Assembly (NCBI GenBank): GCA_018822805.1 | Contig: JAHJJU010000060.1 | Span: 1-61,800, forward strand | DNA length: 61,800 nucleotides | Direction: 5' to 3' | Source of the DNA: a bacterium | Lineage (GTDB): Bacteria; Campylobacterota; Campylobacteria; Campylobacterales; Sulfurovaceae | In this document: positions 1 through 61,800 of the stretch, in pieces | Layout of the letters: the number at the start of each line of letters is the position of its first letter | Numbering within the stretch: position 1 is the stretch's first letter | Notes under the pieces: model-generated | The model's input: the letters and a program-made list of their open reading frames with translations, nothing else | Told to the model about the DNA's origin: nothing | Databases searched by the model: none | Translations under genes and position numbers: made by a program

Positions 1-128
1 CTCGGTATGATTTTGTACAAAGTAAAAGCCACAGAGAGACGAAAATATGTTGATTTTTATCTACTTTGGTTTAGTCTGTGGTAGAATTAGAGATAGTAAA
101 ATTGTAGTTGATGTTGGAATTGGGTTTT

Positions 129-326
129 TCAGGGTTGACTAAATAGTGCAACAGTACATGATTCTCTTAATTCAACTTTGCTTTCATCGCTACCTTCCAT
201 TATCATTATAGCTTTACAGGTTGAACTATTACTCATACATATATAAACTGTATCTCCTTTTTCAAAACTAAATGCTAATGTTACTATTGAGCTGATAGCC
301 ACTAAACTAAACAAAAACTTTTTCAT
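129..326 (-). CDS. Small secreted hypothetical protein (65 aa)
   Basis: The first 20 or so residues form a signal peptide: MKK, then a hydrophobic stretch ending near AFSF. The mature part is about 45 residues with three cysteines (YICMS, TCKA, ESCTV), so it is probably an exported periplasmic protein with a disulfide. I do not recognise the family. It is divergent from the XRE-type regulator gene that starts at 437, and the shared 110-bp intergenic region holds two copies of an operator-like sequence, so the regulator may control it. The start has no strong Shine-Dalgarno sequence (AAAGGG lies about 8 bases upstream). Existence as a gene is moderately supported by the signal peptide and divergent promoter layout. 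Confidence 0.5.
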   Translation of the reverse strand: MKKFLFSLVAISSIVTLAFSFEKGDTVYICMSNSSTCKAIMIMEGSDESKVELRESCTVALFSQP

Positions 327-362
327 AAAAAACCCTTTTAAATTAAAATTCCATTCAATATA

Positions 363-376
363 TTCACTATAGGGAA
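363..376. promoter_or_regulatory. Operator-like site, copy 1
   Basis: TTCACTATAGGGAA is an imperfect dyad: its reverse complement matches at 12 of 14 positions. An identical copy lies at 417-430, 54 bases away. Both sit between the divergent small secreted gene and the XRE regulator gene. This is typical for autoregulation by a small helix-turn-helix repressor. The role is inferred. Confidence 0.55.
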
Positions 377-416
377 TGGTTAAAATATTCTATCTATTCT
401 AAACTTAAAATAAAAT

Positions 417-430
417 TTCACTATAGGGAA
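417..430. promoter_or_regulatory. Operator-like site, copy 2
   Basis: Second exact copy of TTCACTATAGGGAA, ending six bases before the TTG start of the XRE-family gene. A protein bound here would block initiation of that gene, so negative autoregulation is the simplest reading. Confidence 0.55.
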
Positions 431-436
431 AATTTA

Positions 437-715
437 TTGGATAACTTAGAATTTACAGACAAGGAAGTTAAAGCTTTTCATCGTATTATTACTGAAAATA
501 TTAAAAACTTACGAAAGTCAAAAAATATAACACAACTTGATTTGGCACTAACCATTGGTCATAAATCAATGAGTACGATAGGTAAGATTGAAGCAGGATT
601 AGAAGACAAACATTATAATGTGGAACAACTTTATAAAATAGCTAAAGCATTAGATGTCAATATCTGCGAATTCTTCCAAGACACCAAAATTAAAACAACC
701 GATTCTCATCTTTAA
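437..715 (+). CDS. XRE-family helix-turn-helix transcriptional regulator (92 aa)
   Basis: A short protein made almost entirely of one Cro/C1-type HTH domain, about residues 18-80: NIKNLRKSKNITQLDLA, then the SMSTIGKIEAG recognition region, then YKIAKALDV. It starts with TTG. Two identical dyad sites lie at 363 and 417, which points to autoregulation and control of the divergent secreted gene. The 3' end overlaps the convergent primase-helicase gene by 26 bp. It resembles small regulators of restriction and other defence loci. The target regulon is inferred only. Confidence 0.85.
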   Translation: MDNLEFTDKEVKAFHRIITENIKNLRKSKNITQLDLALTIGHKSMSTIGKIEAGLEDKHYNVEQLYKIAKALDVNICEFFQDTKIKTTDSHL

Positions 716-2891
716 CCTGATACCCCATCTCCTTATATCCTTTCAACCTCTTACCCAAACTACTCTTCAACATAGCTACATTCTCATCCACAAAATCAAT
801 AGCCAAACACTTTTGTCCTCTTCTACCAACTCTTCCCAGATATTGTACTATTCGACCAACATAGGAGATAGGCATGGTAAATACAATCGTATCTAAATGA
901 GGAAAGTCAATCCCCTCACCAACATAGGAGCTAGTGGACAAAATGATAGAATGATTTGGTGCATCTTTTAGAGCCTTTTTTTGTACTTTGTGACTTAATC
1001 CACCATGTAGAAGTAGTGAGTTAATTTTTTTTGCATCCAAATAGTGGTAGAGCATATTAAGGTGTTCAATTCGTTCACTCAAAACCAGTATATTTCTATC
1101 TTTTAATTTTAAAATCTCTTCTACTATTAGTTTGTTTCTATCTTCATCTTCCATTATCTCATTTAAAATTTCTGCAAAGCTATCTTGAAAAGTATCAAAC
1201 GAGGTATTTACTGTTTTGAGTTGATGGATTGGTCTTTTTTTTGCTTTAAGTTCATAAGCTATCTCTCCACATAGCATAAACATGATGGGGTGCATTCCAT
1301 CTTTTCTTTTTGGTGTGGCACTTAAACCTACGATGTATTTTCCTCTAAAGCGTTTGAGTGGAATTTCAAAAGAGACAGCAGGTATATGATGAACTTCATC
1401 CACAATAATTTGAGTGTAGTTCTCTATCATCTCTGGTCTATTTTTTAGTGATTGTAGCGTGGCTATGTCAATGTTTGAAGTGATTCTTTTTTTACCTTTT
1501 CCTAACATACCAACTGTTTTTATATCTACGCTAAAATATTCACTTAAACGCTCTGCCCATTGTTCAAGTAGAGTAGTTTTATGTATCAAGATAAGTGTAT
1601 TGATGGCTCTTTTGGCAATAATTGCTGATGCAACTGCTGTTTTCCCAAAACCTGGTGGAGCGATAAGTAGAGCGTAGTTGTTTTTCATAATAGCAGAGAA
1701 GGCTTCTTTTTGTTCATCTTTTAACATTAGTGAAAAATTTGGCTTTTTTATCTTGTTAGTTATCCGTCTATCTTCTATTATAAATTCAACACCGTTAGCT
1801 CTAAAATAGGATTTTACTTTTTTTGTTAATCCCCTTGGTAGAATAACATAGCGTTCATTTTGTTCATACAGTGAAATGACTCTTGGTATGTTGTAGGTAG
1901 ATTTTCTTAGGTTCTGGCGTATGTAAAACTCTGGATTATAGAAAGAGGAAAATCTTTGAAGTTTACTTAAAAGTGCCTTGGAGAGTTCAAGTTTTTCAAT
2001 ATGAAGTGCGTCAAATAGCGTAGCTTTTACTCTCTTTGGAAAGAGAGTTGGTTTAACCTCTTTTATCTCCCATGGCATAAGTGTTTCATCTCTATTTGGA
2101 TTTGAGATGATATGGTTTGTAATTAGGGTTGAGAGTTGTTTAGCTGTTATCTTTTGAATATTTTGAAGTATTTGCCACTGCTCATCAAAAGGTTGTAGTG
2201 TTTGGATGTCAATAAAAACAGTTTTGTTCTCTTGCCTTGAACCAAAATGAAGAGGTAGAGCTACAAGATTACCCAAAGCATCAGGAGCTACAAAATCTTG
2301 TGTGGGAAAGAGTCTATCATAGCTATTCATATCTATCCCACTAGCTATATTCATCGCTTTTGTGATAAGAATATCACCCAACCTTCTAGCATCAGAGGCA
2401 CGAACCAAAGTATCAAAAAAGAACCAAATATGAATGCCATTTCCTGATTTTGAAATCTCTATGAGAGGATTTAATTTTAACTCTTGACAAATTTTATAGA
2501 TGGCTCTGCTATCTTCTATAAAACTTGCTTTGTCAAGGTCAATTACTAAAAATTTGCTCATTACTTGTGAAACTATAGCGTAAGATCCAAGTCGTATTTT
2601 TCCTTCAAGATGTCGCTGAATAATTTCATCATTTATAGGAATATAGTCATTACCTCTAAAAGTATAAGTGGCAGGAGCATACCCTTTTTTACTTCCATCT
2701 TTACTGACCCAATGTGTGGCATAGACATCATCTCTGGTGACAAAGAGGGATTTGAAGAGTTGGACTTTTTGGGTTTTTGTGAAAGGAGATAGTTTTTCTA
2801 TGGACTGTTTTAGATGGTAAATCTCATTTTCTATATTTTGTTTCTGTTGTTCTAAGGCTTGGAGTCTTTGATAGAGTTCTTTCTGTTGCAT
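690..2891 (-). CDS. TOTE-type archaeo-eukaryotic primase fused to SF2 helicase
   Basis: A 733-residue protein. An N-terminal coiled coil (about 1-35) is followed by an archaeo-eukaryotic primase-like domain (about 45-250) of the sort named from TOTE conflict systems. Its catalytic motifs are visible: VIDLD (metal-binding acidic pair) and SGNGIHIWFFF (the sGxGxHxW motif). The C-terminal half is a superfamily 2 helicase with Walker A APPGFGKT, DEVHH box, GLSATPKRKDG, LLHGGLSHK and QYLGRVGRRGQ. It could prime or unwind nucleic acid in defence against mobile DNA. The neighbours are a 171-aa DUF6155-like gene just upstream and a convergent XRE regulator. The usual nuclease partners of TOTE loci are not seen, so its role here is uncertain. 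Confidence 0.85.
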   Translation of the reverse strand: MQQKELYQRLQALEQQKQNIENEIYHLKQSIEKLSPFTKTQKVQLFKSLFVTRDDVYATHWVSKDGSKKGYAPATYTFRGNDYIPINDEIIQRHLEGKIRLGSYAIVSQVMSKFLVIDLDKASFIEDSRAIYKICQELKLNPLIEISKSGNGIHIWFFFDTLVRASDARRLGDILITKAMNIASGIDMNSYDRLFPTQDFVAPDALGNLVALPLHFGSRQENKTVFIDIQTLQPFDEQWQILQNIQKITAKQLSTLITNHIISNPNRDETLMPWEIKEVKPTLFPKRVKATLFDALHIEKLELSKALLSKLQRFSSFYNPEFYIRQNLRKSTYNIPRVISLYEQNERYVILPRGLTKKVKSYFRANGVEFIIEDRRITNKIKKPNFSLMLKDEQKEAFSAIMKNNYALLIAPPGFGKTAVASAIIAKRAINTLILIHKTTLLEQWAERLSEYFSVDIKTVGMLGKGKKRITSNIDIATLQSLKNRPEMIENYTQIIVDEVHHIPAVSFEIPLKRFRGKYIVGLSATPKRKDGMHPIMFMLCGEIAYELKAKKRPIHQLKTVNTSFDTFQDSFAEILNEIMEDEDRNKLIVEEILKLKDRNILVLSERIEHLNMLYHYLDAKKINSLLLHGGLSHKVQKKALKDAPNHSIILSTSSYVGEGIDFPHLDTIVFTMPISYVGRIVQYLGRVGRRGQKCLAIDFVDENVAMLKSSLGKRLKGYKEMGYQVKDENRLF

Positions 2892-2897
2892 ATATTT

Positions 2898-3413
2898 TTA
2901 AACAGCTTCTCCTATTATATCAGTAAAAAGCTCCCAAATATGCTCATAGTACATATTAGTGTGTGTTCTTAAATAGTTTCGTACCTTTTGAATTTGCTCT
3001 TGTGTGGGGTTATTCTCTATTAAAAAATGAAGATAGTTATTTAAATGGTCATAAACCTTATCTTCATAAATTTCAGGACCACCACCATAGTCATTTAAAT
3101 AGGTCATGTATCCATCAAATGCTATCCACTCCATCTTACAGAGTATTTTTTTACTGATTTTACTTTTTTTGGCTTTTGTTAAAACAGCATTTACTTTACG
3201 AACTTCGATATCTTTTGGATAACCTTTAGGTGTTTGACTCTCTGTTGCTTTTGTGATTGCTTTAATATATTCCTCTTCACCATCACCCAAAAGACGCATA
3301 TCTAAAAAACTTTTCATATCTTTTGAAAAGCCGTATATCTCTTTAATTATCTGCTCTTGTTCTTTTGGCGAAAGTGTGAAAAAAACTTTTTTTATCTCTC
3401 TTAGTGTTGCCAT
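2898..3413 (-). CDS. DUF6155-like hypothetical protein (171 aa)
   Basis: An all-helical, soluble protein. The opening MATLREIKKVFFTLSPKEQ and the following helix KEIYGFSKDMKSFLDMRL are what I associate with the DUF6155 family, whose function is unknown. There is no signal peptide or membrane segment. It lies six bases upstream of the primase-helicase gene on the same strand, so the two are probably cotranscribed and may act together. The family assignment is from pattern memory only. Confidence 0.6.
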   Translation of the reverse strand: MATLREIKKVFFTLSPKEQEQIIKEIYGFSKDMKSFLDMRLLGDGEEEYIKAITKATESQTPKGYPKDIEVRKVNAVLTKAKKSKISKKILCKMEWIAFDGYMTYLNDYGGGPEIYEDKVYDHLNNYLHFLIENNPTQEQIQKVRNYLRTHTNMYYEHIWELFTDIIGEAV

Positions 3414-3502
3414 ATTATTCTCCTAATTGTTGATGGTTTGGTATATTTTTGTAAAGTTATTCATGGCATTACTTTTTGAATATATCATAACAAAAATTAA
3501 GA

Positions 3503-4876
3503 CTATTTGAGATTGTCTTTAATCTCTTCAGCCACCTTCTCAGCCCTCGTCCCCAAAACCACTTGAATAGTCGTCTCACTAGGCTTAATCACCCCCTTAG
3601 CCCCCAATTTTAAAAATGCCTCATCACTCAAATCTTTAGAGGATTTAACCTCCATACGAAGCCGTGTAATACAGGCATCGGTAGAGACAATATTCTCTTT
3701 GCCTCCTAGAGCTTCAATAAAGGCTAAGGCTTCATCGCTTTTTTGTTCTGTTTGCTTCTCTCCATTACTACTAAAGATAGTCAGTTTAAAAATCTTAATC
3801 GTGTAGTACGAGAGAACAAAATAGATAAACCCAAACGCCAACCCTAAAGGTAAAATAAGCAGTGGATTGGTAGCCAATTTATAGTTAATCACATAATCAA
3901 AGAATCCAGCTGAGAAGCCAAAACCGTGATGGATGTCTAGGGCGTGAGCTGTAGCGACGGCAAGTCCTGCAAGTATGGCATGAAGTAGAAAGAGCAGGGG
4001 AGCGATGAAGAGGAAGAGAAACTCTAATGGTTCAGTAATTCCTGTTAAAAATGAGGTAAACGCAACCCCTGCTAGAATTGCTCCTGCTTTTTTGCGTTGC
4101 TCTTTGGCTGTGGTGAGGTAGATGGCGAGTGCCATAGAGGGTAAGCCGAACATCATAACAATGTAGAACCCACTCATATAAATTCCAGCCGTTGGGTCAC
4201 CTGCGAAAAAACGGTGTAAATCTCCATTGGCAACAACCGTAGCTCCCTCTTTGATGTAGGTATAATCGCCCAATTGAAACCAAAAAACGGAGTTTAGAAT
4301 ATGGTGTAAACCTAAAGGAATAAGTAGACGATTGAGGGTTCCATAGATGAATGTTCCTACTTCATCAAGACTGATAATCATGTGAGAAAAGCTGTCAATC
4401 GCCCCTTGGGCGTAATGCCAAAAGTATCCTGCTAGAATCCCGATGACTATAGCCAATAGGGCTGTAGCAATGGGAACAAAGCGTTTCCCTCCAAAAAAGC
4501 CTAAAAACTCGGGAAGTTTAATGGTGTGGAAACGGTTATAGAGGGTTCCTGCTAAAACTCCAATAATAATACCGATAAAGACACCCATGTTTAAATTTTC
4601 ATCTATCTGTAGATAGACAGCTTTGGCGATGAGGATACCCACCCCTGCAGAGAGGGCTGCTGCTCCGTCATTGTTCTTGGCTAAACCGTACGCGATACCG
4701 ATGGCAAAGAGTAGGTCGAGGTTAGAGAAGATGGATTCTCCTGCTACTTTCATAATGTTGGCTATATCACCTGTAAAAATATCACCAAAACCAAGGCGTA
4801 GTAAAATTGCAGCAATGGGCAAAACAGCAATGGGGGTCATAAGGGCTTTACCCACTTTTTGTAACAGATTAAACAT
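3503..4876 (-). CDS. nagE: PTS N-acetylglucosamine/glucose-type EIICB permease
   Basis: A 457-residue sugar permease of the phosphotransferase system. The IIC membrane part (about 1-365) shows the NagE-like stretches KLPEFLGFFGGKRFVPIAT, RLLIPLGLHHILNSVFWFQ and FLTGITEPLEFLFLF. A IIB domain follows after a linker, with the phosphorylated cysteine in DACITRLRM (about C402). It is closest by eye to E. coli NagE but lacks the C-terminal EIIA domain, and no EIIA gene is adjacent. The start overlaps the end of the HPr-EI gene by 8 bp, so the two form an operon. The substrate is inferred from the family. Sugar PTS genes are uncommon in Campylobacterota. Confidence 0.85.
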   Translation of the reverse strand: MFNLLQKVGKALMTPIAVLPIAAILLRLGFGDIFTGDIANIMKVAGESIFSNLDLLFAIGIAYGLAKNNDGAAALSAGVGILIAKAVYLQIDENLNMGVFIGIIIGVLAGTLYNRFHTIKLPEFLGFFGGKRFVPIATALLAIVIGILAGYFWHYAQGAIDSFSHMIISLDEVGTFIYGTLNRLLIPLGLHHILNSVFWFQLGDYTYIKEGATVVANGDLHRFFAGDPTAGIYMSGFYIVMMFGLPSMALAIYLTTAKEQRKKAGAILAGVAFTSFLTGITEPLEFLFLFIAPLLFLLHAILAGLAVATAHALDIHHGFGFSAGFFDYVINYKLATNPLLILPLGLAFGFIYFVLSYYTIKIFKLTIFSSNGEKQTEQKSDEALAFIEALGGKENIVSTDACITRLRMEVKSSKDLSDEAFLKLGAKGVIKPSETTIQVVLGTRAEKVAEEIKDNLK

Positions 4877-6704
4877 TTCGGATTCTCTCTTTTAATGATG
4901 GAATAAGTTTGGATGAGACACTAAGAGAAGTGTATCCCATATTTATGAGTTTTTCGGTAGCCTCTTCAACTCCTGCCAATTCTCCACAAATACTGATGGG
5001 TTTTTGGGTGGTTTCTATTATCTGTTGCAGTGCATTCATCATTATGGGTGAGGTGGCATCGGCTGTTAGGCTTGGATGGGTTCTCTCAATAGCGAAGAGG
5101 TATTGAGTAAGGTCATTGGTTCCTATGGAGTAGAAGTCGACCAGTTGGTCGAACGCTTTTAGAGCAAAGATAACGCTTGGAACTTCTAGCATGATTCCGA
5201 ATTGGATGAGGGTGGTGTCTATATTGTGTTCTTTGGCTATTTCTTGGGCGATGGCTTTAGCGTTATTAAACTCTTCCGGGGTGGCAACCATGGGGAACAT
5301 GATTTTGATTGTTTTTTCGTTCGATGAAATCGAACCTACGGCTTTGAAAATGGCTAGAAGTTGCTCTTTAAATAGATCCTGCTCTTGGAGTGAGAATCGG
5401 ATTCCTCTGACTCCTAAAAATGGGTTGTCCTCTTTTTCGATATTTATATAAGGTAAGGATTTGTCTCCACCGATGTCTAGGGTTCGGATTGTTATTTCAT
5501 CAAAGAGATTAAATATCTCTGTATAGGCTTGAATTTGCTCTTCTAAAGTGGGTTTGGTCTTTGTGAAAAGGAATTCCGTTCTAAGTAGTCCGACTCCGTC
5601 TGCTCCTTGTTCTTTTGCCTCTTTGGCTGATGGTATATCGGCAATATTGGCTAATATTTTTATCTGTTTTCCCTTTTTTGTTTGGGTAAATTCAAAACGC
5701 TTTTGGTAGCTTTGTTCTTTTTGGGTTTGAAATACTTTTTGTTTCTCTTTGGCTTTTGTTATATCGTTGTCTGTTGGTTCCAAGATAAGATTTCCACTAT
5801 TGGCATCAAGTATCGCATTAAGAATTATTTCTATGGGCTCATTAACAATCATTGAGGGAATTCCAAAGGAACGTAACAGTATAGAAGTATGCGAAGTAGG
5901 TGTTCCTTTTTGTAAAACAACACCCTGAATAGGCGTGTCATTAAGTTCAGATATTTCACTGGGTAATAAATCATCAGCCAATAAAATATAAGGTGTATGA
6001 GGTAGATTGATTTGTGTGGTTATACCCATATGTGTGAAGATTCTCTGTTTGAGGTCTTGATAGTCGGCGATGCGTGATTCAAATTTTGTATTTTTGAGTT
6101 TTTCTATCTCTTGGTCTATCGTATTAAAATTTTTCCTAAAGAGTTCAGAGTTGAGTAGCTCCTTTTGAGCTAAAAAGATTTGAGCCTCATCTTTTGTTTT
6201 ATTGTTTTCATAGAGTTCTAATAACTCCTCTTCTGTTTTTAAAATGGCATCCTGTAGGGGCAGAGCCATGTCTCTGCCCTTCTGTTCAACCTTTTCTAGC
6301 ATAACAATAGGAGCAATAGCAATCCCTTTAGCAATAGTTTGTCCTTTAAGAGCAGAAGATTCATAACTTTCTTTTTCTTGATCAATAGCTTTAATCTTCA
6401 CATCCTCTTCCATGAGTTGCTTAAAAAAAGAGCTAAGATGAACACTTGCTTTTTGAGCTTCTTCTCCTATTGATTTTAAAATAAATGTTTCATTTTTTTC
6501 TAAAGAGAGCGATAATATTTGAGGGATTTGTGTTGCAGATACTTCTTGGTTGTTGGCAATTAATGTAATGGTTGCATCAAACTGTTTAACTTCATTGGCA
6601 AATTGGGCGATAGGTCTTAGGTGAAAACCGTTGGATGAGGTGATGGTTAGAGTGGTCTGGATAGATGATTTGGGTTTTGAAAATAATTTTTTGAGTATGT
6701 TCAT
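4869..6704 (-). CDS. HPr-enzyme I fusion phosphotransferase (PTS)
   Basis: A 611-residue protein joining HPr (about 15-100) to enzyme I (about 120-611). The HPr site is NGFHLRPIAQ (H28). Enzyme I shows the phosphohistidine motif GTPTSHTSI (H272), then GVGLLRTEFLF, FPMVATPEE, FGIMLEVPS, FYSIGTNDLTQY and SICGELAG (active Cys573). It would move phosphate from PEP to HPr and on to an EIIA encoded elsewhere; no EIIA domain is present. Two REP-like elements lie inside the gene in frame. One encodes the GRDMALPL segment near residues 142-149 and the other the AVGSISSNE segment near 455-463. Both fall in positions that look like surface loops. The gene is first in an operon with the EIICB gene. Confidence 0.88.
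   Translation of the reverse strand: MNILKKLFSKPKSSIQTTLTITSSNGFHLRPIAQFANEVKQFDATITLIANNQEVSATQIPQILSLSLEKNETFILKSIGEEAQKASVHLSSFFKQLMEEDVKIKAIDQEKESYESSALKGQTIAKGIAIAPIVMLEKVEQKGRDMALPLQDAILKTEEELLELYENNKTKDEAQIFLAQKELLNSELFRKNFNTIDQEIEKLKNTKFESRIADYQDLKQRIFTHMGITTQINLPHTPYILLADDLLPSEISELNDTPIQGVVLQKGTPTSHTSILLRSFGIPSMIVNEPIEIILNAILDANSGNLILEPTDNDITKAKEKQKVFQTQKEQSYQKRFEFTQTKKGKQIKILANIADIPSAKEAKEQGADGVGLLRTEFLFTKTKPTLEEQIQAYTEIFNLFDEITIRTLDIGGDKSLPYINIEKEDNPFLGVRGIRFSLQEQDLFKEQLLAIFKAVGSISSNEKTIKIMFPMVATPEEFNNAKAIAQEIAKEHNIDTTLIQFGIMLEVPSVIFALKAFDQLVDFYSIGTNDLTQYLFAIERTHPSLTADATSPIMMNALQQIIETTQKPISICGELAGVEEATEKLINMGYTSLSVSSKLIPSLKERIRNV
5319..5340 (-). repeat. REP-like GTAG hairpin inside the PTS gene
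   Basis: Perfect 7-bp stem GTTCGAT/ATCGAAC with a 3-base loop, followed by CTACG (CGTAG on the minus strand). It has the same architecture as the other GTAG-hairpins in this window and is read in frame as part of enzyme I (AVGSISSNE). Compared with other EI proteins as I recall them, the helix-to-strand loop before KIMFPM is longer here. Confidence 0.7.
6254..6279 (+). repeat. REP-like GTAG hairpin inside the PTS gene
   Basis: GTAG followed by an 8-bp stem GGGCAGAG/CTCTGCCC around a 6-base loop. The same hairpin sequence recurs at 50819 and 61702 outside genes. Here it is translated in frame (GRDMALPL) in the first part of enzyme I, soon after its first strand. Confidence 0.75.
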
Positions 6705-6725
6705 TTTATGCTTTCTCTATTTTTT

Positions 6726-6746
6726 GGTCAATAAATCGACCCTCCG
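6726..6746 (-). repeat. REP-like hairpin with GGAG variant
   Basis: GGTCAAT/ATCGACC stem with one mismatch, flanked by CTCCG, i.e. CGGAG on the minus strand in place of CGTAG. The stem is nearly identical to that at 41604. It lies just upstream of the HPr-EI start in the 120-bp gap before msrBA. Confidence 0.5.
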
Positions 6747-6825
6747 GGATTATCGTATTTTGATTAACCATCGCGTAAGGTCGTATTTTTTATTTCTTAA
6801 AATAGTAGCATAAAATTAAAAGCTC

Positions 6826-7683
6826 TTAAAACCTTTTTGTATGGTTATGGCAATAAGGTTTTAAATTTCGTAACTTATAATAACTTTGATGCTCATACTC
6901 TGCTCTATAAAATTTATGTTCGTTAGCATTTATTAATTGTGTGGCAATAATCATGCCATTATCTTCTAACCGGTTAATAAGCTTCATGGCGATATCTTCC
7001 TCTTCTGCATCGTTATAGAAAATGGCTGAGAGATATTGTGGTCCGATGTCTGGTCCTTGTCCATTGGTTTGTTCTGGATTGTGGATTTCAAAGAAGAGTT
7101 TTGTGAGCTCCTCAAAAGTGACAATAGTCGGGTCATAAGTCACTTCCACGGTTTCTAAGTGACCGGTATCTTTGTAGCAGACTTCTTGGTAGGTCGGATC
7201 TTCTAAGTGACCTCCCATGTATCCTGAATCAGCTGCCAATACACCGTTTTGTTTCTCAAACCAGTACTCTACACCCCAAAAACATCCAGCTGCAAAGTAG
7301 GCTTTTTTAAGTTTGCTCTCTTCTTCTAATCCTTGAAAATCAAGTGAGACAGAGTTAACACAGTGTCTTGTACTTTTAGGGGTCATCTGTTCTCCTCTAA
7401 ATACATGCCCTAAGTGTCCACCACAATTTGCACAGACAATTTCTACTCTTCGTCCATCGGCATCAGGAATTTCTCGTACAGCTCCTTCAATGGCATCATC
7501 AAAACTTGGCCATCCTGAACCGGAGTCAAATTTGTCCTCTGAGTTAAAAAGAGGAGTATTGCATTTTTTACAGGTATACGTTCCATTTTTATAAAAGCTG
7601 TTAAATTTACCGGAGAAGGGCATTTCTGTACCTTTGTTCTCTATGACACGTATCTCTTCAGCGTTTAAATCATTATAGTTCAT
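6826..7683 (-). CDS. msrBA: MsrB-MsrA fusion peptide methionine sulfoxide reductase
   Basis: Repairs oxidised methionine, reducing both R- and S-sulfoxides. The N-terminal MsrB domain (about 1-125) has the zinc cysteines CKKC and CANC, FDSGSGWPSF and the catalytic RHCVNSVSLDF. The C-terminal MsrA domain (about 130-285) begins AYFAAGCFWGVEYWF with the catalytic Cys in GCFWG, and has GGHLEDPTYQEVC and PDIGPQYLSAIFY. The order B-A is the reverse of the A-B fusions of some other bacteria. I chose the ATG at 7683, preceded by GGAAGAG, over an in-frame ATG 19 codons upstream. No signal peptide is seen in this form, so it is cytoplasmic. It is monocistronic, downstream of an AT-rich gap. Confidence 0.92.
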   Translation of the reverse strand: MNYNDLNAEEIRVIENKGTEMPFSGKFNSFYKNGTYTCKKCNTPLFNSEDKFDSGSGWPSFDDAIEGAVREIPDADGRRVEIVCANCGGHLGHVFRGEQMTPKSTRHCVNSVSLDFQGLEEESKLKKAYFAAGCFWGVEYWFEKQNGVLAADSGYMGGHLEDPTYQEVCYKDTGHLETVEVTYDPTIVTFEELTKLFFEIHNPEQTNGQGPDIGPQYLSAIFYNDAEEEDIAMKLINRLEDNGMIIATQLINANEHKFYRAEYEHQSYYKLRNLKPYCHNHTKRF

Positions 7684-8057
7684 TGTCTCTTCCTTTATTC
7701 GGACTAATTTAGTCTTATTTATATGACAATATAACATCATTAGTTAAAAACTAGCCATGAAAATTAAAAGCTATGAGATAAAATTTGTTGGAATTAAAAA
7801 ATGCATAATATTTGCACAAAAATTTAAAAAAATTAAACTTTGTCAGCTTTTTACTATGGCAAGCATAGTAAAATTTTTTTGTGATTTTAATACGATATCA
7901 ATGGTATAAAAATAGAAAATTTAATAAAAAAAGAAATAAACATGTATAAGCTTTAATACAGTATAAAAATTCTAAAAATAAGCGAAAAAAATCACAAACT
8001 ACAAAAAATTCACAATTATGCTATAATATCGTCTGAAATAATAAAGGAATAATAGAT
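7684..8057. other. AT-rich divergent intergenic region
   Basis: About 370 bp without a convincing gene, between the divergent msrBA and lpxC starts. It is very AT-rich and contains the lpxC promoter at its right end. I see no stable RNA or repeat in it. Confidence 0.6.
8022..8027 (+). promoter_or_regulatory. -10 box of the lpxC operon
   Basis: TATAAT, 30 bases before the lpxC ATG, in an A/T-rich upstream context with no clear -35 box, as is usual for sigma-70 promoters of Campylobacterota. A GGAAT-type ribosome site follows at about 8047. Confidence 0.65.
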
Positions 8058-8942
8058 ATGAATCAACGAACCATTAGTAAGCCAGTTGAAGTTGTTGGGA
8101 TAGGATTGCATAAAGGTGAACCTATTAAACTTCGTCTTGAACCGTTGGGAACAGATGCAGGAATCATCTTTTATCGTGAAGATTTAGCATTAAGTATTCC
8201 TCTTGCTCCATCCTCCGTTATCGACACTCAAATGGCAACGGTGATTGGTTCGCAGAAGGGTTATATATCTACCATTGAACATTTCCTTTCAGCTGTTTAT
8301 GCTTATGGTATTGACAACATGCGTGTGGTGGTAAATGGAAATGAGATGCCGATTATGGATGGCTCTGCCAGTTCATTTTGTCTTCTTTTAGATGAAGCAG
8401 GAATTCAAGAACAAGATCTTGCGAAACAGGTAATTAGAGTTAAGAAAACGGTTGAAGTGGTTGATGGTAATAAGTTTGTACGTCTTGAACCAAGTGATGA
8501 GGTTACCTTTGATTTTGAGATTGATTTTGAACATCCGGTTATTGGTCAACAGTCTGAATCTTATAGTTTTGGAACAAAACCTTTTATAGAAGAGATTGCC
8601 AGAGCTAGAACTTTTGGATTTGCACGAGACATTCAATACCTACAGAGTATTAATTTAGCATTGGGTGCAAGTTTAAATAACGCCATTGGACTTGATGACG
8701 AAAAAGTGTTAAACCCTGAAGGTTTACGATTTGAAAATGAGTTTGCACGTCATAAAATTTTAGATGCTATGGGTGATTTGATGGTAACAGGTCATAATAT
8801 TTTGGGAGCTTATAGCTCATTTGCAGGAAGTCATAAGCTCAATCATGAATTAACCGTTAAGTTGCTTTCAGACACATCTAATTATGAGATGGTTGCTCTG
8901 AATATGGCACAAAGTAGGGAGTTTGCAAAAAGTTTTGCTTAG
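8058..8942 (+). CDS. lpxC: LpxC, UDP-3-O-acyl-N-acetylglucosamine deacetylase
   Basis: Catalyses the committed step of lipid A synthesis, a zinc-dependent deacetylation in the cytoplasm. The 294 residues match the usual length. Visible motifs are KGYISTIEHFLSAVYAYG (zinc His in EH), EMPIMDGSA, the second-domain HKILDAMGDL (zinc His and Asp) and GSHKLNHEL (catalytic His). It is the first gene of a conserved Campylobacterota cluster, and its 3' end overlaps the next gene by 20 bp. It shows the organism has a Gram-negative outer membrane. Confidence 0.97.
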   Translation: MNQRTISKPVEVVGIGLHKGEPIKLRLEPLGTDAGIIFYREDLALSIPLAPSSVIDTQMATVIGSQKGYISTIEHFLSAVYAYGIDNMRVVVNGNEMPIMDGSASSFCLLLDEAGIQEQDLAKQVIRVKKTVEVVDGNKFVRLEPSDEVTFDFEIDFEHPVIGQQSESYSFGTKPFIEEIARARTFGFARDIQYLQSINLALGASLNNAIGLDDEKVLNPEGLRFENEFARHKILDAMGDLMVTGHNILGAYSSFAGSHKLNHELTVKLLSDTSNYEMVALNMAQSREFAKSFA

Positions 8943-9393
8943 TTCTTACAAAATACTGATTATTGCTATAGCTTCTCCTTTGTTAATAGGAGTTTATAAA
9001 GATGGTGAATTGATCGAAAGCATTGAGAGTGAACATAAAACCTCTGAAGTCCTTTTAAAAATATTGACAGCGTTATCTGATAAGTATGACTATAGGCACA
9101 TGGTGTATACCAATGGTCCCGGTTCTTATATGGCAATTAAGTTGACTTACATCACATTACGCTCTTTAGAGATTTTAAAAGGTATATCTTTTGAGGGATG
9201 TGACGCATTTGACCTAAATGGAGCAAATCCTATAAAAGCAATGGGGAAACTTTACTTTATCAAGGAAAAAGAGACTATAATAACGAAAAAATTTGATGAG
9301 GCGATAGAGCAACGGTTTAAACTACCTTCCATGTTGAGTGAAGTAACTATTTTAAATGATAATAAACCCTTGTATATTCTACCAGCCGTGTAA
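8923..9393 (+). CDS. TsaB-like protein (tRNA t6A modification, divergent)
   Basis: A 156-residue protein that looks like a shortened TsaB/YeaZ. It has an N-terminal ASKHA-type strand (LIIAIASPLLIGVYKDG) and the segment YTNGPGSYMAIKL, which corresponds to the GPGSFTGLR region of TsaB. TsaB works with TsaD and TsaE in making threonylcarbamoyl-adenosine on tRNA. It starts with TTG inside the end of lpxC, so translation is probably coupled. The same small gene lies between lpxC and thrB in Campylobacter. Its divergence from E. coli TsaB keeps the call tentative. Confidence 0.7.
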   Translation: MQKVLLSSYKILIIAIASPLLIGVYKDGELIESIESEHKTSEVLLKILTALSDKYDYRHMVYTNGPGSYMAIKLTYITLRSLEILKGISFEGCDAFDLNGANPIKAMGKLYFIKEKETIITKKFDEAIEQRFKLPSMLSEVTILNDNKPLYILPAV

Positions 9394-9456
9394 GAGACTA
9401 AGGAGAAGCGATGCTTTGTTCCTACAATTTACAACATCAGCAAAGGAAAAAGTACT

Positions 9457-10338
9457 TTGTTTGTATCTGTACCAGCAACATCAGCCAATCTTGGTCCGGG
9501 ATTTGATACTTTGGGATTAGCCATTAACTTACGTAATGAAATAACCATTAAACCTTCTCGTTTTTTTTCTGTATCAACACGTGGTGAAGGAGCAGAAAAT
9601 CCTCATATTCGTAAAAATATTTTGTTCATGAACATTTTTAATAAACAGTATCAAAAATTAAAAGGACAAAAAGAGAACTTTAGATTTGAATTTACCAATC
9701 GCATTCCTATCTCAAGAGGTTTAGGAAGTTCATCAGCTGTGATAACAGCTGCATTGACGTCAGCCTATGTGGCAGCCGGTGAACGTTATAATAAACGGAA
9801 AATTTTAAATTTGGCGTTAGAGTATGAACCCCATCCAGACAATATTACTCCTGCCGTTATGGGTGGATTTAATGTAGCTTGTGTGGAAGAGAAAAAAGTT
9901 TATAGTAAAAAAAGAAAAATACCAGATTATTTAAAAGCTGTTTTGGTCATTCCAAATAAAACAATTTCGACAGCAAAGTCACGGAATGTTTTGCCGGATT
10001 TATACCGAACTGAAGAGATGATCTATTCACTTTCACGTGCTTCGTTTATGACTTCATTGTTCATGACAGAGTCGTGGGATTTGTTGCGTATTGCTTCAAA
10101 AGATAAAATTCATCAAACACGAAGAATGAAACAGATGCCTGAACTTTTTGAAGTTCAAAAAACAGCTTTAGAACATGGTGCATTGATGAGCACACTTTCA
10201 GGATCAGGATCAACATTTTTTACACTTTGTTATGACGATGATGCAGCGAAGGTTCATCAAGAATTGGCACAAAAGTTTCCTAAATTTAGAGTAATTACCA
10301 AGAGTCTTGACAATTACGGCGTCACTTCAAAGAACTAA
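9457..10338 (+). CDS. thrB: Homoserine kinase
   Basis: A GHMP-family kinase that phosphorylates homoserine in threonine synthesis. It begins VSVPATSANLGPGFDTLG, has the ATP-binding loop PISRGLGSSSAVITAAL at about residues 88-104, and the C-terminal LSGSGSTFFTLC motif. It is 293 residues, the normal length. The start is TTG with AAAGGA about 10 bases upstream; no better ATG exists before the conserved N terminus. It lies within the lpxC-to-rimP cluster. Confidence 0.95.
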   Translation: MFVSVPATSANLGPGFDTLGLAINLRNEITIKPSRFFSVSTRGEGAENPHIRKNILFMNIFNKQYQKLKGQKENFRFEFTNRIPISRGLGSSSAVITAALTSAYVAAGERYNKRKILNLALEYEPHPDNITPAVMGGFNVACVEEKKVYSKKRKIPDYLKAVLVIPNKTISTAKSRNVLPDLYRTEEMIYSLSRASFMTSLFMTESWDLLRIASKDKIHQTRRMKQMPELFEVQKTALEHGALMSTLSGSGSTFFTLCYDDDAAKVHQELAQKFPKFRVITKSLDNYGVTSKN

Positions 10339-10359
10339 TAACAAAAATTGGGTATAATT

Positions 10360-10611
10360 ATGCGAAAAAATGAACCGGTGCGCATGTGCATAACATGTAG
10401 AGAAAGAGATCTACAAACAAATTTAATACGACTACAAGAAGAGAATCATCATATTTTCCCTTATCGAGGTTACGGTAGAAGTTTTTATTTGTGTAATATT
10501 TGTCGTGAAAATGAAAAAAAAGTTAAAAGTTTAACAAAACGTTTTCGACTCTCTACGGAAGATAGTGAACAGTTTGTTAAGTATTTAAAGGAGTTAGATA
10601 TACATGGATAA
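10360..10611 (+). CDS. YlxR/RnpM family RNA-binding protein
   Basis: A short basic protein of the YlxR (DUF448) family, usually encoded next to infB. The family signature EPVRMCITCRERD lies at the N terminus, with NLIRL and PYRGYGRSFYLC further on. B. subtilis YlxR (RnpM) is reported to bind RNase P RNA. I prefer the ATG at 10360 (MRKNEPVRMC) to a TTG four codons earlier. The 3' end overlaps the infB start by 8 bp, so translation is coupled. Confidence 0.88.
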   Translation: MRKNEPVRMCITCRERDLQTNLIRLQEENHHIFPYRGYGRSFYLCNICRENEKKVKSLTKRFRLSTEDSEQFVKYLKELDIHG

Positions 10612-13381
10612 AGTTAAAATCCAAGAGATAGCAGATGAAGCAGGTGCTTCAAATGCTGTACTTATTGAGAAAGCTAAAGAGTTAGGGTATGACGTAAAAG
10701 CAGCCAATAGTACAGTAACGGTTGAAGAAGCTGGAATCTTAATTGATTATGCTATTAATGGTGTTAAGCCAAAAACAGTAGAGAAACCTAAAGTTAAAGT
10801 AGTTAAAAAAGCAGCAGTGGTTAAAAATGCTGAGATTAAAAAAGATGAATCCATTAAAACGGTTTCCAAAGAAGTTACAGAACCTGAAGTTAAAGAAGAG
10901 GTTACCGTAAGTAAACCGGTGAAAAAGACTGCTTCTAAAAAAGGTTCAATTACAGCAACTCCTAAAAAGAAGAAGATTGAAATTGTTGAAGTTCCTAAAG
11001 TAGAAGAAGTTAACGTTGAAACTTCTATAAAAAAAGTTGTTGCGTCAACTGATGTTGAAGAACCTAAAGTAAAGACTTCCGTTGTTGAAACAGTTAAAGA
11101 ACAAGTTAAAGAAGAAGCTCCTGCTGTTGAAGAAGAGAAGCCTAAAATGAAGCGTAAACGTATTGGTATTACAGTGGTTAAAAAAGCTGATAGAGAGAAG
11201 CCACAAATTAGAATCGTAGAAGAACGTAAAGTTGAAGAGCCTATTGAAGTTACGAGAAAAAAAATGGGGGGCACACCAACACCTCCATCGAAGAAAAAAA
11301 CTAAAAAAATGGCAGTTGCAAAAGAAACCGGTGAAAAACTTGACTTTATGGCACACTCTAGTTTTGGTGGATATGGACGTAATCAAGTTACAGAAGTAGA
11401 AGAAGAACCGGAAGTAATGATGCTTGATTTCTCAGATAAAAATATCTATGAAGATATGATGAGACAAGAGCAAAAGCGTAAAGAAGAAGCTAAAAAAAGA
11501 GCTGCAGTCGGTGGCGTAGTTCAAGGTCGAACCGGTGGACAACAAGGAAAACGAAAACCATCCGGTCTTAGACGTGGTGGTAAACGTAAAAAGTATGTTA
11601 AAGAAGAGAGTACGGGACCTATTACTTCTATTCAAATTCCTGAAAATGTAAGGGTTTATGAATTTGCCGAAAAAGTGGGTAGAAGTACAGGTGAAGTGAT
11701 TAAAGTACTCTTTACTCTTGGAACCATGTTTACTCAAAATGACTTCTTAGACAAAGACTCTATTGAGATTCTTGCAGAAGAATTTGAAGTTGAAGTACAT
11801 ACCATCGATCCATTGGATACATTGGATTATGTAAAAGCTTATGACGACATTCCTAATGAACATGAAGAGGAGCGACCACCGGTTATTACCATTATGGGTC
11901 ACGTTGACCACGGTAAAACATCATTGCTTGATAGAATTCGTTCAACAAAAGTGGCTGCCAAAGAGGCAGGTGGAATTACCCAGCATGTTGGTGCGTATCA
12001 AGTTGAAAAAAATGGTAAAAAAATATCATTTATAGATACTCCGGGTCACGCAGCCTTTACCGAGATGCGTGCTAGGGGAGCTCAGGCAACCGATATTGTT
12101 ATTATTGTTGTTGCTGCAGACGATGGTGTGAAGCAACAGACCAAAGAAGCTGTTTCTCATGCTAAAGCTGCTGGTGTACCAATTGTGGTTGCGATTAACA
12201 AAATGGACAAAGAGGGTGCAAACCCTGAGATGGCTAAGTCACAGTTGGCTGAACTTGGAATTACACCGGCTGAATGGGGTGGAGAGTATGAGTTTGTTCC
12301 TGTTTCAGCACATACCGGTGAAGGAATTGATGATCTACTTGATACGTTGTTATTGACATCGGAAGTGATGGAACTGACAGCTGATCCGAGTAGAAATGCT
12401 AAAGCAGTTGTGGTTGAAAGTTCTGTAGAAAAAGGTTTTGGTGCTGTTGCAAATGTTATTGTTCAAAATGGTACATTAAATGTTGGAGACAGTTTTGTAG
12501 TGGGTACAACATTCGGTAAAGTTAAGACCATGATGCTGGATGATGGTACACGAACAAAATCAATTGGACCAAGTACTCCTGCTGCTGTTGTGGGACTTTC
12601 AGAAGTACCAACAGCCGGTGAGGTGATGGTGGTTATGGACTCAGAAAAAGAGGCAAGAGACCTTGCTGCAAAAAGAGCTGAGTATGCAAGAACCAAAGAG
12701 CTTTCTAAAAGTACGAAAGTTTCTCTTGAAGATCTTAGCTCAATCATTGCCGAGGGTAACCTTAAATCACTTCCGGTTATTATTAAGACAGATGTACAAG
12801 GTTCTCTTGAAGCGATTAAAGGAACATTGCTTGATCTTAAAAATGAAGAAGTTAAAGTTAATGTTATTCATGAGGGCGTTGGTGGTGTTACCGAGAGTGA
12901 CGTACAATTGGCAAATGCTAGTGAACACGCTATCATTTTAGGTTTTAATGTTAGACCTACAGGTGCTGTTAAAAACAAAGCCAAAGAGTTAGGCGTTGAG
13001 ATTAAAACGTACTCAATTATCTACGAGCTTCTTGATGATGTTAAAGCCCTTCTTGGTGGTATGATGAGTCCGGTTGTTTCAGAAGAAGTGACAGGACAAG
13101 CAGAAGTTCGTGAGACTTTCTCTGTCGCTAAAGTTGGAACCATTGCCGGTTGTAAAGTATCTGATGGAACCATTGTTAGAAATGCCGGTGCACGACTGAT
13201 TCGTGATGGTGTTGTTATTTATACAACAACCATCTCTTCTCTTAAACGATTTAACGACGATGTTAAAGAGGTTAAGAATGGATTTGAGTGTGGTATTATG
13301 CTTGCAAACTACAATGACATTAAAGAAGGTGATGTCATTGAAACCTTTAAAATGGTAGAAGAACAAGTAAAATTAGATTAA
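10604..13381 (+). CDS. infB: Translation initiation factor IF-2
   Basis: A 925-residue translation GTPase that brings initiator tRNA to the ribosome. An N-terminal IF2_N domain ([20 protein letters not shown]) is followed by a long Lys/Glu/Val-rich linker (about 50-330), a second IF2_N-like domain ([20 protein letters not shown]) and the G domain. The G domain has [44 protein letters not shown] and VSAHTGEG, and domains II-IV follow. The low-complexity linker produces large spurious frames on the opposite strand. It sits in the usual infB-rbfA-rimP order. Confidence 0.98.
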
Positions 13382-13393
13382 TCTAATTTTACT

Positions 13394-13419
13394 GTAGGGG
13401 TAGAGCCAGGTCTCTACCC
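13394..13419 (+). repeat. REP-like GTAG hairpin between infB and rbfA
   Basis: GTAG plus an 8-bp stem GGGTAGAG/CTCTACCC with loop CCAGGT. It lies 13 bases after the infB stop and 19 bases before the rbfA start. It may also affect transcript stability or coupling between the two genes. Confidence 0.7.
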
Positions 13420-13438
13420 TCTATATGTAGGAACATAA

Positions 13439-13819
13439 ATGAGAGAAGAAGAAATAAAAAGAAAGAGAACGGAGTCAAGACTTGTAGAGCTGATTCCTGA
13501 AGCACTTTCAGGAATGAATGACAATAGAATTAATGGTCTTTCCGTGACAGAAGTGGTCTGTTCACGTGGTCGTTATGATGCTAAAGTTTATCTTGATAAA
13601 TCTTATTTAGATAAAAAAGAACAAGCAGAAGCATTAAAACAACTACGGGCTGTTTCAGGTTATCTTTCAACCTATATTCGTGAGAGTGAAGGGTGGTATA
13701 AGGCTCCTAAATTTACATTTGAATTTGATGACCAGTTAGAGAGAATTTCGAATATAGAAGCACTTTTTAAAGAGATAAGCAAGAGAAAAAGTAAGGATGA
13801 TACAGATGAGCAGTCTTAA
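13439..13819 (+). CDS. rbfA: Ribosome-binding factor A
   Basis: A 126-residue KH-like protein that helps maturation of the 30S subunit and 16S rRNA 5' end. Recognised from KRKRTESRLVELIPEAL at the start, LSVTEVVCSRGRYDAKVYL and LRAVSGYLSTYIRE, and from its position between infB and rimP. The similarity to E. coli RbfA is moderate, as in other Campylobacterota. It overlaps rimP by about 14 bp. Confidence 0.88.
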   Translation: MREEEIKRKRTESRLVELIPEALSGMNDNRINGLSVTEVVCSRGRYDAKVYLDKSYLDKKEQAEALKQLRAVSGYLSTYIRESEGWYKAPKFTFEFDDQLERISNIEALFKEISKRKSKDDTDEQS

Positions 13820-14249
13820 TGAACAAATAGAAAAAATTGTTAAGGCAAATGGTGCCAGTTTCTATGGAACTGAGACAGTACAAGAAGATGGTAATACTAT
13901 CTTTAGAGTTTACATTACTCAAGAAGGTGGAGTAACTCTTGATTTATGTGCAGAAATTTCAAATGAACTTTCTGTATTTTTTGATGTGAATCCTCCGATG
14001 CATGGAGCTTATTTTTTAGAAGTAAGTTCTCCGGGTATTGAACGAAAGTTGGAGAATCCTACGCATTTTATGTCGGCAATCGGTGAGCGTGTCAAATTCA
14101 AAGTTCACGGTGGAGACAAAGAAAAAGGTTTGATTCTTTCTGCTGATGAAGCTGGTTTCAGCATAGAAAAAAAGGGTGAGCCTGTACGTTTTGAATATGC
14201 AAATATCTCTAAAGCAAAAACGTATTTTGAGTGGAACAAAGCGAAATAA
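13806..14249 (+). CDS. rimP: Ribosome maturation factor RimP
   Basis: Needed for 30S subunit assembly. Motifs seen are GASFYGTE, LDLCAEISNELSVFFD and the family hallmark YFLEVSSPGIERKL, with the C-terminal SH3-like domain after it. I chose ATG 13806 because GTAAGGA lies eight bases upstream; an ATG at 13797 is the alternative. It ends the conserved translation cluster. Confidence 0.93.
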   Translation: MSSLNEQIEKIVKANGASFYGTETVQEDGNTIFRVYITQEGGVTLDLCAEISNELSVFFDVNPPMHGAYFLEVSSPGIERKLENPTHFMSAIGERVKFKVHGGDKEKGLILSADEAGFSIEKKGEPVRFEYANISKAKTYFEWNKAK

Positions 14250-14274
14250 ATAACCTTTTTTATAAGGATTTTTA

Positions 14275-15291
14275 ATGAACAGTAACCAAATCTATATGAA
14301 CCTAGCCATAAAAAAAGCATGGCAATACCAAGGCTTAACCTATCCAAACCCTGCTGTAGGGGCAGTAATGGTCTGCAAAGATGAGATTATTGCCCTAGAA
14401 GCCCACCAAAAAGTAGGAACATCACATGCTGAGGTTTTAGCATTGCTAAAAGCCTATGAAACCTTATCGAATCAAACGATAACTTTTGATAGATTTAATG
14501 CTCATAGGGCTCATGAATTTTTATACACCTTACCCAAAGAATTTTTTTCAGAGTGTACGCTTTATGTGACATTAGAGCCATGCTCTCATATTGGGAAAAC
14601 TCCTTCTTGTGCTTCACTTTTAGCACATATCCAACCTAAAAAAGTCATCATTGCTACACTTGATCCTATAAAAGGGCATGATGGTGGATTAGAGCGACTA
14701 AAAGAACAAAGTATAGAGGTTGAGATAGGGGTAAGTGAAGAGGAGGCTAAAGCTTTGCTAGAGCCTTTTTTAATCTGGAAAAAACAGGCTTTTGTGCTTT
14801 TTAAATTGGCTCAAACGTCTAATGGTAAAATAGGTGGTGGCTATTTGAGTTCAAAGGAGTCCCTTGCGCATGTACATCAACTGCGTTCAGTCTGTTCTGA
14901 AATGCTTATAGGGGGAAATACGGTACGAATGGATAGACCCACGTTAGATTGTCGTTTTTCATTAAAGAGTTTTTGGGGTGATAAAGCACCTGATATTATG
15001 ATTTATGCAAAAAAAGACAATTTTGATAGAGAGATACCTCTTTTTTCTGTACCAAATAGAGAAGTGGAAATTAGCAATGTTTTAAAAGATTTTGATAAAC
15101 CTTCTTTTATTTTTGTAGAGGGTGGAGAGGGGATGTTGAATGCTCTTAAAGATAAGATAGATTGGGTTTTACAGTATCAAACACCTAAATTTTCTACGGA
15201 TACTTCTACCTATAATGTAGATATGCAATTGGAGTTTTTACATCAAGACACTAAAGGGGTAGATTTAATGTTATGGAGTCGAAAAAAGTAA
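14275..15291 (+). CDS. ribD: Bifunctional riboflavin deaminase/reductase RibD
   Basis: Carries out two steps of riboflavin synthesis: deamination and reduction of the pyrimidine intermediate. The N-terminal deaminase has GLTYPNPAVGAVMV, GTSHAEVLAL (zinc His/catalytic Glu) and LEPCSHIGKTPSC (zinc cysteines). The C-terminal reductase (about 175-338) starts FVLFKLAQTSNGKIGG and includes MLIGGNTVRMDRPTLDCR. The reductase half is rather compact. The start is preceded by AAGGA. It follows rimP by 25 bases. Confidence 0.93.
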   Translation: MNSNQIYMNLAIKKAWQYQGLTYPNPAVGAVMVCKDEIIALEAHQKVGTSHAEVLALLKAYETLSNQTITFDRFNAHRAHEFLYTLPKEFFSECTLYVTLEPCSHIGKTPSCASLLAHIQPKKVIIATLDPIKGHDGGLERLKEQSIEVEIGVSEEEAKALLEPFLIWKKQAFVLFKLAQTSNGKIGGGYLSSKESLAHVHQLRSVCSEMLIGGNTVRMDRPTLDCRFSLKSFWGDKAPDIMIYAKKDNFDREIPLFSVPNREVEISNVLKDFDKPSFIFVEGGEGMLNALKDKIDWVLQYQTPKFSTDTSTYNVDMQLEFLHQDTKGVDLMLWSRKK

Positions 15292-15377
15292 TCAGTCCTT
15301 ACTTAAATTGCTTCATTAATATATCGTTCACCTTTTATTGTCCATTGGTTTACAAATAGTCCCTATAATACCAATAT

Positions 15378-15523
15378 GAAAGATATGGAATCAAAACTCC
15401 TCCCAAAAAAGATTCCATTTTGGAACAGTACCTTCCAAAATAAGCTGAAGTCTCTGTAAAATAATTTCACAGACTCCTTTGTATACAACCTCCCTTAAAA
15501 TAATACTTCAGCTTATATCTTTC
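15378..15523. repeat. Nested inverted-repeat element (MITE-like or structured RNA)
   Basis: A 146-bp segment between the convergent ribD and REC genes, full of complementary arms. Outer arms GAAAGATAT/ATATCTTTC lie at 15378-15386 and 15515-15523. Inside are GGAATC/GATTCC (15387, 15411), TTTTGGAA/TTCCAAAA (15418, 15433) and a perfect 12-bp pair ATAAGCTGAAGT/ACTTCAGCTTAT (15440, 15505). No target-site duplication is evident. It could be a small non-autonomous element or act as a two-way terminator. The rest of the 290-bp gap holds nothing else I recognise. Confidence 0.5.
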
Positions 15524-15582
15524 CTTTTGTTAAAAAATCTTAAGCGTTTGAATCAAAATAGGAAAATTTATGAAACTTGTTT

Positions 15583-15945
15583 TTACTGTTCCCTAATAGC
15601 TGTTAAAAGTTTTTCTTCGGTCACGGGTTTGACTATAAATGATTTAGCTCCTAAATTGAGTATCTCTTTAATCCGTAAATCATTTGAAGAGACAGCAATA
15701 ATAGGTACAGGTGTTAAGTTTTCGTCTGAAAGATAATGTTTTAAGAACTCAGAACCATCCATATTTGGCATTTCAACATCCAGTAAGATAAGTTGAATAT
15801 CAGCATGTTCTTGACATTTATTTAAAGCATCACGTCCATCGACAGATTCAATAATGTCTACTTGATAGAGTTCTTTTTTTAACAGTGAAACAAGGAGGCG
15901 ACGATTAATATAATCATCATCGACTATTAGTACTTTAAAAACCAT
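15583..15945 (-). CDS. Single-domain CheY-like response regulator
   Basis: A 120-residue REC domain and nothing else. It shows FKVLIVDDDYINRRLL (acidic pocket), LILLDVEMPNMDG (phospho-acceptor Asp), PIIAVSSND and SFIVKPVTEEKL (conserved Lys). It starts eight bases after the hybrid kinase gene, so it is cotranscribed. With no output domain, it probably acts by protein contact or as a phosphate carrier in the relay formed with the kinase and Hpt proteins. Confidence 0.9.
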   Translation of the reverse strand: MVFKVLIVDDDYINRRLLVSLLKKELYQVDIIESVDGRDALNKCQEHADIQLILLDVEMPNMDGSEFLKHYLSDENLTPVPIIAVSSNDLRIKEILNLGAKSFIVKPVTEEKLLTAIREQ

Positions 15946-15953
15946 TTTTATAA

Positions 15954-18900
15954 TTACCTTCGATACTTTTTTATAAGCTCATCTATTTTTTCTCGTTTAA
16001 TAATACCCACATGAATCTCTTTAATCAGTTGGTTATTATAGTACTCATCGCTTGGTCGACTGTGTGTCAGCATGATAATATTCATTGCATCATGTTGTTT
16101 GTTTAAAACATTTTCATTAAATGCTTCAAACTCTTTATCAATCAATAAGATGTCGTATTTACGATTTTGTATCTGTTCTTCAAGCTGCTGAGTGTTGGCA
16201 ACAATTTCAATATTATAACTTAAGTTGTTAATCACTTTTGAAAGAATTTGTGCTTCAAGAGGATTTTTCTTTGCTATGAGTATACTTTTGTGACTGTAGT
16301 GATTCGTAGTAGGTTTTTTTTGTTTTTCTACGTGAGTTTCACGATAGATATCCTCTTTTTTCACTTTCTCTTTTATTGGAGCAATTAGAGAAATATTTGG
16401 GATATCCTCATTAAAATCTTCCAACAGCATAAGACCATTATCCAGATTAACAGTTGGTGTCACCGGTACTTTTTTCTCAGTGACTTCTTCATCCTCATCT
16501 AATAGATGAAGCTTTGATTTTTCTCTTTTTAGAGGTTCATCACTCTCTTCAATTATCTCTTCGTCACTTTTTTGTTTTAAAAACTTTTTCAAGATAAATA
16601 GAAGTTCATTGGTCTCAATTGGTTTAGGAATATATTCATCCAATCCTTCTGTAATAAAACGTTCACGGTCACCATTCAGTGCGTTGGCTGTTAGTGCAAC
16701 AATAGGTATGTGTGTTAACTGTTCTTCAATTTCATAATTTAAAATTTCATGAGTTGCTTCAACCCCATCCATAACAGGCATTTGAATGTCCATAAAAATT
16801 AGATCATAATGTTCTCTTTTACGTTTTTCAAATGCTTCCAATCCATTGTTGGCAAGTTCTACTTTAACACCATATTTTAAAAGAATTTGTTTAATCAATT
16901 TTTGGTTAATAAAGTTGTCTTCTGCAACCAATACAGTTCCATTAAATTGAATGTTTTTAAATGGAGATGAGCTTCTAACTTTTGATTTCTCTTGATCTGA
17001 CTCCTCTTCAATAGGGTTAATGGTCTTTAACCCTTGAACGATTTTGGTTGGTGTGATTGGTTTATAAAGAATTTTAGCAGCATTGATGCCCAAAGATTCT
17101 AACTTATCACGATTTGAGAAACTTGAAAGAAGAATCACTTTGTGTGAGTTTAGTTTATAGATGGTATTGAGCAGTTTATCGTCACTGTTGTCCACATCAA
17201 GCCAAATACTGTTAAGTTCTTTATTCTCGTTACATTTTTTAAGATCAGCCGGTGTTAAAAATGGTTTACTTTCAATATGATAATAATTTAAATATTTTGA
17301 AAGATAGATATCTTGTTGTACCGGCAATTGATAGTCGAATTTACAAATGCTAATGTCATCGAAGTCTGCATCTAAGCCCAATTCGGTGCTTTCAAGCACT
17401 TCTTCAAAGATAATATTAAAGTAGAATTTTGTTCCCTTTTCTTTTTGACTTTCAAGTTTTAATTCAGAATCCATCAATTCTAAAAATTTGGTTGAAATGG
17501 TGAGTCCTAGACCGGTACCACCATATTTTCGCGTAATTGAAACATCAGCTTGAGTAAAGGCAGCAAAAACATTAAGTTGTTGCTCTTTGGTCATTCCGAC
17601 TCCATTGTCTTCAATGGAGAATGCCAACTCTGTTTTATTGTCAATTGAAGAGATTTTATTGATCTCTACATTGATTTTTCCTCCAAAATCTGTAAACTTA
17701 ATGGCATTACTCATTAAGTTGATTAGTACTTCTTTAATTTTAACTGCATCTCCAAGAATCTTTTTGTTAATGTTTGGATCGAGGTAGAAGTTAAGATCAA
17801 TATTTTTTTCAGAGGCTCTTACACCATAGGTCTCTATGGCACTCTCAAACTCAATAATAGGATCAAAAATGGTCATATCAAGTTCTGTTTTGTTGCTCTC
17901 TATTTTTGAAAGATCCAAAATGTTGTTAATAATACTCAAGAGGTTTTCGGAACTTTTTTCAATAATGTTGGTAAATTCTCGTTGTTCCTCATTTAGGTCT
18001 GTACTCTTAAGAAGTTCAGTAAACCCTACAATTCCGTTTAATGGTGTACGAATCTCATGAGACATGTTTGCTAAAAAGAGTGACTTTGATTCATTGGCCT
18101 CAAGTGCTTGCATTTTATCAGATTTGGCATTTTCGATCAGCAGCTCAATAAATTTATAGGCATCTTTCATTCCTTGACGGCTGTGGAGATTGATGTTGCT
18201 TAGTGCTGAGATGCTTGGTTGATCAAAAGCATTATCGGCTTCTATGGCAGCATTATTTAGAATCTCTTCCAAATCTTTCATGTTGTTGTTGAGTTCTTTA
18301 CGTGTTGAAATCCCTACAATTGTTAAAGCAAGTGTTAAGAGCATCACCAATGCAGCAAGACCAAGAATGATTAATTGTTCTGTATTGAATGCATCTATCT
18401 TAGCTAGAAGTGTTTTTTCTATTTTTCTGTTTAGGGTAGAAAGATGATTGATTTTTTTACTATTTAAGTTAAACCATCTCTCAGCAGTTATTTGAAATTG
18501 ACCATCTTTAAAATTTTGGTTAATGTTTATAAAGTTTGTCTCAACATTTTGAATTTCTTTTTTTACTTCCGGTGTATTGATGTAAATGAGTATTTCATCT
18601 TTTAATTGTTCATCATTAATATGTTCATGATTAAAGTTACTGTTTAGATTTCTAGCATGGTTTAAAAAATTAAGATGACTTGTGGTTAGTAGTTTTTGAC
18701 TGCTTATAAAATAGCCTAAATAGTCACGTTGTAGTGCTGTATAGTGTATGTTTTGATTGACTTGATTTAATGCTTTACTTAAAGTATCGATTTCACTGTT
18801 AATAGGAATATTAAGTGATTTTTGTTGCTCTTCTATAAGTGGATTGATAATACTTTTACTGTAACCATCATGAAACAGCATTTCCAAATTCATTTTGTGG

Positions 18901-19223
18901 TTATTTAAGTTTTTACGTATGCCAATAATATTATTTAATTCATTATAAGGTGTTTTTGTAAAGAGAAGATCATTGTCGCTAATTTGTCGATGTAAAGAGG
19001 GATTATGAAGATTATTTGTTGCTAACGCAATCGTAGCAAGTCCACGCTCTTTACTCACCTCGTTAATTATGTTGCTTAGGGATTCATGTTTTTGAATTAT
19101 GGCATGCAAAGTGGTACTTTTAGTATAGGCACTGTATGCAGTATACATAAAATAACTTGCTATGAAAAAAAGCAGTACAAGAGGTAGTGTACTAATGAGT
19201 TTAATTCTATTGTGAAGTTGCAC
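15954..19223 (-). CDS. Large hybrid sensor histidine kinase with NIT-like sensor
   Basis: A 1089-residue membrane kinase. TM1 lies at about 12-30 and TM2 at about 285-308. Between them is a helical periplasmic region with [14 protein letters not shown], like nitrate/nitrite-sensing NIT domains. HisKA is [19 protein letters not shown], and the ATPase has [16 protein letters not shown] and [10 protein letters not shown]. Three REC-like domains follow. The middle one is intact ([23 protein letters not shown]); the first and last lack parts of the phosphorylation site and look degenerate. There is no Hpt domain, but the upstream neighbour supplies one. The signal sensed is unknown. Confidence 0.88.
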
Positions 19224-19235
19224 GGTATAATCCTT

Positions 19236-20492
19236 TTATGCTCTACTGATTTGTTTCATATAGTCTTCTAATGAAAGGAAATGACCCCAAAATTTGATAA
19301 AAAGAGGCTCTAATTGGTCATGATCTGAACAGAATTGAATCTCTTCTAATATATCAGCCAACTCATTGATACGTAAGTTACTTGCAGCACCTTTTAATTT
19401 ATGTCCCAACTCATGAATGTTGTCCATATCTTTTTGATAGTATGAGGCTAAGAGGTGATCTTTATCGTGACGTGCTTGTTCAATAAAATCATCAACAAAC
19501 TCTTCAATCAGTACCACGGGTAGATTCAACTCATCAGCAGCTGTTTGAGGACTGTATGAAATAGGTAGTGCCAATACATTGTCTAAGACAATCTCTTTAA
19601 CATCATTATTAGATTTGATTTTTTTCTCTAAAGGAACGTTTTTCATAATTTCAGTACTTTTTTCACTCATGGTTGGTTTAGCAAGGGGTTCATTATCTAA
19701 ATCCAAATTTAGAGACAACGCTTCATCAAGGGTTTTATTTGCCTCTTTTGGTTCATCGGAAATGTTTTTGAGCAGATCTGTAAATCGTGCATTAAGTACT
19801 TCTTCTTTATTCTCATCTTCAGAACGCTCTTTTTCAAACAGTTCATCAAGCTTATTTTTATCGTAATCTTCAGGTTTTTCTAGCGTAAGAAGGGCCAGTT
19901 TGGTATAGTATTGATCAATTAATGGCATACGTTCACGATGAGAAAGTTTTTGGATTTTTAGAAGCAGTATGTTAATGTGAGGTATTTTTAATGTTAATGC
20001 AAGGTTTGAAAGGTTTTTAATGACCTTGTCATTTCCTTCTAAAAGTCGTTTTTCATCAATAATTGACTGATCGATAAAGCTATCAAGATAGAGTTTATAG
20101 TCACTTACACTTAAGCCAATTTCTTCAGAAATTTTATCAACATCAAGATAAATAGCTTTATAGTTTGTTTTTAATTTTGCTTGTGCTGTTGTATGTGTTT
20201 TATCAACATTGATATTTTTGAGCTCAACAAGGTAAAATTCACCCAGTGTTCCACAAACTTCATGGTGCATAAAGTCAGCACTGATTTTTTGATGTTTTTG
20301 TTCTATAGATATTTTTTTATTTTCAAATTTTAGACGATTAATTATATCTACTTCTATAAGTTCATTAAAAGTTGTATAGCCTAAAAGTTCAATGAATGCC
20401 TCATCAGCCATTATAAGTTGTTTATTATCATTATATCCGTAATACATTTTTGCCTCGCTATTATTATATATGATATTGAGCGTATCGCTCAA
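19236..20492 (-). CDS. PAS- and Hpt-domain phosphotransfer protein
   Basis: A 418-residue soluble protein. The N terminus resembles a PAS sensor (MADEAFIELLGYTTFNELIE). The C terminus is a histidine phosphotransfer domain with IHELGHKLKGAASNLRI (phospho-His) at about residue 365. The acidic middle (about 210-270) looks unstructured. It lies 12 bases upstream of the hybrid kinase gene and overlaps the preceding PAS gene by 29 bp, so it is part of one phosphorelay operon. It probably passes phosphate from the kinase's REC domain to the single-domain REC protein. Confidence 0.8.
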   Translation of the reverse strand: MSDTLNIIYNNSEAKMYYGYNDNKQLIMADEAFIELLGYTTFNELIEVDIINRLKFENKKISIEQKHQKISADFMHHEVCGTLGEFYLVELKNINVDKTHTTAQAKLKTNYKAIYLDVDKISEEIGLSVSDYKLYLDSFIDQSIIDEKRLLEGNDKVIKNLSNLALTLKIPHINILLLKIQKLSHRERMPLIDQYYTKLALLTLEKPEDYDKNKLDELFEKERSEDENKEEVLNARFTDLLKNISDEPKEANKTLDEALSLNLDLDNEPLAKPTMSEKSTEIMKNVPLEKKIKSNNDVKEIVLDNVLALPISYSPQTAADELNLPVVLIEEFVDDFIEQARHDKDHLLASYYQKDMDNIHELGHKLKGAASNLRINELADILEEIQFCSDHDQLEPLFIKFWGHFLSLEDYMKQISRA

Positions 20493-20895
20493 TTTCTTCT
20501 TCCATATTCAGTTTAGATGTTGGTTTATGTACAATAATAAAACCACACATGTTTAGATCATTGTCATATTTAACGGTGCAGTGAATATCTGACCAAAAAT
20601 ACATGCCGTCACGACGCATGTTCTTAAGGGTACTAAACCACTGCTTTAATCGCTTTTTTGTTGACCAAAGGTTATTATACAGTTCATCAGGCACATCAGG
20701 ATGTTTAAATATTGAATGGTTTTTACCAATGAGCTCCTCTTTTCTAAAGCCGGAGACTTCACAAAAGTATTGATTGGCATAGGTTATTATTCCATCTAAA
20801 TTTGTTTCATATATTAAGTTCTTTGTAAATGTGTATTCAACGTCTAAAGCTATTCTGTGATGCACATCAATCCTTTTGTATAAATTGCTAACCAA
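20464..20895 (-). CDS. PAS-domain sensor protein (Aer-like PAS)
   Basis: A 143-residue protein made of one PAS domain: NLIYETNLDGIITYANQYF, SGFRKEELIGKNHSIFKHPD, and the PAC-like WFSTLKNMRRDGMYFW. This is the form seen in Aer-type and other Campylobacterota redox or energy sensors. There are no membrane or output domains, so it probably works through the kinase encoded downstream. A TATAAT box on the minus strand (20907-20912) lies only about 11 bases from the ATG, so the leader is very short. Confidence 0.82.
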   Translation of the reverse strand: MVSNLYKRIDVHHRIALDVEYTFTKNLIYETNLDGIITYANQYFCEVSGFRKEELIGKNHSIFKHPDVPDELYNNLWSTKKRLKQWFSTLKNMRRDGMYFWSDIHCTVKYDNDLNMCGFIIVHKPTSKLNMEEEIERYAQYHI

Positions 20896-21021
20896 TAAAT
20901 AACTTTATTATAAAAAGACTAAGAATAAATTTAAAATAAACTTATTTATATGATTTAGATTGTATAGGTAAGTTATTAATTACATAAAATATTTATGGGT
21001 GTTATGTTGTATGCATAAATA

Positions 21022-22821
21022 TTAATATTTAACACTATCTGTTTTTAATATTTTAGCAATTTTTTGACTGCTTGCCACTGAAATCTCTTCATAGCTTGCA
21101 TTTTCAATGGCTTGGAAGGTTCCAAAATAGTTCAAAAGTTTTTTGATTGTGGCAGGACCAATCCCTTTTTTTTCTAAAAGAGCGTTTTTATTGTCCTCTT
21201 TACGTTTTTTATTTTGGTGGTAAGTAATGGCAAAACGATGTGCTTCATCCCGTTGTCTTTGAACCCAATGCAGACGTTTGTCTGTGGTTTTTAGTTCAAA
21301 AACAGCGTGTTTCGTATAGATGATGTCTTTTGCTGCACCTTTTGCTCTGTGGGCTTTGGCATCAAGTTTTTCTTTGGCTATGGCAATGACATCAAGCCGT
21401 ATTCCTGCTTTTTGAAGGAGCGTTACTGCCAGTTTTCGTAAAGTTTCTCCTCCATCTAAAATCCATAAATTCGGTACAGAATTTTTATCAAAACTTGCAA
21501 TGCGACGTGTTAGCATTTCTTTCATTTGTCCATATTCATCTTTGGCTTCCAATTCATAACGTCGGTAATCATTTTTTTCCCATTGATTTTCATTCCAAAT
21601 TACCATGGCACCTACGGTTGCTACCCCCATCATGTGGGAGTTGTCAAAAGTTTCAACTCTATAAGGTATCTCTTCTAATTCAAAAAGTTCAGCAATTTTA
21701 GGTTCAATTTCCTCTTGATGATCTTTTTTGAGTTTTAAGACCTCGTGACCGTTGGTTAAAGCCAATTCTATTAGTTTGGCTTTTGAACCTCGAAGAGGAT
21801 GAAGAATTTCTATTTTCTTAGAAAAACGCTCTGAAAATAAGCTACTGAGCTCTTGTTGGTCTTCAAAAGGGTGAGCTACTAAAATGGTCTTGGCAATTTG
21901 TGGAGTTTCATGGGTATAAAACTCTAAAAGGGTTTGTTTATAGGCTTCATTAAGGTCAAAAATATCGGAACTTCTAAAGGTAGAAAAAGAAGAAGATATA
22001 ATTTTCCCTTCTCGCATAAAAAGCTTAATAATGACCCCTCTGTTTTCAGCGTTTAGAATGGCAAAAATATCCAAATCTTCACTTTTAGCCAAATCAATGT
22101 TGGAAGTAATGGTCAACGCCTCAATGGTTTTGATATTGTCTCGAAGGGTGGCTGCCTCTTCGTAACGTTCATTCATGGCAAACTCTAGCATTTTATTATT
22201 AAGCTGCTCAATGAGAATGTGGCGTTTTGCAATGGCATTTTTGACATCATCAATGATTTTTTGGTATTCGAGGGGTGTTATTTTTCCTTCACAAGGAGCC
22301 AAACATTTACCTATTTGATGAAAAAGACAGGCTTTTCCTTCTCTAAGACAAGATTTTTTTTGTATCAAAGGAAAGAGCTCATAAAGGGTGTCTAAAAGTA
22401 CTTTTCCTCCATTTGGAAAAGGTCCATAATAAGAGATTTTTTTACCTTTAATGACTTTTCGTGTCAGTTCAAAACGGGGGAAATTTTGACTTTCATCGAT
22501 GTAAATGTAGGGGTAAGTTTTGTCATCACGCAGTAAAATATTGTATTTTGGATTGAGTTGTTTTATTAATGAGTTCTCTAAAATAAGGGCATCAGCTTCT
22601 GTATCAACAACAATGTAGTCAATGCGAACAGCTTGTTCCAACATACGAAGAATACGAAGACCTTGATGGGGGTTGGGGCGTAAATTGGGTCTAAAATGCC
22701 AATAGTTTTTTACACGATTTTTTAGGTTTTTTGCTTTGCCAACATAGAGCAGTTTATCATTTTTGTCAAAATATTGATAAACACCGGCTTGGTCGGGTAG
22801 ATTTTGAATAACGGTGATCAT
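21022..22821 (-). CDS. uvrC: UvrC, excinuclease ABC subunit C
   Basis: A nucleotide excision repair nuclease. The GIY-YIG domain is at the N terminus (AGVYQYFDKNDKLLYVGKAK), the cysteine cluster is CLREGKACLFHQIGKCLAPC, and the UVR motif is NERYEEAATLRDNI. The RNase H-like nuclease has ETFDNSHMMGVATVGAMV and LWILDGG. The C-terminal HhH is KKGIGPATIKKLLNYFG. It is 599 residues, the normal size. The DciA-like gene is 16 bases upstream. Confidence 0.97.
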   Translation of the reverse strand: MITVIQNLPDQAGVYQYFDKNDKLLYVGKAKNLKNRVKNYWHFRPNLRPNPHQGLRILRMLEQAVRIDYIVVDTEADALILENSLIKQLNPKYNILLRDDKTYPYIYIDESQNFPRFELTRKVIKGKKISYYGPFPNGGKVLLDTLYELFPLIQKKSCLREGKACLFHQIGKCLAPCEGKITPLEYQKIIDDVKNAIAKRHILIEQLNNKMLEFAMNERYEEAATLRDNIKTIEALTITSNIDLAKSEDLDIFAILNAENRGVIIKLFMREGKIISSSFSTFRSSDIFDLNEAYKQTLLEFYTHETPQIAKTILVAHPFEDQQELSSLFSERFSKKIEILHPLRGSKAKLIELALTNGHEVLKLKKDHQEEIEPKIAELFELEEIPYRVETFDNSHMMGVATVGAMVIWNENQWEKNDYRRYELEAKDEYGQMKEMLTRRIASFDKNSVPNLWILDGGETLRKLAVTLLQKAGIRLDVIAIAKEKLDAKAHRAKGAAKDIIYTKHAVFELKTTDKRLHWVQRQRDEAHRFAITYHQNKKRKEDNKNALLEKKGIGPATIKKLLNYFGTFQAIENASYEEISVASSQKIAKILKTDSVKY

Positions 22822-22837
22822 CTATGGCTACTTCTTT

Positions 22838-23281
22838 TTATTGTTGTTGTATGGAAGCTCTAATTTTTTCAAAGGCTTCTAAAATTTTTGTATCTTCACT
22901 CTGTATCGTAAAGTTACCCAATGCCATCTCTTTATAGTGAGGTACTGAATTATAGGGATTCTCTTTCTTTATGATGCTATTGTGTTTGGAGTTAAAGAGC
23001 ACAACTTTGGATGCTTTGATACTTTTACACTTTTCATCTTCATTTCCCAAGAGAGTTAATAGATTTTTTAATAAATCTCTATTATAATTGAGCTCCATCT
23101 TGAATCCGGGGTGCGAAAGAGCTATAAATAGGGTCTCTTGTCGAACATAGACAAAGGCAATAGCTTTTTGGTATCGGGGGTTTAATAGGGAGATAAACTT
23201 TTGATAACAGTAGTGACTCTTAAGTGATTTAAACTCAGGTAGGTTGTGAATATGCGAAAGTATGGTATTGGCTCTTTTCAT
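22838..23281 (-). CDS. DUF721/DciA-like protein
   Basis: A 147-residue protein whose start (MKRANTILSHIHNLPEF) and middle (LSLLNPRYQKAIAFVYVRQ, LFIALSHPGFKMELNYNR) match my memory of Campylobacterota DUF721 proteins. That family includes DciA, which helps load the replicative helicase. It is cotranscribed with uvrC. Its 5' end overlaps the start of a divergent small lipoprotein gene by 30 bp. The functional assignment is by family resemblance only. Confidence 0.6.
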   Translation of the reverse strand: MKRANTILSHIHNLPEFKSLKSHYCYQKFISLLNPRYQKAIAFVYVRQETLFIALSHPGFKMELNYNRDLLKNLLTLLGNEDEKCKSIKASKVVLFNSKHNSIIKKENPYNSVPHYKEMALGNFTIQSEDTKILEAFEKIRASIQQQ

Positions 23282-23380
23282 GGTTTGATTATAGCATTTT
23301 TTCTTTTATTATTTGTGAATGGATGTGGATATAAAGCTGATCCCTATTGGGTTGATAAAACAGAGAAATCTGAGAAATAG
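23252..23380 (+). CDS. Tiny lipoprotein (42 aa)
   Basis: A 42-residue prolipoprotein: MRKYGIGSFHG, a hydrophobic segment LIIAFFLLLF, the lipobox VNGC, then GYKADPYWVDKTEKSEK. Small proteins with a CGYKxxP-like start after the lipid Cys are common in Campylobacterota and resemble LptM/YifL. It is directly upstream of nadB (18 bases). The ATG at 23252 overlaps the divergent DciA-like gene; a TTG at 23285 would avoid that but loses the basic N terminus. Confidence 0.65.
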   Translation: MRKYGIGSFHGLIIAFFLLLFVNGCGYKADPYWVDKTEKSEK

Positions 23381-23398
23381 TTGGTTAGGGCACTTATG

Positions 23399-24844
23399 AT
23401 GAAAAAGTACGATGTATTAATTATTGGAGCAGGGATAGCAGGACTTTATGCTGCCATGAATATTCCAAAAGAGAAAAAAGTTTTGGTGGTGTGTAAAGAT
23501 ATTCCGTGGGAGTGTAATACTTTTTACGCACAGGGTGGAATGGTAACTGCACTGAATGAAGAGGACATTGAATCGCATGTAGAGGATACCATGGCAGCAG
23601 GGGCGTATCATAATGACCGAGAGGCTGTTGAGATTATGAGCCGTACTTCTATTGCCACGACTCAAGATATCATTGACAAAGGTATGGAGTTTGATACCAA
23701 CGATAAAGGAGAACTGCTCTACACCAAAGAGGCAGCCCACTCTGCAGAACGTATTATTCATGCCGGTGGAGATGCCACGGGGCGTTACATGCACTATTTT
23801 ATGATGGTTCAAAACAAACATCAACTGCAACGAAACACCTTGGTTTATGACCTGCTTATCGAAAATGGTCGATGTTTTGGTGTAAATGCTTTGGTGAACT
23901 ATAAACAAAAAACCATTTTAGCCGATGATGTGATTATCGCTTCAGGAGGAGTAGGCTCACTCTATGAGTTCAATACCAATTCGCGAACGGTATCGGCAGA
24001 TATACATGGTATTTGTGTTGAAAAAGGGATCGAGTTGGCCGATATGGAGATGATGCAGTTTCACCCAACGGTGTTTGTAAAAACACCATTTGCTCGAAAA
24101 CTGTTACTAACAGAAGCACTACGAGGTGAAGGAGCACATGTTGTTAGTGAAGATGGTCGACGTTTCTTGTTTGATTATGATGAACGAGGAGAGTTGGCAA
24201 GTCGCGACATCGTAAGCCGTGCTATTTTTGACCATAAACGTAAAACAGGTGAAGAGGTCTATTTGGATTTCTCTATGTTTGAAGAGGAGTGGTTTGCCAA
24301 ACGTTTCCCAAATATTACACGAAGTTTTGAAGCCATAGGGTATACGTTTCCACAAGACAGAGTGCCTATCTCTCCGGCTTTTCATTATGCTGTAGGAGGA
24401 ATCAAATGTGATACCGATGGTTGTGTGGAAGGTATAGATGGCTTGTATGTTATTGGTGAAGCTTCATCAACAGGCGTACACGGAGCCAACCGTTTGGCAT
24501 CAAATTCTCTGCTTGAAGGGGTTGTTTTTGCCAAAAGAGCTGTAGATCATCTACTAGCAAAAGAGAAAGTAGTGGTGCCTGTTCCAAAGTTTGATAAAGA
24601 GTATAAAAACATTGTACATCATGAAAATGATAAAATCTATAAACGCCGTTTACGAAAGATTATGTGGGATGACATAGGTGTTATACGAACCAAAAAAGGT
24701 CTTTTAGAAGCAAAAAATGCCATTTATGACATGAAGAACAGAGACATAGGAAGATTGTTAGAACTAAGGCTCAATACAGCTTCTGCTATTGTTGAAGCTG
24801 CTCTGAAACGAAAAGTATCTTTGGGAACACACTATATTGAGTAG
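23399..24844 (+). CDS. nadB: L-aspartate oxidase NadB
   Basis: An FAD enzyme that oxidises aspartate to iminoaspartate, the first step of NAD synthesis. It shows the dinucleotide fold YDVLIIGAGIAGLYAAM, FYAQGGMVTAL, the active-site regions HSAERIIHAGGDATGRYM and MQFHPTVFV, RGEGAHVVSEDGRRF, SRDIVSRAI, and GEASSTGVHGANRLASNSLLEG. It is about 481 residues. I chose ATG 23399 (MKKYDVLII); ATG 23396 is equally possible. It could be confused with fumarate reductase flavoproteins, but the C-terminal pattern is NadB. Confidence 0.92.
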   Translation: MKKYDVLIIGAGIAGLYAAMNIPKEKKVLVVCKDIPWECNTFYAQGGMVTALNEEDIESHVEDTMAAGAYHNDREAVEIMSRTSIATTQDIIDKGMEFDTNDKGELLYTKEAAHSAERIIHAGGDATGRYMHYFMMVQNKHQLQRNTLVYDLLIENGRCFGVNALVNYKQKTILADDVIIASGGVGSLYEFNTNSRTVSADIHGICVEKGIELADMEMMQFHPTVFVKTPFARKLLLTEALRGEGAHVVSEDGRRFLFDYDERGELASRDIVSRAIFDHKRKTGEEVYLDFSMFEEEWFAKRFPNITRSFEAIGYTFPQDRVPISPAFHYAVGGIKCDTDGCVEGIDGLYVIGEASSTGVHGANRLASNSLLEGVVFAKRAVDHLLAKEKVVVPVPKFDKEYKNIVHHENDKIYKRRLRKIMWDDIGVIRTKKGLLEAKNAIYDMKNRDIGRLLELRLNTASAIVEAALKRKVSLGTHYIE

Positions 24845-24861
24845 AGGATTTTAGATTTGAC

Positions 24862-24883
24862 GTGTGACATGGTCACACCTACG
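24862..24883 (-). repeat. REP-like GTAG hairpin after nadB
   Basis: 7-bp stem GTGTGAC/GTCACAC with loop ATG, followed by CTACG. It sits 18 bases after the nadB stop, in the gap before nhaD. It has the same architecture as the other elements with a different stem sequence. Confidence 0.7.
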
Positions 24884-24946
24884 GAGTTTTTCCGAAAAAA
24901 TAATCTTAGGTGATTGTAAATCTACATAGTATTAAATTAATTTAAC

Positions 24947-24952
24947 TATAAT
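24947..24952 (+). promoter_or_regulatory. -10 box of nhaD
   Basis: TATAAT, 28 bases before the ATG of nhaD; GGAG at 24972 is the ribosome-binding site. The upstream region is AT-rich without a clear -35. Confidence 0.55.
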
Positions 24953-24979
24953 TATAAAAATTATTACTTTGGAGAAACA

Positions 24980-26311
24980 ATGCACACAGACTTAACCATG
25001 ACATGGGTTGGGATAGCTTCCCTTCTTATTTTTATAGTAGGTTACTACTTTATTGCTACTGAAGACAAATACCATATCAATAAAGCAAAACCGGCTTTAA
25101 TGGCAGGTACGTTAATCTTTATGCTTATTGGTATTTATTACGCTATGAATGGTTTAGATGGCAAACATCTTCATCATGAAATAGAGATACTTATTATTGA
25201 AATCGCAGGAATTTTCTTCTTCTTATTTGTTGCCATGACCTATATTGAAGCGATGATTGATCGAAAAGTATTTTCAGTACTTCGTTATAATCTTGTCTCA
25301 AAAGGGTATGATTACAAAAAACTTTTTTGGGTAACGGGTCTTTTAGCTTTCTTTATCTCACCTGTTGCAGACAACTTAACCACAGCACTTATTTTATCAA
25401 CCGTATTAATTACGATTGATAAAGAGAATAAAGCATTCATCGTTCCGGCAGCCATCAATATTGTCGTCGCTGCCAATGCAGGTGGTGCTTGGTCTCCGTT
25501 TGGAGATATTACCACCCTTATGGTATGGGTCGACGGTAAAGGTGCATTTGTAGACTTTTTATACCTTTTCCCGGCATCTATCTTAGGATGGGGTGTAACA
25601 GCATACTTATTGGCTAAATTTGTACCAGAGGGTAAACCACCTTTTGTTGAAGGTGAAAAAGCAGTTCAAATTGCTCCCGGTGGTAAAATAATTATGGGTC
25701 TTTTTGCTTTGACCATTGCTTCTGCTGTTATCTCTCACCAAGTATTGCATTTACCGGCAATGTGGGGAATGATGTTCGGTTTGGCTATTTTAAAACTTTA
25801 TATTTATAGAATGAGTCAAGAGGTACGATATGACAGTGACGGTATTGTTTGCCCAAAAGTCAACGTGTTTAGCTTTATTGCTAAAATCGAAAACGATACA
25901 CTGCTCTTTTTCTTTGGTATTTTGGCTGCCGTTGGTGGTCTTCACTTCTTAGGTTTTTTAGAGTATTTTACAGCACTTTATAGTCAATTTGGTGCAACCA
26001 CAGTGAATATTGGTGTTGGTTTCCTTTCAGCCATTGTTGATAACGTTCCGGTAATGTCAGCCGTACTAAAATCAAGCCCAGACATGGGAATAGATGCCCA
26101 TGCACAATGGATGTTGGTAACCCTTACAGCAGGGGTGGGTGGTTCACTCATCTCATTTGGTTCAGCTGCTGGTGTTGGTGTTATGGGTAAACTCCATGGT
26201 ATCTATACCTTTTCATCACACATGAAATTGGCTTGGACCGTACTCATTGGGTACATTGTTTCTGTGGCTGTTTGGTATTTACAGTTTCAGGTGCTTCATA
26301 TAGGAGCTTAA
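24980..26311 (+). CDS. nhaD: NhaD-type sodium/proton antiporter
   Basis: A 443-residue membrane protein with about 12 hydrophobic segments. Recognised from FISPVADNLTTALILSTV, IVVAANAGGAWSPFGDITTLMVW, LSAIVDNVPVMSAVL and AGVGGSLISFGSAAGVGVMG, all typical of the NhaD/ion-transporter superfamily. It expels sodium in exchange for protons at the inner membrane, in keeping with a marine or saline habitat. It has its own promoter. Confidence 0.93.
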   Translation: MHTDLTMTWVGIASLLIFIVGYYFIATEDKYHINKAKPALMAGTLIFMLIGIYYAMNGLDGKHLHHEIEILIIEIAGIFFFLFVAMTYIEAMIDRKVFSVLRYNLVSKGYDYKKLFWVTGLLAFFISPVADNLTTALILSTVLITIDKENKAFIVPAAINIVVAANAGGAWSPFGDITTLMVWVDGKGAFVDFLYLFPASILGWGVTAYLLAKFVPEGKPPFVEGEKAVQIAPGGKIIMGLFALTIASAVISHQVLHLPAMWGMMFGLAILKLYIYRMSQEVRYDSDGIVCPKVNVFSFIAKIENDTLLFFFGILAAVGGLHFLGFLEYFTALYSQFGATTVNIGVGFLSAIVDNVPVMSAVLKSSPDMGIDAHAQWMLVTLTAGVGGSLISFGSAAGVGVMGKLHGIYTFSSHMKLAWTVLIGYIVSVAVWYLQFQVLHIGA

Positions 26312-26369
26312 TGTTAAGTACCTGACCATTTATTGTAGTCTTAATCAACATAACGCTAAAATCACTCTT

Positions 26370-27830
26370 ATGATAACAAACGAACTTAAAAACCAAGTAG
26401 ATAAAATATGGGAGACCTTCTGGACAGGGGGAATCTCGAATCCTTTAACCGTAGTAGAGCAGTTTACCTTTCTGATTTTTATAAAAAGTCTTGAGACAGC
26501 ACAGCAAAAAATAGACAAAAAGAGACTCTTCTCACCCGATACAAAAGATATCTTTCCCACCGAGAAACAGCACCTGCGTTGGGAACAGCTCTCAAACTTG
26601 GCAGCAGCTGAGATGTTTGAAGTGTTTCAAAATGAGATGTTTCCGTTTATAAAAACACTCTCTTCTGAACAGTCAGCATTTGCGAACTACATGAAAGATG
26701 CCTCTTTTCTTATTCCTACTCCTAAGCTTTTACAAAAAGTAGTGGACTTGGTCTCTAAGTTAAATTTAGAGGACAAAGATATCAAAGGTGATTTGTACGA
26801 GTATCTGCTAAGCAAACTTGCCACAGCAGGAACAAACGGGCAGTTTAGAACCCCTAGACATATTATTAAGATGATGGTAGAGTTGATGCTTCGTGATGTA
26901 AACATCAATGAAAACTACAGCATCTATGACCCGGCGTGTGGAACAGCAGGGTTTCTTATTAACTCCATAGAGTACATCAAAGAGCAGAGAGGTGAAATAC
27001 TCAATGACTTAAGTGTTTCAGAGTTTGAGTCACTTTTCCATGGAAATGATTTTGATATCTCTATGGCACGAATTGCCTCTATGAACATGATGTTACACTC
27101 CATAGGGTCAGCCAACATCTCTAACACGGATGCCCTCTCTAAGTTTGACCAGACCCAAGAGGAGCGTTACGACCTCATACTTGCCAATCCCCCTTTCAAA
27201 GGTTCACTCGATTTTGATGAGGTAGCAAAGCCTATTTTAGAAGTTGCCAAAACCAAAAAAACAGAACTACTATTTCTCTCACTCATACTCAAGTCGCTTA
27301 AAGTTGGTGGACGATGTGCCGTTATCATCCCTGATGGTGTGTTGTTTGGTTCAACCAAAGCCCACAAAGAGATACGCAGAGAGATAGTAAGCAACCAACA
27401 GCTAGATGCCATAATATCTATGCCAAGTGGGGTTTTTAAACCCTATGCAGGGGTGAGTACAGCAATCGTTATCTTTACCAAAACCAATGGACATAAAAAC
27501 GAAAATGTTTGGTTTTACGACATGCAAAACGATGGTTATACGTTAAATGACAACCGAACGGCATGTGAGGGTTCAAACATACCTGATATTTTAGAGCGTT
27601 TTGCCAATCTTGACAAAGAGAATGAACGAAAGCGAACAGAGCAGAGCTTTTTAGTCCCTGTAAGTGAGATAGAAGCCAACGAGTTTGACCTAAGTATCAA
27701 CCGTTATAAAGAGATAGTTTATGAAAAAGTAAAATATGATGAACCTTCTAAGATATTGGCTGATATTGAGGAGATAGAGAAAGAGATAGCTATAGGGCTT
27801 GATGAGCTAAAAGAGATGATAAGCACTTAA
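26370..27830 (+). CDS. hsdM: Type I restriction-modification methyltransferase HsdM
   Basis: An adenine-N6 DNA methylase subunit of 486 residues. HsdM_N is at the start (LKNQVDKIWETFWTGGI). The SAM-binding motif I is IYDPACGTAGFLINS, the catalytic NPPF is in LILANPPFKGSLDF, and the C-terminal region has FDLSINRYKE. A possible TAAAAT -10 at 26357-26362 lies only seven bases from the ATG, so the transcript may be nearly leaderless. It is the first gene of the hsdM-hsdS-hsdR locus, which is broken up by a UPF0175 gene and REP-like pairs. Confidence 0.95.
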   Translation: MITNELKNQVDKIWETFWTGGISNPLTVVEQFTFLIFIKSLETAQQKIDKKRLFSPDTKDIFPTEKQHLRWEQLSNLAAAEMFEVFQNEMFPFIKTLSSEQSAFANYMKDASFLIPTPKLLQKVVDLVSKLNLEDKDIKGDLYEYLLSKLATAGTNGQFRTPRHIIKMMVELMLRDVNINENYSIYDPACGTAGFLINSIEYIKEQRGEILNDLSVSEFESLFHGNDFDISMARIASMNMMLHSIGSANISNTDALSKFDQTQEERYDLILANPPFKGSLDFDEVAKPILEVAKTKKTELLFLSLILKSLKVGGRCAVIIPDGVLFGSTKAHKEIRREIVSNQQLDAIISMPSGVFKPYAGVSTAIVIFTKTNGHKNENVWFYDMQNDGYTLNDNRTACEGSNIPDILERFANLDKENERKRTEQSFLVPVSEIEANEFDLSINRYKEIVYEKVKYDEPSKILADIEEIEKEIAIGLDELKEMIST

Positions 27831-27883
27831 GTTATTATAGTATAATATGTGATGATTTAGAATAGATTTTAAGGAAAGATACC

Positions 27884-28141
27884 ATGCAATTAACACTAAA
27901 TATACCTGATTTTGCACCTTTGACACTAAACAATGATATGACTGAACTTAAGCAAACTATCAAGCTGAGCAGTGCCTTGATGCTTTTTAAAAATGCTAAA
28001 TTTTCTATAGAACAGGCAAGTAAATTTGCAAATTTATCGATTTATGAGTTTATGAATGAGTGTAAAAAAAATAATATAGCTGTCATAAGTTATGACAAAG
28101 ATGAATTAGAGAATGAATTAAAAATGTTGGATAGTTTATGA
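27884..28141 (+). CDS. UPF0175-family protein (antitoxin-like)
   Basis: An 85-residue protein whose centre, LMLFKNAKFSIEQASKFANLSIYEFMNECKKN, follows the UPF0175 pattern (a short helix-turn-helix with an ALxLYxxGKISxxxAA-like stretch). Such proteins are often antitoxins next to PIN-domain toxins, but no toxin gene is adjacent here. It has its own TATAAT box at 27841 and AAGGAAAG before the ATG. It may be an orphan left in the restriction locus. Confidence 0.7.
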   Translation: MQLTLNIPDFAPLTLNNDMTELKQTIKLSSALMLFKNAKFSIEQASKFANLSIYEFMNECKKNNIAVISYDKDELENELKMLDSL

Positions 28142-28159
28142 TTTTGATTGCAGAATTCC

Positions 28160-28251
28160 GTAGGGTCGGTTCACCGACCAAAAAGATAGATAAAAAGGGT
28201 GTATTTGGTGCAGGGATGTGTGAAAAAAATGTTTGATAAATCGAACCTACG
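28160..28251. repeat. Inverted pair of REP-like GTAG hairpins
   Basis: Left unit: CGTAG then GGTCGG/CCGACC (28160-28179). Right unit, reversed: GTTTGAT/ATCGAAC with one G-T pair, then CTACG (28231-28251). The GTAG tetranucleotides point outward and the hairpins inward, giving a two-unit composite of about 92 bp between the UPF0175 gene and hsdS. Confidence 0.7.
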
Positions 28252-28267
28252 GGTTTTAGGGTCATGA

Positions 28268-29365
28268 ATGTTGGTTAAGTTAGAAGAGTTAGAGGCTCAA
28301 GATATAATTACCATATCTAAAGGAAAACAGTTATCAAAAGAAGCTAGAGGGAAAGGTGACTTTCCCGTAATAGGTGCTGGTAAAAAGTCGCCATACAATT
28401 CAGAGAAAAAAAACTATGATGGAAATACTATTACGATAAGTTCTTCAGGTGCTTATGCTGGTTATGTATGGTTTCATAATTATCCTTTCTGGGCTTCAGA
28501 TTGTACAGTTATTCAAGTAAGTAAAGATGATATAGATATAGGTTATTTGTATTTATTTTTATTAAGTAAACAAAAATTTATATATTCATTGCAAACAGGT
28601 GCAGGACAACCTCACGTGTATTGGAAAAATATTAAAAACATTGAAATTTCCTTACCACCCCTAACCCAACAAAAAACCATAGCCAAAACCCTAGACAAAG
28701 CCAAAGAGCTTATAGAGCTACGTAAAGCATCTATTGAAAAGCTTGATGAGCTTTCTAAATCTGTTTTTATTGATATGTTTGGGGATCCTGTGGAGAATCC
28801 TATGGGGTGGAAGGTTGATAAATTAGGTTCTGTAATTAAAATTGATGCTCCAATGGTTCAACCAAATATCCCTGAATATGAAAACTTATACCTGATAGGG
28901 TCTGATAGAATATCAAAAAATACAGGTAAAATTTTACCTGCAAAAACAGCAAAAGAAGATAATGTAATTAGTAAAAAATTTCTTTTTGATGATAGGTATG
29001 TATTGTATTCAAAAATAAGACCTTATTTAAATAAAGTTGCGATGGCTACTTTTAGAGGACTTTGTTCAGCAGACATGTATCCTTTGCGACCTATTGAAGA
29101 TAAAATAAATAAAGAGTTCTTATGGAAATTACTTCTTTCAAAACATTTTTTGAAATATACGGAAACATTACCAGATAGAGCCAGTATTCCTAAATTAAAT
29201 AGAAAAGAATTATTAGATTATGCGTTTCCTTTACCCCCAATAGACATACAAACCAAATTCGCCAAAACCATCCAAAAAATAGAAAGCCAAAAAGCCCTCT
29301 ATGAAAAAGAGTTGGTAAAGTTAGAGGAGAATTTTGAGGCGTTGTTGGCTAAGAGTTTTGGGTAG
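28268..29365 (+). CDS. hsdS: Type I restriction specificity subunit HsdS
   Basis: A 365-residue DNA recognition subunit with two target-recognition domains. The first has GKQLSKEARGKGDFPVIGAG, ISSSGAYAGYVWFHN and the conserved spacer PPLTQQKTIAKTLDKAKELIEL. The second begins PMGWKVDKLGSVIKI and ends in another spacer helix (PPIDIQTKFAKTIQKIES). Its TAG stop codon is part of the GTAG of a REP-like element. It works with HsdM for methylation and with HsdR for cleavage. Confidence 0.92.
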   Translation: MLVKLEELEAQDIITISKGKQLSKEARGKGDFPVIGAGKKSPYNSEKKNYDGNTITISSSGAYAGYVWFHNYPFWASDCTVIQVSKDDIDIGYLYLFLLSKQKFIYSLQTGAGQPHVYWKNIKNIEISLPPLTQQKTIAKTLDKAKELIELRKASIEKLDELSKSVFIDMFGDPVENPMGWKVDKLGSVIKIDAPMVQPNIPEYENLYLIGSDRISKNTGKILPAKTAKEDNVISKKFLFDDRYVLYSKIRPYLNKVAMATFRGLCSADMYPLRPIEDKINKEFLWKLLLSKHFLKYTETLPDRASIPKLNRKELLDYAFPLPPIDIQTKFAKTIQKIESQKALYEKELVKLEENFEALLAKSFG

Positions 29366-29460
29366 GGTGTAGACCCCGTCTACACCGTGTTATATAAATT
29401 TGCATGTTTAAAATATTCGTGTTTGGTTTTGACGGTGTTGTCAGGGGACAACACCCTACG
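29362..29460. repeat. Inverted pair of REP-like GTAG hairpins
   Basis: Left unit: GTAG then a 9-bp stem GGTGTAGAC/GTCTACACC (29362-29386), whose GTAG supplies the hsdS stop codon. Right unit, reversed: 9-bp stem GGTGTTGTC/GACAACACC then CTACG (29434-29460). Both stems are perfect. The pair occupies the gap before hsdR. Confidence 0.75.
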
Positions 29461-29548
29461 AAAGAACAATTTTGTTGTTCATTATATCATAGATATTTAT
29501 TCTAAAAACGCTAAAATAGAAATAAGGAAAAGGAAAAAGGGGAAATCC

Positions 29549-32500
29549 ATGAGCAATTTTGCATTTTTAGTCCATGAGTTTGAGACACTGAAAACCAATT
29601 CGGTTAAATCAGAAAGCTATGCCGTAACAGACCCACTTGTTTCAGCCATTTGTAGTAGAAAAGCATTGGAAACCTCGGTTAAGTTTATGTACAAGATAGA
29701 CAAAGAGCTGGAGACAAAGTTTGCTAAAAAAAATGAACTCGCCTTGCTCATACAACAACGTGACTTTTTAGAGATTCTCCCCTCTGAACTTCTTGATGAA
29801 CTGCACTTTATACGAAAATTAGGAAATCAAGCTGCACATACCAATGATACAATATCGAGTAAAAACAGCATGTACGCTAACCAATGTTTGTACAAGTTCC
29901 AACGCTGGATGGTCGAGGTTTATAGTGCTTATGAAGTAGAAGAGAACTACGACATGACCAAAATGCTTCCTGTTAAAGCCACGGAAACCAAAGAAGAGAT
30001 TTTAGCGAAATCCAAAGAACAAGAAGAACTTGAAGAACAAAATGCAGTACTCCAAGCTCAAATAGAGGCTCTAAAAGCACAGATACCAAACAAAAAGGTA
30101 GCCCCTGTACAGGTAGAGGGTCTTAGTGAAAAAGAGACACGACAAAAACTGATAGACCTAGAGTTGAAAGAGGCTGGCTATGCTATAGAGAAGTTTCAAC
30201 AAGGTTGGGATATAGAGTATAAAGTGACTTTAGACGATGGTAGCGATGGGTATGCCGATTATGTTATATGGTCTGATGATGGCAAACCGTTGGCTGTTAT
30301 AGAGGCGAAAAAGGCATCGGTATCGGTGAGTGCCGGTAGACATCAGGCACGGCGTTATACAGAAGCCTTAAAAGAGATGAACAAGTGTGATGTTTTGACC
30401 TTTGTAACCAATGGACGGGTGATAGAGTACAGCGATGGAGATTCTGCTTTTAGAGAGATACACAGTATATTTCCTAAAGAGGAACTGCAGAGAGCATTAA
30501 GAAAAAAAGTAGCCATGAGAAGAGCTTTACCCTCTTCGTTTGAGGTCGACAACAGTATTACCGATAGGGGTTACCAAAAACTGGTGATAGTATCTGTGTT
30601 AAAACATTTTGAGAGTGGGCAACGTAGGGCTATTTTGGTGATGGCTACAGGTACGGGTAAGACACGGGTGAGTGCCAGTTTGAGTGATGTACTCATACGT
30701 GCTGGTTGGGTACGAAAGGTTCTGTTTTTAGCAGACAGAAAAGAGTTGGTCAAACAGGCGTGTAACAACTACCGTGAGTACCTTGATGAGACCACGGTTA
30801 ATCTGGTGTTAGAGAAGAAAGATTTGAATGCACGAATGCACTTTGGTACTTATGAGACGGTACATAACCTTATAGAGCGTGGAGCGTATAACTCGGCCTA
30901 TTTTGACCTGATAGTGGTCGATGAAGCCCATAGGACAATTTACAAAAAGTACAGAGCTATTTTTGAGTATTTTGATGCGTTTGTTTTAGGATTGACTGCA
31001 ACCCCTGCTGATGAGGTACACCGAAATACCTACAACTTTTTTAATGCCTCAGAGGGAGAGCCAACAGACGCTTATGGACTGCGTAGAGCCATAGATGATG
31101 GAAACTTAGTAGACTTTGAGCCGTATGAGATAGACTTAGGCATTGTCAAGCGTGGTATCAAGTATGCAGCGCTAAGTGACGATGAAAAAGAGCATTATGA
31201 AGAGACCTTTGACGAAGAGGAAGAGGAGATAAGCTCAAGTGAAATCAATCAACGCGTACTCAACAAAGAGACCAATGACAAAGTACTGCAATACCTCCAT
31301 CAACATGGCTTTAAGATAGAAGAGGGAAACAAGATAGGTAAAAGCATTATCTTTGCTAAAAACAAAGGACATGCTGAGTACATCAAAGAGAGGTTTGACC
31401 TACTTTACCCAAGTCGTGCCAAAGAGGCTGAGATTATCCATTCTGGTATATCGCAAGTGGATGACTTGCTCGATAACTTTAAAAACCCAAAAGAAAACCC
31501 ACAAATCGCCATCAGTGTGGACATGCTGGACACGGGGATAGATGTACCTGAACTGCTGAACCTTGTTTTCTTTAAACCAGTCAAGTCTAAAATCAAGTTT
31601 TGGCAAATGATAGGACGAGGAACACGGCTTTCTCCTAACCTATTTGGAGAGGGGAGAGACAAAGAGAAGTTTAAAATCTTTGACTTTTGTGCCAACTTTA
31701 ACTACTTTGATATGAATGCAGAGGGGTTACCCTCACAACGTACCATTTCACTCAAAGAGCGACTCTTTTTAAAACGTGTCAAAATGTTAACGACCATGCC
31801 AAAAGGAAGAACAAAAGAAGCCATAAAAAATGTGGTTGCTTCACAGTTGGGTGCGTTGGATGCTTCGGCGTATACGCTTAAAAAACATAGACATCTTGTT
31901 GAAGAGCTAAGAGCTGTTAATTTGGAGTATATCTCCGATGAGGTGTTAGCGAAATTAAAAACGATTTCCGAGTACATAGAAGATGAGACCCATGTAGAAA
32001 AACAACGTTTTGAGATGTTGACGCTCAATGCCCAAGAAGCATTGGTTAAAGGTGAGGAGAGTCAAAAGTATGTAGATGAGATAAAAGAACGCTGTTTTGT
32101 CTTAAAGTCAAAAGCCCAAAACATCAAAGCCATACAAGAGCAAGAAGTAAAGATAGATGCTGTTTTAGAGGGAAATAATGAATTAAATAGCATTGAGTCG
32201 TTAGAAGTTTTAAAAAATGAGATTGCTCATTTAGCCAATTTGTCTTTAGGAAGAAGCGTAACACCTGTAAAGAGTGACTTTAGAGACAAAGTAGAAGATA
32301 TTCGCATTTTAAAGAGTGAAGATTTCATAAAAAAAGCAGAGGTAGAGACAGAGGTTCAAAAAGTCTTTGCTGAGTATATAGAACGACTTTTGGCATTGGA
32401 TGAACTCAAAAATGCTCAACTCATTAGCGACAAAGAGATAAATGAGATAAAGCATCAAGTTTTTGACTATGAGAAGATGGTAGAAGACAGATTAGAAAAC

Positions 32501-32815
32501 AGAGATGAATTTGCCTTATTAATGAAAGAGGTGATGAACAGCTCAACCAAACAGATAGCCAATAAAATATTTGACAACTACATACAAAAAGGTACCCATA
32601 CCCAAAAGCAGATAGAGCTAAGCAATGAGATTAAAAACATACTCTTTGGAAAGAAGTATGCGACCTTAGAAGCGTCACTTAACGGTGTTAAAGATGAATT
32701 GTTTTCCGAGATTCACCCTCTTGCCAATGTGTTTGAACGTCTAAGTGATGAGGAGCAAATGATGATTATAAACCTGATAACGCTTTTGGGAAGTGTGGAG
32801 CAACAGTTAAAATAA
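29549..32815 (+). CDS. hsdR: Type I restriction enzyme HsdR
   Basis: A 1088-residue ATP-dependent translocase and nuclease subunit of the EcoEI kind. The N-terminal DUF4145 region has LHFIRKLGNQAAHTN. An HsdR_N nuclease domain follows (VIWSDDGKPLAVIEAKK, the PD-(D/E)xK core). The helicase motifs are VMATGTGKTRVSAS, VVDEAHRT, LGLTATPAD and MIGRGTRLSPN, and a C-terminal EcoEI-type region follows. I chose ATG 29549 (MSNFAFLVHEF), preceded by AAGGGG; the frame stays open 54 codons further upstream, through the right REP-like unit. Together with hsdM and hsdS it makes an apparently complete type I system. Confidence 0.94.
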   Translation: MSNFAFLVHEFETLKTNSVKSESYAVTDPLVSAICSRKALETSVKFMYKIDKELETKFAKKNELALLIQQRDFLEILPSELLDELHFIRKLGNQAAHTNDTISSKNSMYANQCLYKFQRWMVEVYSAYEVEENYDMTKMLPVKATETKEEILAKSKEQEELEEQNAVLQAQIEALKAQIPNKKVAPVQVEGLSEKETRQKLIDLELKEAGYAIEKFQQGWDIEYKVTLDDGSDGYADYVIWSDDGKPLAVIEAKKASVSVSAGRHQARRYTEALKEMNKCDVLTFVTNGRVIEYSDGDSAFREIHSIFPKEELQRALRKKVAMRRALPSSFEVDNSITDRGYQKLVIVSVLKHFESGQRRAILVMATGTGKTRVSASLSDVLIRAGWVRKVLFLADRKELVKQACNNYREYLDETTVNLVLEKKDLNARMHFGTYETVHNLIERGAYNSAYFDLIVVDEAHRTIYKKYRAIFEYFDAFVLGLTATPADEVHRNTYNFFNASEGEPTDAYGLRRAIDDGNLVDFEPYEIDLGIVKRGIKYAALSDDEKEHYEETFDEEEEEISSSEINQRVLNKETNDKVLQYLHQHGFKIEEGNKIGKSIIFAKNKGHAEYIKERFDLLYPSRAKEAEIIHSGISQVDDLLDNFKNPKENPQIAISVDMLDTGIDVPELLNLVFFKPVKSKIKFWQMIGRGTRLSPNLFGEGRDKEKFKIFDFCANFNYFDMNAEGLPSQRTISLKERLFLKRVKMLTTMPKGRTKEAIKNVVASQLGALDASAYTLKKHRHLVEELRAVNLEYISDEVLAKLKTISEYIEDETHVEKQRFEMLTLNAQEALVKGEESQKYVDEIKERCFVLKSKAQNIKAIQEQEVKIDAVLEGNNELNSIESLEVLKNEIAHLANLSLGRSVTPVKSDFRDKVEDIRILKSEDFIKKAEVETEVQKVFAEYIERLLALDELKNAQLISDKEINEIKHQVFDYEKMVEDRLENRDEFALLMKEVMNSSTKQIANKIFDNYIQKGTHTQKQIELSNEIKNILFGKKYATLEASLNGVKDELFSEIHPLANVFERLSDEEQMMIINLITLLGSVEQQLK

Positions 32816-32834
32816 AAAAATTAAAATTTTATAT

Positions 32835-32875
32835 AACCACGCTATAATAAAAAATAAAATAAAAATAGCGTGGTT
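32835..32875. promoter_or_regulatory. Perfect 11-bp inverted repeat around a -10 box
   Basis: AACCACGCTAT (32835-32845) and ATAGCGTGGTT (32865-32875) are perfect complements separated by 19 A/T-only bases. The left arm overlaps TATAAT (32843-32848), and the right arm ends three bases before the ATG of the ATPase gene. It could be a repressor site or a hairpin hiding the start codon. Confidence 0.55.
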
Positions 32876-32878
32876 AAA

Positions 32879-34084
32879 ATGTATTATAAAAGAGATTTAG
32901 AAGAAAAAATAGAACAATATTTAGAAAGTTCAGAGATTATTGCTATATTTGGACCAAGACAGGTGGGTAAAACCACCCTTTTAAAAGAGTTCTATAAGAG
33001 GGTGAGTAATCCTATTTTTTTAACCTTTGAAGATATAGAGTTAAAAATCCTTTTTGAAGAGGACATCAAAAGTTTTATTGCACTCCATATTGAGCCTTAT
33101 GAGCATATATTTATAGATGAGTTTCAGTATGCTAAAATGGGTGGTAAACAGTTGAAATACATCTATGATACGACCGATAAAAAGATCTTTATCTCAGGTT
33201 CATCTGCCATGGAGTTGTCGATTAATGCTGTGAAATATTTGGTGGGTCGTATTTTTGTTTTTAATTTGTACTCTTTTTCATTTGGTGAATTTTTACGGGT
33301 AAAAGATGGAACTCTTTATAAACTTTATGCCAAAGCCAATGAAAATATTTCAGCTCCTATTACTAAAAAAATATACAGCTATCTTGATGAGTATATAACG
33401 TATGGGGGATACCCTAGAGTGATTTTGAGTAAGAACAGTGAAGAGAAAAAAGAGGTGTTAAAAAATCTGTTGAGTATTTATCTGCTTAGAGACATTAAAG
33501 AGATAGCCAAAATTGCTGATGAGACGAAGATGTATAAGCTTGTCAAAGCACTCTCTTTACAGATAGGAAATGTGGTGGTTTATAGTGAACTTTCAAAGCT
33601 TATTGGGGTTAACTCGGTGCAACTCAAAGAGTATTTGAGTGTTTTTGAAAAAGCATTTTTAACCAAAACCATTAGTCCATTTTTTACGAACAAACAGTTA
33701 GAAATAGTCAAAAATCCAGAGATTTTCTTTTTTGATATGGGGCTTAGAAATGTGATTATTAAAAACTTTTCTGCTCTTGAAGACCGAGTGGATAAAGGGG
33801 CTATGCTAGAAAATTTTGTCTTTAGAGCGTTGGTTGAGAGAGATATAAAATACTACAGAACCAAAAATGGTGCAGAGGTTGATTTTATCATTGATGATAG
33901 CATTCCTATTGAGATTAAATCAAATTTGAGTTCTATGAAGATTTCAAAGTCCTATTATTATTTTTTAGAGAACTACAAGCCAAAAGTTGGGTATGTTTTG
34001 AATTTTAATCAGATGGGTAAGAAAGATTTTGGAGATATTGAGATGAGGTTTTTACCTCATTTTTTAGCAGAACATATAATTTAA
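32879..34084 (+). CDS. AAA ATPase with DUF4143 domain
   Basis: About 401 residues. Walker A is IFGPRQVGKTTLLKEF and Walker B is IFIDEFQY, with the sensor ISGSSAME. The C-terminal DUF4143 domain ends with RTKNGAEVDFIIDDSIPIEIKS, which resembles a PD-(D/E)xK core. Such archaeal-type ATPases are common, of unknown function, and often sit near mobile or defence loci. ATG 32879 was preferred to GTG 32870 because its protein starts MYYKRDL as in relatives. An 11-bp inverted repeat covers the start region. Confidence 0.85.
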   Translation: MYYKRDLEEKIEQYLESSEIIAIFGPRQVGKTTLLKEFYKRVSNPIFLTFEDIELKILFEEDIKSFIALHIEPYEHIFIDEFQYAKMGGKQLKYIYDTTDKKIFISGSSAMELSINAVKYLVGRIFVFNLYSFSFGEFLRVKDGTLYKLYAKANENISAPITKKIYSYLDEYITYGGYPRVILSKNSEEKKEVLKNLLSIYLLRDIKEIAKIADETKMYKLVKALSLQIGNVVVYSELSKLIGVNSVQLKEYLSVFEKAFLTKTISPFFTNKQLEIVKNPEIFFFDMGLRNVIIKNFSALEDRVDKGAMLENFVFRALVERDIKYYRTKNGAEVDFIIDDSIPIEIKSNLSSMKISKSYYYFLENYKPKVGYVLNFNQMGKKDFGDIEMRFLPHFLAEHII

Positions 34085-34184
34085 AATAGAGGAGATGCTA
34101 AAAAATCTTAGTATAACCCCCTCTCATAAAAGATACAGTATAATTCCACCAAATTTTAACTCACACAAATAAGGAAGTAACTAC

Positions 34185-35720
34185 ATGAAACAAGTACCTA
34201 TTCTCGTCCTCGACTTCGGTTCGCAATATACGCAATTAATAGCAAGAAAATTAAGAGAGAGTGGGGTCTACTGTGAAGTTGTTCCTTATAGAGAAGATAT
34301 AGCAGACATTAAAGCACGTCAACCACAAGGAATTATACTCTCAGGGGGACCGGCTTCTGTTTATGCTGAAGATGCGTATAAACCAAATGAAGCAATTTGG
34401 GAGCTTGGGCTTCCGATTATGGGAATTTGTTATGGTATGCAGTTGATTACTCAGTACTTTGGTGGTGAAGTGGTGGCAGCAGACCATCATGAGTATGGCA
34501 AAGCGAAATTGAGTATTACCGATTCGAAAATTTTTGAAGGCATGAGTAACGGTGAAGTGGTTTGGATGAGTCATGGTGACCGTGCTGAGCGAATTCCGGA
34601 AGGTTTTGAGGTGATTGGTACTTCTGAAAACTCTCCGTATGCTGCCATTGCTTCAGAAGAGAAAAACATCTATGCATTCCAATTTCACCCAGAGGTTCAT
34701 CACTCGGTAGAGGGAACGAAGCTGCTTAAAAACTTTGCAAAATATATTTGTGGATGCGACAGCACATGGAACATGGGTGGTTTTGCCAAAGAGAAAATAG
34801 CAGCGATTCAAGCACAAGTGGGTGACAAAAAAGTACTTTGTGGAGTAAGTGGAGGGGTTGACTCTTCTGTTGTGGCAGCGATGTTGAATGAAGCCTTACC
34901 AAAAGAGCAACTTATTTGTGTTTTTGTCGATCAAGGTCTGTTGCGTAAAAATGAGGCCGAAGATGTTCAAAACATGTTTAAGCTTTTAGACATTCCTTTA
35001 ATTACCATTGATGCCAAAGCAGCGTTTATGGAAGCGTTGTCAGGTGTTTCTGACCCTGAAACCAAACGTAAAGCAATTGGTGAAAAGTTTATTGAGGTCT
35101 TTGATAAAGAGGCGAAAAAACATACCGATGTTGCATTCTTGGCACAAGGTACTTTGTATACCGATGTGATTGAATCTGTATCGGTTAAAGGCCCTTCTAA
35201 AACCATTAAATCGCACCACAATGTGGGGGGACTTCCTGATTGGATGACCTTTGAGTTGGTGGAGCCTTTAAGAGAGATTTTTAAAGATGAGGTTCGTAAA
35301 TTGGGGCTTGAGCTTGGACTTCCAAAAGAGATGATCGGTCGTCACCCTTTCCCTGGACCGGGTCTGGCTATTCGTACGATGGGAGCTGTTACAGAAGAGG
35401 GGCTACGCCTGATTCGTGAGTCCGATGCCATTATGCAAGAGGAGTTAAAAGCAACGGGATACTACGACAAAGTATGGCAAGCCTTTACCGTTCTTTTAAA
35501 TGTTCAGTCGGTTGGTGTTATGGGTGATAACCGTACGTATGATAACACGGTTTGTATTCGTATGGTAGAATCAGTAGATGGTATGACAGCAACCTTTGCA
35601 CACATTCCTCATGATGTTTTAGAGGGAATGAGCCGTCGTATTATTAACGAGATTGATGGGATTAACAGAGTGGTCTATGATATTTCATCAAAACCACCTG
35701 CTACGATTGAGTGGGAGTAA
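34185..35720 (+). CDS. guaA: GMP synthase (glutamine-hydrolysing)
   Basis: Makes GMP from XMP. The class I glutamine amidotransferase domain has [13 protein letters not shown], the nucleophile in GICYGMQLI and [10 protein letters not shown]. The ATP pyrophosphatase domain has [17 protein letters not shown]. The C-terminal dimerisation domain ends [10 protein letters not shown], the family's classic end. It is 511 residues, as expected. A TATAAT at 34139-34144 and AAGGAAG before the ATG give it its own promoter. Confidence 0.98.
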
Positions 35721-35746
35721 ACTCAAGCACCTATTGAGTTTTTGTC
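35720..35746 (+). terminator. Intrinsic terminator after guaA
   Basis: 7-bp stem AACTCAA/TTGAGTT with a 7-base loop, followed by TTT and more T-rich sequence. It begins at the last base of the guaA stop codon. Confidence 0.6.
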
Positions 35747-35768
35747 TTCTCTACAACATTTAAATCTC

Positions 35769-35812
35769 AAGCAAACTAAAGAAAATTTGGTTTGCTTCTC
35801 CTCTCTTTTTTT
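35769..35812 (+). terminator. Second terminator-like hairpin
   Basis: Perfect 8-bp stem AAGCAAAC/GTTTGCTT (35769-35776, 35790-35797) followed by CTCCTCTCTTTTTTTC. It lies downstream of the first guaA terminator and ahead of the lipoprotein gene. Confidence 0.55.
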
Positions 35813-35914
35813 CTTTATTTTTACTTAATATTTTTACTTAAAAAAATAATTTATAACATAAAAATTAAATTTCATTATAATATTTAAAGGTTATTAATTT
35901 TAAAGGTAGAAGAG

Positions 35915-37540
35915 ATGGGATTAAAATCATGGATGTTTGTGCTTTGGATGAGTGTGGGTGTTATGTTTAATGGTTGTGGTACAGAGGTTTCAAGCTGTTC
36001 TGAAGGTGAGATTGTTTTAGCAGATGGCAGTTGTGGTCTTGAACAAAGTGTATTGGATAGTGATGAAAGTAATACCGGTACAAGTTTGGCTGTATTAAAT
36101 ACGGATCAAGTAGCTGAAGATAAAAGAGAGTCAGAAAGTCAAACTGAAGAAGTTACGAGAGTCAATAATGTTAGCACTACAACAAATGAAACCAATACAA
36201 ACCCTACTGATGAAAATAGTGACAACAGCACAGAAACATTAACAACATCTACACAGTCTGTAGAAACCAATACCGATACTCAAGAAGAAAATAGTGCAAC
36301 CACTGTAAATTATAAAACACTACCTCAATCTATGTCCGAGAATTTAAATGTTGGTTTTGGTGGAAGAAATGCTTACCCTTTTGCAAAAGAGGGATCCGAC
36401 AGTGCCATATGGGTAAACAGTGTAACGCTCATGTTAAATGAACATATTGCCGAGAATGCTTACTACCAAACGATTAGAAATTTTGATGGAGATAAATTTA
36501 AAACCCTTCAGCAGTATTTGGTCAAATCGAAATACATCTCTTACTGGATTACCGAAGGTTGGGAAGAGAGTTGGTACACGCCTTCAAAAATTCAAGAAGC
36601 AATGGATGCAGGGTACATTCCTGTCTTTATCTATTGGTATTTTGGAGATAAATTGACATCGGTTCCTAGTGGTGAAACATTGAGCAATTATTACGAAGAC
36701 AATCAAAAAGTAGCGAACTTTTTAAACCAATTGAATGGAACCAAACTTTTTATTATGGAACCGGAGTTTAATAAAGATGCGATTTTAGAGAACAACTCTA
36801 CGCAAACAGCATTTGCTACTATTATTTCTACTGCTATTGATACCATCGAGAGCAACAGTTCAGATATCTATTTTTCGTTGTGTATGACCGACAGAGGAAG
36901 TAGGGGAGCAACATCAACCCTGCCTTCTTGTGGATACGACAATTGTGCCTTAGGCGATAAACACTCGTGGAGTGAAACCGAACTCATTTATAAGACTTTA
37001 GATGAGAAGCTAAGTTTTATCTCTTTTCAAGAGATGGTCGCACAGTTTAGTCGGGATCCTTCTAATCCCGGATCATGGAATGAACCCAATCCTATTGCCT
37101 ATACCAAAGATGAAACAGGAGTGGACTATTTGGCTCAAAGAATCGTAAATTTTAGTGCTTATCTTAATGAGAGCCATAATAAGCCGGTTTTTTTACCTTA
37201 TTTGAGCATTGCTACAGCAACATGGAATGACAGTGACTCGACAGGAACAGTGAGTGATGGAGAGATCGATAAAGAGGGCTGGATAAATATTCCGGAACAG
37301 GTTTACGGAGCGTTAGCAAATGAGAGAGAAGCACTAAAAAACAGTGGATTATTCGGTTACATGCCCATGGCTCTCTTTGATAATCCAAGACAAGATTACG
37401 GTGGGTATCAATATTTTATGCAAAATGAGTATCATTTAGGATTGATTCAAAGCAGTGCAGAGGATGAGACGGACAAATACATTTATGGTGATTTGGCGTA
37501 TAAAGGAGATGTTTTAGAGCAAATCTTTGGAGCATTGTAA
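35915..37540 (+). CDS. Large lipoprotein with possible TIM-barrel glycosidase-like domain
   Basis: 541 residues. A signal peptide with lipobox FNGC ends at Cys22 or so. A low-complexity Ser/Thr/Asn/Glu-rich linker runs from about 50 to 135, followed by a globular domain (about 145-541) rich in aromatic residues: GFGGRNAYPFAKEGSD, SKYISYWITEGWEESWY, PVFIYWYFGD, LFIMEPEFNKD and IYFSLCMTDRG. The alternating hydrophobic strands with acidic residues at strand ends suggest a sugar-cleaving barrel, but I cannot name a family. It is probably surface- or periplasm-anchored. A TATAAT lies at 35876-35881. Confidence 0.75.
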   Translation: MGLKSWMFVLWMSVGVMFNGCGTEVSSCSEGEIVLADGSCGLEQSVLDSDESNTGTSLAVLNTDQVAEDKRESESQTEEVTRVNNVSTTTNETNTNPTDENSDNSTETLTTSTQSVETNTDTQEENSATTVNYKTLPQSMSENLNVGFGGRNAYPFAKEGSDSAIWVNSVTLMLNEHIAENAYYQTIRNFDGDKFKTLQQYLVKSKYISYWITEGWEESWYTPSKIQEAMDAGYIPVFIYWYFGDKLTSVPSGETLSNYYEDNQKVANFLNQLNGTKLFIMEPEFNKDAILENNSTQTAFATIISTAIDTIESNSSDIYFSLCMTDRGSRGATSTLPSCGYDNCALGDKHSWSETELIYKTLDEKLSFISFQEMVAQFSRDPSNPGSWNEPNPIAYTKDETGVDYLAQRIVNFSAYLNESHNKPVFLPYLSIATATWNDSDSTGTVSDGEIDKEGWINIPEQVYGALANEREALKNSGLFGYMPMALFDNPRQDYGGYQYFMQNEYHLGLIQSSAEDETDKYIYGDLAYKGDVLEQIFGAL

Positions 37541-37622
37541 TGTCTCTTTTAGTTTCTTAATTTAAGCATTAAAGTAATTTTATGTTAGAATGAACAGTAT
37601 ATAACAATTAAAGGGTGAAATT

Positions 37623-38102
37623 ATGTTTAAAAAAGCAATAGTAATTTTAATGATATCGAGTTTATTTCTTTTTGCAAATAATCCATTAGAAGGCATTGTA
37701 CTTTCAAAAGCTGTTCTTAAAGAGCAAATAGAACTGAACAATTTGGGACAAAAAGTGCGTAAAATGGTTCCTGTTCAACAGGTTCAAGGAGGGGATATCT
37801 TGGTCTATATTAATAGAATTGTGAGTAAAGCAAACGTTGAAAAGAAAAATATAGTGGTGGATAACCCTATTCCTGCCGGAACGGTTTATCTTCGAGGTAC
37901 AGCGACATGTGAAGGTTTTTGTGAAATTCTTTTTTCAATTGATGGTGGAAAAAGTTTTAAAAAAGGTGAAGATCTTTTTGTTATCTACGGGGCTAAAAGA
38001 CGGGCAGCTTTTGGTAGTGAGTATACCCATGTAAAGTATATTTTTAAGTCCATTTTACCGTTTAGTCAAACACGTATGGCATTTAAGGCTGTAGTGAAGT
38101 AG
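37623..38102 (+). CDS. Secreted hypothetical protein (159 aa)
   Basis: A signal peptide (MFKKAIVILMISSLFLFA) is followed by a small beta-rich domain. VVDNPIPAGTVYLRGTATCEG and ILFSIDGGKSF resemble the repeat domain (DUF11-like) found in bacterial surface and periplasmic proteins. It contains a CEGFC cysteine pair. It is preceded by AAAGGGTG at a good distance. The function is not recognised. Confidence 0.7.
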   Translation: MFKKAIVILMISSLFLFANNPLEGIVLSKAVLKEQIELNNLGQKVRKMVPVQQVQGGDILVYINRIVSKANVEKKNIVVDNPIPAGTVYLRGTATCEGFCEILFSIDGGKSFKKGEDLFVIYGAKRRAAFGSEYTHVKYIFKSILPFSQTRMAFKAVVK

Positions 38103-38233
38103 AATATTGAAACGTTTTATTTCTCTCTTTAAAGAAAATAGGCAATTCTCCACCTCTATTTTAAGTAAAAAACACTATATTAATTAGAGTATAAAAGTTA
38201 CTTATAATATATAATATAATGTAGGAGGAGTTA

Positions 38234-39850
38234 ATGGAACATCTGTTAATAGGGCTTATTGTTACCATTGCTATTGCAACTGTTGTTAATGTATTTTTAA
38301 AAAAATTTGATATACCAACGGTCATCGGGTATATCCTTACAGGTTTAATTATTACACAAATCTTTGATTTTGGTAATCATTCAAAAGAGACCTTAGCACA
38401 CTTAGCCGAATTCGGTATTGTGTTCCTTATGTTTACGATTGGGCTAGAGTTTTCCATTTCACATATGCGTGCCATGAAAAAAGAAGTTTTTGTTTACGGT
38501 ACCTTACAAGTTCTACTCTCAGGAATTCTGTTTACTTTTTTAGCCCACACGCTTTTTGATATCAATCTTAAAAGTGCTATTGTTGTCGGTATGGCACTTT
38601 CTCTTTCGTCTACAGCCATTGTGCTTAAGGTACTCAATGAAAATGGCGATATTCATACGGGGTATGGACGGGTCACGTTAGGAATTTTACTTTTCCAAGA
38701 TCTGGCCGTTATTCCAATGCTTTTGATGATCTCTATTTTTACTTCTGAAAATGCTTCTATCTCTGAACTGCTTATGCATACCGTTATATCGGCAATTATT
38801 GTTTTTGTGATTTTATTTGCTGTAGGAAAGTACTTTATAGAGCGTTTCTTTAATTGGGTTACCTCTTCGGAATCGGAAGAGATTTTTTTAGCATCGGTCA
38901 TTTTAACCGTTATTGCTGCTTCGGTGTTGGCTGAGTTTTTTGGTTTCTCCTTTTCTTTGGGAGCATTTATTGCCGGTATGACCATTGCAGAGACCAAGTA
39001 CCGTTACCGAATTGAAGCTGACTTGGTACCCTTTAGAGACATACTCTTAGGTATCTTTTTTGTTACGATTGGAATGCAGATAGACATTGCTATTATTAGC
39101 GATTACGGATTGGTTATTTTAGGACTTTTAGTAGCGATTATGCTCATGAAAGCACTGATACTTTTTGGTGCTTTAAGGTTTTTTATGCAGAGTCGTTCAG
39201 CACTTAAAAGTGCGTTAGCCCTTATGCAAGTGGGGGAGTTCGCTTTAGCCATTTTTGCTTTGGCAAGAACCAATGATTTAATCACGGAGCAGACCAATCA
39301 AATTATGATTGTGACCATTGTTCTTTCGATGATACTGACCCCATTTATTCTGAAAAACATTAAAACACTAGCCGATCTACTTTTTGTCGAACCCACACAG
39401 TTACGTGAAAGAGCGTTGGTTTCTACGGGTTATAAAGATCACCTTATTGTGTGTGGTTATGGGGCTGTGGGTAGGCAGTTGGTAGAACGTTTGAAGAAAA
39501 AAAATATTTTATACATTATTTTAGAACACGATGTGAAGTTGGTAGACCAAGCCATTGCCGATGGTGAAGAGTCTATATTTTTAGCCAATGCAGCACAAAA
39601 AAGTATACTGGAACACTTTAATATCAAAGAGTCTATGGCCGTGGTTACCACGGTAAATAATCCTCATCAGCTCAGACTTATTTGTGAAAACATTCACTCT
39701 TTTGGTAAGAAGATTAACTCCGTGGTAACGGTTAAAAATCAATCGCAAGAAGATAGCATTAAAGATTTAGATATTACCCATGTTATTAACAGACGTGAGA
39801 CCATTACCGAACTTTTAGCGACACAAATTTGTGCTTTTAAAAAGGTGTAA
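38234..39850 (+). CDS. Cation:proton antiporter, KefB/CPA2 family
   Basis: 538 residues. The N-terminal membrane part (about 1-380) has around 12 helices with VIGYILTGLI, EFGIVFLMFTIGLEFS, LSLSSTAIVLKVL and FFGFSFSLGAFIAGM. The C-terminal RCK/TrkA-N domain is HLIVCGYGAVGRQLVERL, a nucleotide-binding fold. It probably exchanges K+ or Na+ for protons under nucleotide or redox control. A strong ribosome site AGGAGG precedes the ATG. No ancillary KefF/KefG gene is nearby. Confidence 0.9.
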   Translation: MEHLLIGLIVTIAIATVVNVFLKKFDIPTVIGYILTGLIITQIFDFGNHSKETLAHLAEFGIVFLMFTIGLEFSISHMRAMKKEVFVYGTLQVLLSGILFTFLAHTLFDINLKSAIVVGMALSLSSTAIVLKVLNENGDIHTGYGRVTLGILLFQDLAVIPMLLMISIFTSENASISELLMHTVISAIIVFVILFAVGKYFIERFFNWVTSSESEEIFLASVILTVIAASVLAEFFGFSFSLGAFIAGMTIAETKYRYRIEADLVPFRDILLGIFFVTIGMQIDIAIISDYGLVILGLLVAIMLMKALILFGALRFFMQSRSALKSALALMQVGEFALAIFALARTNDLITEQTNQIMIVTIVLSMILTPFILKNIKTLADLLFVEPTQLRERALVSTGYKDHLIVCGYGAVGRQLVERLKKKNILYIILEHDVKLVDQAIADGEESIFLANAAQKSILEHFNIKESMAVVTTVNNPHQLRLICENIHSFGKKINSVVTVKNQSQEDSIKDLDITHVINRRETITELLATQICAFKKV

Positions 39851-39891
39851 GTAGCTGAGCATAATTCTATGATTTTAACGAGGAGTTTACT

Positions 39892-40584
39892 ATGACAAAA
39901 AAAATTATTTATACGCTTTTAACACTACTCTTTGTCATTGTGTGGAGTTGGGCAGCCATAGAGCCTTTGCATTATAGTGACTGGGTTTTAGAAAATGTTT
40001 TGGTTGTGATCTTTTTGCCCATTATCTTTTTGACAGCACGTTCATTTGAGTTCTCGATGTTGTCATATGTGTTTATTGCCCTTTTTGCGATTTTACATGT
40101 GATTGGTTCGCACTATACCTATGCCGAAGTTCCTTGGGGAGTGACGCTTGGGGAGTGGCTAGGAACCGATAGAAACATGTACGACCGATTGGTTCACTAC
40201 CTTTTTGGTTTGTGGTTGGTTTACCCTGTTCGTGAAATTTGTGTACGTTTAGGAAAAACCAAAGGATTCTGGAGTTACTTTGTTCCGTTTATGGTCATTT
40301 CTGCCTTTGCAGGTTTTTACGAGGTTGTAGAGTGGGGTGCAGCAGCCGTAGTAGATCCTGATGCAGGAACAGCTTTTTTAGGTTCCCAAGGTGACATTTG
40401 GGATGCTCAAAAAGACATGATGCTTGCCATGGCTGGAGCCCTCATTACTTTAACCGTCGTAATGGTGATCAATATGCTTTTTAATCGAAATTTTTTTCAT
40501 GAATTTAGAGAGAGCTTACGCCTTCCAAAAGATGACAAACCCTTAGGTGAAATTGAACTTGAAGAGATGTTGGAAGGGAAATAG
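39892..40584 (+). CDS. DUF2238 (YjdF) family membrane protein
   Basis: 230 residues with about six membrane helices. Recognised from GSHYTYAEVPWG, NMYDRLVHYLFGLWLVYPVRE, SAFAGFYEVVEWGAA and GSQGDIWDAQKDMMLAMAGAL, the hallmark of DUF2238 proteins of unknown function. Spacing of about 40 bases and AGGAG before the ATG suggest it is read with the antiporter gene. Confidence 0.85.
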   Translation: MTKKIIYTLLTLLFVIVWSWAAIEPLHYSDWVLENVLVVIFLPIIFLTARSFEFSMLSYVFIALFAILHVIGSHYTYAEVPWGVTLGEWLGTDRNMYDRLVHYLFGLWLVYPVREICVRLGKTKGFWSYFVPFMVISAFAGFYEVVEWGAAAVVDPDAGTAFLGSQGDIWDAQKDMMLAMAGALITLTVVMVINMLFNRNFFHEFRESLRLPKDDKPLGEIELEEMLEGK

Positions 40585-40711
40585 AGCCTTTTCTCTACAA
40601 AAAATGTTGCTCTATGTTGTAGATTTATTATAAAATTTAATTTCTTCAATTAAATATGAAATTCCCTCGTACTATTTGCTTAAAACGAATAGATTTTTCG
40701 TAAAAAATCAT

Positions 40712-40717
40712 TATAAT
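40712..40717 (+). promoter_or_regulatory. -10 box of cas6 and the interference operon
   Basis: TATAAT ends only seven bases before the cas6 ATG, so transcription should begin at or next to the start codon. No Shine-Dalgarno sequence precedes the ATG. This predicts a leaderless mRNA. The dyad found at the four downstream CRISPR-linked promoters is absent here. Confidence 0.5.
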
Positions 40718-40724
40718 AAATGTT

Positions 40725-41558
40725 ATGAACCATCATCACATAAAAATAGAAACCCAAACAAAAAAAAACCACAGCTACTTTACCGGCTCCATGTTCCGTG
40801 GAGCTTTAGGTTATGCACTAAAAAAAGTAGTCTGCATTAACCCCTCTTATATGTGTGACAACTGTTTTGCTAAAAATAATTGTCTCTTTTATGCGTTCTA
40901 TGAAGAAAAAAATGTAGCCCATAACTACCGATTGGATATTGAGCTTGGCAAAAAAGATTACAGCTTTGGACTCTACCTTTTTAGTGATGCTTGTACAAAG
41001 TTACCCTATGTTTTAAGTGCGATTCATCAGATGTTTACAGAGCAGGGTTTAGGGCGAGATAAAGCGAAGATTAGCGACTTCACCATCAAGGTAGATGGAG
41101 AAGAAATCTACGACGGTAAAGAGTTCCGTAAGTTCGATTTTATTGAACAAAACTCAAAAGCACCCCAACTGGACAATTTCTGTCCAAATATCAAGATAAA
41201 ATTAAAAACACCCCTTAGAATCAAAAAGAGCAATCGATTCCTAAGAGACGATGTAGATATAGAAGATATCCTACGCTCCATTTACCAAAGAGAGCAGGAG
41301 ATTTTTTATGGGAACAAGGTATATAAACTAGAGTATAAACCAAGCTACCTAACAATATTAAAGATGTTGAAATATCAAGAGCTGATAAGAAAAAGCAACC
41401 GACAAAAGACAAAGATGAATATGGATGGCGTAGTAGGCGAGATAGCCGTAATGGGGATAGATGAGCAGAGTTATAGGCTCTTGAAACTGGGTGAGATAAT
41501 CGGTGTTGGGAAACAGACGGTTATGGGACTTGGGAGGATTGAGGTTGAGGATATTTGA
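40725..41558 (+). CDS. cas6: Cas6 pre-crRNA endoribonuclease (PF10040 type)
   Basis: Cuts the CRISPR transcript within repeats. A RAMP-fold protein of 277 residues: FTGSMFRGALGYALKKVVC followed by a cysteine cluster (MCDNCFAKNNCLF), the PLRIKKSNRFLRDDVDIEDIL segment, and a C-terminal glycine-rich loop GVGKQTVMGLGRIEV. The catalytic residue is not certain; histidines lie near the N terminus. It is the first gene of the type III operon, separated from cas10 by a pair of REP-like hairpins. The start is predicted leaderless. Confidence 0.85.
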   Translation: MNHHHIKIETQTKKNHSYFTGSMFRGALGYALKKVVCINPSYMCDNCFAKNNCLFYAFYEEKNVAHNYRLDIELGKKDYSFGLYLFSDACTKLPYVLSAIHQMFTEQGLGRDKAKISDFTIKVDGEEIYDGKEFRKFDFIEQNSKAPQLDNFCPNIKIKLKTPLRIKKSNRFLRDDVDIEDILRSIYQREQEIFYGNKVYKLEYKPSYLTILKMLKYQELIRKSNRQKTKMNMDGVVGEIAVMGIDEQSYRLLKLGEIIGVGKQTVMGLGRIEVEDI

Positions 41559-41563
41559 TTTTT

Positions 41564-41623
41564 GGTCGGTTCACCGACCCTACGCGAACTTATGTGTATA
41601 ACTGTAGGGTCGATTTATCGACC
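41564..41623. repeat. Pair of REP-like GTAG hairpins between cas6 and cas10
   Basis: Left unit, reversed: GGTCGG/CCGACC stem then CTACG (41564-41584). Right unit: GTAG then GGTCGAT/ATCGACC (41604-41623). Here the GTAG ends face each other and the hairpins point outward, opposite to the other pairs. The frame upstream of cas10 stays open through this pair, which would mislead a start call. Confidence 0.7.
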
Positions 41624-41662
41624 AATGGATTTTATCAAACAAATTTAAGAGAAAGGATGAGA

Positions 41663-43078
41663 ATGGGAAAGTATTTATATGGTGCGAGTGTGCAGGGGAT
41701 TCAGGGGTTTATTTTCAAAACTAATAAACTGCAAGAGATTGTTGGTGCGAGTGAGATAATCAAGAGTATAGAGGAGAAGTTTAGGGATTTTCCCAACTAT
41801 AACAAAGAGGATAAACATATACTTCTTAATGCAGCAGGAAATGTTAAAGCACTTTTTGATGATAAAGAGAGTTGCGAAGATGTTGTTAAACATTTTTCTA
41901 AAAATATTCAACAAGAGGCTTATGGTATTACCGTCTCCCAAGCTCTTATTGAGATTTCAGGTGATAAGCCTACCAAAGAGGAGTTTAGGAGACTTGATGA
42001 TTGTTTAAAGATTCAACGAAATAAACCCTCTATTCCTTTAGACGCTAGTTTAAATATTATGGAGTTAAATCCAAAAACTGCAAAGCCTATTTATGATTAT
42101 GATAAACGAAATGAAAAATTAGACAAAGCTACTTTTCAAAAAAGAAAAGCTTATACTGAATGGTTTGAAGAAAATAGAAAAAAAGATAAAAATTTTAAAG
42201 AGTTAAAAGAACTTTCTGCTCTATCAAATGGTAAAAATAAATTGGCTGTTATTCATGCTGATGGTAATGGTTTAGGAAAGCTTGTACCTGAACTAAAAGA
42301 GAAGTTGAGTACATTCTCAGTAGCCTTAGATAAAGCCACACGACAAGCATTTGAAGATGCTAAAACAGAGGGTATGAAGATACGAGAGGTGATTTTGGGT
42401 GGAGATGATTTAACGGTTATTTGTGATGCCAATGAAGCTTTGGGTTTTACCCAAAGATACTTGGAAAATTTTGAAAAAAATACAGCAAATATAAAAGAGT
42501 TAAATGGTTTAACTGATAAATTAACTGCTTGTGCAGGTATCGCTTATACCAATGAGAAATACCCTTTTCATTATGCTGTAGATTTAGCAGAGGCTCTTTG
42601 TAAAGAGTCTAAAAATCATGCTAATCGTGAAGCCTCTTGTGTGATGTTTCATAATATTCAGAGTTCAAATTTCCAAAAGTGGAGTAAGTTTGTTGATGAT
42701 GAGTTGACTATTACCAATGATAAATGTTCCATTCGTTGTGATTTTGGACCTTATTATTTAAATAAAGCTACAGAACCTTTGATTATTGATTTTTTAAACA
42801 GTGTTGGAGCATATGCCTGTGAGGGTAGTCCTATAACTAGACTTAGAAATTGGATGAGTGAACTGCATAAAAGCAGTGGTTATGCTGAAAATTTATTAAA
42901 ACGCATTAATTTGATGATAGAACAGAGTGGAGAGTGGAACTGTGAAATAATGGATAGGAACTTACAAAAACTTAATAAAGAGCTCTCAAATGAGAAGTTG
43001 ATTATTCAAAAAGATGGAGAGTGGAGAACACCTATCTATGACATACTACAAATACTCTCAGTAACGGAGGCAAAATAA
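41663..43078 (+). CDS. cas10: Cas10, HD-less, with GGDD cyclase motif
   Basis: The signature subunit of type III CRISPR complexes, about 471 residues, so smaller than most. The N terminus MGKYLYGASVQGIQGFIF is typical of Cmr2/Csm1-like palm proteins. The active polymerase/cyclase palm has LAVIHADGNGLGKL (D200) and VILGGDDLTVIC (GGDD at 246-249), so it should make cyclic oligoadenylates on target RNA binding. No HD nuclease domain precedes the palm. I chose ATG 41663 because AAAGGA lies just upstream; the longer frame begins in a REP-like repeat. It overlaps the next cas7 by one base. Confidence 0.9.
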   Translation: MGKYLYGASVQGIQGFIFKTNKLQEIVGASEIIKSIEEKFRDFPNYNKEDKHILLNAAGNVKALFDDKESCEDVVKHFSKNIQQEAYGITVSQALIEISGDKPTKEEFRRLDDCLKIQRNKPSIPLDASLNIMELNPKTAKPIYDYDKRNEKLDKATFQKRKAYTEWFEENRKKDKNFKELKELSALSNGKNKLAVIHADGNGLGKLVPELKEKLSTFSVALDKATRQAFEDAKTEGMKIREVILGGDDLTVICDANEALGFTQRYLENFEKNTANIKELNGLTDKLTACAGIAYTNEKYPFHYAVDLAEALCKESKNHANREASCVMFHNIQSSNFQKWSKFVDDELTITNDKCSIRCDFGPYYLNKATEPLIIDFLNSVGAYACEGSPITRLRNWMSELHKSSGYAENLLKRINLMIEQSGEWNCEIMDRNLQKLNKELSNEKLIIQKDGEWRTPIYDILQILSVTEAK

Positions 43079-43638
43079 TGACTTTACACTATGAGATAAA
43101 ATTTCTAGACTATTGGCACATGAGTTCAGGGTTAAGTGCTGGTGCGAAATTAGACAGTACAGTAACCAAAGATACAAAGGGAATTCCTTATGTTTCAGGA
43201 AAAACACTCAAAGGTTTAGCTCGGGAAATGGCTGAGATTTTAGGTGATAAAGCTTTTGTAAAAAAATGTTTTGGAGCTGAAGAGATTGATATGGGGGAGT
43301 GTTATTTCTCAAATGTAGAACTCTCTAAAGAGACTAGAGAAGAGATTATAGAGTATGGACTGCAAGAGAGGCTTTATGATGTAATAGCCTCTACAAAAAT
43401 AGGTAAAAAAGATAAATTTAAAGATGGCAAACAGATTGAAAAAAGAGATATAGCTGTTGATAATTCATTAAGAGAGATTGAGGTAGTTGTACCTATCACA
43501 CTAGAAGGTGTGATTGATGATATACCAGATGAGTATCAAGAGAAGATGAAGCAGTCATTAAAAATGATAAAACGAATGGGACTCAATCGCAATCGTGGTT
43601 TGGGTCGATGTGAGATAAGCATAGTGGAGGGTAAATAA
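43078..43638 (+). CDS. Cas7/Csm3-like RAMP subunit
   Basis: A 186-residue single RAMP domain: HYEIKFLDYWHMSSGLSAGAKLD, GIPYVSGKTLKGLARE (the common RAMP entry motif), and a final glycine-rich loop MGLNRNRGLGRCEIS. AVDNSLREIEVVVP is where Csm3 proteins carry their RNA-cutting Asp. It forms part of the crRNA-binding backbone. It overlaps cas10 and the cas5 gene by one base each (TAATG). In Synechocystis III-Dv the equivalent Cas7 is, as I recall, fused to Cas5 and Cas11; here it is separate. Confidence 0.85.
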   Translation: MTLHYEIKFLDYWHMSSGLSAGAKLDSTVTKDTKGIPYVSGKTLKGLAREMAEILGDKAFVKKCFGAEEIDMGECYFSNVELSKETREEIIEYGLQERLYDVIASTKIGKKDKFKDGKQIEKRDIAVDNSLREIEVVVPITLEGVIDDIPDEYQEKMKQSLKMIKRMGLNRNRGLGRCEISIVEGK

Positions 43639-45008
43639 TGAAGTCATTACTATTTGAAGTAGAGTTTCTAAGTGATATCGTTCTTCCTGCAACCTCAAAT
43701 ACAGAGGGGAGTATAGAGAAGTTAGAGTTTATACCTGGGTCTAACTTTTTGGGAATGGTTGCTAATAAATATGATGATTTCCAAGATAGTTTCAATGTTT
43801 TTCATAGTGGATCTGTTCGTTTTGGAGATGCAAGACTCTTAGTAGATGGGCAAGAGTATATTAAGATGCCCTTTTCACTGTTTCATCCAAAACTAAATGA
43901 GAAAGCGATATATCATCACCATTTCTTGACAGAGAATAAGGGGCAGCTTGAACAGATGAGAAAAGGGTACATCTTTCCTGATATAAGTGATGGATTAAAG
44001 GTTAAATATATTGACTATAACTATGCTCAAAAGTCTGCGTATGATACTGCTAACCGAAGGAGTAAAACCAGTTCAATGTATGGATATTCAGCTATTTCTT
44101 CTGGTACAAAGTGGCAGTTTGTGGTTCGTTATGATGAGTCTCGTATAAGTAGTGATGATATAGCCCTAATCAAGCGTACTTTAGAGAGTTCAAAGCGTCT
44201 AGGAAAATCAAAATCATCACAGTATGGAGCTATAAAGATAACCTATATTGGCACAAGAAAAAATAGCTCTGAGACTCCTAAGATGACTGGAGAAGTTATA
44301 CTCTATGCAAAGAGTAGGTTGGCTTTAGTAGATAAAGAGGGGAATGCTACTTATGATTTAAACTATTTGGTTGAAGGGGTAAATGTGGTTTATGATAAGT
44401 GTCAAATCAGAACCTCCTCTTTTACTCCTTACAATGGAGCAATGAAAACCAAAACCTATGAACGAATGGTTATAGAAAAAGGGAGTGTAATTGTCCTTGA
44501 AAGTGTAACCCCTGAACAGTTAATAGCACTTCAACAAGGTGTTGGGGTGTACTTGGCAGATGGGTTTGGTGAGTTGCTTATAAATCCTCCATTTCTGATA
44601 AAGAGTGGAGAAATAAAACTCGTTGAGAAAAAGAAAGATGGTAACCAAAAAGACCAAAGAGAAAAGATAGAGAAAAAATTTGAAAATAATAATACAGTTC
44701 AATTTTTAGTCAATAGACATAATAAAAGTATAAAAAATTTAGCGTTAGCTGATAAAGTACAGAAGTTTATAGTCGACAATAAACTTCTTTATAAAAATAT
44801 CAAAAACGCTCAATGGGGAACAATCCGTTCTATCTGTAGTAATGGAAGTAAAAATTTTTTAGATGAGATAGAAGTGTACATCTCAAGTGGAAAGGTCTCA
44901 TGGTCAAAAACACAAATAGATACACTGTTATCTGAAGAGAAGTATAGTTTAGAGTTTATAAAATTGGTTGCGATACAGATGCCAAAAGAGGAGAGTACAA
45001 ATGACTAG
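43638..45008 (+). CDS. csx10: Csx10-like Cas5 with C-terminal Cas11-like tail
   Basis: 456 residues. The N-terminal part (about 1-325) is a Cas5-group RAMP of Csx10 type: LLFEVEFLSDIVLPATSNTEG, FIPGSNFLGMVAN, TLESSKRLGKSKSSQYGAI and the glycine loop GVGVYLADGFGELLINPP. After a charged linker (about 328-345) comes a helical tail with LADKVQKFI, NAQWGTIRSIC and IDTLLSEEKYSLEFIKL. The tail looks like a Cas11-type small subunit (a QWGxxR motif is what I recall from such fusions). So this is probably a Cas5-Cas11 fusion. It marks the locus as type III-D-like. It overlaps cas7-2x by 8 bp. Confidence 0.78.
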   Translation: MKSLLFEVEFLSDIVLPATSNTEGSIEKLEFIPGSNFLGMVANKYDDFQDSFNVFHSGSVRFGDARLLVDGQEYIKMPFSLFHPKLNEKAIYHHHFLTENKGQLEQMRKGYIFPDISDGLKVKYIDYNYAQKSAYDTANRRSKTSSMYGYSAISSGTKWQFVVRYDESRISSDDIALIKRTLESSKRLGKSKSSQYGAIKITYIGTRKNSSETPKMTGEVILYAKSRLALVDKEGNATYDLNYLVEGVNVVYDKCQIRTSSFTPYNGAMKTKTYERMVIEKGSVIVLESVTPEQLIALQQGVGVYLADGFGELLINPPFLIKSGEIKLVEKKKDGNQKDQREKIEKKFENNNTVQFLVNRHNKSIKNLALADKVQKFIVDNKLLYKNIKNAQWGTIRSICSNGSKNFLDEIEVYISSGKVSWSKTQIDTLLSEEKYSLEFIKLVAIQMPKEESTND

Positions 45009-46302
45009 ACGACATATAGCTCACATAACCATAAAAGCTGATACTCCCTTAAAAGTTGGCTCTAACGGTAGTGACTTTTTACAAGATAGTCCTATTCAAA
45101 AAGATTGGAATGGGTTGCCAATGATTTTAGGAACAAGTATAGCAGGAGTTTTACGAAAACATTATCGGGATGTTTATGATAATGATGACCTTTTTGGATT
45201 TCAGCGAATGGATGAAAAAAGAGAGAAAGATTTATCAGAGGGGTCACACGTGATTTTTTCTAATGCCCTACTGCTTGATGAGAATAAAAGAGTGAATGAG
45301 GGGTTGCTTTTAGAGAAAACACCATTTTTAAAACTGTTTGATAACTTACCCATAAGAGAACATACCAAGATAGACCATAGAGGTGTAACAGGCAGTTCAA
45401 AAGAGTATAGTAAATTTGATGAAGAGGTTGTTTACAAAGGTACAGAGTTTAAGTTTAGTATAGAAGTTTTAGAAGATAGTAATGTCTTTAAAAAGCTATT
45501 GGAACTTTTGCAGAGTAGTTCATTTCGTTTAGGTGGAGGAAGCACCAAAGGATTTGGAAAATTTAAAGTTTTAGAGATAAGCACAGTAATCATTGAAACA
45601 CCTCAACAGTTAGCAGACTATTCAAACAGTTTAAATAGTGAATTGAAAAGGGTCAATTTATCGACCACCAAATCCAAAAGCCATACAGAGTATAGACTAA
45701 TAATCAAACCAGATGACTTCTTTATGTTTGGAAGTGGTTTTGGAGATGATGAAGCAGACCAAACACCTGTTTATGAAAAAGTTGTGGATTATAAATCAAG
45801 AGAGTTGACAGATAAACAGATACTCATTCCTGCTAGTTCTGTTAAAGGGGCATTGTCTCATAGAACAGCATTTCATTATAATAAAGAGATGTTAGAACAA
45901 GGTAAAGACTATACTCAAGTAGATGAAAAAAATGATGCAGTTAAGGCTCTCTTTGGACATAAAAAAGAATTATCAGAAGATAAAAAAACAGAGCTTGGAC
46001 AGAAAGGAAAAGTCATGTTTTCAGATTGCTTCAAAGAAGATAAAGAAGAGACAAAAGTTTTTGACCATGTAGCCATAGACCGTTTTACAGGTGGGGGAAT
46101 CGATGGGGCATTGTTTCAAGAGAAGACCATAGCCCAAAGAGATGAGTGGAGTATTGAAATACTGCTAGAAAATGGTGTAGAAGAGCCATTTGTTAAAGCG
46201 TTTGAACAGAGTTTAGATGATGTATGCAGTGGGATGTTGGCTCTTGGTGGTGCAACGACTAAGGGGCATGGAGTATTTAGTGGAACTTGGAGTAAGTCAT
46301 GA
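45001..46302 (+). CDS. Double Cas7 (Cas7-2x) RAMP protein
   Basis: 433 residues with two RAMP domains in tandem. The first (about 1-205) has ITIKADTPLKVGSNGSD, MILGTSIAGVLRKHY, IDHRGVTGSS and RLGGGSTKGFGKFKV. The second (about 220-433) has PASSVKGALSHRTAFH, the probable target-cutting loop HVAIDRFTGGGIDGALF (Asp about 360) and LALGGATTKGHGVFSG. Two Cas7 units mean two backbone positions and probably two RNA cleavage sites. The ATG at 45001 is inside the end of the cas5 gene; an upstream in-frame start is less likely. The next gene overlaps by 4 bp. Confidence 0.85.
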   Translation: MTRRHIAHITIKADTPLKVGSNGSDFLQDSPIQKDWNGLPMILGTSIAGVLRKHYRDVYDNDDLFGFQRMDEKREKDLSEGSHVIFSNALLLDENKRVNEGLLLEKTPFLKLFDNLPIREHTKIDHRGVTGSSKEYSKFDEEVVYKGTEFKFSIEVLEDSNVFKKLLELLQSSSFRLGGGSTKGFGKFKVLEISTVIIETPQQLADYSNSLNSELKRVNLSTTKSKSHTEYRLIIKPDDFFMFGSGFGDDEADQTPVYEKVVDYKSRELTDKQILIPASSVKGALSHRTAFHYNKEMLEQGKDYTQVDEKNDAVKALFGHKKELSEDKKTELGQKGKVMFSDCFKEDKEETKVFDHVAIDRFTGGGIDGALFQEKTIAQRDEWSIEILLENGVEEPFVKAFEQSLDDVCSGMLALGGATTKGHGVFSGTWSKS

Positions 46303-46697
46303 GAAAAAATAGAAGTGAAATTATAGAGTATATCAATACACTAAAAGAGTATGAGGGGTTCGTACAGTTTTCCCATAGAGCGATTGATTTAAAGAAAGAT
46401 ATTTTTCCAAAGGCTAAGGATATTGACACTGCTGATGCCAAAGATGGATTTGTCTATGAGGCTCATTTTTGTAAAGGAAGTGAGAGCATAATGATACGAC
46501 AGCTCAATGCTGACTGGTTGGTTTCTACCACCGATATAAGCAGTGCAGAGTTAGAGACTTTTCATGCTATCTCTAATTTGCAAATCAATATGGCTCAGAT
46601 ATGGGAAGAAGAGGCAGATAAGTATTGTGCCAATATGAAGGTGAAAAAGCTAAAAAAAGTAGTTTTTGCAGGATTTAAAAAAGGAGATAAGTCATGA
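46299..46697 (+). CDS. Csx19-like small protein (tentative)
   Basis: 132 residues, soluble, no clear motif: SEIIEYINTLKEYEGFVQFSH, then MIRQLNADWLVSTTDIS. By position, between the double Cas7 and the large RAMP gene with 4-bp overlaps on both sides, it matches csx19 (TIGR03984-type) of type III-D loci. The sequence alone does not prove it. It is presumably a subunit of the effector complex. Confidence 0.5.
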   Translation: MRKNRSEIIEYINTLKEYEGFVQFSHRAIDLKKDIFPKAKDIDTADAKDGFVYEAHFCKGSESIMIRQLNADWLVSTTDISSAELETFHAISNLQINMAQIWEEEADKYCANMKVKKLKKVVFAGFKKGDKS

Positions 46698-49072
46698 TAA
46701 CAGCACCATTTAATTTTGTACCGTTGAGTGAAAAGGTTTTTTTCCCTGATTGGGCTGAGCAGGTTAGTCATGATATTCCTTTTGAAGATAGCCAAAGTGG
46801 GGTGATCAATATTACTATTACGGCTAAATCTCCTATTTTTATACGGAATCATTCAAGTGATAAAAATAACCCATCAACAGAATTTTGTAACTATAATGGA
46901 GAGTATTATATTCCCAGTTCATCTGTTAAGGGGATGGTTCGTAATGTTTTAGAGATTATGAGTTTTTCTAAGATGAGGCAGTTTGATAATGATACTTATG
47001 CTGTAAGGGATTTATCAAGTGCTAAAAACTTTTATATGACACAGATGAACCTGATTGATGAGCCATTTACTCAGTGTGGATGGCTTAAAAAAGATGGAGA
47101 GTGTTATATTATTGAAGATTGTGGTATACCAGGAAGAATCCATCATAATGAGATAGATAGAGCTTTGGGAGTTGATTTTGCTTCAAAGTTTCATAGGGAG
47201 GGGTTTGAAAAAACATCAGAGTATAAATATAATCTAGTAGATGGAAACATTCATACTATTAGTGTTGGAGATATGTATCGTTCTGCTAAAAATTTAAAAT
47301 ATGATAAACGAGAGTTTTTCAAGTTTAATAGCAGTGGAAGAAAGAGAGCTTCGTTAGTTCTTACAGGGCAACCAACTCCAAGAAAAAATACAGGTAAAAT
47401 GGGAGATGGAAAGGGGTTTGAGTTTCTATTTTTTGATGTAAAATCCAAATTAGAAGTAGATAAAAAAGTATTTGAAAATTTTAAATTTGCCTATTTTGAT
47501 GGTAGAGATACAGAACCAAAAGAGTCACCTGATTGGAAATACTGGAAAGAGAAGCTTTATAGTGGTGAAAAAGTGCCTGTATTTTTCCAAAAGAGTGGTA
47601 AAAATATTTTACATTTTGGATTATCGTATCTCTATAAACTACCATACAAACATAGCGTAAAAGATGGAATAGATAGTATACATTTTGATGATAGAGCAGA
47701 CTTGGCTCAAACTATTTTTGGATATATCAATGAAAAGAAAAAAGAGGCTTTAAAAGGAAGAGTACAGTTTAGTCATTTTAAGGCTATAGAAAATGCTGAG
47801 CCTCTACAACAAAGAACAGAGATATTAGGGACACCAAGGGCATCATATTATCCGATATATGTCAGACAATATAATACAAATTTTAAAACATTTATGGATG
47901 GTAGTTTTGATATAGCTGGGTGGAAACGATACCCAATTCACAGAGGAAACACGACAACACAAACAGAAGATACAGGTAATGAAAATGTAGGAACAACTTT
48001 CACACCATTAAGCGATGGAGTAGTGTTTCAAGGAAAACTTCGTTATCACAATCTAAAAAAAGCAGAGTTAGGAGCGATTCTTTCAGCACTTACATTTCAT
48101 AATACCTCAAATACATACCATACTATTGGTATGGCTAAACCATTGGGCTATGGTAAGATAGAAGTTAAATTAAAAGGGATTGATGATATTACTTCATATA
48201 TAAAAGAGTTTGAACTATATATAACTGAACAGATTTTAGATTGGCAAGATAGTGTTCAGTTAAAAGAGCTTTTATCTATGGCAACAGAACAAAATAATAG
48301 TGGAAACTCTAAACTAAAATATATGAAGTTAGAGGAATTTTCTAATAATAAATCAAAAACTAAAGATTATCTTCGATGTTATACAGAACTAAATGGCATT
48401 AATACCATAAATATTAACACGCTTATAAGTCAAGAAGAGAAAAAAGAGCTAGAGATAAAAAATAGAGAGTTTCTAAAAAAACAAGAAGAGTATAAAGAAG
48501 TAAGAAAAAAGCAAAAAGAGCATGATGATGAGTATAGGGTAGTACTAAGAACTGATAATATTGCTTTGATAGAATCTTTTATATCTAAATATGATGGATA
48601 TTCAGAATATATAGAAAAGGCTAAAAAACTTATAGATGATATAAATGATAAAGCACAAAAAACCAAAGCTCAAAAAGTTCAAAAAGAAGCCGATGATAAG
48701 TGGGAAAAAATCCATCACCCAAGTAATAAGAACTATCTAAAAGATGCATTGAATAGATTTATAGAAGACTATCCAAACTCATCAAAAATTTCTGAAGCCA
48801 AAAAAGAGTTAGTAGATATGAATGCTTCTAAACCAAAAGCTACTAATCAAAAATTAGATTTTTCTCAAGTTGATGATGGGAAAAGCATAGAGAGAGTGAT
48901 AACGTCTGTTCAGAATCCGAGTGATGAGGACAAGGATTTACTTGAAGAGGTGATAAAAAAGGTATACCCTAATCTAAATGCTAAAAAGAAAAAACAGTTT
49001 ATAAGAAGTAGTAAATTGATGACTAAATGGTTGGGGCAGGACAGGTTTGAAAAAATTATAAATGGAACTTAA
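46694..49072 (+). CDS. Large TIGR03986-type RAMP protein with helical C-terminal extension
   Basis: 792 residues. The N terminus PFNFVPLSEKVFFPDWAE...SHDIPF and ITAKSPIFIRNH match what I know of TIGR03986 RAMP proteins of type III-D (Cas7 with insertion). Further RAMP marks are YIPSSSVKGMVRNVLEIM and TIGMAKPLGYGKIEVKL (about 480-500). After about residue 576 it changes to a charged coiled coil and two TPR-like helical units (about 608-650 and 665-712). These share the pattern ...FIxxYxxSxxIxxAKKxLxD. A short helical end follows. The extension may dock other proteins. It is the last gene of the tightly overlapping interference operon. Confidence 0.8.
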   Translation: MITAPFNFVPLSEKVFFPDWAEQVSHDIPFEDSQSGVINITITAKSPIFIRNHSSDKNNPSTEFCNYNGEYYIPSSSVKGMVRNVLEIMSFSKMRQFDNDTYAVRDLSSAKNFYMTQMNLIDEPFTQCGWLKKDGECYIIEDCGIPGRIHHNEIDRALGVDFASKFHREGFEKTSEYKYNLVDGNIHTISVGDMYRSAKNLKYDKREFFKFNSSGRKRASLVLTGQPTPRKNTGKMGDGKGFEFLFFDVKSKLEVDKKVFENFKFAYFDGRDTEPKESPDWKYWKEKLYSGEKVPVFFQKSGKNILHFGLSYLYKLPYKHSVKDGIDSIHFDDRADLAQTIFGYINEKKKEALKGRVQFSHFKAIENAEPLQQRTEILGTPRASYYPIYVRQYNTNFKTFMDGSFDIAGWKRYPIHRGNTTTQTEDTGNENVGTTFTPLSDGVVFQGKLRYHNLKKAELGAILSALTFHNTSNTYHTIGMAKPLGYGKIEVKLKGIDDITSYIKEFELYITEQILDWQDSVQLKELLSMATEQNNSGNSKLKYMKLEEFSNNKSKTKDYLRCYTELNGINTININTLISQEEKKELEIKNREFLKKQEEYKEVRKKQKEHDDEYRVVLRTDNIALIESFISKYDGYSEYIEKAKKLIDDINDKAQKTKAQKVQKEADDKWEKIHHPSNKNYLKDALNRFIEDYPNSSKISEAKKELVDMNASKPKATNQKLDFSQVDDGKSIERVITSVQNPSDEDKDLLEEVIKKVYPNLNAKKKKQFIRSSKLMTKWLGQDRFEKIINGT

Positions 49073-49156
49073 GTTAAAACCATGACAATCTGACATATTT
49101 TAAACATAAATTCACAAAACAAGTTAAAATAACCCATACCAAAATATGGAGCAAAT

Positions 49157-49582
49157 ATGAAAGAGTTAAAAACAACCAACCATCTTTTTAAGAGTATCAA
49201 AGAGCTGATAGAAGAGACCAGAGCCAAGGTCGCTGTTACTGTCAATAGCTCTTTGACTTTGATGTATTGGCATATTGGGAAGCAGATAGATGAAGAGATA
49301 CTCAGAAGTGAACGGGCTGAGTATGGGAAAGATATTATTCCTCAGTTATCAAAACAGTTAGTTACGGAGTTTGGTGCTGGATATTCAAAAAGAAACTTGG
49401 CAAATATGGTTAAATTTGCACAGGTTTTTCCAAACATTGAAATTTTGCAGACAGTGTGTGCAAAATTGAGTTGGTTTCATTTATACATAGAAGATGACCA
49501 AAGAGAGATATCTAAGTTAATTTCAACAGATACTACTTTAATGCCGATGATTTATAGTATAAAAGTGGGAGACAAACAATGA
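49157..49582 (+). CDS. Truncated YhcG/DUF1016-family protein
   Basis: 141 residues matching only the N-terminal DUF1016 domain of YhcG-type nucleases: SSLTLMYWHIGKQIDEEIL, YGKDIIPQLSKQLVTEFGAGYSKRNLANMVKFAQVFP and LSWFH. The C-terminal PD-(D/E)xK nuclease domain, usually another 200 residues, is missing, and the last 30 residues look unrelated. It is therefore probably a remnant. It overlaps the membrane CARF gene by 4 bp (ATGA), so it may still serve as a translated leader. Confidence 0.65.
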   Translation: MKELKTTNHLFKSIKELIEETRAKVAVTVNSSLTLMYWHIGKQIDEEILRSERAEYGKDIIPQLSKQLVTEFGAGYSKRNLANMVKFAQVFPNIEILQTVCAKLSWFHLYIEDDQREISKLISTDTTLMPMIYSIKVGDKQ

Positions 49583-50256
49583 AAATAAAAAAAGACCTAC
49601 TTGGAGCCATAGGCTTAAACGAATACGCTCCCATAAAATCACTCTTTGTGGTGGTGATATTTTTGGCAGCCATTGGGATTTTTGCTGATGGTATTGTAGA
49701 TATTATCGAGACGCAGAGTTTTGGTAAGCTCTTTATATCAATAGGGATGTTTTTGGTGGTTTATGTGATGTATCTCTATTTAGGTAGACAGGAGTTAAAG
49801 ATTGTCAAAGAGCTTTCGACCAATAAAGAGGTGATGATACTCGTCACTCCCTCCAATGTTGATCATTTACGTAAGATTATTGGTAAACATAAATTGCACA
49901 CCATACATATTTTGAAAGAGAAGAGGTTTCCTCGTGATGAAGTCTATAGTGAGATAAAAGCGTTTTTGAAAAGCAGAGAGATTGAACTCAAAGAGTATAT
50001 CTTGACCAGTCTGGAGAATCCTAGGGAGATACACTATAAGTTTAGAGAGATTTTGGCTCATACCGATGAAACCAAAGAGATAACACTCAACATCTCTACA
50101 GGTAAAGCTTCGACTTCAATTATACTCTTTGAGTTGGCAAAGTTTGAAAACATCGGGGTGGAGTATCTCTCTTCGGCGTATGATGAGACCAACCAGCCCA
50201 TAGAAGGGAGTGAGCAGAACTACAATATTGACTTTTATAAGGAGTTTTCACGATGA
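49579..50256 (+). CDS. Membrane-anchored CARF-like protein (Cam1-like candidate)
   Basis: 225 residues. Two transmembrane helices lie near the N terminus (about 19-40, SLFVVVIFLAAIGIFADGIV; about 50-68, LFISIGMFLVVYVMYLYLG). A soluble Rossmann-like domain follows: VMILVTPSNVDHLRKIIGK at its first strand and ITLNISTGKASTSIILFEL near the end, like the ligand-binding NxTGGTKxM loop of CARF proteins. Type III loci can encode membrane CARF effectors such as Cam1 that respond to cyclic oligoadenylate. This protein has that build, beside a GGDD-bearing Cas10. The following gene, now a remnant CARF-HEPN nuclease, was coupled to it by a 4-bp overlap. The exact family is not proven. Confidence 0.65.
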   Translation: MKIKKDLLGAIGLNEYAPIKSLFVVVIFLAAIGIFADGIVDIIETQSFGKLFISIGMFLVVYVMYLYLGRQELKIVKELSTNKEVMILVTPSNVDHLRKIIGKHKLHTIHILKEKRFPRDEVYSEIKAFLKSREIELKEYILTSLENPREIHYKFREILAHTDETKEITLNISTGKASTSIILFELAKFENIGVEYLSSAYDETNQPIEGSEQNYNIDFYKEFSR

Positions 50257-50780
50257 TTGTAAGTATCTTAGGGACATCAGAGGCATTTTTTAACCCTGTA
50301 AACTGTAGTCCAAAACGAGACGAAAAGGGAAAGGTTCAGTACAAAGAGTAGACTTACATCTTTTTGGATGAGTATATAGAGATTACTCAGATTTTACTTT
50401 TGCTTATAGGTTTTATACGCATGCTCAACTTTATACTTGTAAAAAGTATGAAGCTTCTCAACAGCCAAATCTTTGAAGAGTTTTCCGAGTCACTGCTCTC
50501 CAATGACATCAAAGTGGTAGAGAAAAACTATGCTTTTCTAAAAAATGAGTTGGCTGGAATACAAGCCAATGAGGAGCTAAAACATATCTCTAACTTGATT
50601 GGCAAAGTAGAAGAGGAGTTTAAACACGTCAACAGGCTCTACAATCGACTAAGAAAACGCAGAAATGCTTTGGCTCACATTAACCAAAAAAAGAATTTTG
50701 TCGATATAAAAGAGGATTTGCAGAAGCTTATTGTAGAGGTTGAAGAGCTTTTTAACCAAGGGGTTTTGAGTCGTATCGTA
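50253..50780 (+). pseudogene. Degraded CARF-HEPN (Csx1-type) nuclease gene
   Basis: ATG at 50253 opens MIVSILGTSEAFFNPVN, a typical CARF N terminus, but TAG at 50349 stops it after 32 codons. The same frame then continues (TYIFLDEYIEITQ...) through a helical part to a HEPN motif RKRRNALAH (Rx4H) near 50660-50690. The distance from N terminus to HEPN is far too short for a whole CARF domain, so an internal deletion is likely besides the nonsense codon. The 3' end runs into a dispersed composite repeat at 50781. An intact paralogue-like gene lies at 52088. Confidence 0.7.
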
Positions 50781-50918
50781 ATTTTATACACAATAAACAT
50801 TAATTTTATGCGAACAAAGGGCAGAGACATGGCTCTGCCCCTACGGGGTTCAATAGGTTGTAGAGATTTTTTAACCTATGCGACTTGTAGGGGTCAAGCC
50901 GTGTCTTGACCCGATGCC
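50781..50918 (+). repeat. Composite REP-like dispersed element, copy 1
   Basis: About 135 bp. It has an AT-rich left part (ATTTTATACACAA...), a reversed unit GGGCAGAG/CTCTGCCC + CTACG (50819-50845), a central hairpin ATAGGTT/AACCTAT (50853, 50873), and a right unit GTAG + GGGTCAAG/CTTGACCC (50887-50912). A second copy with about five differences lies at 61664 in the same orientation. The two copies bracket the accessory genes, the adaptation genes and the CRISPR array. Confidence 0.8.
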
Positions 50919-51001
50919 CAATATGCCAATGAATTTGAATGTTTGAAATTTGTATTTTGATGCCAACATTGATAAAGACAAAATATTAATTTTATGATAA
51001 T

Positions 51002-51033
51002 GGACAGCTCTTGTCTTTTCTTATCATTATACT
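51002..51033 (+). promoter_or_regulatory. Shared CRISPR-island promoter, copy 1 (HD gene)
   Basis: GGACAGCTCTTGTCT, then 11 bases, then TATACT. It has the same dyad (GACA-N5-TGTC) and the same spacing as three other promoters in the island. The HD gene starts 22 bases after the -10. Confidence 0.75.
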
Positions 51034-51055
51034 TATTGAAAAATAGGTAATAATA

Positions 51056-51604
51056 ATGGTTCAACTTTTACATTGGTTTCAAACTACTTACCCCGAATAT
51101 AAAAAAGCTCTTTTGGAGTGCCATCATAATTTTGACGATACCGATACAAATCCTTATCATGTTGAGGGTGATTGTTGGTCTCATACCATGTTGGTGTGTA
51201 AAATAGCCGAGCTTAAAGGTTACGATAGGGTGGTGCAGGTTTCAGCACTTTTGCATGACCTTGGCAAACCACAATCTCGGAAAATTAATGTTCAAAACAA
51301 TCATGTTCAGTTTTTTGGTCACGAAGAGCTTTCTGCTACGTTGGCAAAACCTTTGGTGGCGGATTTGGTGAGCAGAGAGATGCTTACAGAAGAAGAGTCA
51401 ATAGAGGTTTTAGAGCTTATATCTTTACACGCTTATCTCTATAAAGAAACCGATTCTGAAAAAATCTATAAAAAATTCCAAGAGAAGCCAGAGTTTTTAA
51501 AACACTTAGCCCAGTTGTCTTACTGTGATGATTTTGGAAGGTTTTCTGAAAGTATGGGGAAAAATGGCTTTGTTAAAAATTACATGGCTCAATGTTCAAG
51601 CTAA
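51056..51604 (+). CDS. HD-domain phosphohydrolase
   Basis: 182 residues with a complete HD signature: NPYHVEGDCWSHTMLV (first His), VSALLHDLGKPQ (HD) and QFFGHEELSA, then LISLHAYLY. The layout is like the HD domain of tRNA nucleotidyltransferases and related stand-alone phosphohydrolases. Cas10 here lacks its own HD nuclease domain, so this protein may supply a hydrolase in trans, or it may degrade a nucleotide signal. Its promoter carries the island's shared dyad motif, which ties it to the CRISPR genes. It stands alone as a transcription unit. Confidence 0.82.
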   Translation: MVQLLHWFQTTYPEYKKALLECHHNFDDTDTNPYHVEGDCWSHTMLVCKIAELKGYDRVVQVSALLHDLGKPQSRKINVQNNHVQFFGHEELSATLAKPLVADLVSREMLTEEESIEVLELISLHAYLYKETDSEKIYKKFQEKPEFLKHLAQLSYCDDFGRFSESMGKNGFVKNYMAQCSS

Positions 51605-51626
51605 AAGTCTTTTTTAGTGGCTAACC

Positions 51627-51658
51627 AGACAGGTTTTGTCCCAATAAAAGAGTATACT
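51627..51658 (+). promoter_or_regulatory. Shared CRISPR-island promoter, copy 2 (csx20-csx1-WYL)
   Basis: AGACAGGTTTTGTCC, 11 bases, TATACT. It drives the csx20-like gene and, by close spacing, csx1 and the WYL regulator downstream. If the WYL protein binds the dyad, this is autoregulation. Confidence 0.75.
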
Positions 51659-51690
51659 TTTCCCATAAATAATAAAGGATTTTAATAACC

Positions 51691-52071
51691 ATGAAAAAGC
51701 TATTTTTACTTTTTTCTCATACCTTAACCGCAATCCAATTGGAAGATGCAAAAGATACTTTAGGGGTCGAAACGTTTGTGGAACTCCCCAAAGGGTTACA
51801 AGAACTTTGGTCGAATGTTCCTGCCGAGCTTGAATGTTTGTCGGACTATTTACAGCCTATTCGTGACTACATGATCGAGCATATTGAGGTAGACGATGTG
51901 GCACTGGTGCAAGGAGATTTTGGGGCAACGTGTTCCATGGCTTCATTTGTAAAGTCATTGGGTGGAGTGGCTGTTTACGCAACCACCAAACGCAATGTAG
52001 AAGAGATACAAGATGGAGATACAATTGTAAAACGCTCTGTATTTCAGCACGTAATTTTTAGACAATATTAG
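51691..52071 (+). CDS. csx20: Csx20-like protein (candidate ring nuclease)
   Basis: 126 residues. Recognised by eye as Csx20: MKKLFLLFSHTLTAIQLEDAK at the start, VELPKGLQELWSNVP, VALVQGDFGATCSMASFV, VYATTKRNVEEI and the end VFQHVIFRQY. Csx20 occurs in type III loci and has been reported with Csx15/Csx16 as a group of CARF-related proteins that degrade cyclic oligoadenylates. A ring nuclease beside a CARF-HEPN effector would switch the response off. It is the first gene of an operon with csx1 and the WYL gene. Confidence 0.75.
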   Translation: MKKLFLLFSHTLTAIQLEDAKDTLGVETFVELPKGLQELWSNVPAELECLSDYLQPIRDYMIEHIEVDDVALVQGDFGATCSMASFVKSLGGVAVYATTKRNVEEIQDGDTIVKRSVFQHVIFRQY

Positions 52072-52087
52072 GGAATGGGGGGAATAG

Positions 52088-53443
52088 ATGAAAAGAGCAG
52101 TTATTACGATTTTAGGAACAATAGGTGTACCAAGAGAGGGACAAGAGAAAGCAGAGTATTTTTTATCTGATAGCTTAAAAGAGGACTTCTCTGTAAAAAG
52201 AGATAGATACACCAATATGTTACCTCTTTTAATTGATAATTTAAAAGATAGTTATGGAACAATTGAGTGTATCTATACCGAAGATGCTCAAAAGATTCAA
52301 TCTAAGGTTTTAGATTATGAACATTTAGATTTTAAGATAGAAGACAATGGGTTTTTTATTTCTAATATTGATGGTGAAGCTGAAGCTAAATATTCCTTTT
52401 TTTTAGAAAAATATAATAAAGTTATCGAGAAATATGATAGAGTTATTATAGATGTAAGTCACGGTTTTAGACATTTACCAATTTTAGCAACTGTCGATAT
52501 GATTATGCAAAATATTAAAGACCCTAAAAAAATAGAGTATATTTTCTTTGCTAAAGAGATAGAGAAGTTTTCTAAGTATGAAGTTGTAGATTTAAAAGAG
52601 TATTTAGAGTTGGCAAATTTATCATTTATGCTCTCTAGTTTCAATCAAAATTATACAGTTTCATCTAATATTCGCTTTAAAAATCAACTTTATAAAAAAA
52701 TAGCTAAAGAGTTAAGTGATTTTTCTCATCATTTTTTGTCAAACTCTTTAAAGCCATTAATCGAAGGTAGTTTAATATCAGATATTATTGATAATTTAGA
52801 AAAGCTTCAAAAAGATAAGGCAGTTGAAAATTTTAAACATTATATTGAAGATATTATTTTGCATTTAGAAGATATACGACAGTTAAAATATGCTTCAGAG
52901 TGGCAAAAACTTTATGAAATTTCAAAAATTATGGATACACGAGGTTATCAGCTCAATGCCATTACATTGCTTTTTGAGTCTGTTGGTTTTTACTGTTTAG
53001 AGTCACTTTCTAATATAGATATGGTTGATAAAAGAACCAAAGAGTATTATGGATTTATAGCACAAAAAAGAAAACCTGAAAATATATATTCTACGTATAC
53101 AATGACAAACCAAATAAGAACTTTGGTCAAAATTCAAAATAGATTTCATGTGAGTGATGAACGTCTTTTTATTGCCAATGATAAAGTGAAAAACACTATT
53201 ATAGAGTATTTAGATGATGTCAGTCATATACATAAGTTTGAAAAGTTTATACAAGACTTAGAGGCATTAAGAAACAATCTAGCTCATGGCAATAGTAGTA
53301 ACAGTATAGGAAACGTAAAACAGTCTTATCAAAGTCATTTGAGTCGATTTAAGGATTTATGTATCGATAAAGATATTTTTTCAACAGCAAAACTCTTTGA
53401 TAAAAAAAGTACGGTAGATAGGTTAAATAACAAATGGCAATAA
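52088..53443 (+). CDS. csx1: Csx1-family CARF-HEPN ribonuclease (DxTHG type)
   Basis: 451 residues. The N-terminal CARF domain begins AVITILGTIGVP and carries RVIIDVSHGFRHLPILATVDM (about 119-139), the DxTHG motif with Ser for Thr. A helical region leads to a C-terminal HEPN domain with the catalytic Rx4H motif RNNLAHGN (R395, H400). Binding of cyclic oligoadenylate to CARF should activate HEPN to cut RNA. All key residues are present, in contrast to the degraded relative at 50253. It follows csx20 by 16 bases and overlaps the WYL gene by 10 bp. Confidence 0.87.
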   Translation: MKRAVITILGTIGVPREGQEKAEYFLSDSLKEDFSVKRDRYTNMLPLLIDNLKDSYGTIECIYTEDAQKIQSKVLDYEHLDFKIEDNGFFISNIDGEAEAKYSFFLEKYNKVIEKYDRVIIDVSHGFRHLPILATVDMIMQNIKDPKKIEYIFFAKEIEKFSKYEVVDLKEYLELANLSFMLSSFNQNYTVSSNIRFKNQLYKKIAKELSDFSHHFLSNSLKPLIEGSLISDIIDNLEKLQKDKAVENFKHYIEDIILHLEDIRQLKYASEWQKLYEISKIMDTRGYQLNAITLLFESVGFYCLESLSNIDMVDKRTKEYYGFIAQKRKPENIYSTYTMTNQIRTLVKIQNRFHVSDERLFIANDKVKNTIIEYLDDVSHIHKFEKFIQDLEALRNNLAHGNSSNSIGNVKQSYQSHLSRFKDLCIDKDIFSTAKLFDKKSTVDRLNNKWQ

Positions 53444-54393
53444 ACAAAAAAACAAACGCACTCTTCAAGTTAATGGAACGTTTCCTTGTTCAAAAAGAGA
53501 TAAATTCTCAGGATAAGGATATTTTACAAGAATTTGCGTGTGATAAAAAGACATTGGAGCGATATCTTAAAGATATAGAGTCGCTTTATGACCATATTAT
53601 TACCATTAAAAGAGGGAAACAAAATGTTTGGAAACTGATTTCTATTTCTGATATTTTTAATGAGTTTATTAAAAATAGTGAAAACATTTCACAACTCTTT
53701 TTAATGGCACAAGAGTTTGACCCTGAGATATTTAAAGAGTTGGAAAAGGGGACACTTTCTAAGATAGCCAAAAATGATGAGCATATTTTTTTGTTTAAAA
53801 ATTCCATTATGGAAGAGCTACAGAGTGAACACGCTAAAGAGATATTTAAAAAATTAAAATTAGCCATTCGTAACTCTGAGTATCGAGATATTGTTTACAC
53901 TTATGACTCAACAACGGTGTATAAAAATGCAAAATGTATTAAGTTGGTTTTTATGGACAATAACTGGTATTTGATTTTGATAGATGATACAAAAAAGTTG
54001 CTCTTTAGACGGTTGAGTTTTATTGCTGAGGTGAACTATGCCTCTAAAAGTACGTTTCATAGAAACGATATTCAACCCTATTTGGACTTTTTGGCAAGAG
54101 CTCAAAACAGCATGACACTTTATGATGTTGCACCCAAAGTAGCAACCATAAAAGCCACACCCAACATTGCCAAATATTTTGAAAAAGATATGAAAAAGTT
54201 TCTTCTCTCTCAAACCTTTTTAGAAACCTGTGACGATGGTGGGGTTTTGTTTACCATAAACTACACGCAAGAGTTAGAGATTTTCCCTTTTATACAAAAA
54301 TGGATGCCTGACTTGATAATTATTGAGCCATTAGAGCTTAAAGAATCGTATATTAAAAAATTAAATGCTACTTTAGAAAACCACCTCAACTAG
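53434..54393 (+). CDS. WYL-domain transcriptional regulator
   Basis: 319 residues. An N-terminal winged helix (DILQEFACDKKTLERYLKDIESLYDHI) is followed by a WYL domain (CIKLVFMDNNWYLILIDDTKKLLFRRLSFI), which senses nucleic acid or nucleotide ligands, and a C-terminal WCX-like part (FIQKWMPDLIIIEPLELKESY). WYL regulators are often found with CRISPR and other defence loci. It is cotranscribed with csx20 and csx1. It is the best candidate for binding the GACA-N5-TGTC dyads at four nearby promoters, one of which overlaps its stop codon and another of which drives its own operon. That link is inference. Confidence 0.85.
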   Translation: MAINKKTNALFKLMERFLVQKEINSQDKDILQEFACDKKTLERYLKDIESLYDHIITIKRGKQNVWKLISISDIFNEFIKNSENISQLFLMAQEFDPEIFKELEKGTLSKIAKNDEHIFLFKNSIMEELQSEHAKEIFKKLKLAIRNSEYRDIVYTYDSTTVYKNAKCIKLVFMDNNWYLILIDDTKKLLFRRLSFIAEVNYASKSTFHRNDIQPYLDFLARAQNSMTLYDVAPKVATIKATPNIAKYFEKDMKKFLLSQTFLETCDDGGVLFTINYTQELEIFPFIQKWMPDLIIIEPLELKESYIKKLNATLENHLN

Positions 54394-54423
54394 ACAGCTT
54401 TTGTCTGGTTAATTTCCTATAAT
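54392..54423 (+). promoter_or_regulatory. Shared CRISPR-island promoter, copy 3 (TM peptide-LRAT)
   Basis: AGACAGCTTTTGTCT, 11 bases, TATAAT. It begins within the stop codon of the WYL gene and lies 30 bases before the small membrane peptide. Confidence 0.75.
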
Positions 54424-54453
54424 ACTCCTATCAAACGATTTAAAGGAGATTCC

Positions 54454-54546
54454 ATGATACCCATTCCATTGTGTGTTCAGCTTATTACAGTTGTTGCTGT
54501 AGTTGTCGCTGGTAAGGAAGTTTTATCTGAGAAAGATAAAGCTTAA
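54454..54546 (+). CDS. 30-residue single-membrane-span peptide
   Basis: MIPIPLCVQLITVVAVVVAG followed by KEVLSEKDKA: one hydrophobic helix and a charged tail. AAAGGAG lies at the correct distance before the ATG, and a conserved promoter of the island is directly upstream, which argues it is real despite its size. It is followed by the LRAT-domain gene after 58 bases. It could be a membrane toxin-like peptide or a small partner of the LRAT protein; neither is shown by the sequence. Confidence 0.6.
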   Translation: MIPIPLCVQLITVVAVVVAGKEVLSEKDKA

Positions 54547-54604
54547 GTCCTCTGTGCCTCTTTTTGAGGTGAATTCTTTTTAAATTAAATTTAAGGACAA
54601 AATT

Positions 54605-55306
54605 ATGGCAACATACAGTAGAGGTAATCATCTTGTGACAAACATTGATATTGTAGGTATGACAGAGCATCATGGGCTATATATTGGTAATGGTGAAGTG
54701 ATACATCTAAGTAGAAAAGGTGGTGGTGTACTTTGTACCTCTTTGTCATATTTTTCTGATGGTAATAGTATTCGTGTGAAGCGACAAGCATCTAATCCTA
54801 GTGAGGCTATTAGTAGAGCAAAGGAGTATGTTGGTGAGGAGGGATATTGTCTTTTTTCTAATAACTGTGAGCAGTTTGTTAACTATTGTATTAAAGGTAA
54901 AAAGAGTTCCAATCAAGTAAGCAATACGGCACATGGAGTAGCTCATGGAGCAGCTAGAGTAGGCGTATTAGGTGGAAATGTAGCCAAAGTTGCTGGAAGT
55001 ACATTGGGTGTTGTGACCATAGCTTCTACAGGTGCTAAATATGTGGGGGAGTACATAGGATTACCTGATAGTGTTAATACGGTTGTAGGATCTGTTGGAG
55101 ACTTGGTTGCTAAACCATTAGAGTCTGCTGTTGTGGGAGTGTTTGATACGGTAGGTAGTACTTTTGATAAGTTAAGTGATGGTGAGGTATTGGATGCTGG
55201 AGCAGAACTTATAGGTGGTACGATAAATACAGTCATAGATGTGGTCTCGGCACCTATTGAGGTGGTAGGAGATGTTTTTAGTGCTATTGGCTCATGGTTT
55301 GATTAA
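54605..55306 (+). CDS. LRAT-domain protein (NlpC/P60-like thiol enzyme) with hydrophobic tail
   Basis: 233 residues. The N-terminal half (about 1-105) has the LRAT fold marks: EHHGLYIGNGEVIHL (catalytic His) and FSNNCEQFVNYC (catalytic Cys in the NCExFV motif). LRAT-family enzymes are acyltransferases or phospholipases acting on membranes. The C-terminal half (about 110-233) is rich in Gly, Ala and Val, with amphipathic or membrane-binding stretches such as AGSTLGVVTIASTGAKYVGEY. Under a CRISPR-island promoter and after a small membrane peptide, it may be a lipid-attacking effector, though this has not been shown. AAGGAC precedes the ATG. Confidence 0.75.
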   Translation: MATYSRGNHLVTNIDIVGMTEHHGLYIGNGEVIHLSRKGGGVLCTSLSYFSDGNSIRVKRQASNPSEAISRAKEYVGEEGYCLFSNNCEQFVNYCIKGKKSSNQVSNTAHGVAHGAARVGVLGGNVAKVAGSTLGVVTIASTGAKYVGEYIGLPDSVNTVVGSVGDLVAKPLESAVVGVFDTVGSTFDKLSDGEVLDAGAELIGGTINTVIDVVSAPIEVVGDVFSAIGSWFD

Positions 55307-55362
55307 TGGGAGCAATAGAAAATTAATTAAATTAAAAAAATAGTTTAAATAATATTTCAACT

Positions 55363-55394
55363 AGACACCTTTTGTCCTTTTCTTTTCCTATACT
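55363..55394 (+). promoter_or_regulatory. Shared CRISPR-island promoter, copy 4 (upstream of cas2-RT-cas1)
   Basis: AGACACCTTTTGTCC, 11 bases, TATACT, 28 bases before the ATG of the 179-residue gene. The next genes follow closely, so cas2 and RT-cas1 are probably transcribed from here. Confidence 0.75.
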
Positions 55395-55421
55395 TCTCTT
55401 ATCAAAACAGAGGATAAAATT

Positions 55422-55961
55422 ATGAAATATGAACATTTGGTTTTATGGGAAACCCTGCACACTGAGACGGTTACTTGTAGAGCTGAACGGGCATATTTGG
55501 CTGATGAGGTTTTTACAATGCTTCAAAATGCTTATAAGAACGTGCAAGGTGGATTACACTTTTCTTGTGCTGATGAACTTGTGAGCAACACGGCTGTTTG
55601 GAAGGTGATTTATTATCAAGAGAATATTGTTGGTGTGGTGGTTTATAAGGCAAAGAGAGGATTGAAAATGGTTGCATTGGCACTGTCACATCAGCTTAAT
55701 CGACCTCTTAAAGAGCATACTAAGACCATGCTCTCTTATTTGTTTAAAATAACGTTTAACAACACATGGATGGAAGTGAGTGAATCTGCTGAACGTTTTA
55801 TTGTTGCCAATGGTGGGGCGAAGTATTTTATTTCAAATAGCCATGCACAGAAGCTTACAGGCAAAGAGATTGTTATGCTTTGTGATGATGGATACCATTA
55901 TAAACGGGTTATTAATGGGGTACTTAAGACCAAGGTTATGGTGGGTAACCCTAAATTTTAA
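55422..55961 (+). CDS. Unknown protein (179 aa) in the adaptation operon
   Basis: A soluble protein with alternating strands and helices. VWKVIYYQENIVGVVVYKAKRGLKMVALALS followed by a helix resembles a GNAT acetyltransferase core, but I cannot see a sure acetyl-CoA loop. The C terminus is basic. No CRISPR family is recognised. It is the first gene after shared promoter 4 and is followed after 10 bases by a 40-residue basic protein and then cas2 and RT-cas1. A role in adaptation is possible by position only. Confidence 0.65.
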   Translation: MKYEHLVLWETLHTETVTCRAERAYLADEVFTMLQNAYKNVQGGLHFSCADELVSNTAVWKVIYYQENIVGVVVYKAKRGLKMVALALSHQLNRPLKEHTKTMLSYLFKITFNNTWMEVSESAERFIVANGGAKYFISNSHAQKLTGKEIVMLCDDGYHYKRVINGVLKTKVMVGNPKF

Positions 55962-55971
55962 AGGAGAAATA

Positions 55972-56094
55972 ATGAAAGTGAGAAATTTTCATAAATTGGC
56001 TATTGTTCGTAGAGAGGCAAGGGGAAATACTACTACTGTTCCCTCTAAAAAAGTTTATCGGCGTAAAGTAAAGCATTTGAAACGCTTTGAATAA
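55972..56094 (+). CDS. 40-residue basic protein upstream of cas2
   Basis: MKVRNFHKLAIVRREARGN then TTTVPSKKVYRRKVKHLKRFE: about one third of residues are Lys or Arg, so it probably binds nucleic acid. A strong AAGGAG lies six bases before the ATG. It sits 10 bases after the 179-residue gene and 36 before cas2. I know no family for it. A helper of RT-Cas1/Cas2 is one possible role. Confidence 0.6.
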   Translation: MKVRNFHKLAIVRREARGNTTTVPSKKVYRRKVKHLKRFE

Positions 56095-56130
56095 AGGCAG
56101 TTTTGATAGAATATTTATAAAAGGTTTTAA

Positions 56131-56409
56131 ATGAAACTCCTTTTAACCTACGACATCAGCAACACTAAAAATAGAACCAAAGTCGCCACGTTATTAGAGA
56201 GCTACGGCTACCGTGTTAACTTCTCTGTGTTTGAGTTAGATATTAAAAAGCCAAAGCTTGAAGCGTTGTTAAAGAGCATAAAAAAGTTATGTGACAAGCA
56301 TGACTCTGTTCGCATTTATGCTTTCTCAGCAGATACCATTGAAAAGTCGTATGATTTAAATCCTAAACGACCCAATCCATTTGAAAAAAAGAGTAGCTAT
56401 GTTAACTAA
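56131..56409 (+). CDS. cas2: Cas2
   Basis: 92 residues with the ferredoxin-like Cas2 fold: MKLLLTYDISNTKNRTKVATLLESYG (first strand with the conserved Asp) and RVNFSVFELDI, then VRIYAFSADTIEKSYDL. It forms the adaptation complex with Cas1, here the RT-Cas1 fusion, whose start overlaps the cas2 end by 11 bp. Confidence 0.95.
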   Translation: MKLLLTYDISNTKNRTKVATLLESYGYRVNFSVFELDIKKPKLEALLKSIKKLCDKHDSVRIYAFSADTIEKSYDLNPKRPNPFEKKSSYVN

Positions 56410-58603
56410 AAAATTTGATAAACTCTTTTCAAACAAAAATCTTTTAAGCACATTAGAACTTTATAAAAAGACAAGAGGGTACAGTGAGGTAAAAGAGCTG
56501 ATAGTCTCTGGTGAGTTTCTTAAAAGTTTGAATAAAGGGTTTATACCAGACCCCATGAGTGGGTTTGAAGTACCAAAGAGCAATGGAGAGATGCGTAAAC
56601 TCGCTCAAGCTTCTATAACCTCTAAAGTGGTTCAAAAGATTATTGCCGAAGCACTTTTAGATGCTGTCAAGCTCAATAACAAATCTTACGCTTTTCGTAA
56701 AGGAAAAGGTGTGTTAAAAGCTGTTAATCGGACTAAAGATTTTCTAAAAAAATACTCATATATTGCTAAGGCTGATGTCAATGATTTTTTTGATAGTATC
56801 AATCAAGAGAAGCTCTTAATTGTTCTAAAGAGGGTGATAGCTGACAAAAAAATTATTATGCTTATCTCGCTGTTTCTAAAAAATGGGATGATGAAGCAGA
56901 ATGAGTGGGTAGACAAAAGCCAAGGGGTCTACCAAGGTGATGTCCTCTCTCCTGTCTTGTCTAATCTTTATCTGCACAGTTTTGACCAAGCCTTAGAGTC
57001 TAAAGGGATAGACTTTGTACGCTTTGCTGATGATATGCTCTTTTTTAGCAAAAGTGAAAAAGAGGCTAAAAAGGTTTTGACTATTGCTACGGTATATCTT
57101 AAAGCTCTTGATTTAAAATTTGGTGAAGATAAAAGTTATTTAGCCAGTGTAGAAAACGGTTTTGAGTTTTTAGGATTACGCTTTAAAGGTGAAACGATTC
57201 AGATGGACAATGAGCGTTTTCAAAAGAAACTTTCGACACTTTCTCAAAAAACTAAAAAGCAAAATCTTGAACAATCTATAACGTTTGTAAATGAATATTT
57301 GCTAGGAATTCGTCATTATTATTTTAAAGTCTTAAGTGACAAGCATCAACTCATACTGATAGCTGAACATATCGATGAGATATTGGTCAAAAAGATAGCT
57401 TTAGCCAAAAAAAGTAAAGAGATAAATAAAAAATCAAAGTTTATTCAAATCTTGGTAGAGCTTCAAGACTTAGAACATAACACCCAAGAAGAGAAACAGA
57501 AACACGCCCACAATCTGGTCGCACGAGCCTACGAAGCCATCACCCTAGAGAAGCCACTTGAAAATGCTGAAAAGAAGATGGTAAAGAAAAAGAGCAACTT
57601 TCTGCAAGAGCAGATAAAAAGCTCCGAGATTATTTTGAACCGTTTTGGGTTGTATGTGAGTATGAGCAAAGGTAAGATTGTGGTCAAAGAGTATGGGAAG
57701 GTGATTCAGACTTCACCTGTGAACTGGGTAACACGCCTTATTGTTATGACCAAAGGGGTGTCGCTCTCTTCTAATCTAATTTTAGAGTGCAGCAAACGCA
57801 AGATAGACATCGACTTTATAGAGAAAAGCAAACCCTATGCTCAGATAACCTATTTTGAAAACATCAGTAATGAGCTTCATCTCAAACAGATAGATATGAA
57901 AAATAGCAAAAAAGGGCTAAAGACAGCAACCTCTATCATCAAAGCAAAGATGAAAAATCAGATAAATCTTATAAAGTACTATTCGCGTTATCGTGAGCGT
58001 GAAGATATAGAGACTTTTAAAGAGTTAGAACGCTCTATTGAACAGATGGAGGGGATAGCTAACAAGATAAAAAATGCCAAAGATGTTCCTGCATTGATGG
58101 GGTATGAGGGTAGCCTTTCGGTGCTATACTGGAAATCATTTGGTATTTTAATCGATAATCGTCAGTTTAAACGAGAGACTTTGAATGCTCCTGATGCTAT
58201 TAATCAGTCACTCAACTATGGGTATGCATTTATTTACCATAGAGTTCAGTCGGCTCTACTTAAAACTGGTGTCAATATCTACCATTCATTTCTACACACC
58301 TCTCAAGCTAACAAACCGACACTAGTTTTTGATATGGTGGAGTTGTTTCGTCAAATGGTAGTCGATAGAGAGATAATTTCTATTTTGAATCATGGAACAG
58401 CGTTGCATTCAAGTAAGGGGCGTTTGACCAAAAAGAGCGTTAAAGTGATTACCGAAAATGTACAAGAGCGATTAGCCACCCCAACCAAGTGGCGAAAAGG
58501 GAAGTATAAAATTGTCACCATTATCGATGAACAGGCGTTGGAGCTTTCGCATGTAATTAAGGGTATAAAGCCTAATTTTAAGGGCTTTGTGGGGCGTTTT
58601 TGA
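56399..58603 (+). CDS. cas1: Reverse transcriptase-Cas1 fusion
   Basis: 734 residues from ATG 56399 (a TTG six codons upstream is a weaker start). The RT domain (about 45-300) has KSYAFRKGKGV, IAKADVNDFFDSI (motif A, D126), GVYQGDVLSPVLSNLYLH (motif B) and VRFADDMLFFS (catalytic FADD 209-212). After a helical linker the Cas1 domain (about 405-734) keeps its metal ligands: E570 in MGYEGSLSVLYW, H633 in YHSFLHTSQ and D645 in LVFDMVELFR. Such fusions can integrate spacers from RNA as well as DNA. There is no Cas6 domain at the N terminus, unlike some relatives. The CRISPR leader follows. Confidence 0.96.
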   Translation: MLTKKFDKLFSNKNLLSTLELYKKTRGYSEVKELIVSGEFLKSLNKGFIPDPMSGFEVPKSNGEMRKLAQASITSKVVQKIIAEALLDAVKLNNKSYAFRKGKGVLKAVNRTKDFLKKYSYIAKADVNDFFDSINQEKLLIVLKRVIADKKIIMLISLFLKNGMMKQNEWVDKSQGVYQGDVLSPVLSNLYLHSFDQALESKGIDFVRFADDMLFFSKSEKEAKKVLTIATVYLKALDLKFGEDKSYLASVENGFEFLGLRFKGETIQMDNERFQKKLSTLSQKTKKQNLEQSITFVNEYLLGIRHYYFKVLSDKHQLILIAEHIDEILVKKIALAKKSKEINKKSKFIQILVELQDLEHNTQEEKQKHAHNLVARAYEAITLEKPLENAEKKMVKKKSNFLQEQIKSSEIILNRFGLYVSMSKGKIVVKEYGKVIQTSPVNWVTRLIVMTKGVSLSSNLILECSKRKIDIDFIEKSKPYAQITYFENISNELHLKQIDMKNSKKGLKTATSIIKAKMKNQINLIKYYSRYREREDIETFKELERSIEQMEGIANKIKNAKDVPALMGYEGSLSVLYWKSFGILIDNRQFKRETLNAPDAINQSLNYGYAFIYHRVQSALLKTGVNIYHSFLHTSQANKPTLVFDMVELFRQMVVDREIISILNHGTALHSSKGRLTKKSVKVITENVQERLATPTKWRKGKYKIVTIIDEQALELSHVIKGIKPNFKGFVGRF

Positions 58604-59033
58604 TACAAAACAATTTACAAACTTTTTTGCTAAGTTTATTTTAAGCTAAAATCGAAGAGAAGCCTACTATTTCGGGCTTCTCTTTTTTTGCCTCTATTTC
58701 AAAAAGTTTGTAAGTCTCACTTTTTTTAAAAAACTTTTGAGACTTACAAACTTTTATTTTTTTTTAAGTTTTAAGTGCCTATTTTTCGGGGGTTGCGAAA
58801 CTTAGATGTAGCTAAAAGTTTGTAAGTCTTAAAAATCAGCCATAGCCTAAAGAGAGTTACAAACTTTTTTTGAGTAACAAATCCCTAAATCTAGGGACTT
58901 TAAGAAAAAAACAAGCCAAGTTGGTGTATAGTTTTTCATAGACTTACAAACTTTTTGTAAAAGCTCCATAAAATAACACTGTTAAGATAATTAATAGTTT
59001 CACATATTTTTAATACTGCCCAGCTTATGGGCT
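58604..59033 (+). promoter_or_regulatory. CRISPR leader region with inverted motif family
   Basis: A 430-bp gene-free region between RT-cas1 and the first repeat. After the terminator it is AT-rich. It has six copies of a motif with core AAAGTTTGTAA (or reverse TTACAAACTTT): near 58615, 58701, 58739, 58814, 58856 and 58940, in both orientations. Copies two and three form a perfect 17-bp inverted repeat (58702-58718, 58739-58755). A small hairpin GCCCA/TGGGC (59018-59032) touches the first repeat. The array promoter must lie here, but I cannot place it with confidence. Confidence 0.65.
58657..58690 (+). terminator. Intrinsic terminator after RT-cas1
   Basis: 8-bp stem GAGAAGCC/GGCTTCTC with loop TACTATTTCG, followed by a run of seven T. 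It lies about 55 bases after the RT-cas1 stop and separates the operon from the CRISPR leader. Confidence 0.8.
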
Positions 59034-61666
59034 ATTCACAAACCAATGACCCGACTTAGGGGATTGAAACGTTTTCCGAAAATTTTTAGCATTATAAATC
59101 CTTTAAGATTCACAAACCAATGACCCGACTTAGGGGATTGAAACAAAATTCTGATTTTGTGGAAAAGTATCTGTCACCAATATTCACAAACCAATGACCC
59201 GACTTAGGGGATTGAAACTTTTGTAATAGACTTTGGAACTAATATCTTATTTACTTTATTCACAAACCAATGACCCGACTTAGGGGATTGAAACGCTTTT
59301 CCTCAAACTTATCGATTTCTCGAGAAGTTTTCTGTATTCACAAACCAATGACCCGACTTAGGGGATTGAAACATATCTTTTGATATCCTCTTGGATACTG
59401 CTTCATAACAATTCACAAACCAATGACCCGACTTAGGGGATTGAAACTTGATTTTACGGTAGTTCTAGGTTACGATCATTCAATATATTCACAAACCAAT
59501 GACCCGACTTAGGGGATTGAAACATAAAATTGGTAGATCACTAACTCTAAATATTAGAGTAGTTTCTTCATTCACAAACCAATGACCCGACTTAGGGGAT
59601 TGAAACCAATTTCCATTTTTACAGGGTTAGAGACTACCTTTCTGCTTTATTCACAAACCAATGACCCGACTTAGGGGATTGAAACCTACTTCTTCATTCA
59701 TTTTATTTCCTTATATAAATTCACAAACCAATGACCCGACTTAGGGGATTGAAACGTACCATCGCTGATACTATTAAAAACACTCCTTCACGTATTCACA
59801 AACCAATGACCCGACTTAGGGGATTGAAACGAAGAACTTTAATTTTTCTTCGATACTCCCACTTATTCACAAACCAATGACCCGACTTAGGGGATTGAAA
59901 CTTCTTTATCTGTTTCAGATTCGGAGAAGTAGAACTTTGATTCACAAACCAATGACCCGACTTAGGGGATTGAAACGATTATAGCCAGTCCATCAGTCAT
60001 GTACAATCCTTATTCACAAACCAATGACCCGACTTAGGGGATTGAAACGAGTGGTAGTAAGCCTCATAATCTATTCTGTAGCTGTATTATTCACAAACCA
60101 ATGACCCGACTTAGGGGATTGAAACCTTGAATGTACCATAGTACTTGTACCCACCACGCATTCACAAACCAATGACCCGACTTAGGGGATTGAAACTCAG
60201 ACGTGAGATTATCCATGTTTTTAATGGCTTTAATCTCTATTCACAAACCAATGACCCGACTTAGGGGATTGAAACAATTTACTTAGATTACCAAATGACT
60301 CTGGTATAGATTCACAAACCAATGACCCGACTTAGGGGATTGAAACACGTCAATGCGTTCTATATCGTCTAGCTTACTTATTCACAAACCAATGACCCGA
60401 CTTAGGGGATTGAAACATTTCAGTCATCGGTCTTGCTAACAGTTCCATAATATTCACAAACCAATGACCCGACTTAGGGGATTGAAACTAGTAAGCCTCA
60501 TAATCTATTTTATAGTCGTATTGTATTCACAAACCAATGACCCGACTTAGGGGATTGAAACTCATCCCAATCATACCTGAAAGGGTCCTTAAGCATTACG
60601 GCATTCACAAACCAATGACCCGACTTAGGGGATTGAAACTCAGAAGCTTCTATTGACTTAATGCCAGATAGTCTTCTTATTCACAAACCAATGACCCGAC
60701 TTAGGGGATTGAAACCCATAGTACCTGTACCCTGAACGTATTTCACCCCAGTCGTAGATTCACAAACCAATGACCCGACTTAGGGGATTGAAACATAGAA
60801 ATATATTTCTCTCCCACTTTCACGACTTCTCTATTTATTCACAAACCAATGACCCGACTTAGGGGATTGAAACATAGTACTTGTACCCACCACGCATTTC
60901 ACCCCAATCATAATTCACAAACCAATGACCCGACTTAGGGGATTGAAACGACGTACCCTCATAAATGATAGAACCAAATAAATTCACAAACCAATGACCC
61001 GACTTAGGGGATTGAAACTAGCTTTAGCATGGATGGTCTTACGAGTCTCTGCATATTCACAAACCAATGACCCGACTTAGGGGATTGAAACAGCTAAGGC
61101 ATTGATACCTTTATATGTCTCACCAAATACATTCACAAACCAATGACCCGACTTAGGGGATTGAAACGAGTTATCTCTCATTGCGTACGGATTACCTAAA
61201 GATTCACAAACCAATGACCCGACTTAGGGGATTGAAACGTTTAGCTTCATCATCTTTAGTTATTGGTTTAATACCAGATATTCACAAACCAATGACCCGA
61301 CTTAGGGGATTGAAACTTGTTACCAGTCCATTTCTCCTTAATGCCAATCGGGAGATTCACAAACCAATGACCCGACTTAGGGGATTGAAACCGTCTGGTG
61401 CTCCTCATGTATGTCCACTATATCAAATATTCACAAACCAATGACCCGACTTAGGGGATTGAAACATCATAAATCTTAGTTCATCCATATTCCAATCTAT
61501 TACAATATGACCCGATTTTTAGGGGATTGAAACTTGCCCCAAGAACAGGGCTTATGAGTTGTTCGTTATTACAATATGACCCGATTTTTAGGGGATTGAA
61601 ACTTTCTCTAAAACTTTTAATCTCACCTCTTTACTGATTACAATATGACCCGATTTTTAGGGGATT
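59034..61666 (+). CRISPR. CRISPR array: 33 canonical plus 3 variant repeats, 35 spacers
   Basis: The canonical 37-bp repeat starts ATTCACAAACCAATG and ends AGGGGATTGAAAC; 33 copies run from 59034 to 61465. The ATTGAAAC end gives the usual 8-base crRNA handle and sets transcription left to right, away from RT-cas1. Three leader-distal copies are of a second 35-bp type that starts ATTACAATATGACCCGA (61499-61533, 61568-61602, and 61637-61666). The last is cut short after GGGGATT by a dispersed element. Spacers run from 32 to 46 bp; such loose lengths fit type III systems. Several spacers are related to one another. I saw no spacer match inside this window. Confidence 0.98.
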
Positions 61667-61797
61667 TTATACACAACAAACATTAATTTTATGCCAACAA
61701 AGGGCAGAGACATGGCTCTGCCCCTACGGGTTCAATAGGTTGTAGAGATTTTTTAACCTATGCGACCTGTAGGGGTCAAGCCATGTCTTGACCCTTT
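61664..61797 (+). repeat. Composite REP-like dispersed element, copy 2
   Basis: Near-identical to the element at 50781-50918, same orientation, with about five differences over 130 bp. Hairpin units are at 61702-61728 (GGGCAGAG/CTCTGCCC + CTACG) and 61769-61794 (GTAG + GGGTCAAG/CTTGACCC). Its left edge removes the last five bases of the final CRISPR repeat. Confidence 0.8.
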
Positions 61798-61800
61798 GCC

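Follow-up and report, generated by a model that had tools for sequence, protein, structure and literature searches.

Between positions 58613 and 58955, the CRISPR leader of the window (the whole stretch of 61,800 nucleotides analyzed here) carries a motif of 14-16 nt in six copies, with the orientation − + − + − −. Of about 42 leaders fitted, 36, from Campylobacterota CRISPR loci with RT-Cas1, show the same six-slot layout. The motif consists of a nearly constant half, AACTTTT, and a half of about 9 nt that is locus-specific (GACTTACAA in the window) and is recoded jointly in most or all copies of a given leader, so far in about a dozen variants. We consider the best explanation, at a probability of roughly 55%, to be a helically phased, putative binding array for the adaptation complex, which would fold the leader and mark the integration site. 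The relevant features of the window are as follows.

53434 to 54393, + strand: WYL/WCX-type regulator of the type III locus, the alternative reader
56131 to 56409, + strand: cas2
56399 to 58603, + strand: gene for the RT-Cas1 fusion (RVT_1 + Cas_Cas1), whose product would be the principal component of the reader
58613 to 58626, − strand: copy 1 (slot 1), directly after the RT-cas1 stop codon
58655 to 58690, + strand: terminator-like hairpin (inverted repeat I13) with a T run, between copies 1 and 2
58702 to 58719, + strand: copy 2 (slot 2), forming a perfect 18-bp inverted repeat with copy 3
58738 to 58755, − strand: copy 3 (slot 3)
58762 to 58807, no strand: imperfect palindrome TTAAGTTT..GCCTATTTTTCGGGGG..GAAACTTA at the center, flanked by copies 3 and 4
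58814 to 58829, + strand: copy 4 (slot 4), the slot most often degenerate in relatives
58852 to 58869, − strand: copy 5 (slot 5)
58939 to 58955, − strand: copy 6 (slot 6), its ACTTTT starting 84 bp before the first repeat
58969 to 58974, + strand: −10-like hexamer TAAAAT, a consensus match only and a candidate pre-crRNA promoter
59034 to 59070, + strand: first CRISPR repeat, whose leader edge is the integration site

Exact AAAGTTTGTAA cores are located at 58615 (−), 58703 (+), 58744 (−), 58815 (+), 58857 (−), and 58944 (−), all of them downstream of the RT-cas1 stop codon and ahead of the first CRISPR repeat; no further exact core was found in the window outside this set. The six copies reported in the initial annotation are consequently real. 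The alternating orientation described there holds for copies 1 to 5 and breaks at copy 6, and the longest perfect inverted pair, given as 17 bp, actually measures 18 bp (58702-58719/58738-58755; copies 2 and 3). The window leader scored 82/84 in the six-slot fit while shuffles of the same leader reached at most 59; since the same arrangement also occurs in 36 leaders, a chance origin is excluded. The central palindrome is alike in most leaders, and the TAAAAT hexamer of the window begins 19 nt after the ACTTTT start of copy 6. Searches with the window leader yielded no Rfam match and no similar DNA in the plasmid collection. Viral contigs contained no relatives.

RT-Cas1 relatives were drawn from genome contigs, Campylobacterota genomes, and Arcobacter plasmids, and the DNA downstream of each was read. 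A leader was scored as carrying the layout at a six-slot fit of at least 70/84, with Markov shuffles of four leaders never exceeding 61. The loci that pass this threshold belong to several families and reside on chromosomes as well as on plasmids, and the genes adjoining the array are RT-cas1 and cas2 throughout. This comparison of related RT-Cas1 leaders, which had been suggested together with the first description of the motif, hence found the layout to be shared. In the window and in the 36 leaders the array occupies the position of a leader motif, between the cas genes and the first repeat, and across related leaders both its sequence and its distance or phase relative to the junction are constrained. 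Behind Cas1 genes lacking an RT domain (L071, L080, L081, L082, L088, L093), no six-slot array was detected, nor was one present at L085, an RT-Cas1 locus with no adjoining CRISPR array. One clade of Helicobacter, in which Cas1 has no RT part (L031, L032), carries a partly decayed array; L032 retains only copies 1, 3, and 6, which may reflect decay after loss of the RT.

The array can also be found apart from an intact adaptation module. At L044 (5063-5691), an orphan CRISPR array is preceded by a leader that is 96% identical, and only the 3′ end of cas1 is left; the leader array therefore travels with CRISPR arrays. A pattern scan blind to cas genes uncovered the relic of a leader next to a solitary CRISPR repeat (L100, 4830-5310, in G022), in which a segment of the array is duplicated (212 bp apart) ahead of the single repeat and no cas genes were recognized in the 11 kb examined. 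The rigid pattern alone thus sufficed to find a CRISPR leader without cas genes and can serve as an annotation marker, although the frequent degeneracy of slot 4 makes it too strict for a class-wide scan.

The distances between the slots follow a regular scheme. Slots 2 to 5 form a rigid block, with 48-50 bp between slots 2 and 3 and again between slots 4 and 5, and 64-66 bp between slots 3 and 4 (54-55 bp in the GATGTTAG clade). The outer distances fall into classes: 46-47, 58-59, 69, or 81-83 bp for slots 1 to 2; 87-88 or 96-99 bp for slots 5 to 6; and mostly 68-72, 79-84, 93-96, or 107 bp from copy 6 to the first repeat, with 115 and 129 bp in one clade. The variable spacings, including that from site 6 to the leader-repeat junction, shift by steps of roughly 10-12 bp. 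The best-fitting common step is about 11.7 bp, which is longer than 10.5 bp and is an estimate built on few independent changes, on related leaders that are not independent of each other, and on class means set by eye. Because repression loops in E. coli show a helical repeat of about 11 bp per turn in vivo (PMC8501960), a value close to this step, the stepped spacing, taken with due caution regarding the step test, points to a looped or wrapped DNA-protein complex.

Variants of the motif are distributed over the loci as follows.

GACTTACAAACTTTT: window, L039/L047, L044
GTTTGCGAACTTTT: L037, L038
GATGTTAGAACTTTT: L009, L010, L056
GATTCTCCAACTTTT: L042
TGTACGTACTTTT: L054, L055
TTTTCGAACTTTT: Campylobacter L022, L024, L033
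TTTGCGAACTTTT: L012-L019 and others

Over the nine variable positions, copies differ on average at 1.00 position within a leader vs. 2.54 between leaders, and copies occupying the same slot in different leaders differ at 2.50; in L056, all six 14-mers are identical. The concerted nature of the recoding is most evident in the pair L047 (the same locus as L039) and L038. Their RT, Cas2, and Cas1 domains are 99, 98, and 91% identical, respectively, and their leaders agree at 36/36 positions of the constant halves and at 81% of the remainder vs. only 31/54 positions of the variable halves. Where the motif is held in common, the variable half is conserved beyond its surroundings: 53/54 variable positions against a backbone identity of 73% for the window (L007) vs. 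L047, and 51/54 against 78% for L037 vs. L038. The six sites that distinguish L047 from L038 may have been altered one by one in situ, or the change may have come about through exchange of a segment; whichever occurred, the uniformity of all six copies is maintained by selection. We also considered the CRISPR repeat as the element co-varying with the motif and rejected it, since L038 and L039/L047 possess an identical repeat and different motifs.

From the conserved slots, the helix-like steps, the constant half-site, the concerted recoding, and the association with RT-Cas1, it is highly probable that the array is DNA read by a protein, as the initial annotation had proposed when it suggested a binding array for a leader-recognition or regulatory protein. 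The phased array would then constitute six binding sites in double-stranded DNA, each composed of AACTTTT and a locus-specific half, and one trans-acting DNA-binding complex, co-inherited with the adaptation module, would read all of them. For the RT-Cas1/Cas2 integrase as this reader, probably via the C-terminal part of Cas1, we see slightly better than even odds. By wrapping or looping the leader of roughly 340 bp, the complex would keep the leader-repeat junction in register for the insertion of spacers and mark the integration site, in what may be an IHF-independent counterpart of the leader folding of type I-E and type I-F systems. Among five close loci, the only RT-Cas1 residues that track the motif class are 665, 669, 733, and 734, all of them in Cas1 and none in the RT part; the C-terminus of Cas1 adjoins the leader, so that this co-change could also stem from recombination linkage. 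Correlations with motif distance are similar for RT (0.51), Cas1 (0.56), and Cas2 (0.44), and the RT-Cas1 structure predicted from six close sequences had a pLDDT of 41, which left the four class-following Cas1 residues unplaced. A further step, which we put forward tentatively and at somewhat less than even odds, is that the six phased sites provide a private, recodable address evolving in step with the C-terminal part of Cas1; each array would then be recognized by its own complex alone.

In the main rival reading, the sites are operators through which a factor distinct from Cas1-Cas2, be it a transcription regulator (for example of the WYL family) or a nucleoid-type factor, controls how the CRISPR array or the cas genes are transcribed. 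WYL regulators of CRISPR loci are known, and in many loci with the array a WYL-family protein is encoded at a distance of up to about 4-12 kb from RT-Cas1. In about one-third of the leaders, copy 6 is followed at 17-21 nt by a −10-like hexamer, which would fit transcriptional control. However, the DNA-binding domain of the WYL protein does not track the motif variant: it is 69% identical between the window and L101, whose motifs differ, and only 27% identical between L037 and L038, whose motif is the same. Two WYL searches gave no match in the fragmented genomes G472 and G375, both of which possess the array, and copy 6 lies at stepped distances from the repeat edge, where integration takes place, which speaks against an operator array. 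We therefore rejected the WYL regulator as the reader and hold the operator reading in general to be unlikely, if still one to be reckoned with. Two other possible readers fared no better. An IHF-dependent leader was rejected, as the consensus WATCAANNNNTTR is absent from the window leader and occurs in 1 of 36 leaders, and the basic protein of 40 residues named in the initial annotation is an unlikely candidate, since it lies outside the conserved neighborhood: in L037, the interval from the CARF gene to cas2 encodes no such protein.

A structured leader RNA, with hairpins formed by copies 2:3 and 4:5, or by 3:4, and acting as regulator, RT template, or primer, would account for the copies being inverted repeats and for the window leader folding far more stably than its shuffles (z −6.6). 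This pairing is not maintained across relatives: the + copies are weak in many leaders (slot 4 is strong in 42% and slot 2 in 75%, vs. 92-100% for the − slots), and several leaders that retain the − copies fold with z scores of only −0.4 to −1.7. Moreover, copies 1 and 6 stand outside both facing pairs, RNA pairing needs no constant AACTTTT, spacing steps of about one helical turn are unexpected for an RNA, and Rfam offered no match to a structured RNA. The RNA part of the earlier interpretation, including the RT template, is accordingly disfavored, and we regard it as improbable, while its protein-binding part finds support. Copies are more alike within a leader than between leaders, which a selfish, dispersed, or concertedly converted repeat with no leader role would also produce, but the slot spacing has already largely refuted this idea, to which we attach hardly any weight. 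The motif is confined to CRISPR leaders with slots fixed in many genera, and the shared stretches cover only about 14-18 bp between unrelated flanks, a pattern hardly produced by short conversion tracts. Genome-wide dispersal, named at the outset as an observation that would count against a leader function, was not seen: allowing up to one mismatch, the 15-mer AAAGTTTGTAAGTCT has five matches in the window leader and one, with a single mismatch, elsewhere in the whole genome of 2.79 Mb, and a REP/MITE-like dispersed repeat was rejected on these grounds.

The putative binding array for the adaptation complex resembles the leader motifs of type I-E and type I-F systems (Cas1-2/3 with IHF) in being short conserved DNA upstream of the first repeat at a defined distance from it. 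In type I-F, the Cas2 residues R55/N56 contact inverted-repeat leader motifs, and the leader folded with IHF allows the integrase to find the junction (PMC12259127). In contrast to the short upstream motif and IHF sites of those systems, the leaders studied here have six copies spread over about 340 bp, lack the IHF consensus in 35 of 36 cases, and have half of the motif recoded between loci. Leader elements of the type I-A system of Sulfolobus islandicus are read by Cas1 together with the accessory factor Csa3a, a likeness in that reading is shared between the integrase and an accessory factor; the elements reported there are a leader-proximal stem-loop and a leader-distal motif rather than an array of six copies with locus-specific recoding (PMC9456107). 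The modules of Marinomonas mediterranea and Thiomicrospira share with ours the RT-Cas1 fusion, Cas2, and integration beside the first repeat, but their proteins additionally carry Cas6 and were assayed with leaders of 20-163 bp (PMC11014452, PMC8102632). RT-Cas1 proteins studied in vitro integrate with leaders of 20-40 bp (PMC11014452) or 49 bp (PMC8102632), and because such short leaders suffice, an array of this kind is not needed for the integration chemistry in those systems.

A six-copy, recodable leader array was not found in the literature that we examined, in which leader-motif surveys are incompletely covered, so that novelty is unproven. The array bears on how integrases without an obvious IHF site locate the edge of a CRISPR array, above all in RT-Cas1 systems, which can write RNA-derived memories. 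If our reading is correct, a six-site phased array with interchangeable specificity would offer a testable answer to the question of array-edge recognition, and near-identical loci with different motifs would represent natural orthogonal pairs of integrase and address, and thereby a handle for recording tools.

Several other features of the window were recorded. Between the regulator and cas2 (54605-56094) lie an LRAT-domain gene and two small genes, one of which encodes the 40-residue basic protein; all three are absent from the corresponding place in L037. The three repeats at the distal end of the array (61499-61665) are of an older type, reading TTACAATATGACCCGATTTTTAGGGGATTGAAAC vs. ATTCACAAACCAATGACCCGACTTAGGGGATTGAAAC in the proximal ones. 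Spacers in 60052-60530 and 60100-60935 overlap or nearly match (TAGTAAGCCTCATAATCTATT occurs twice, and several contain CCATAGTAC(C/T)TGTACCC), which would fit repeated sampling of related targets. Finally, a similar stretch (AAGGGCAGAGACATGGCTCTGCCCC...) seems to be present at both 50820-50910 and 61695-61800; the copy near 50.8 kb apparently disrupts an ORF of the CARF/HEPN type, and the stretch looks like a small dispersed element.
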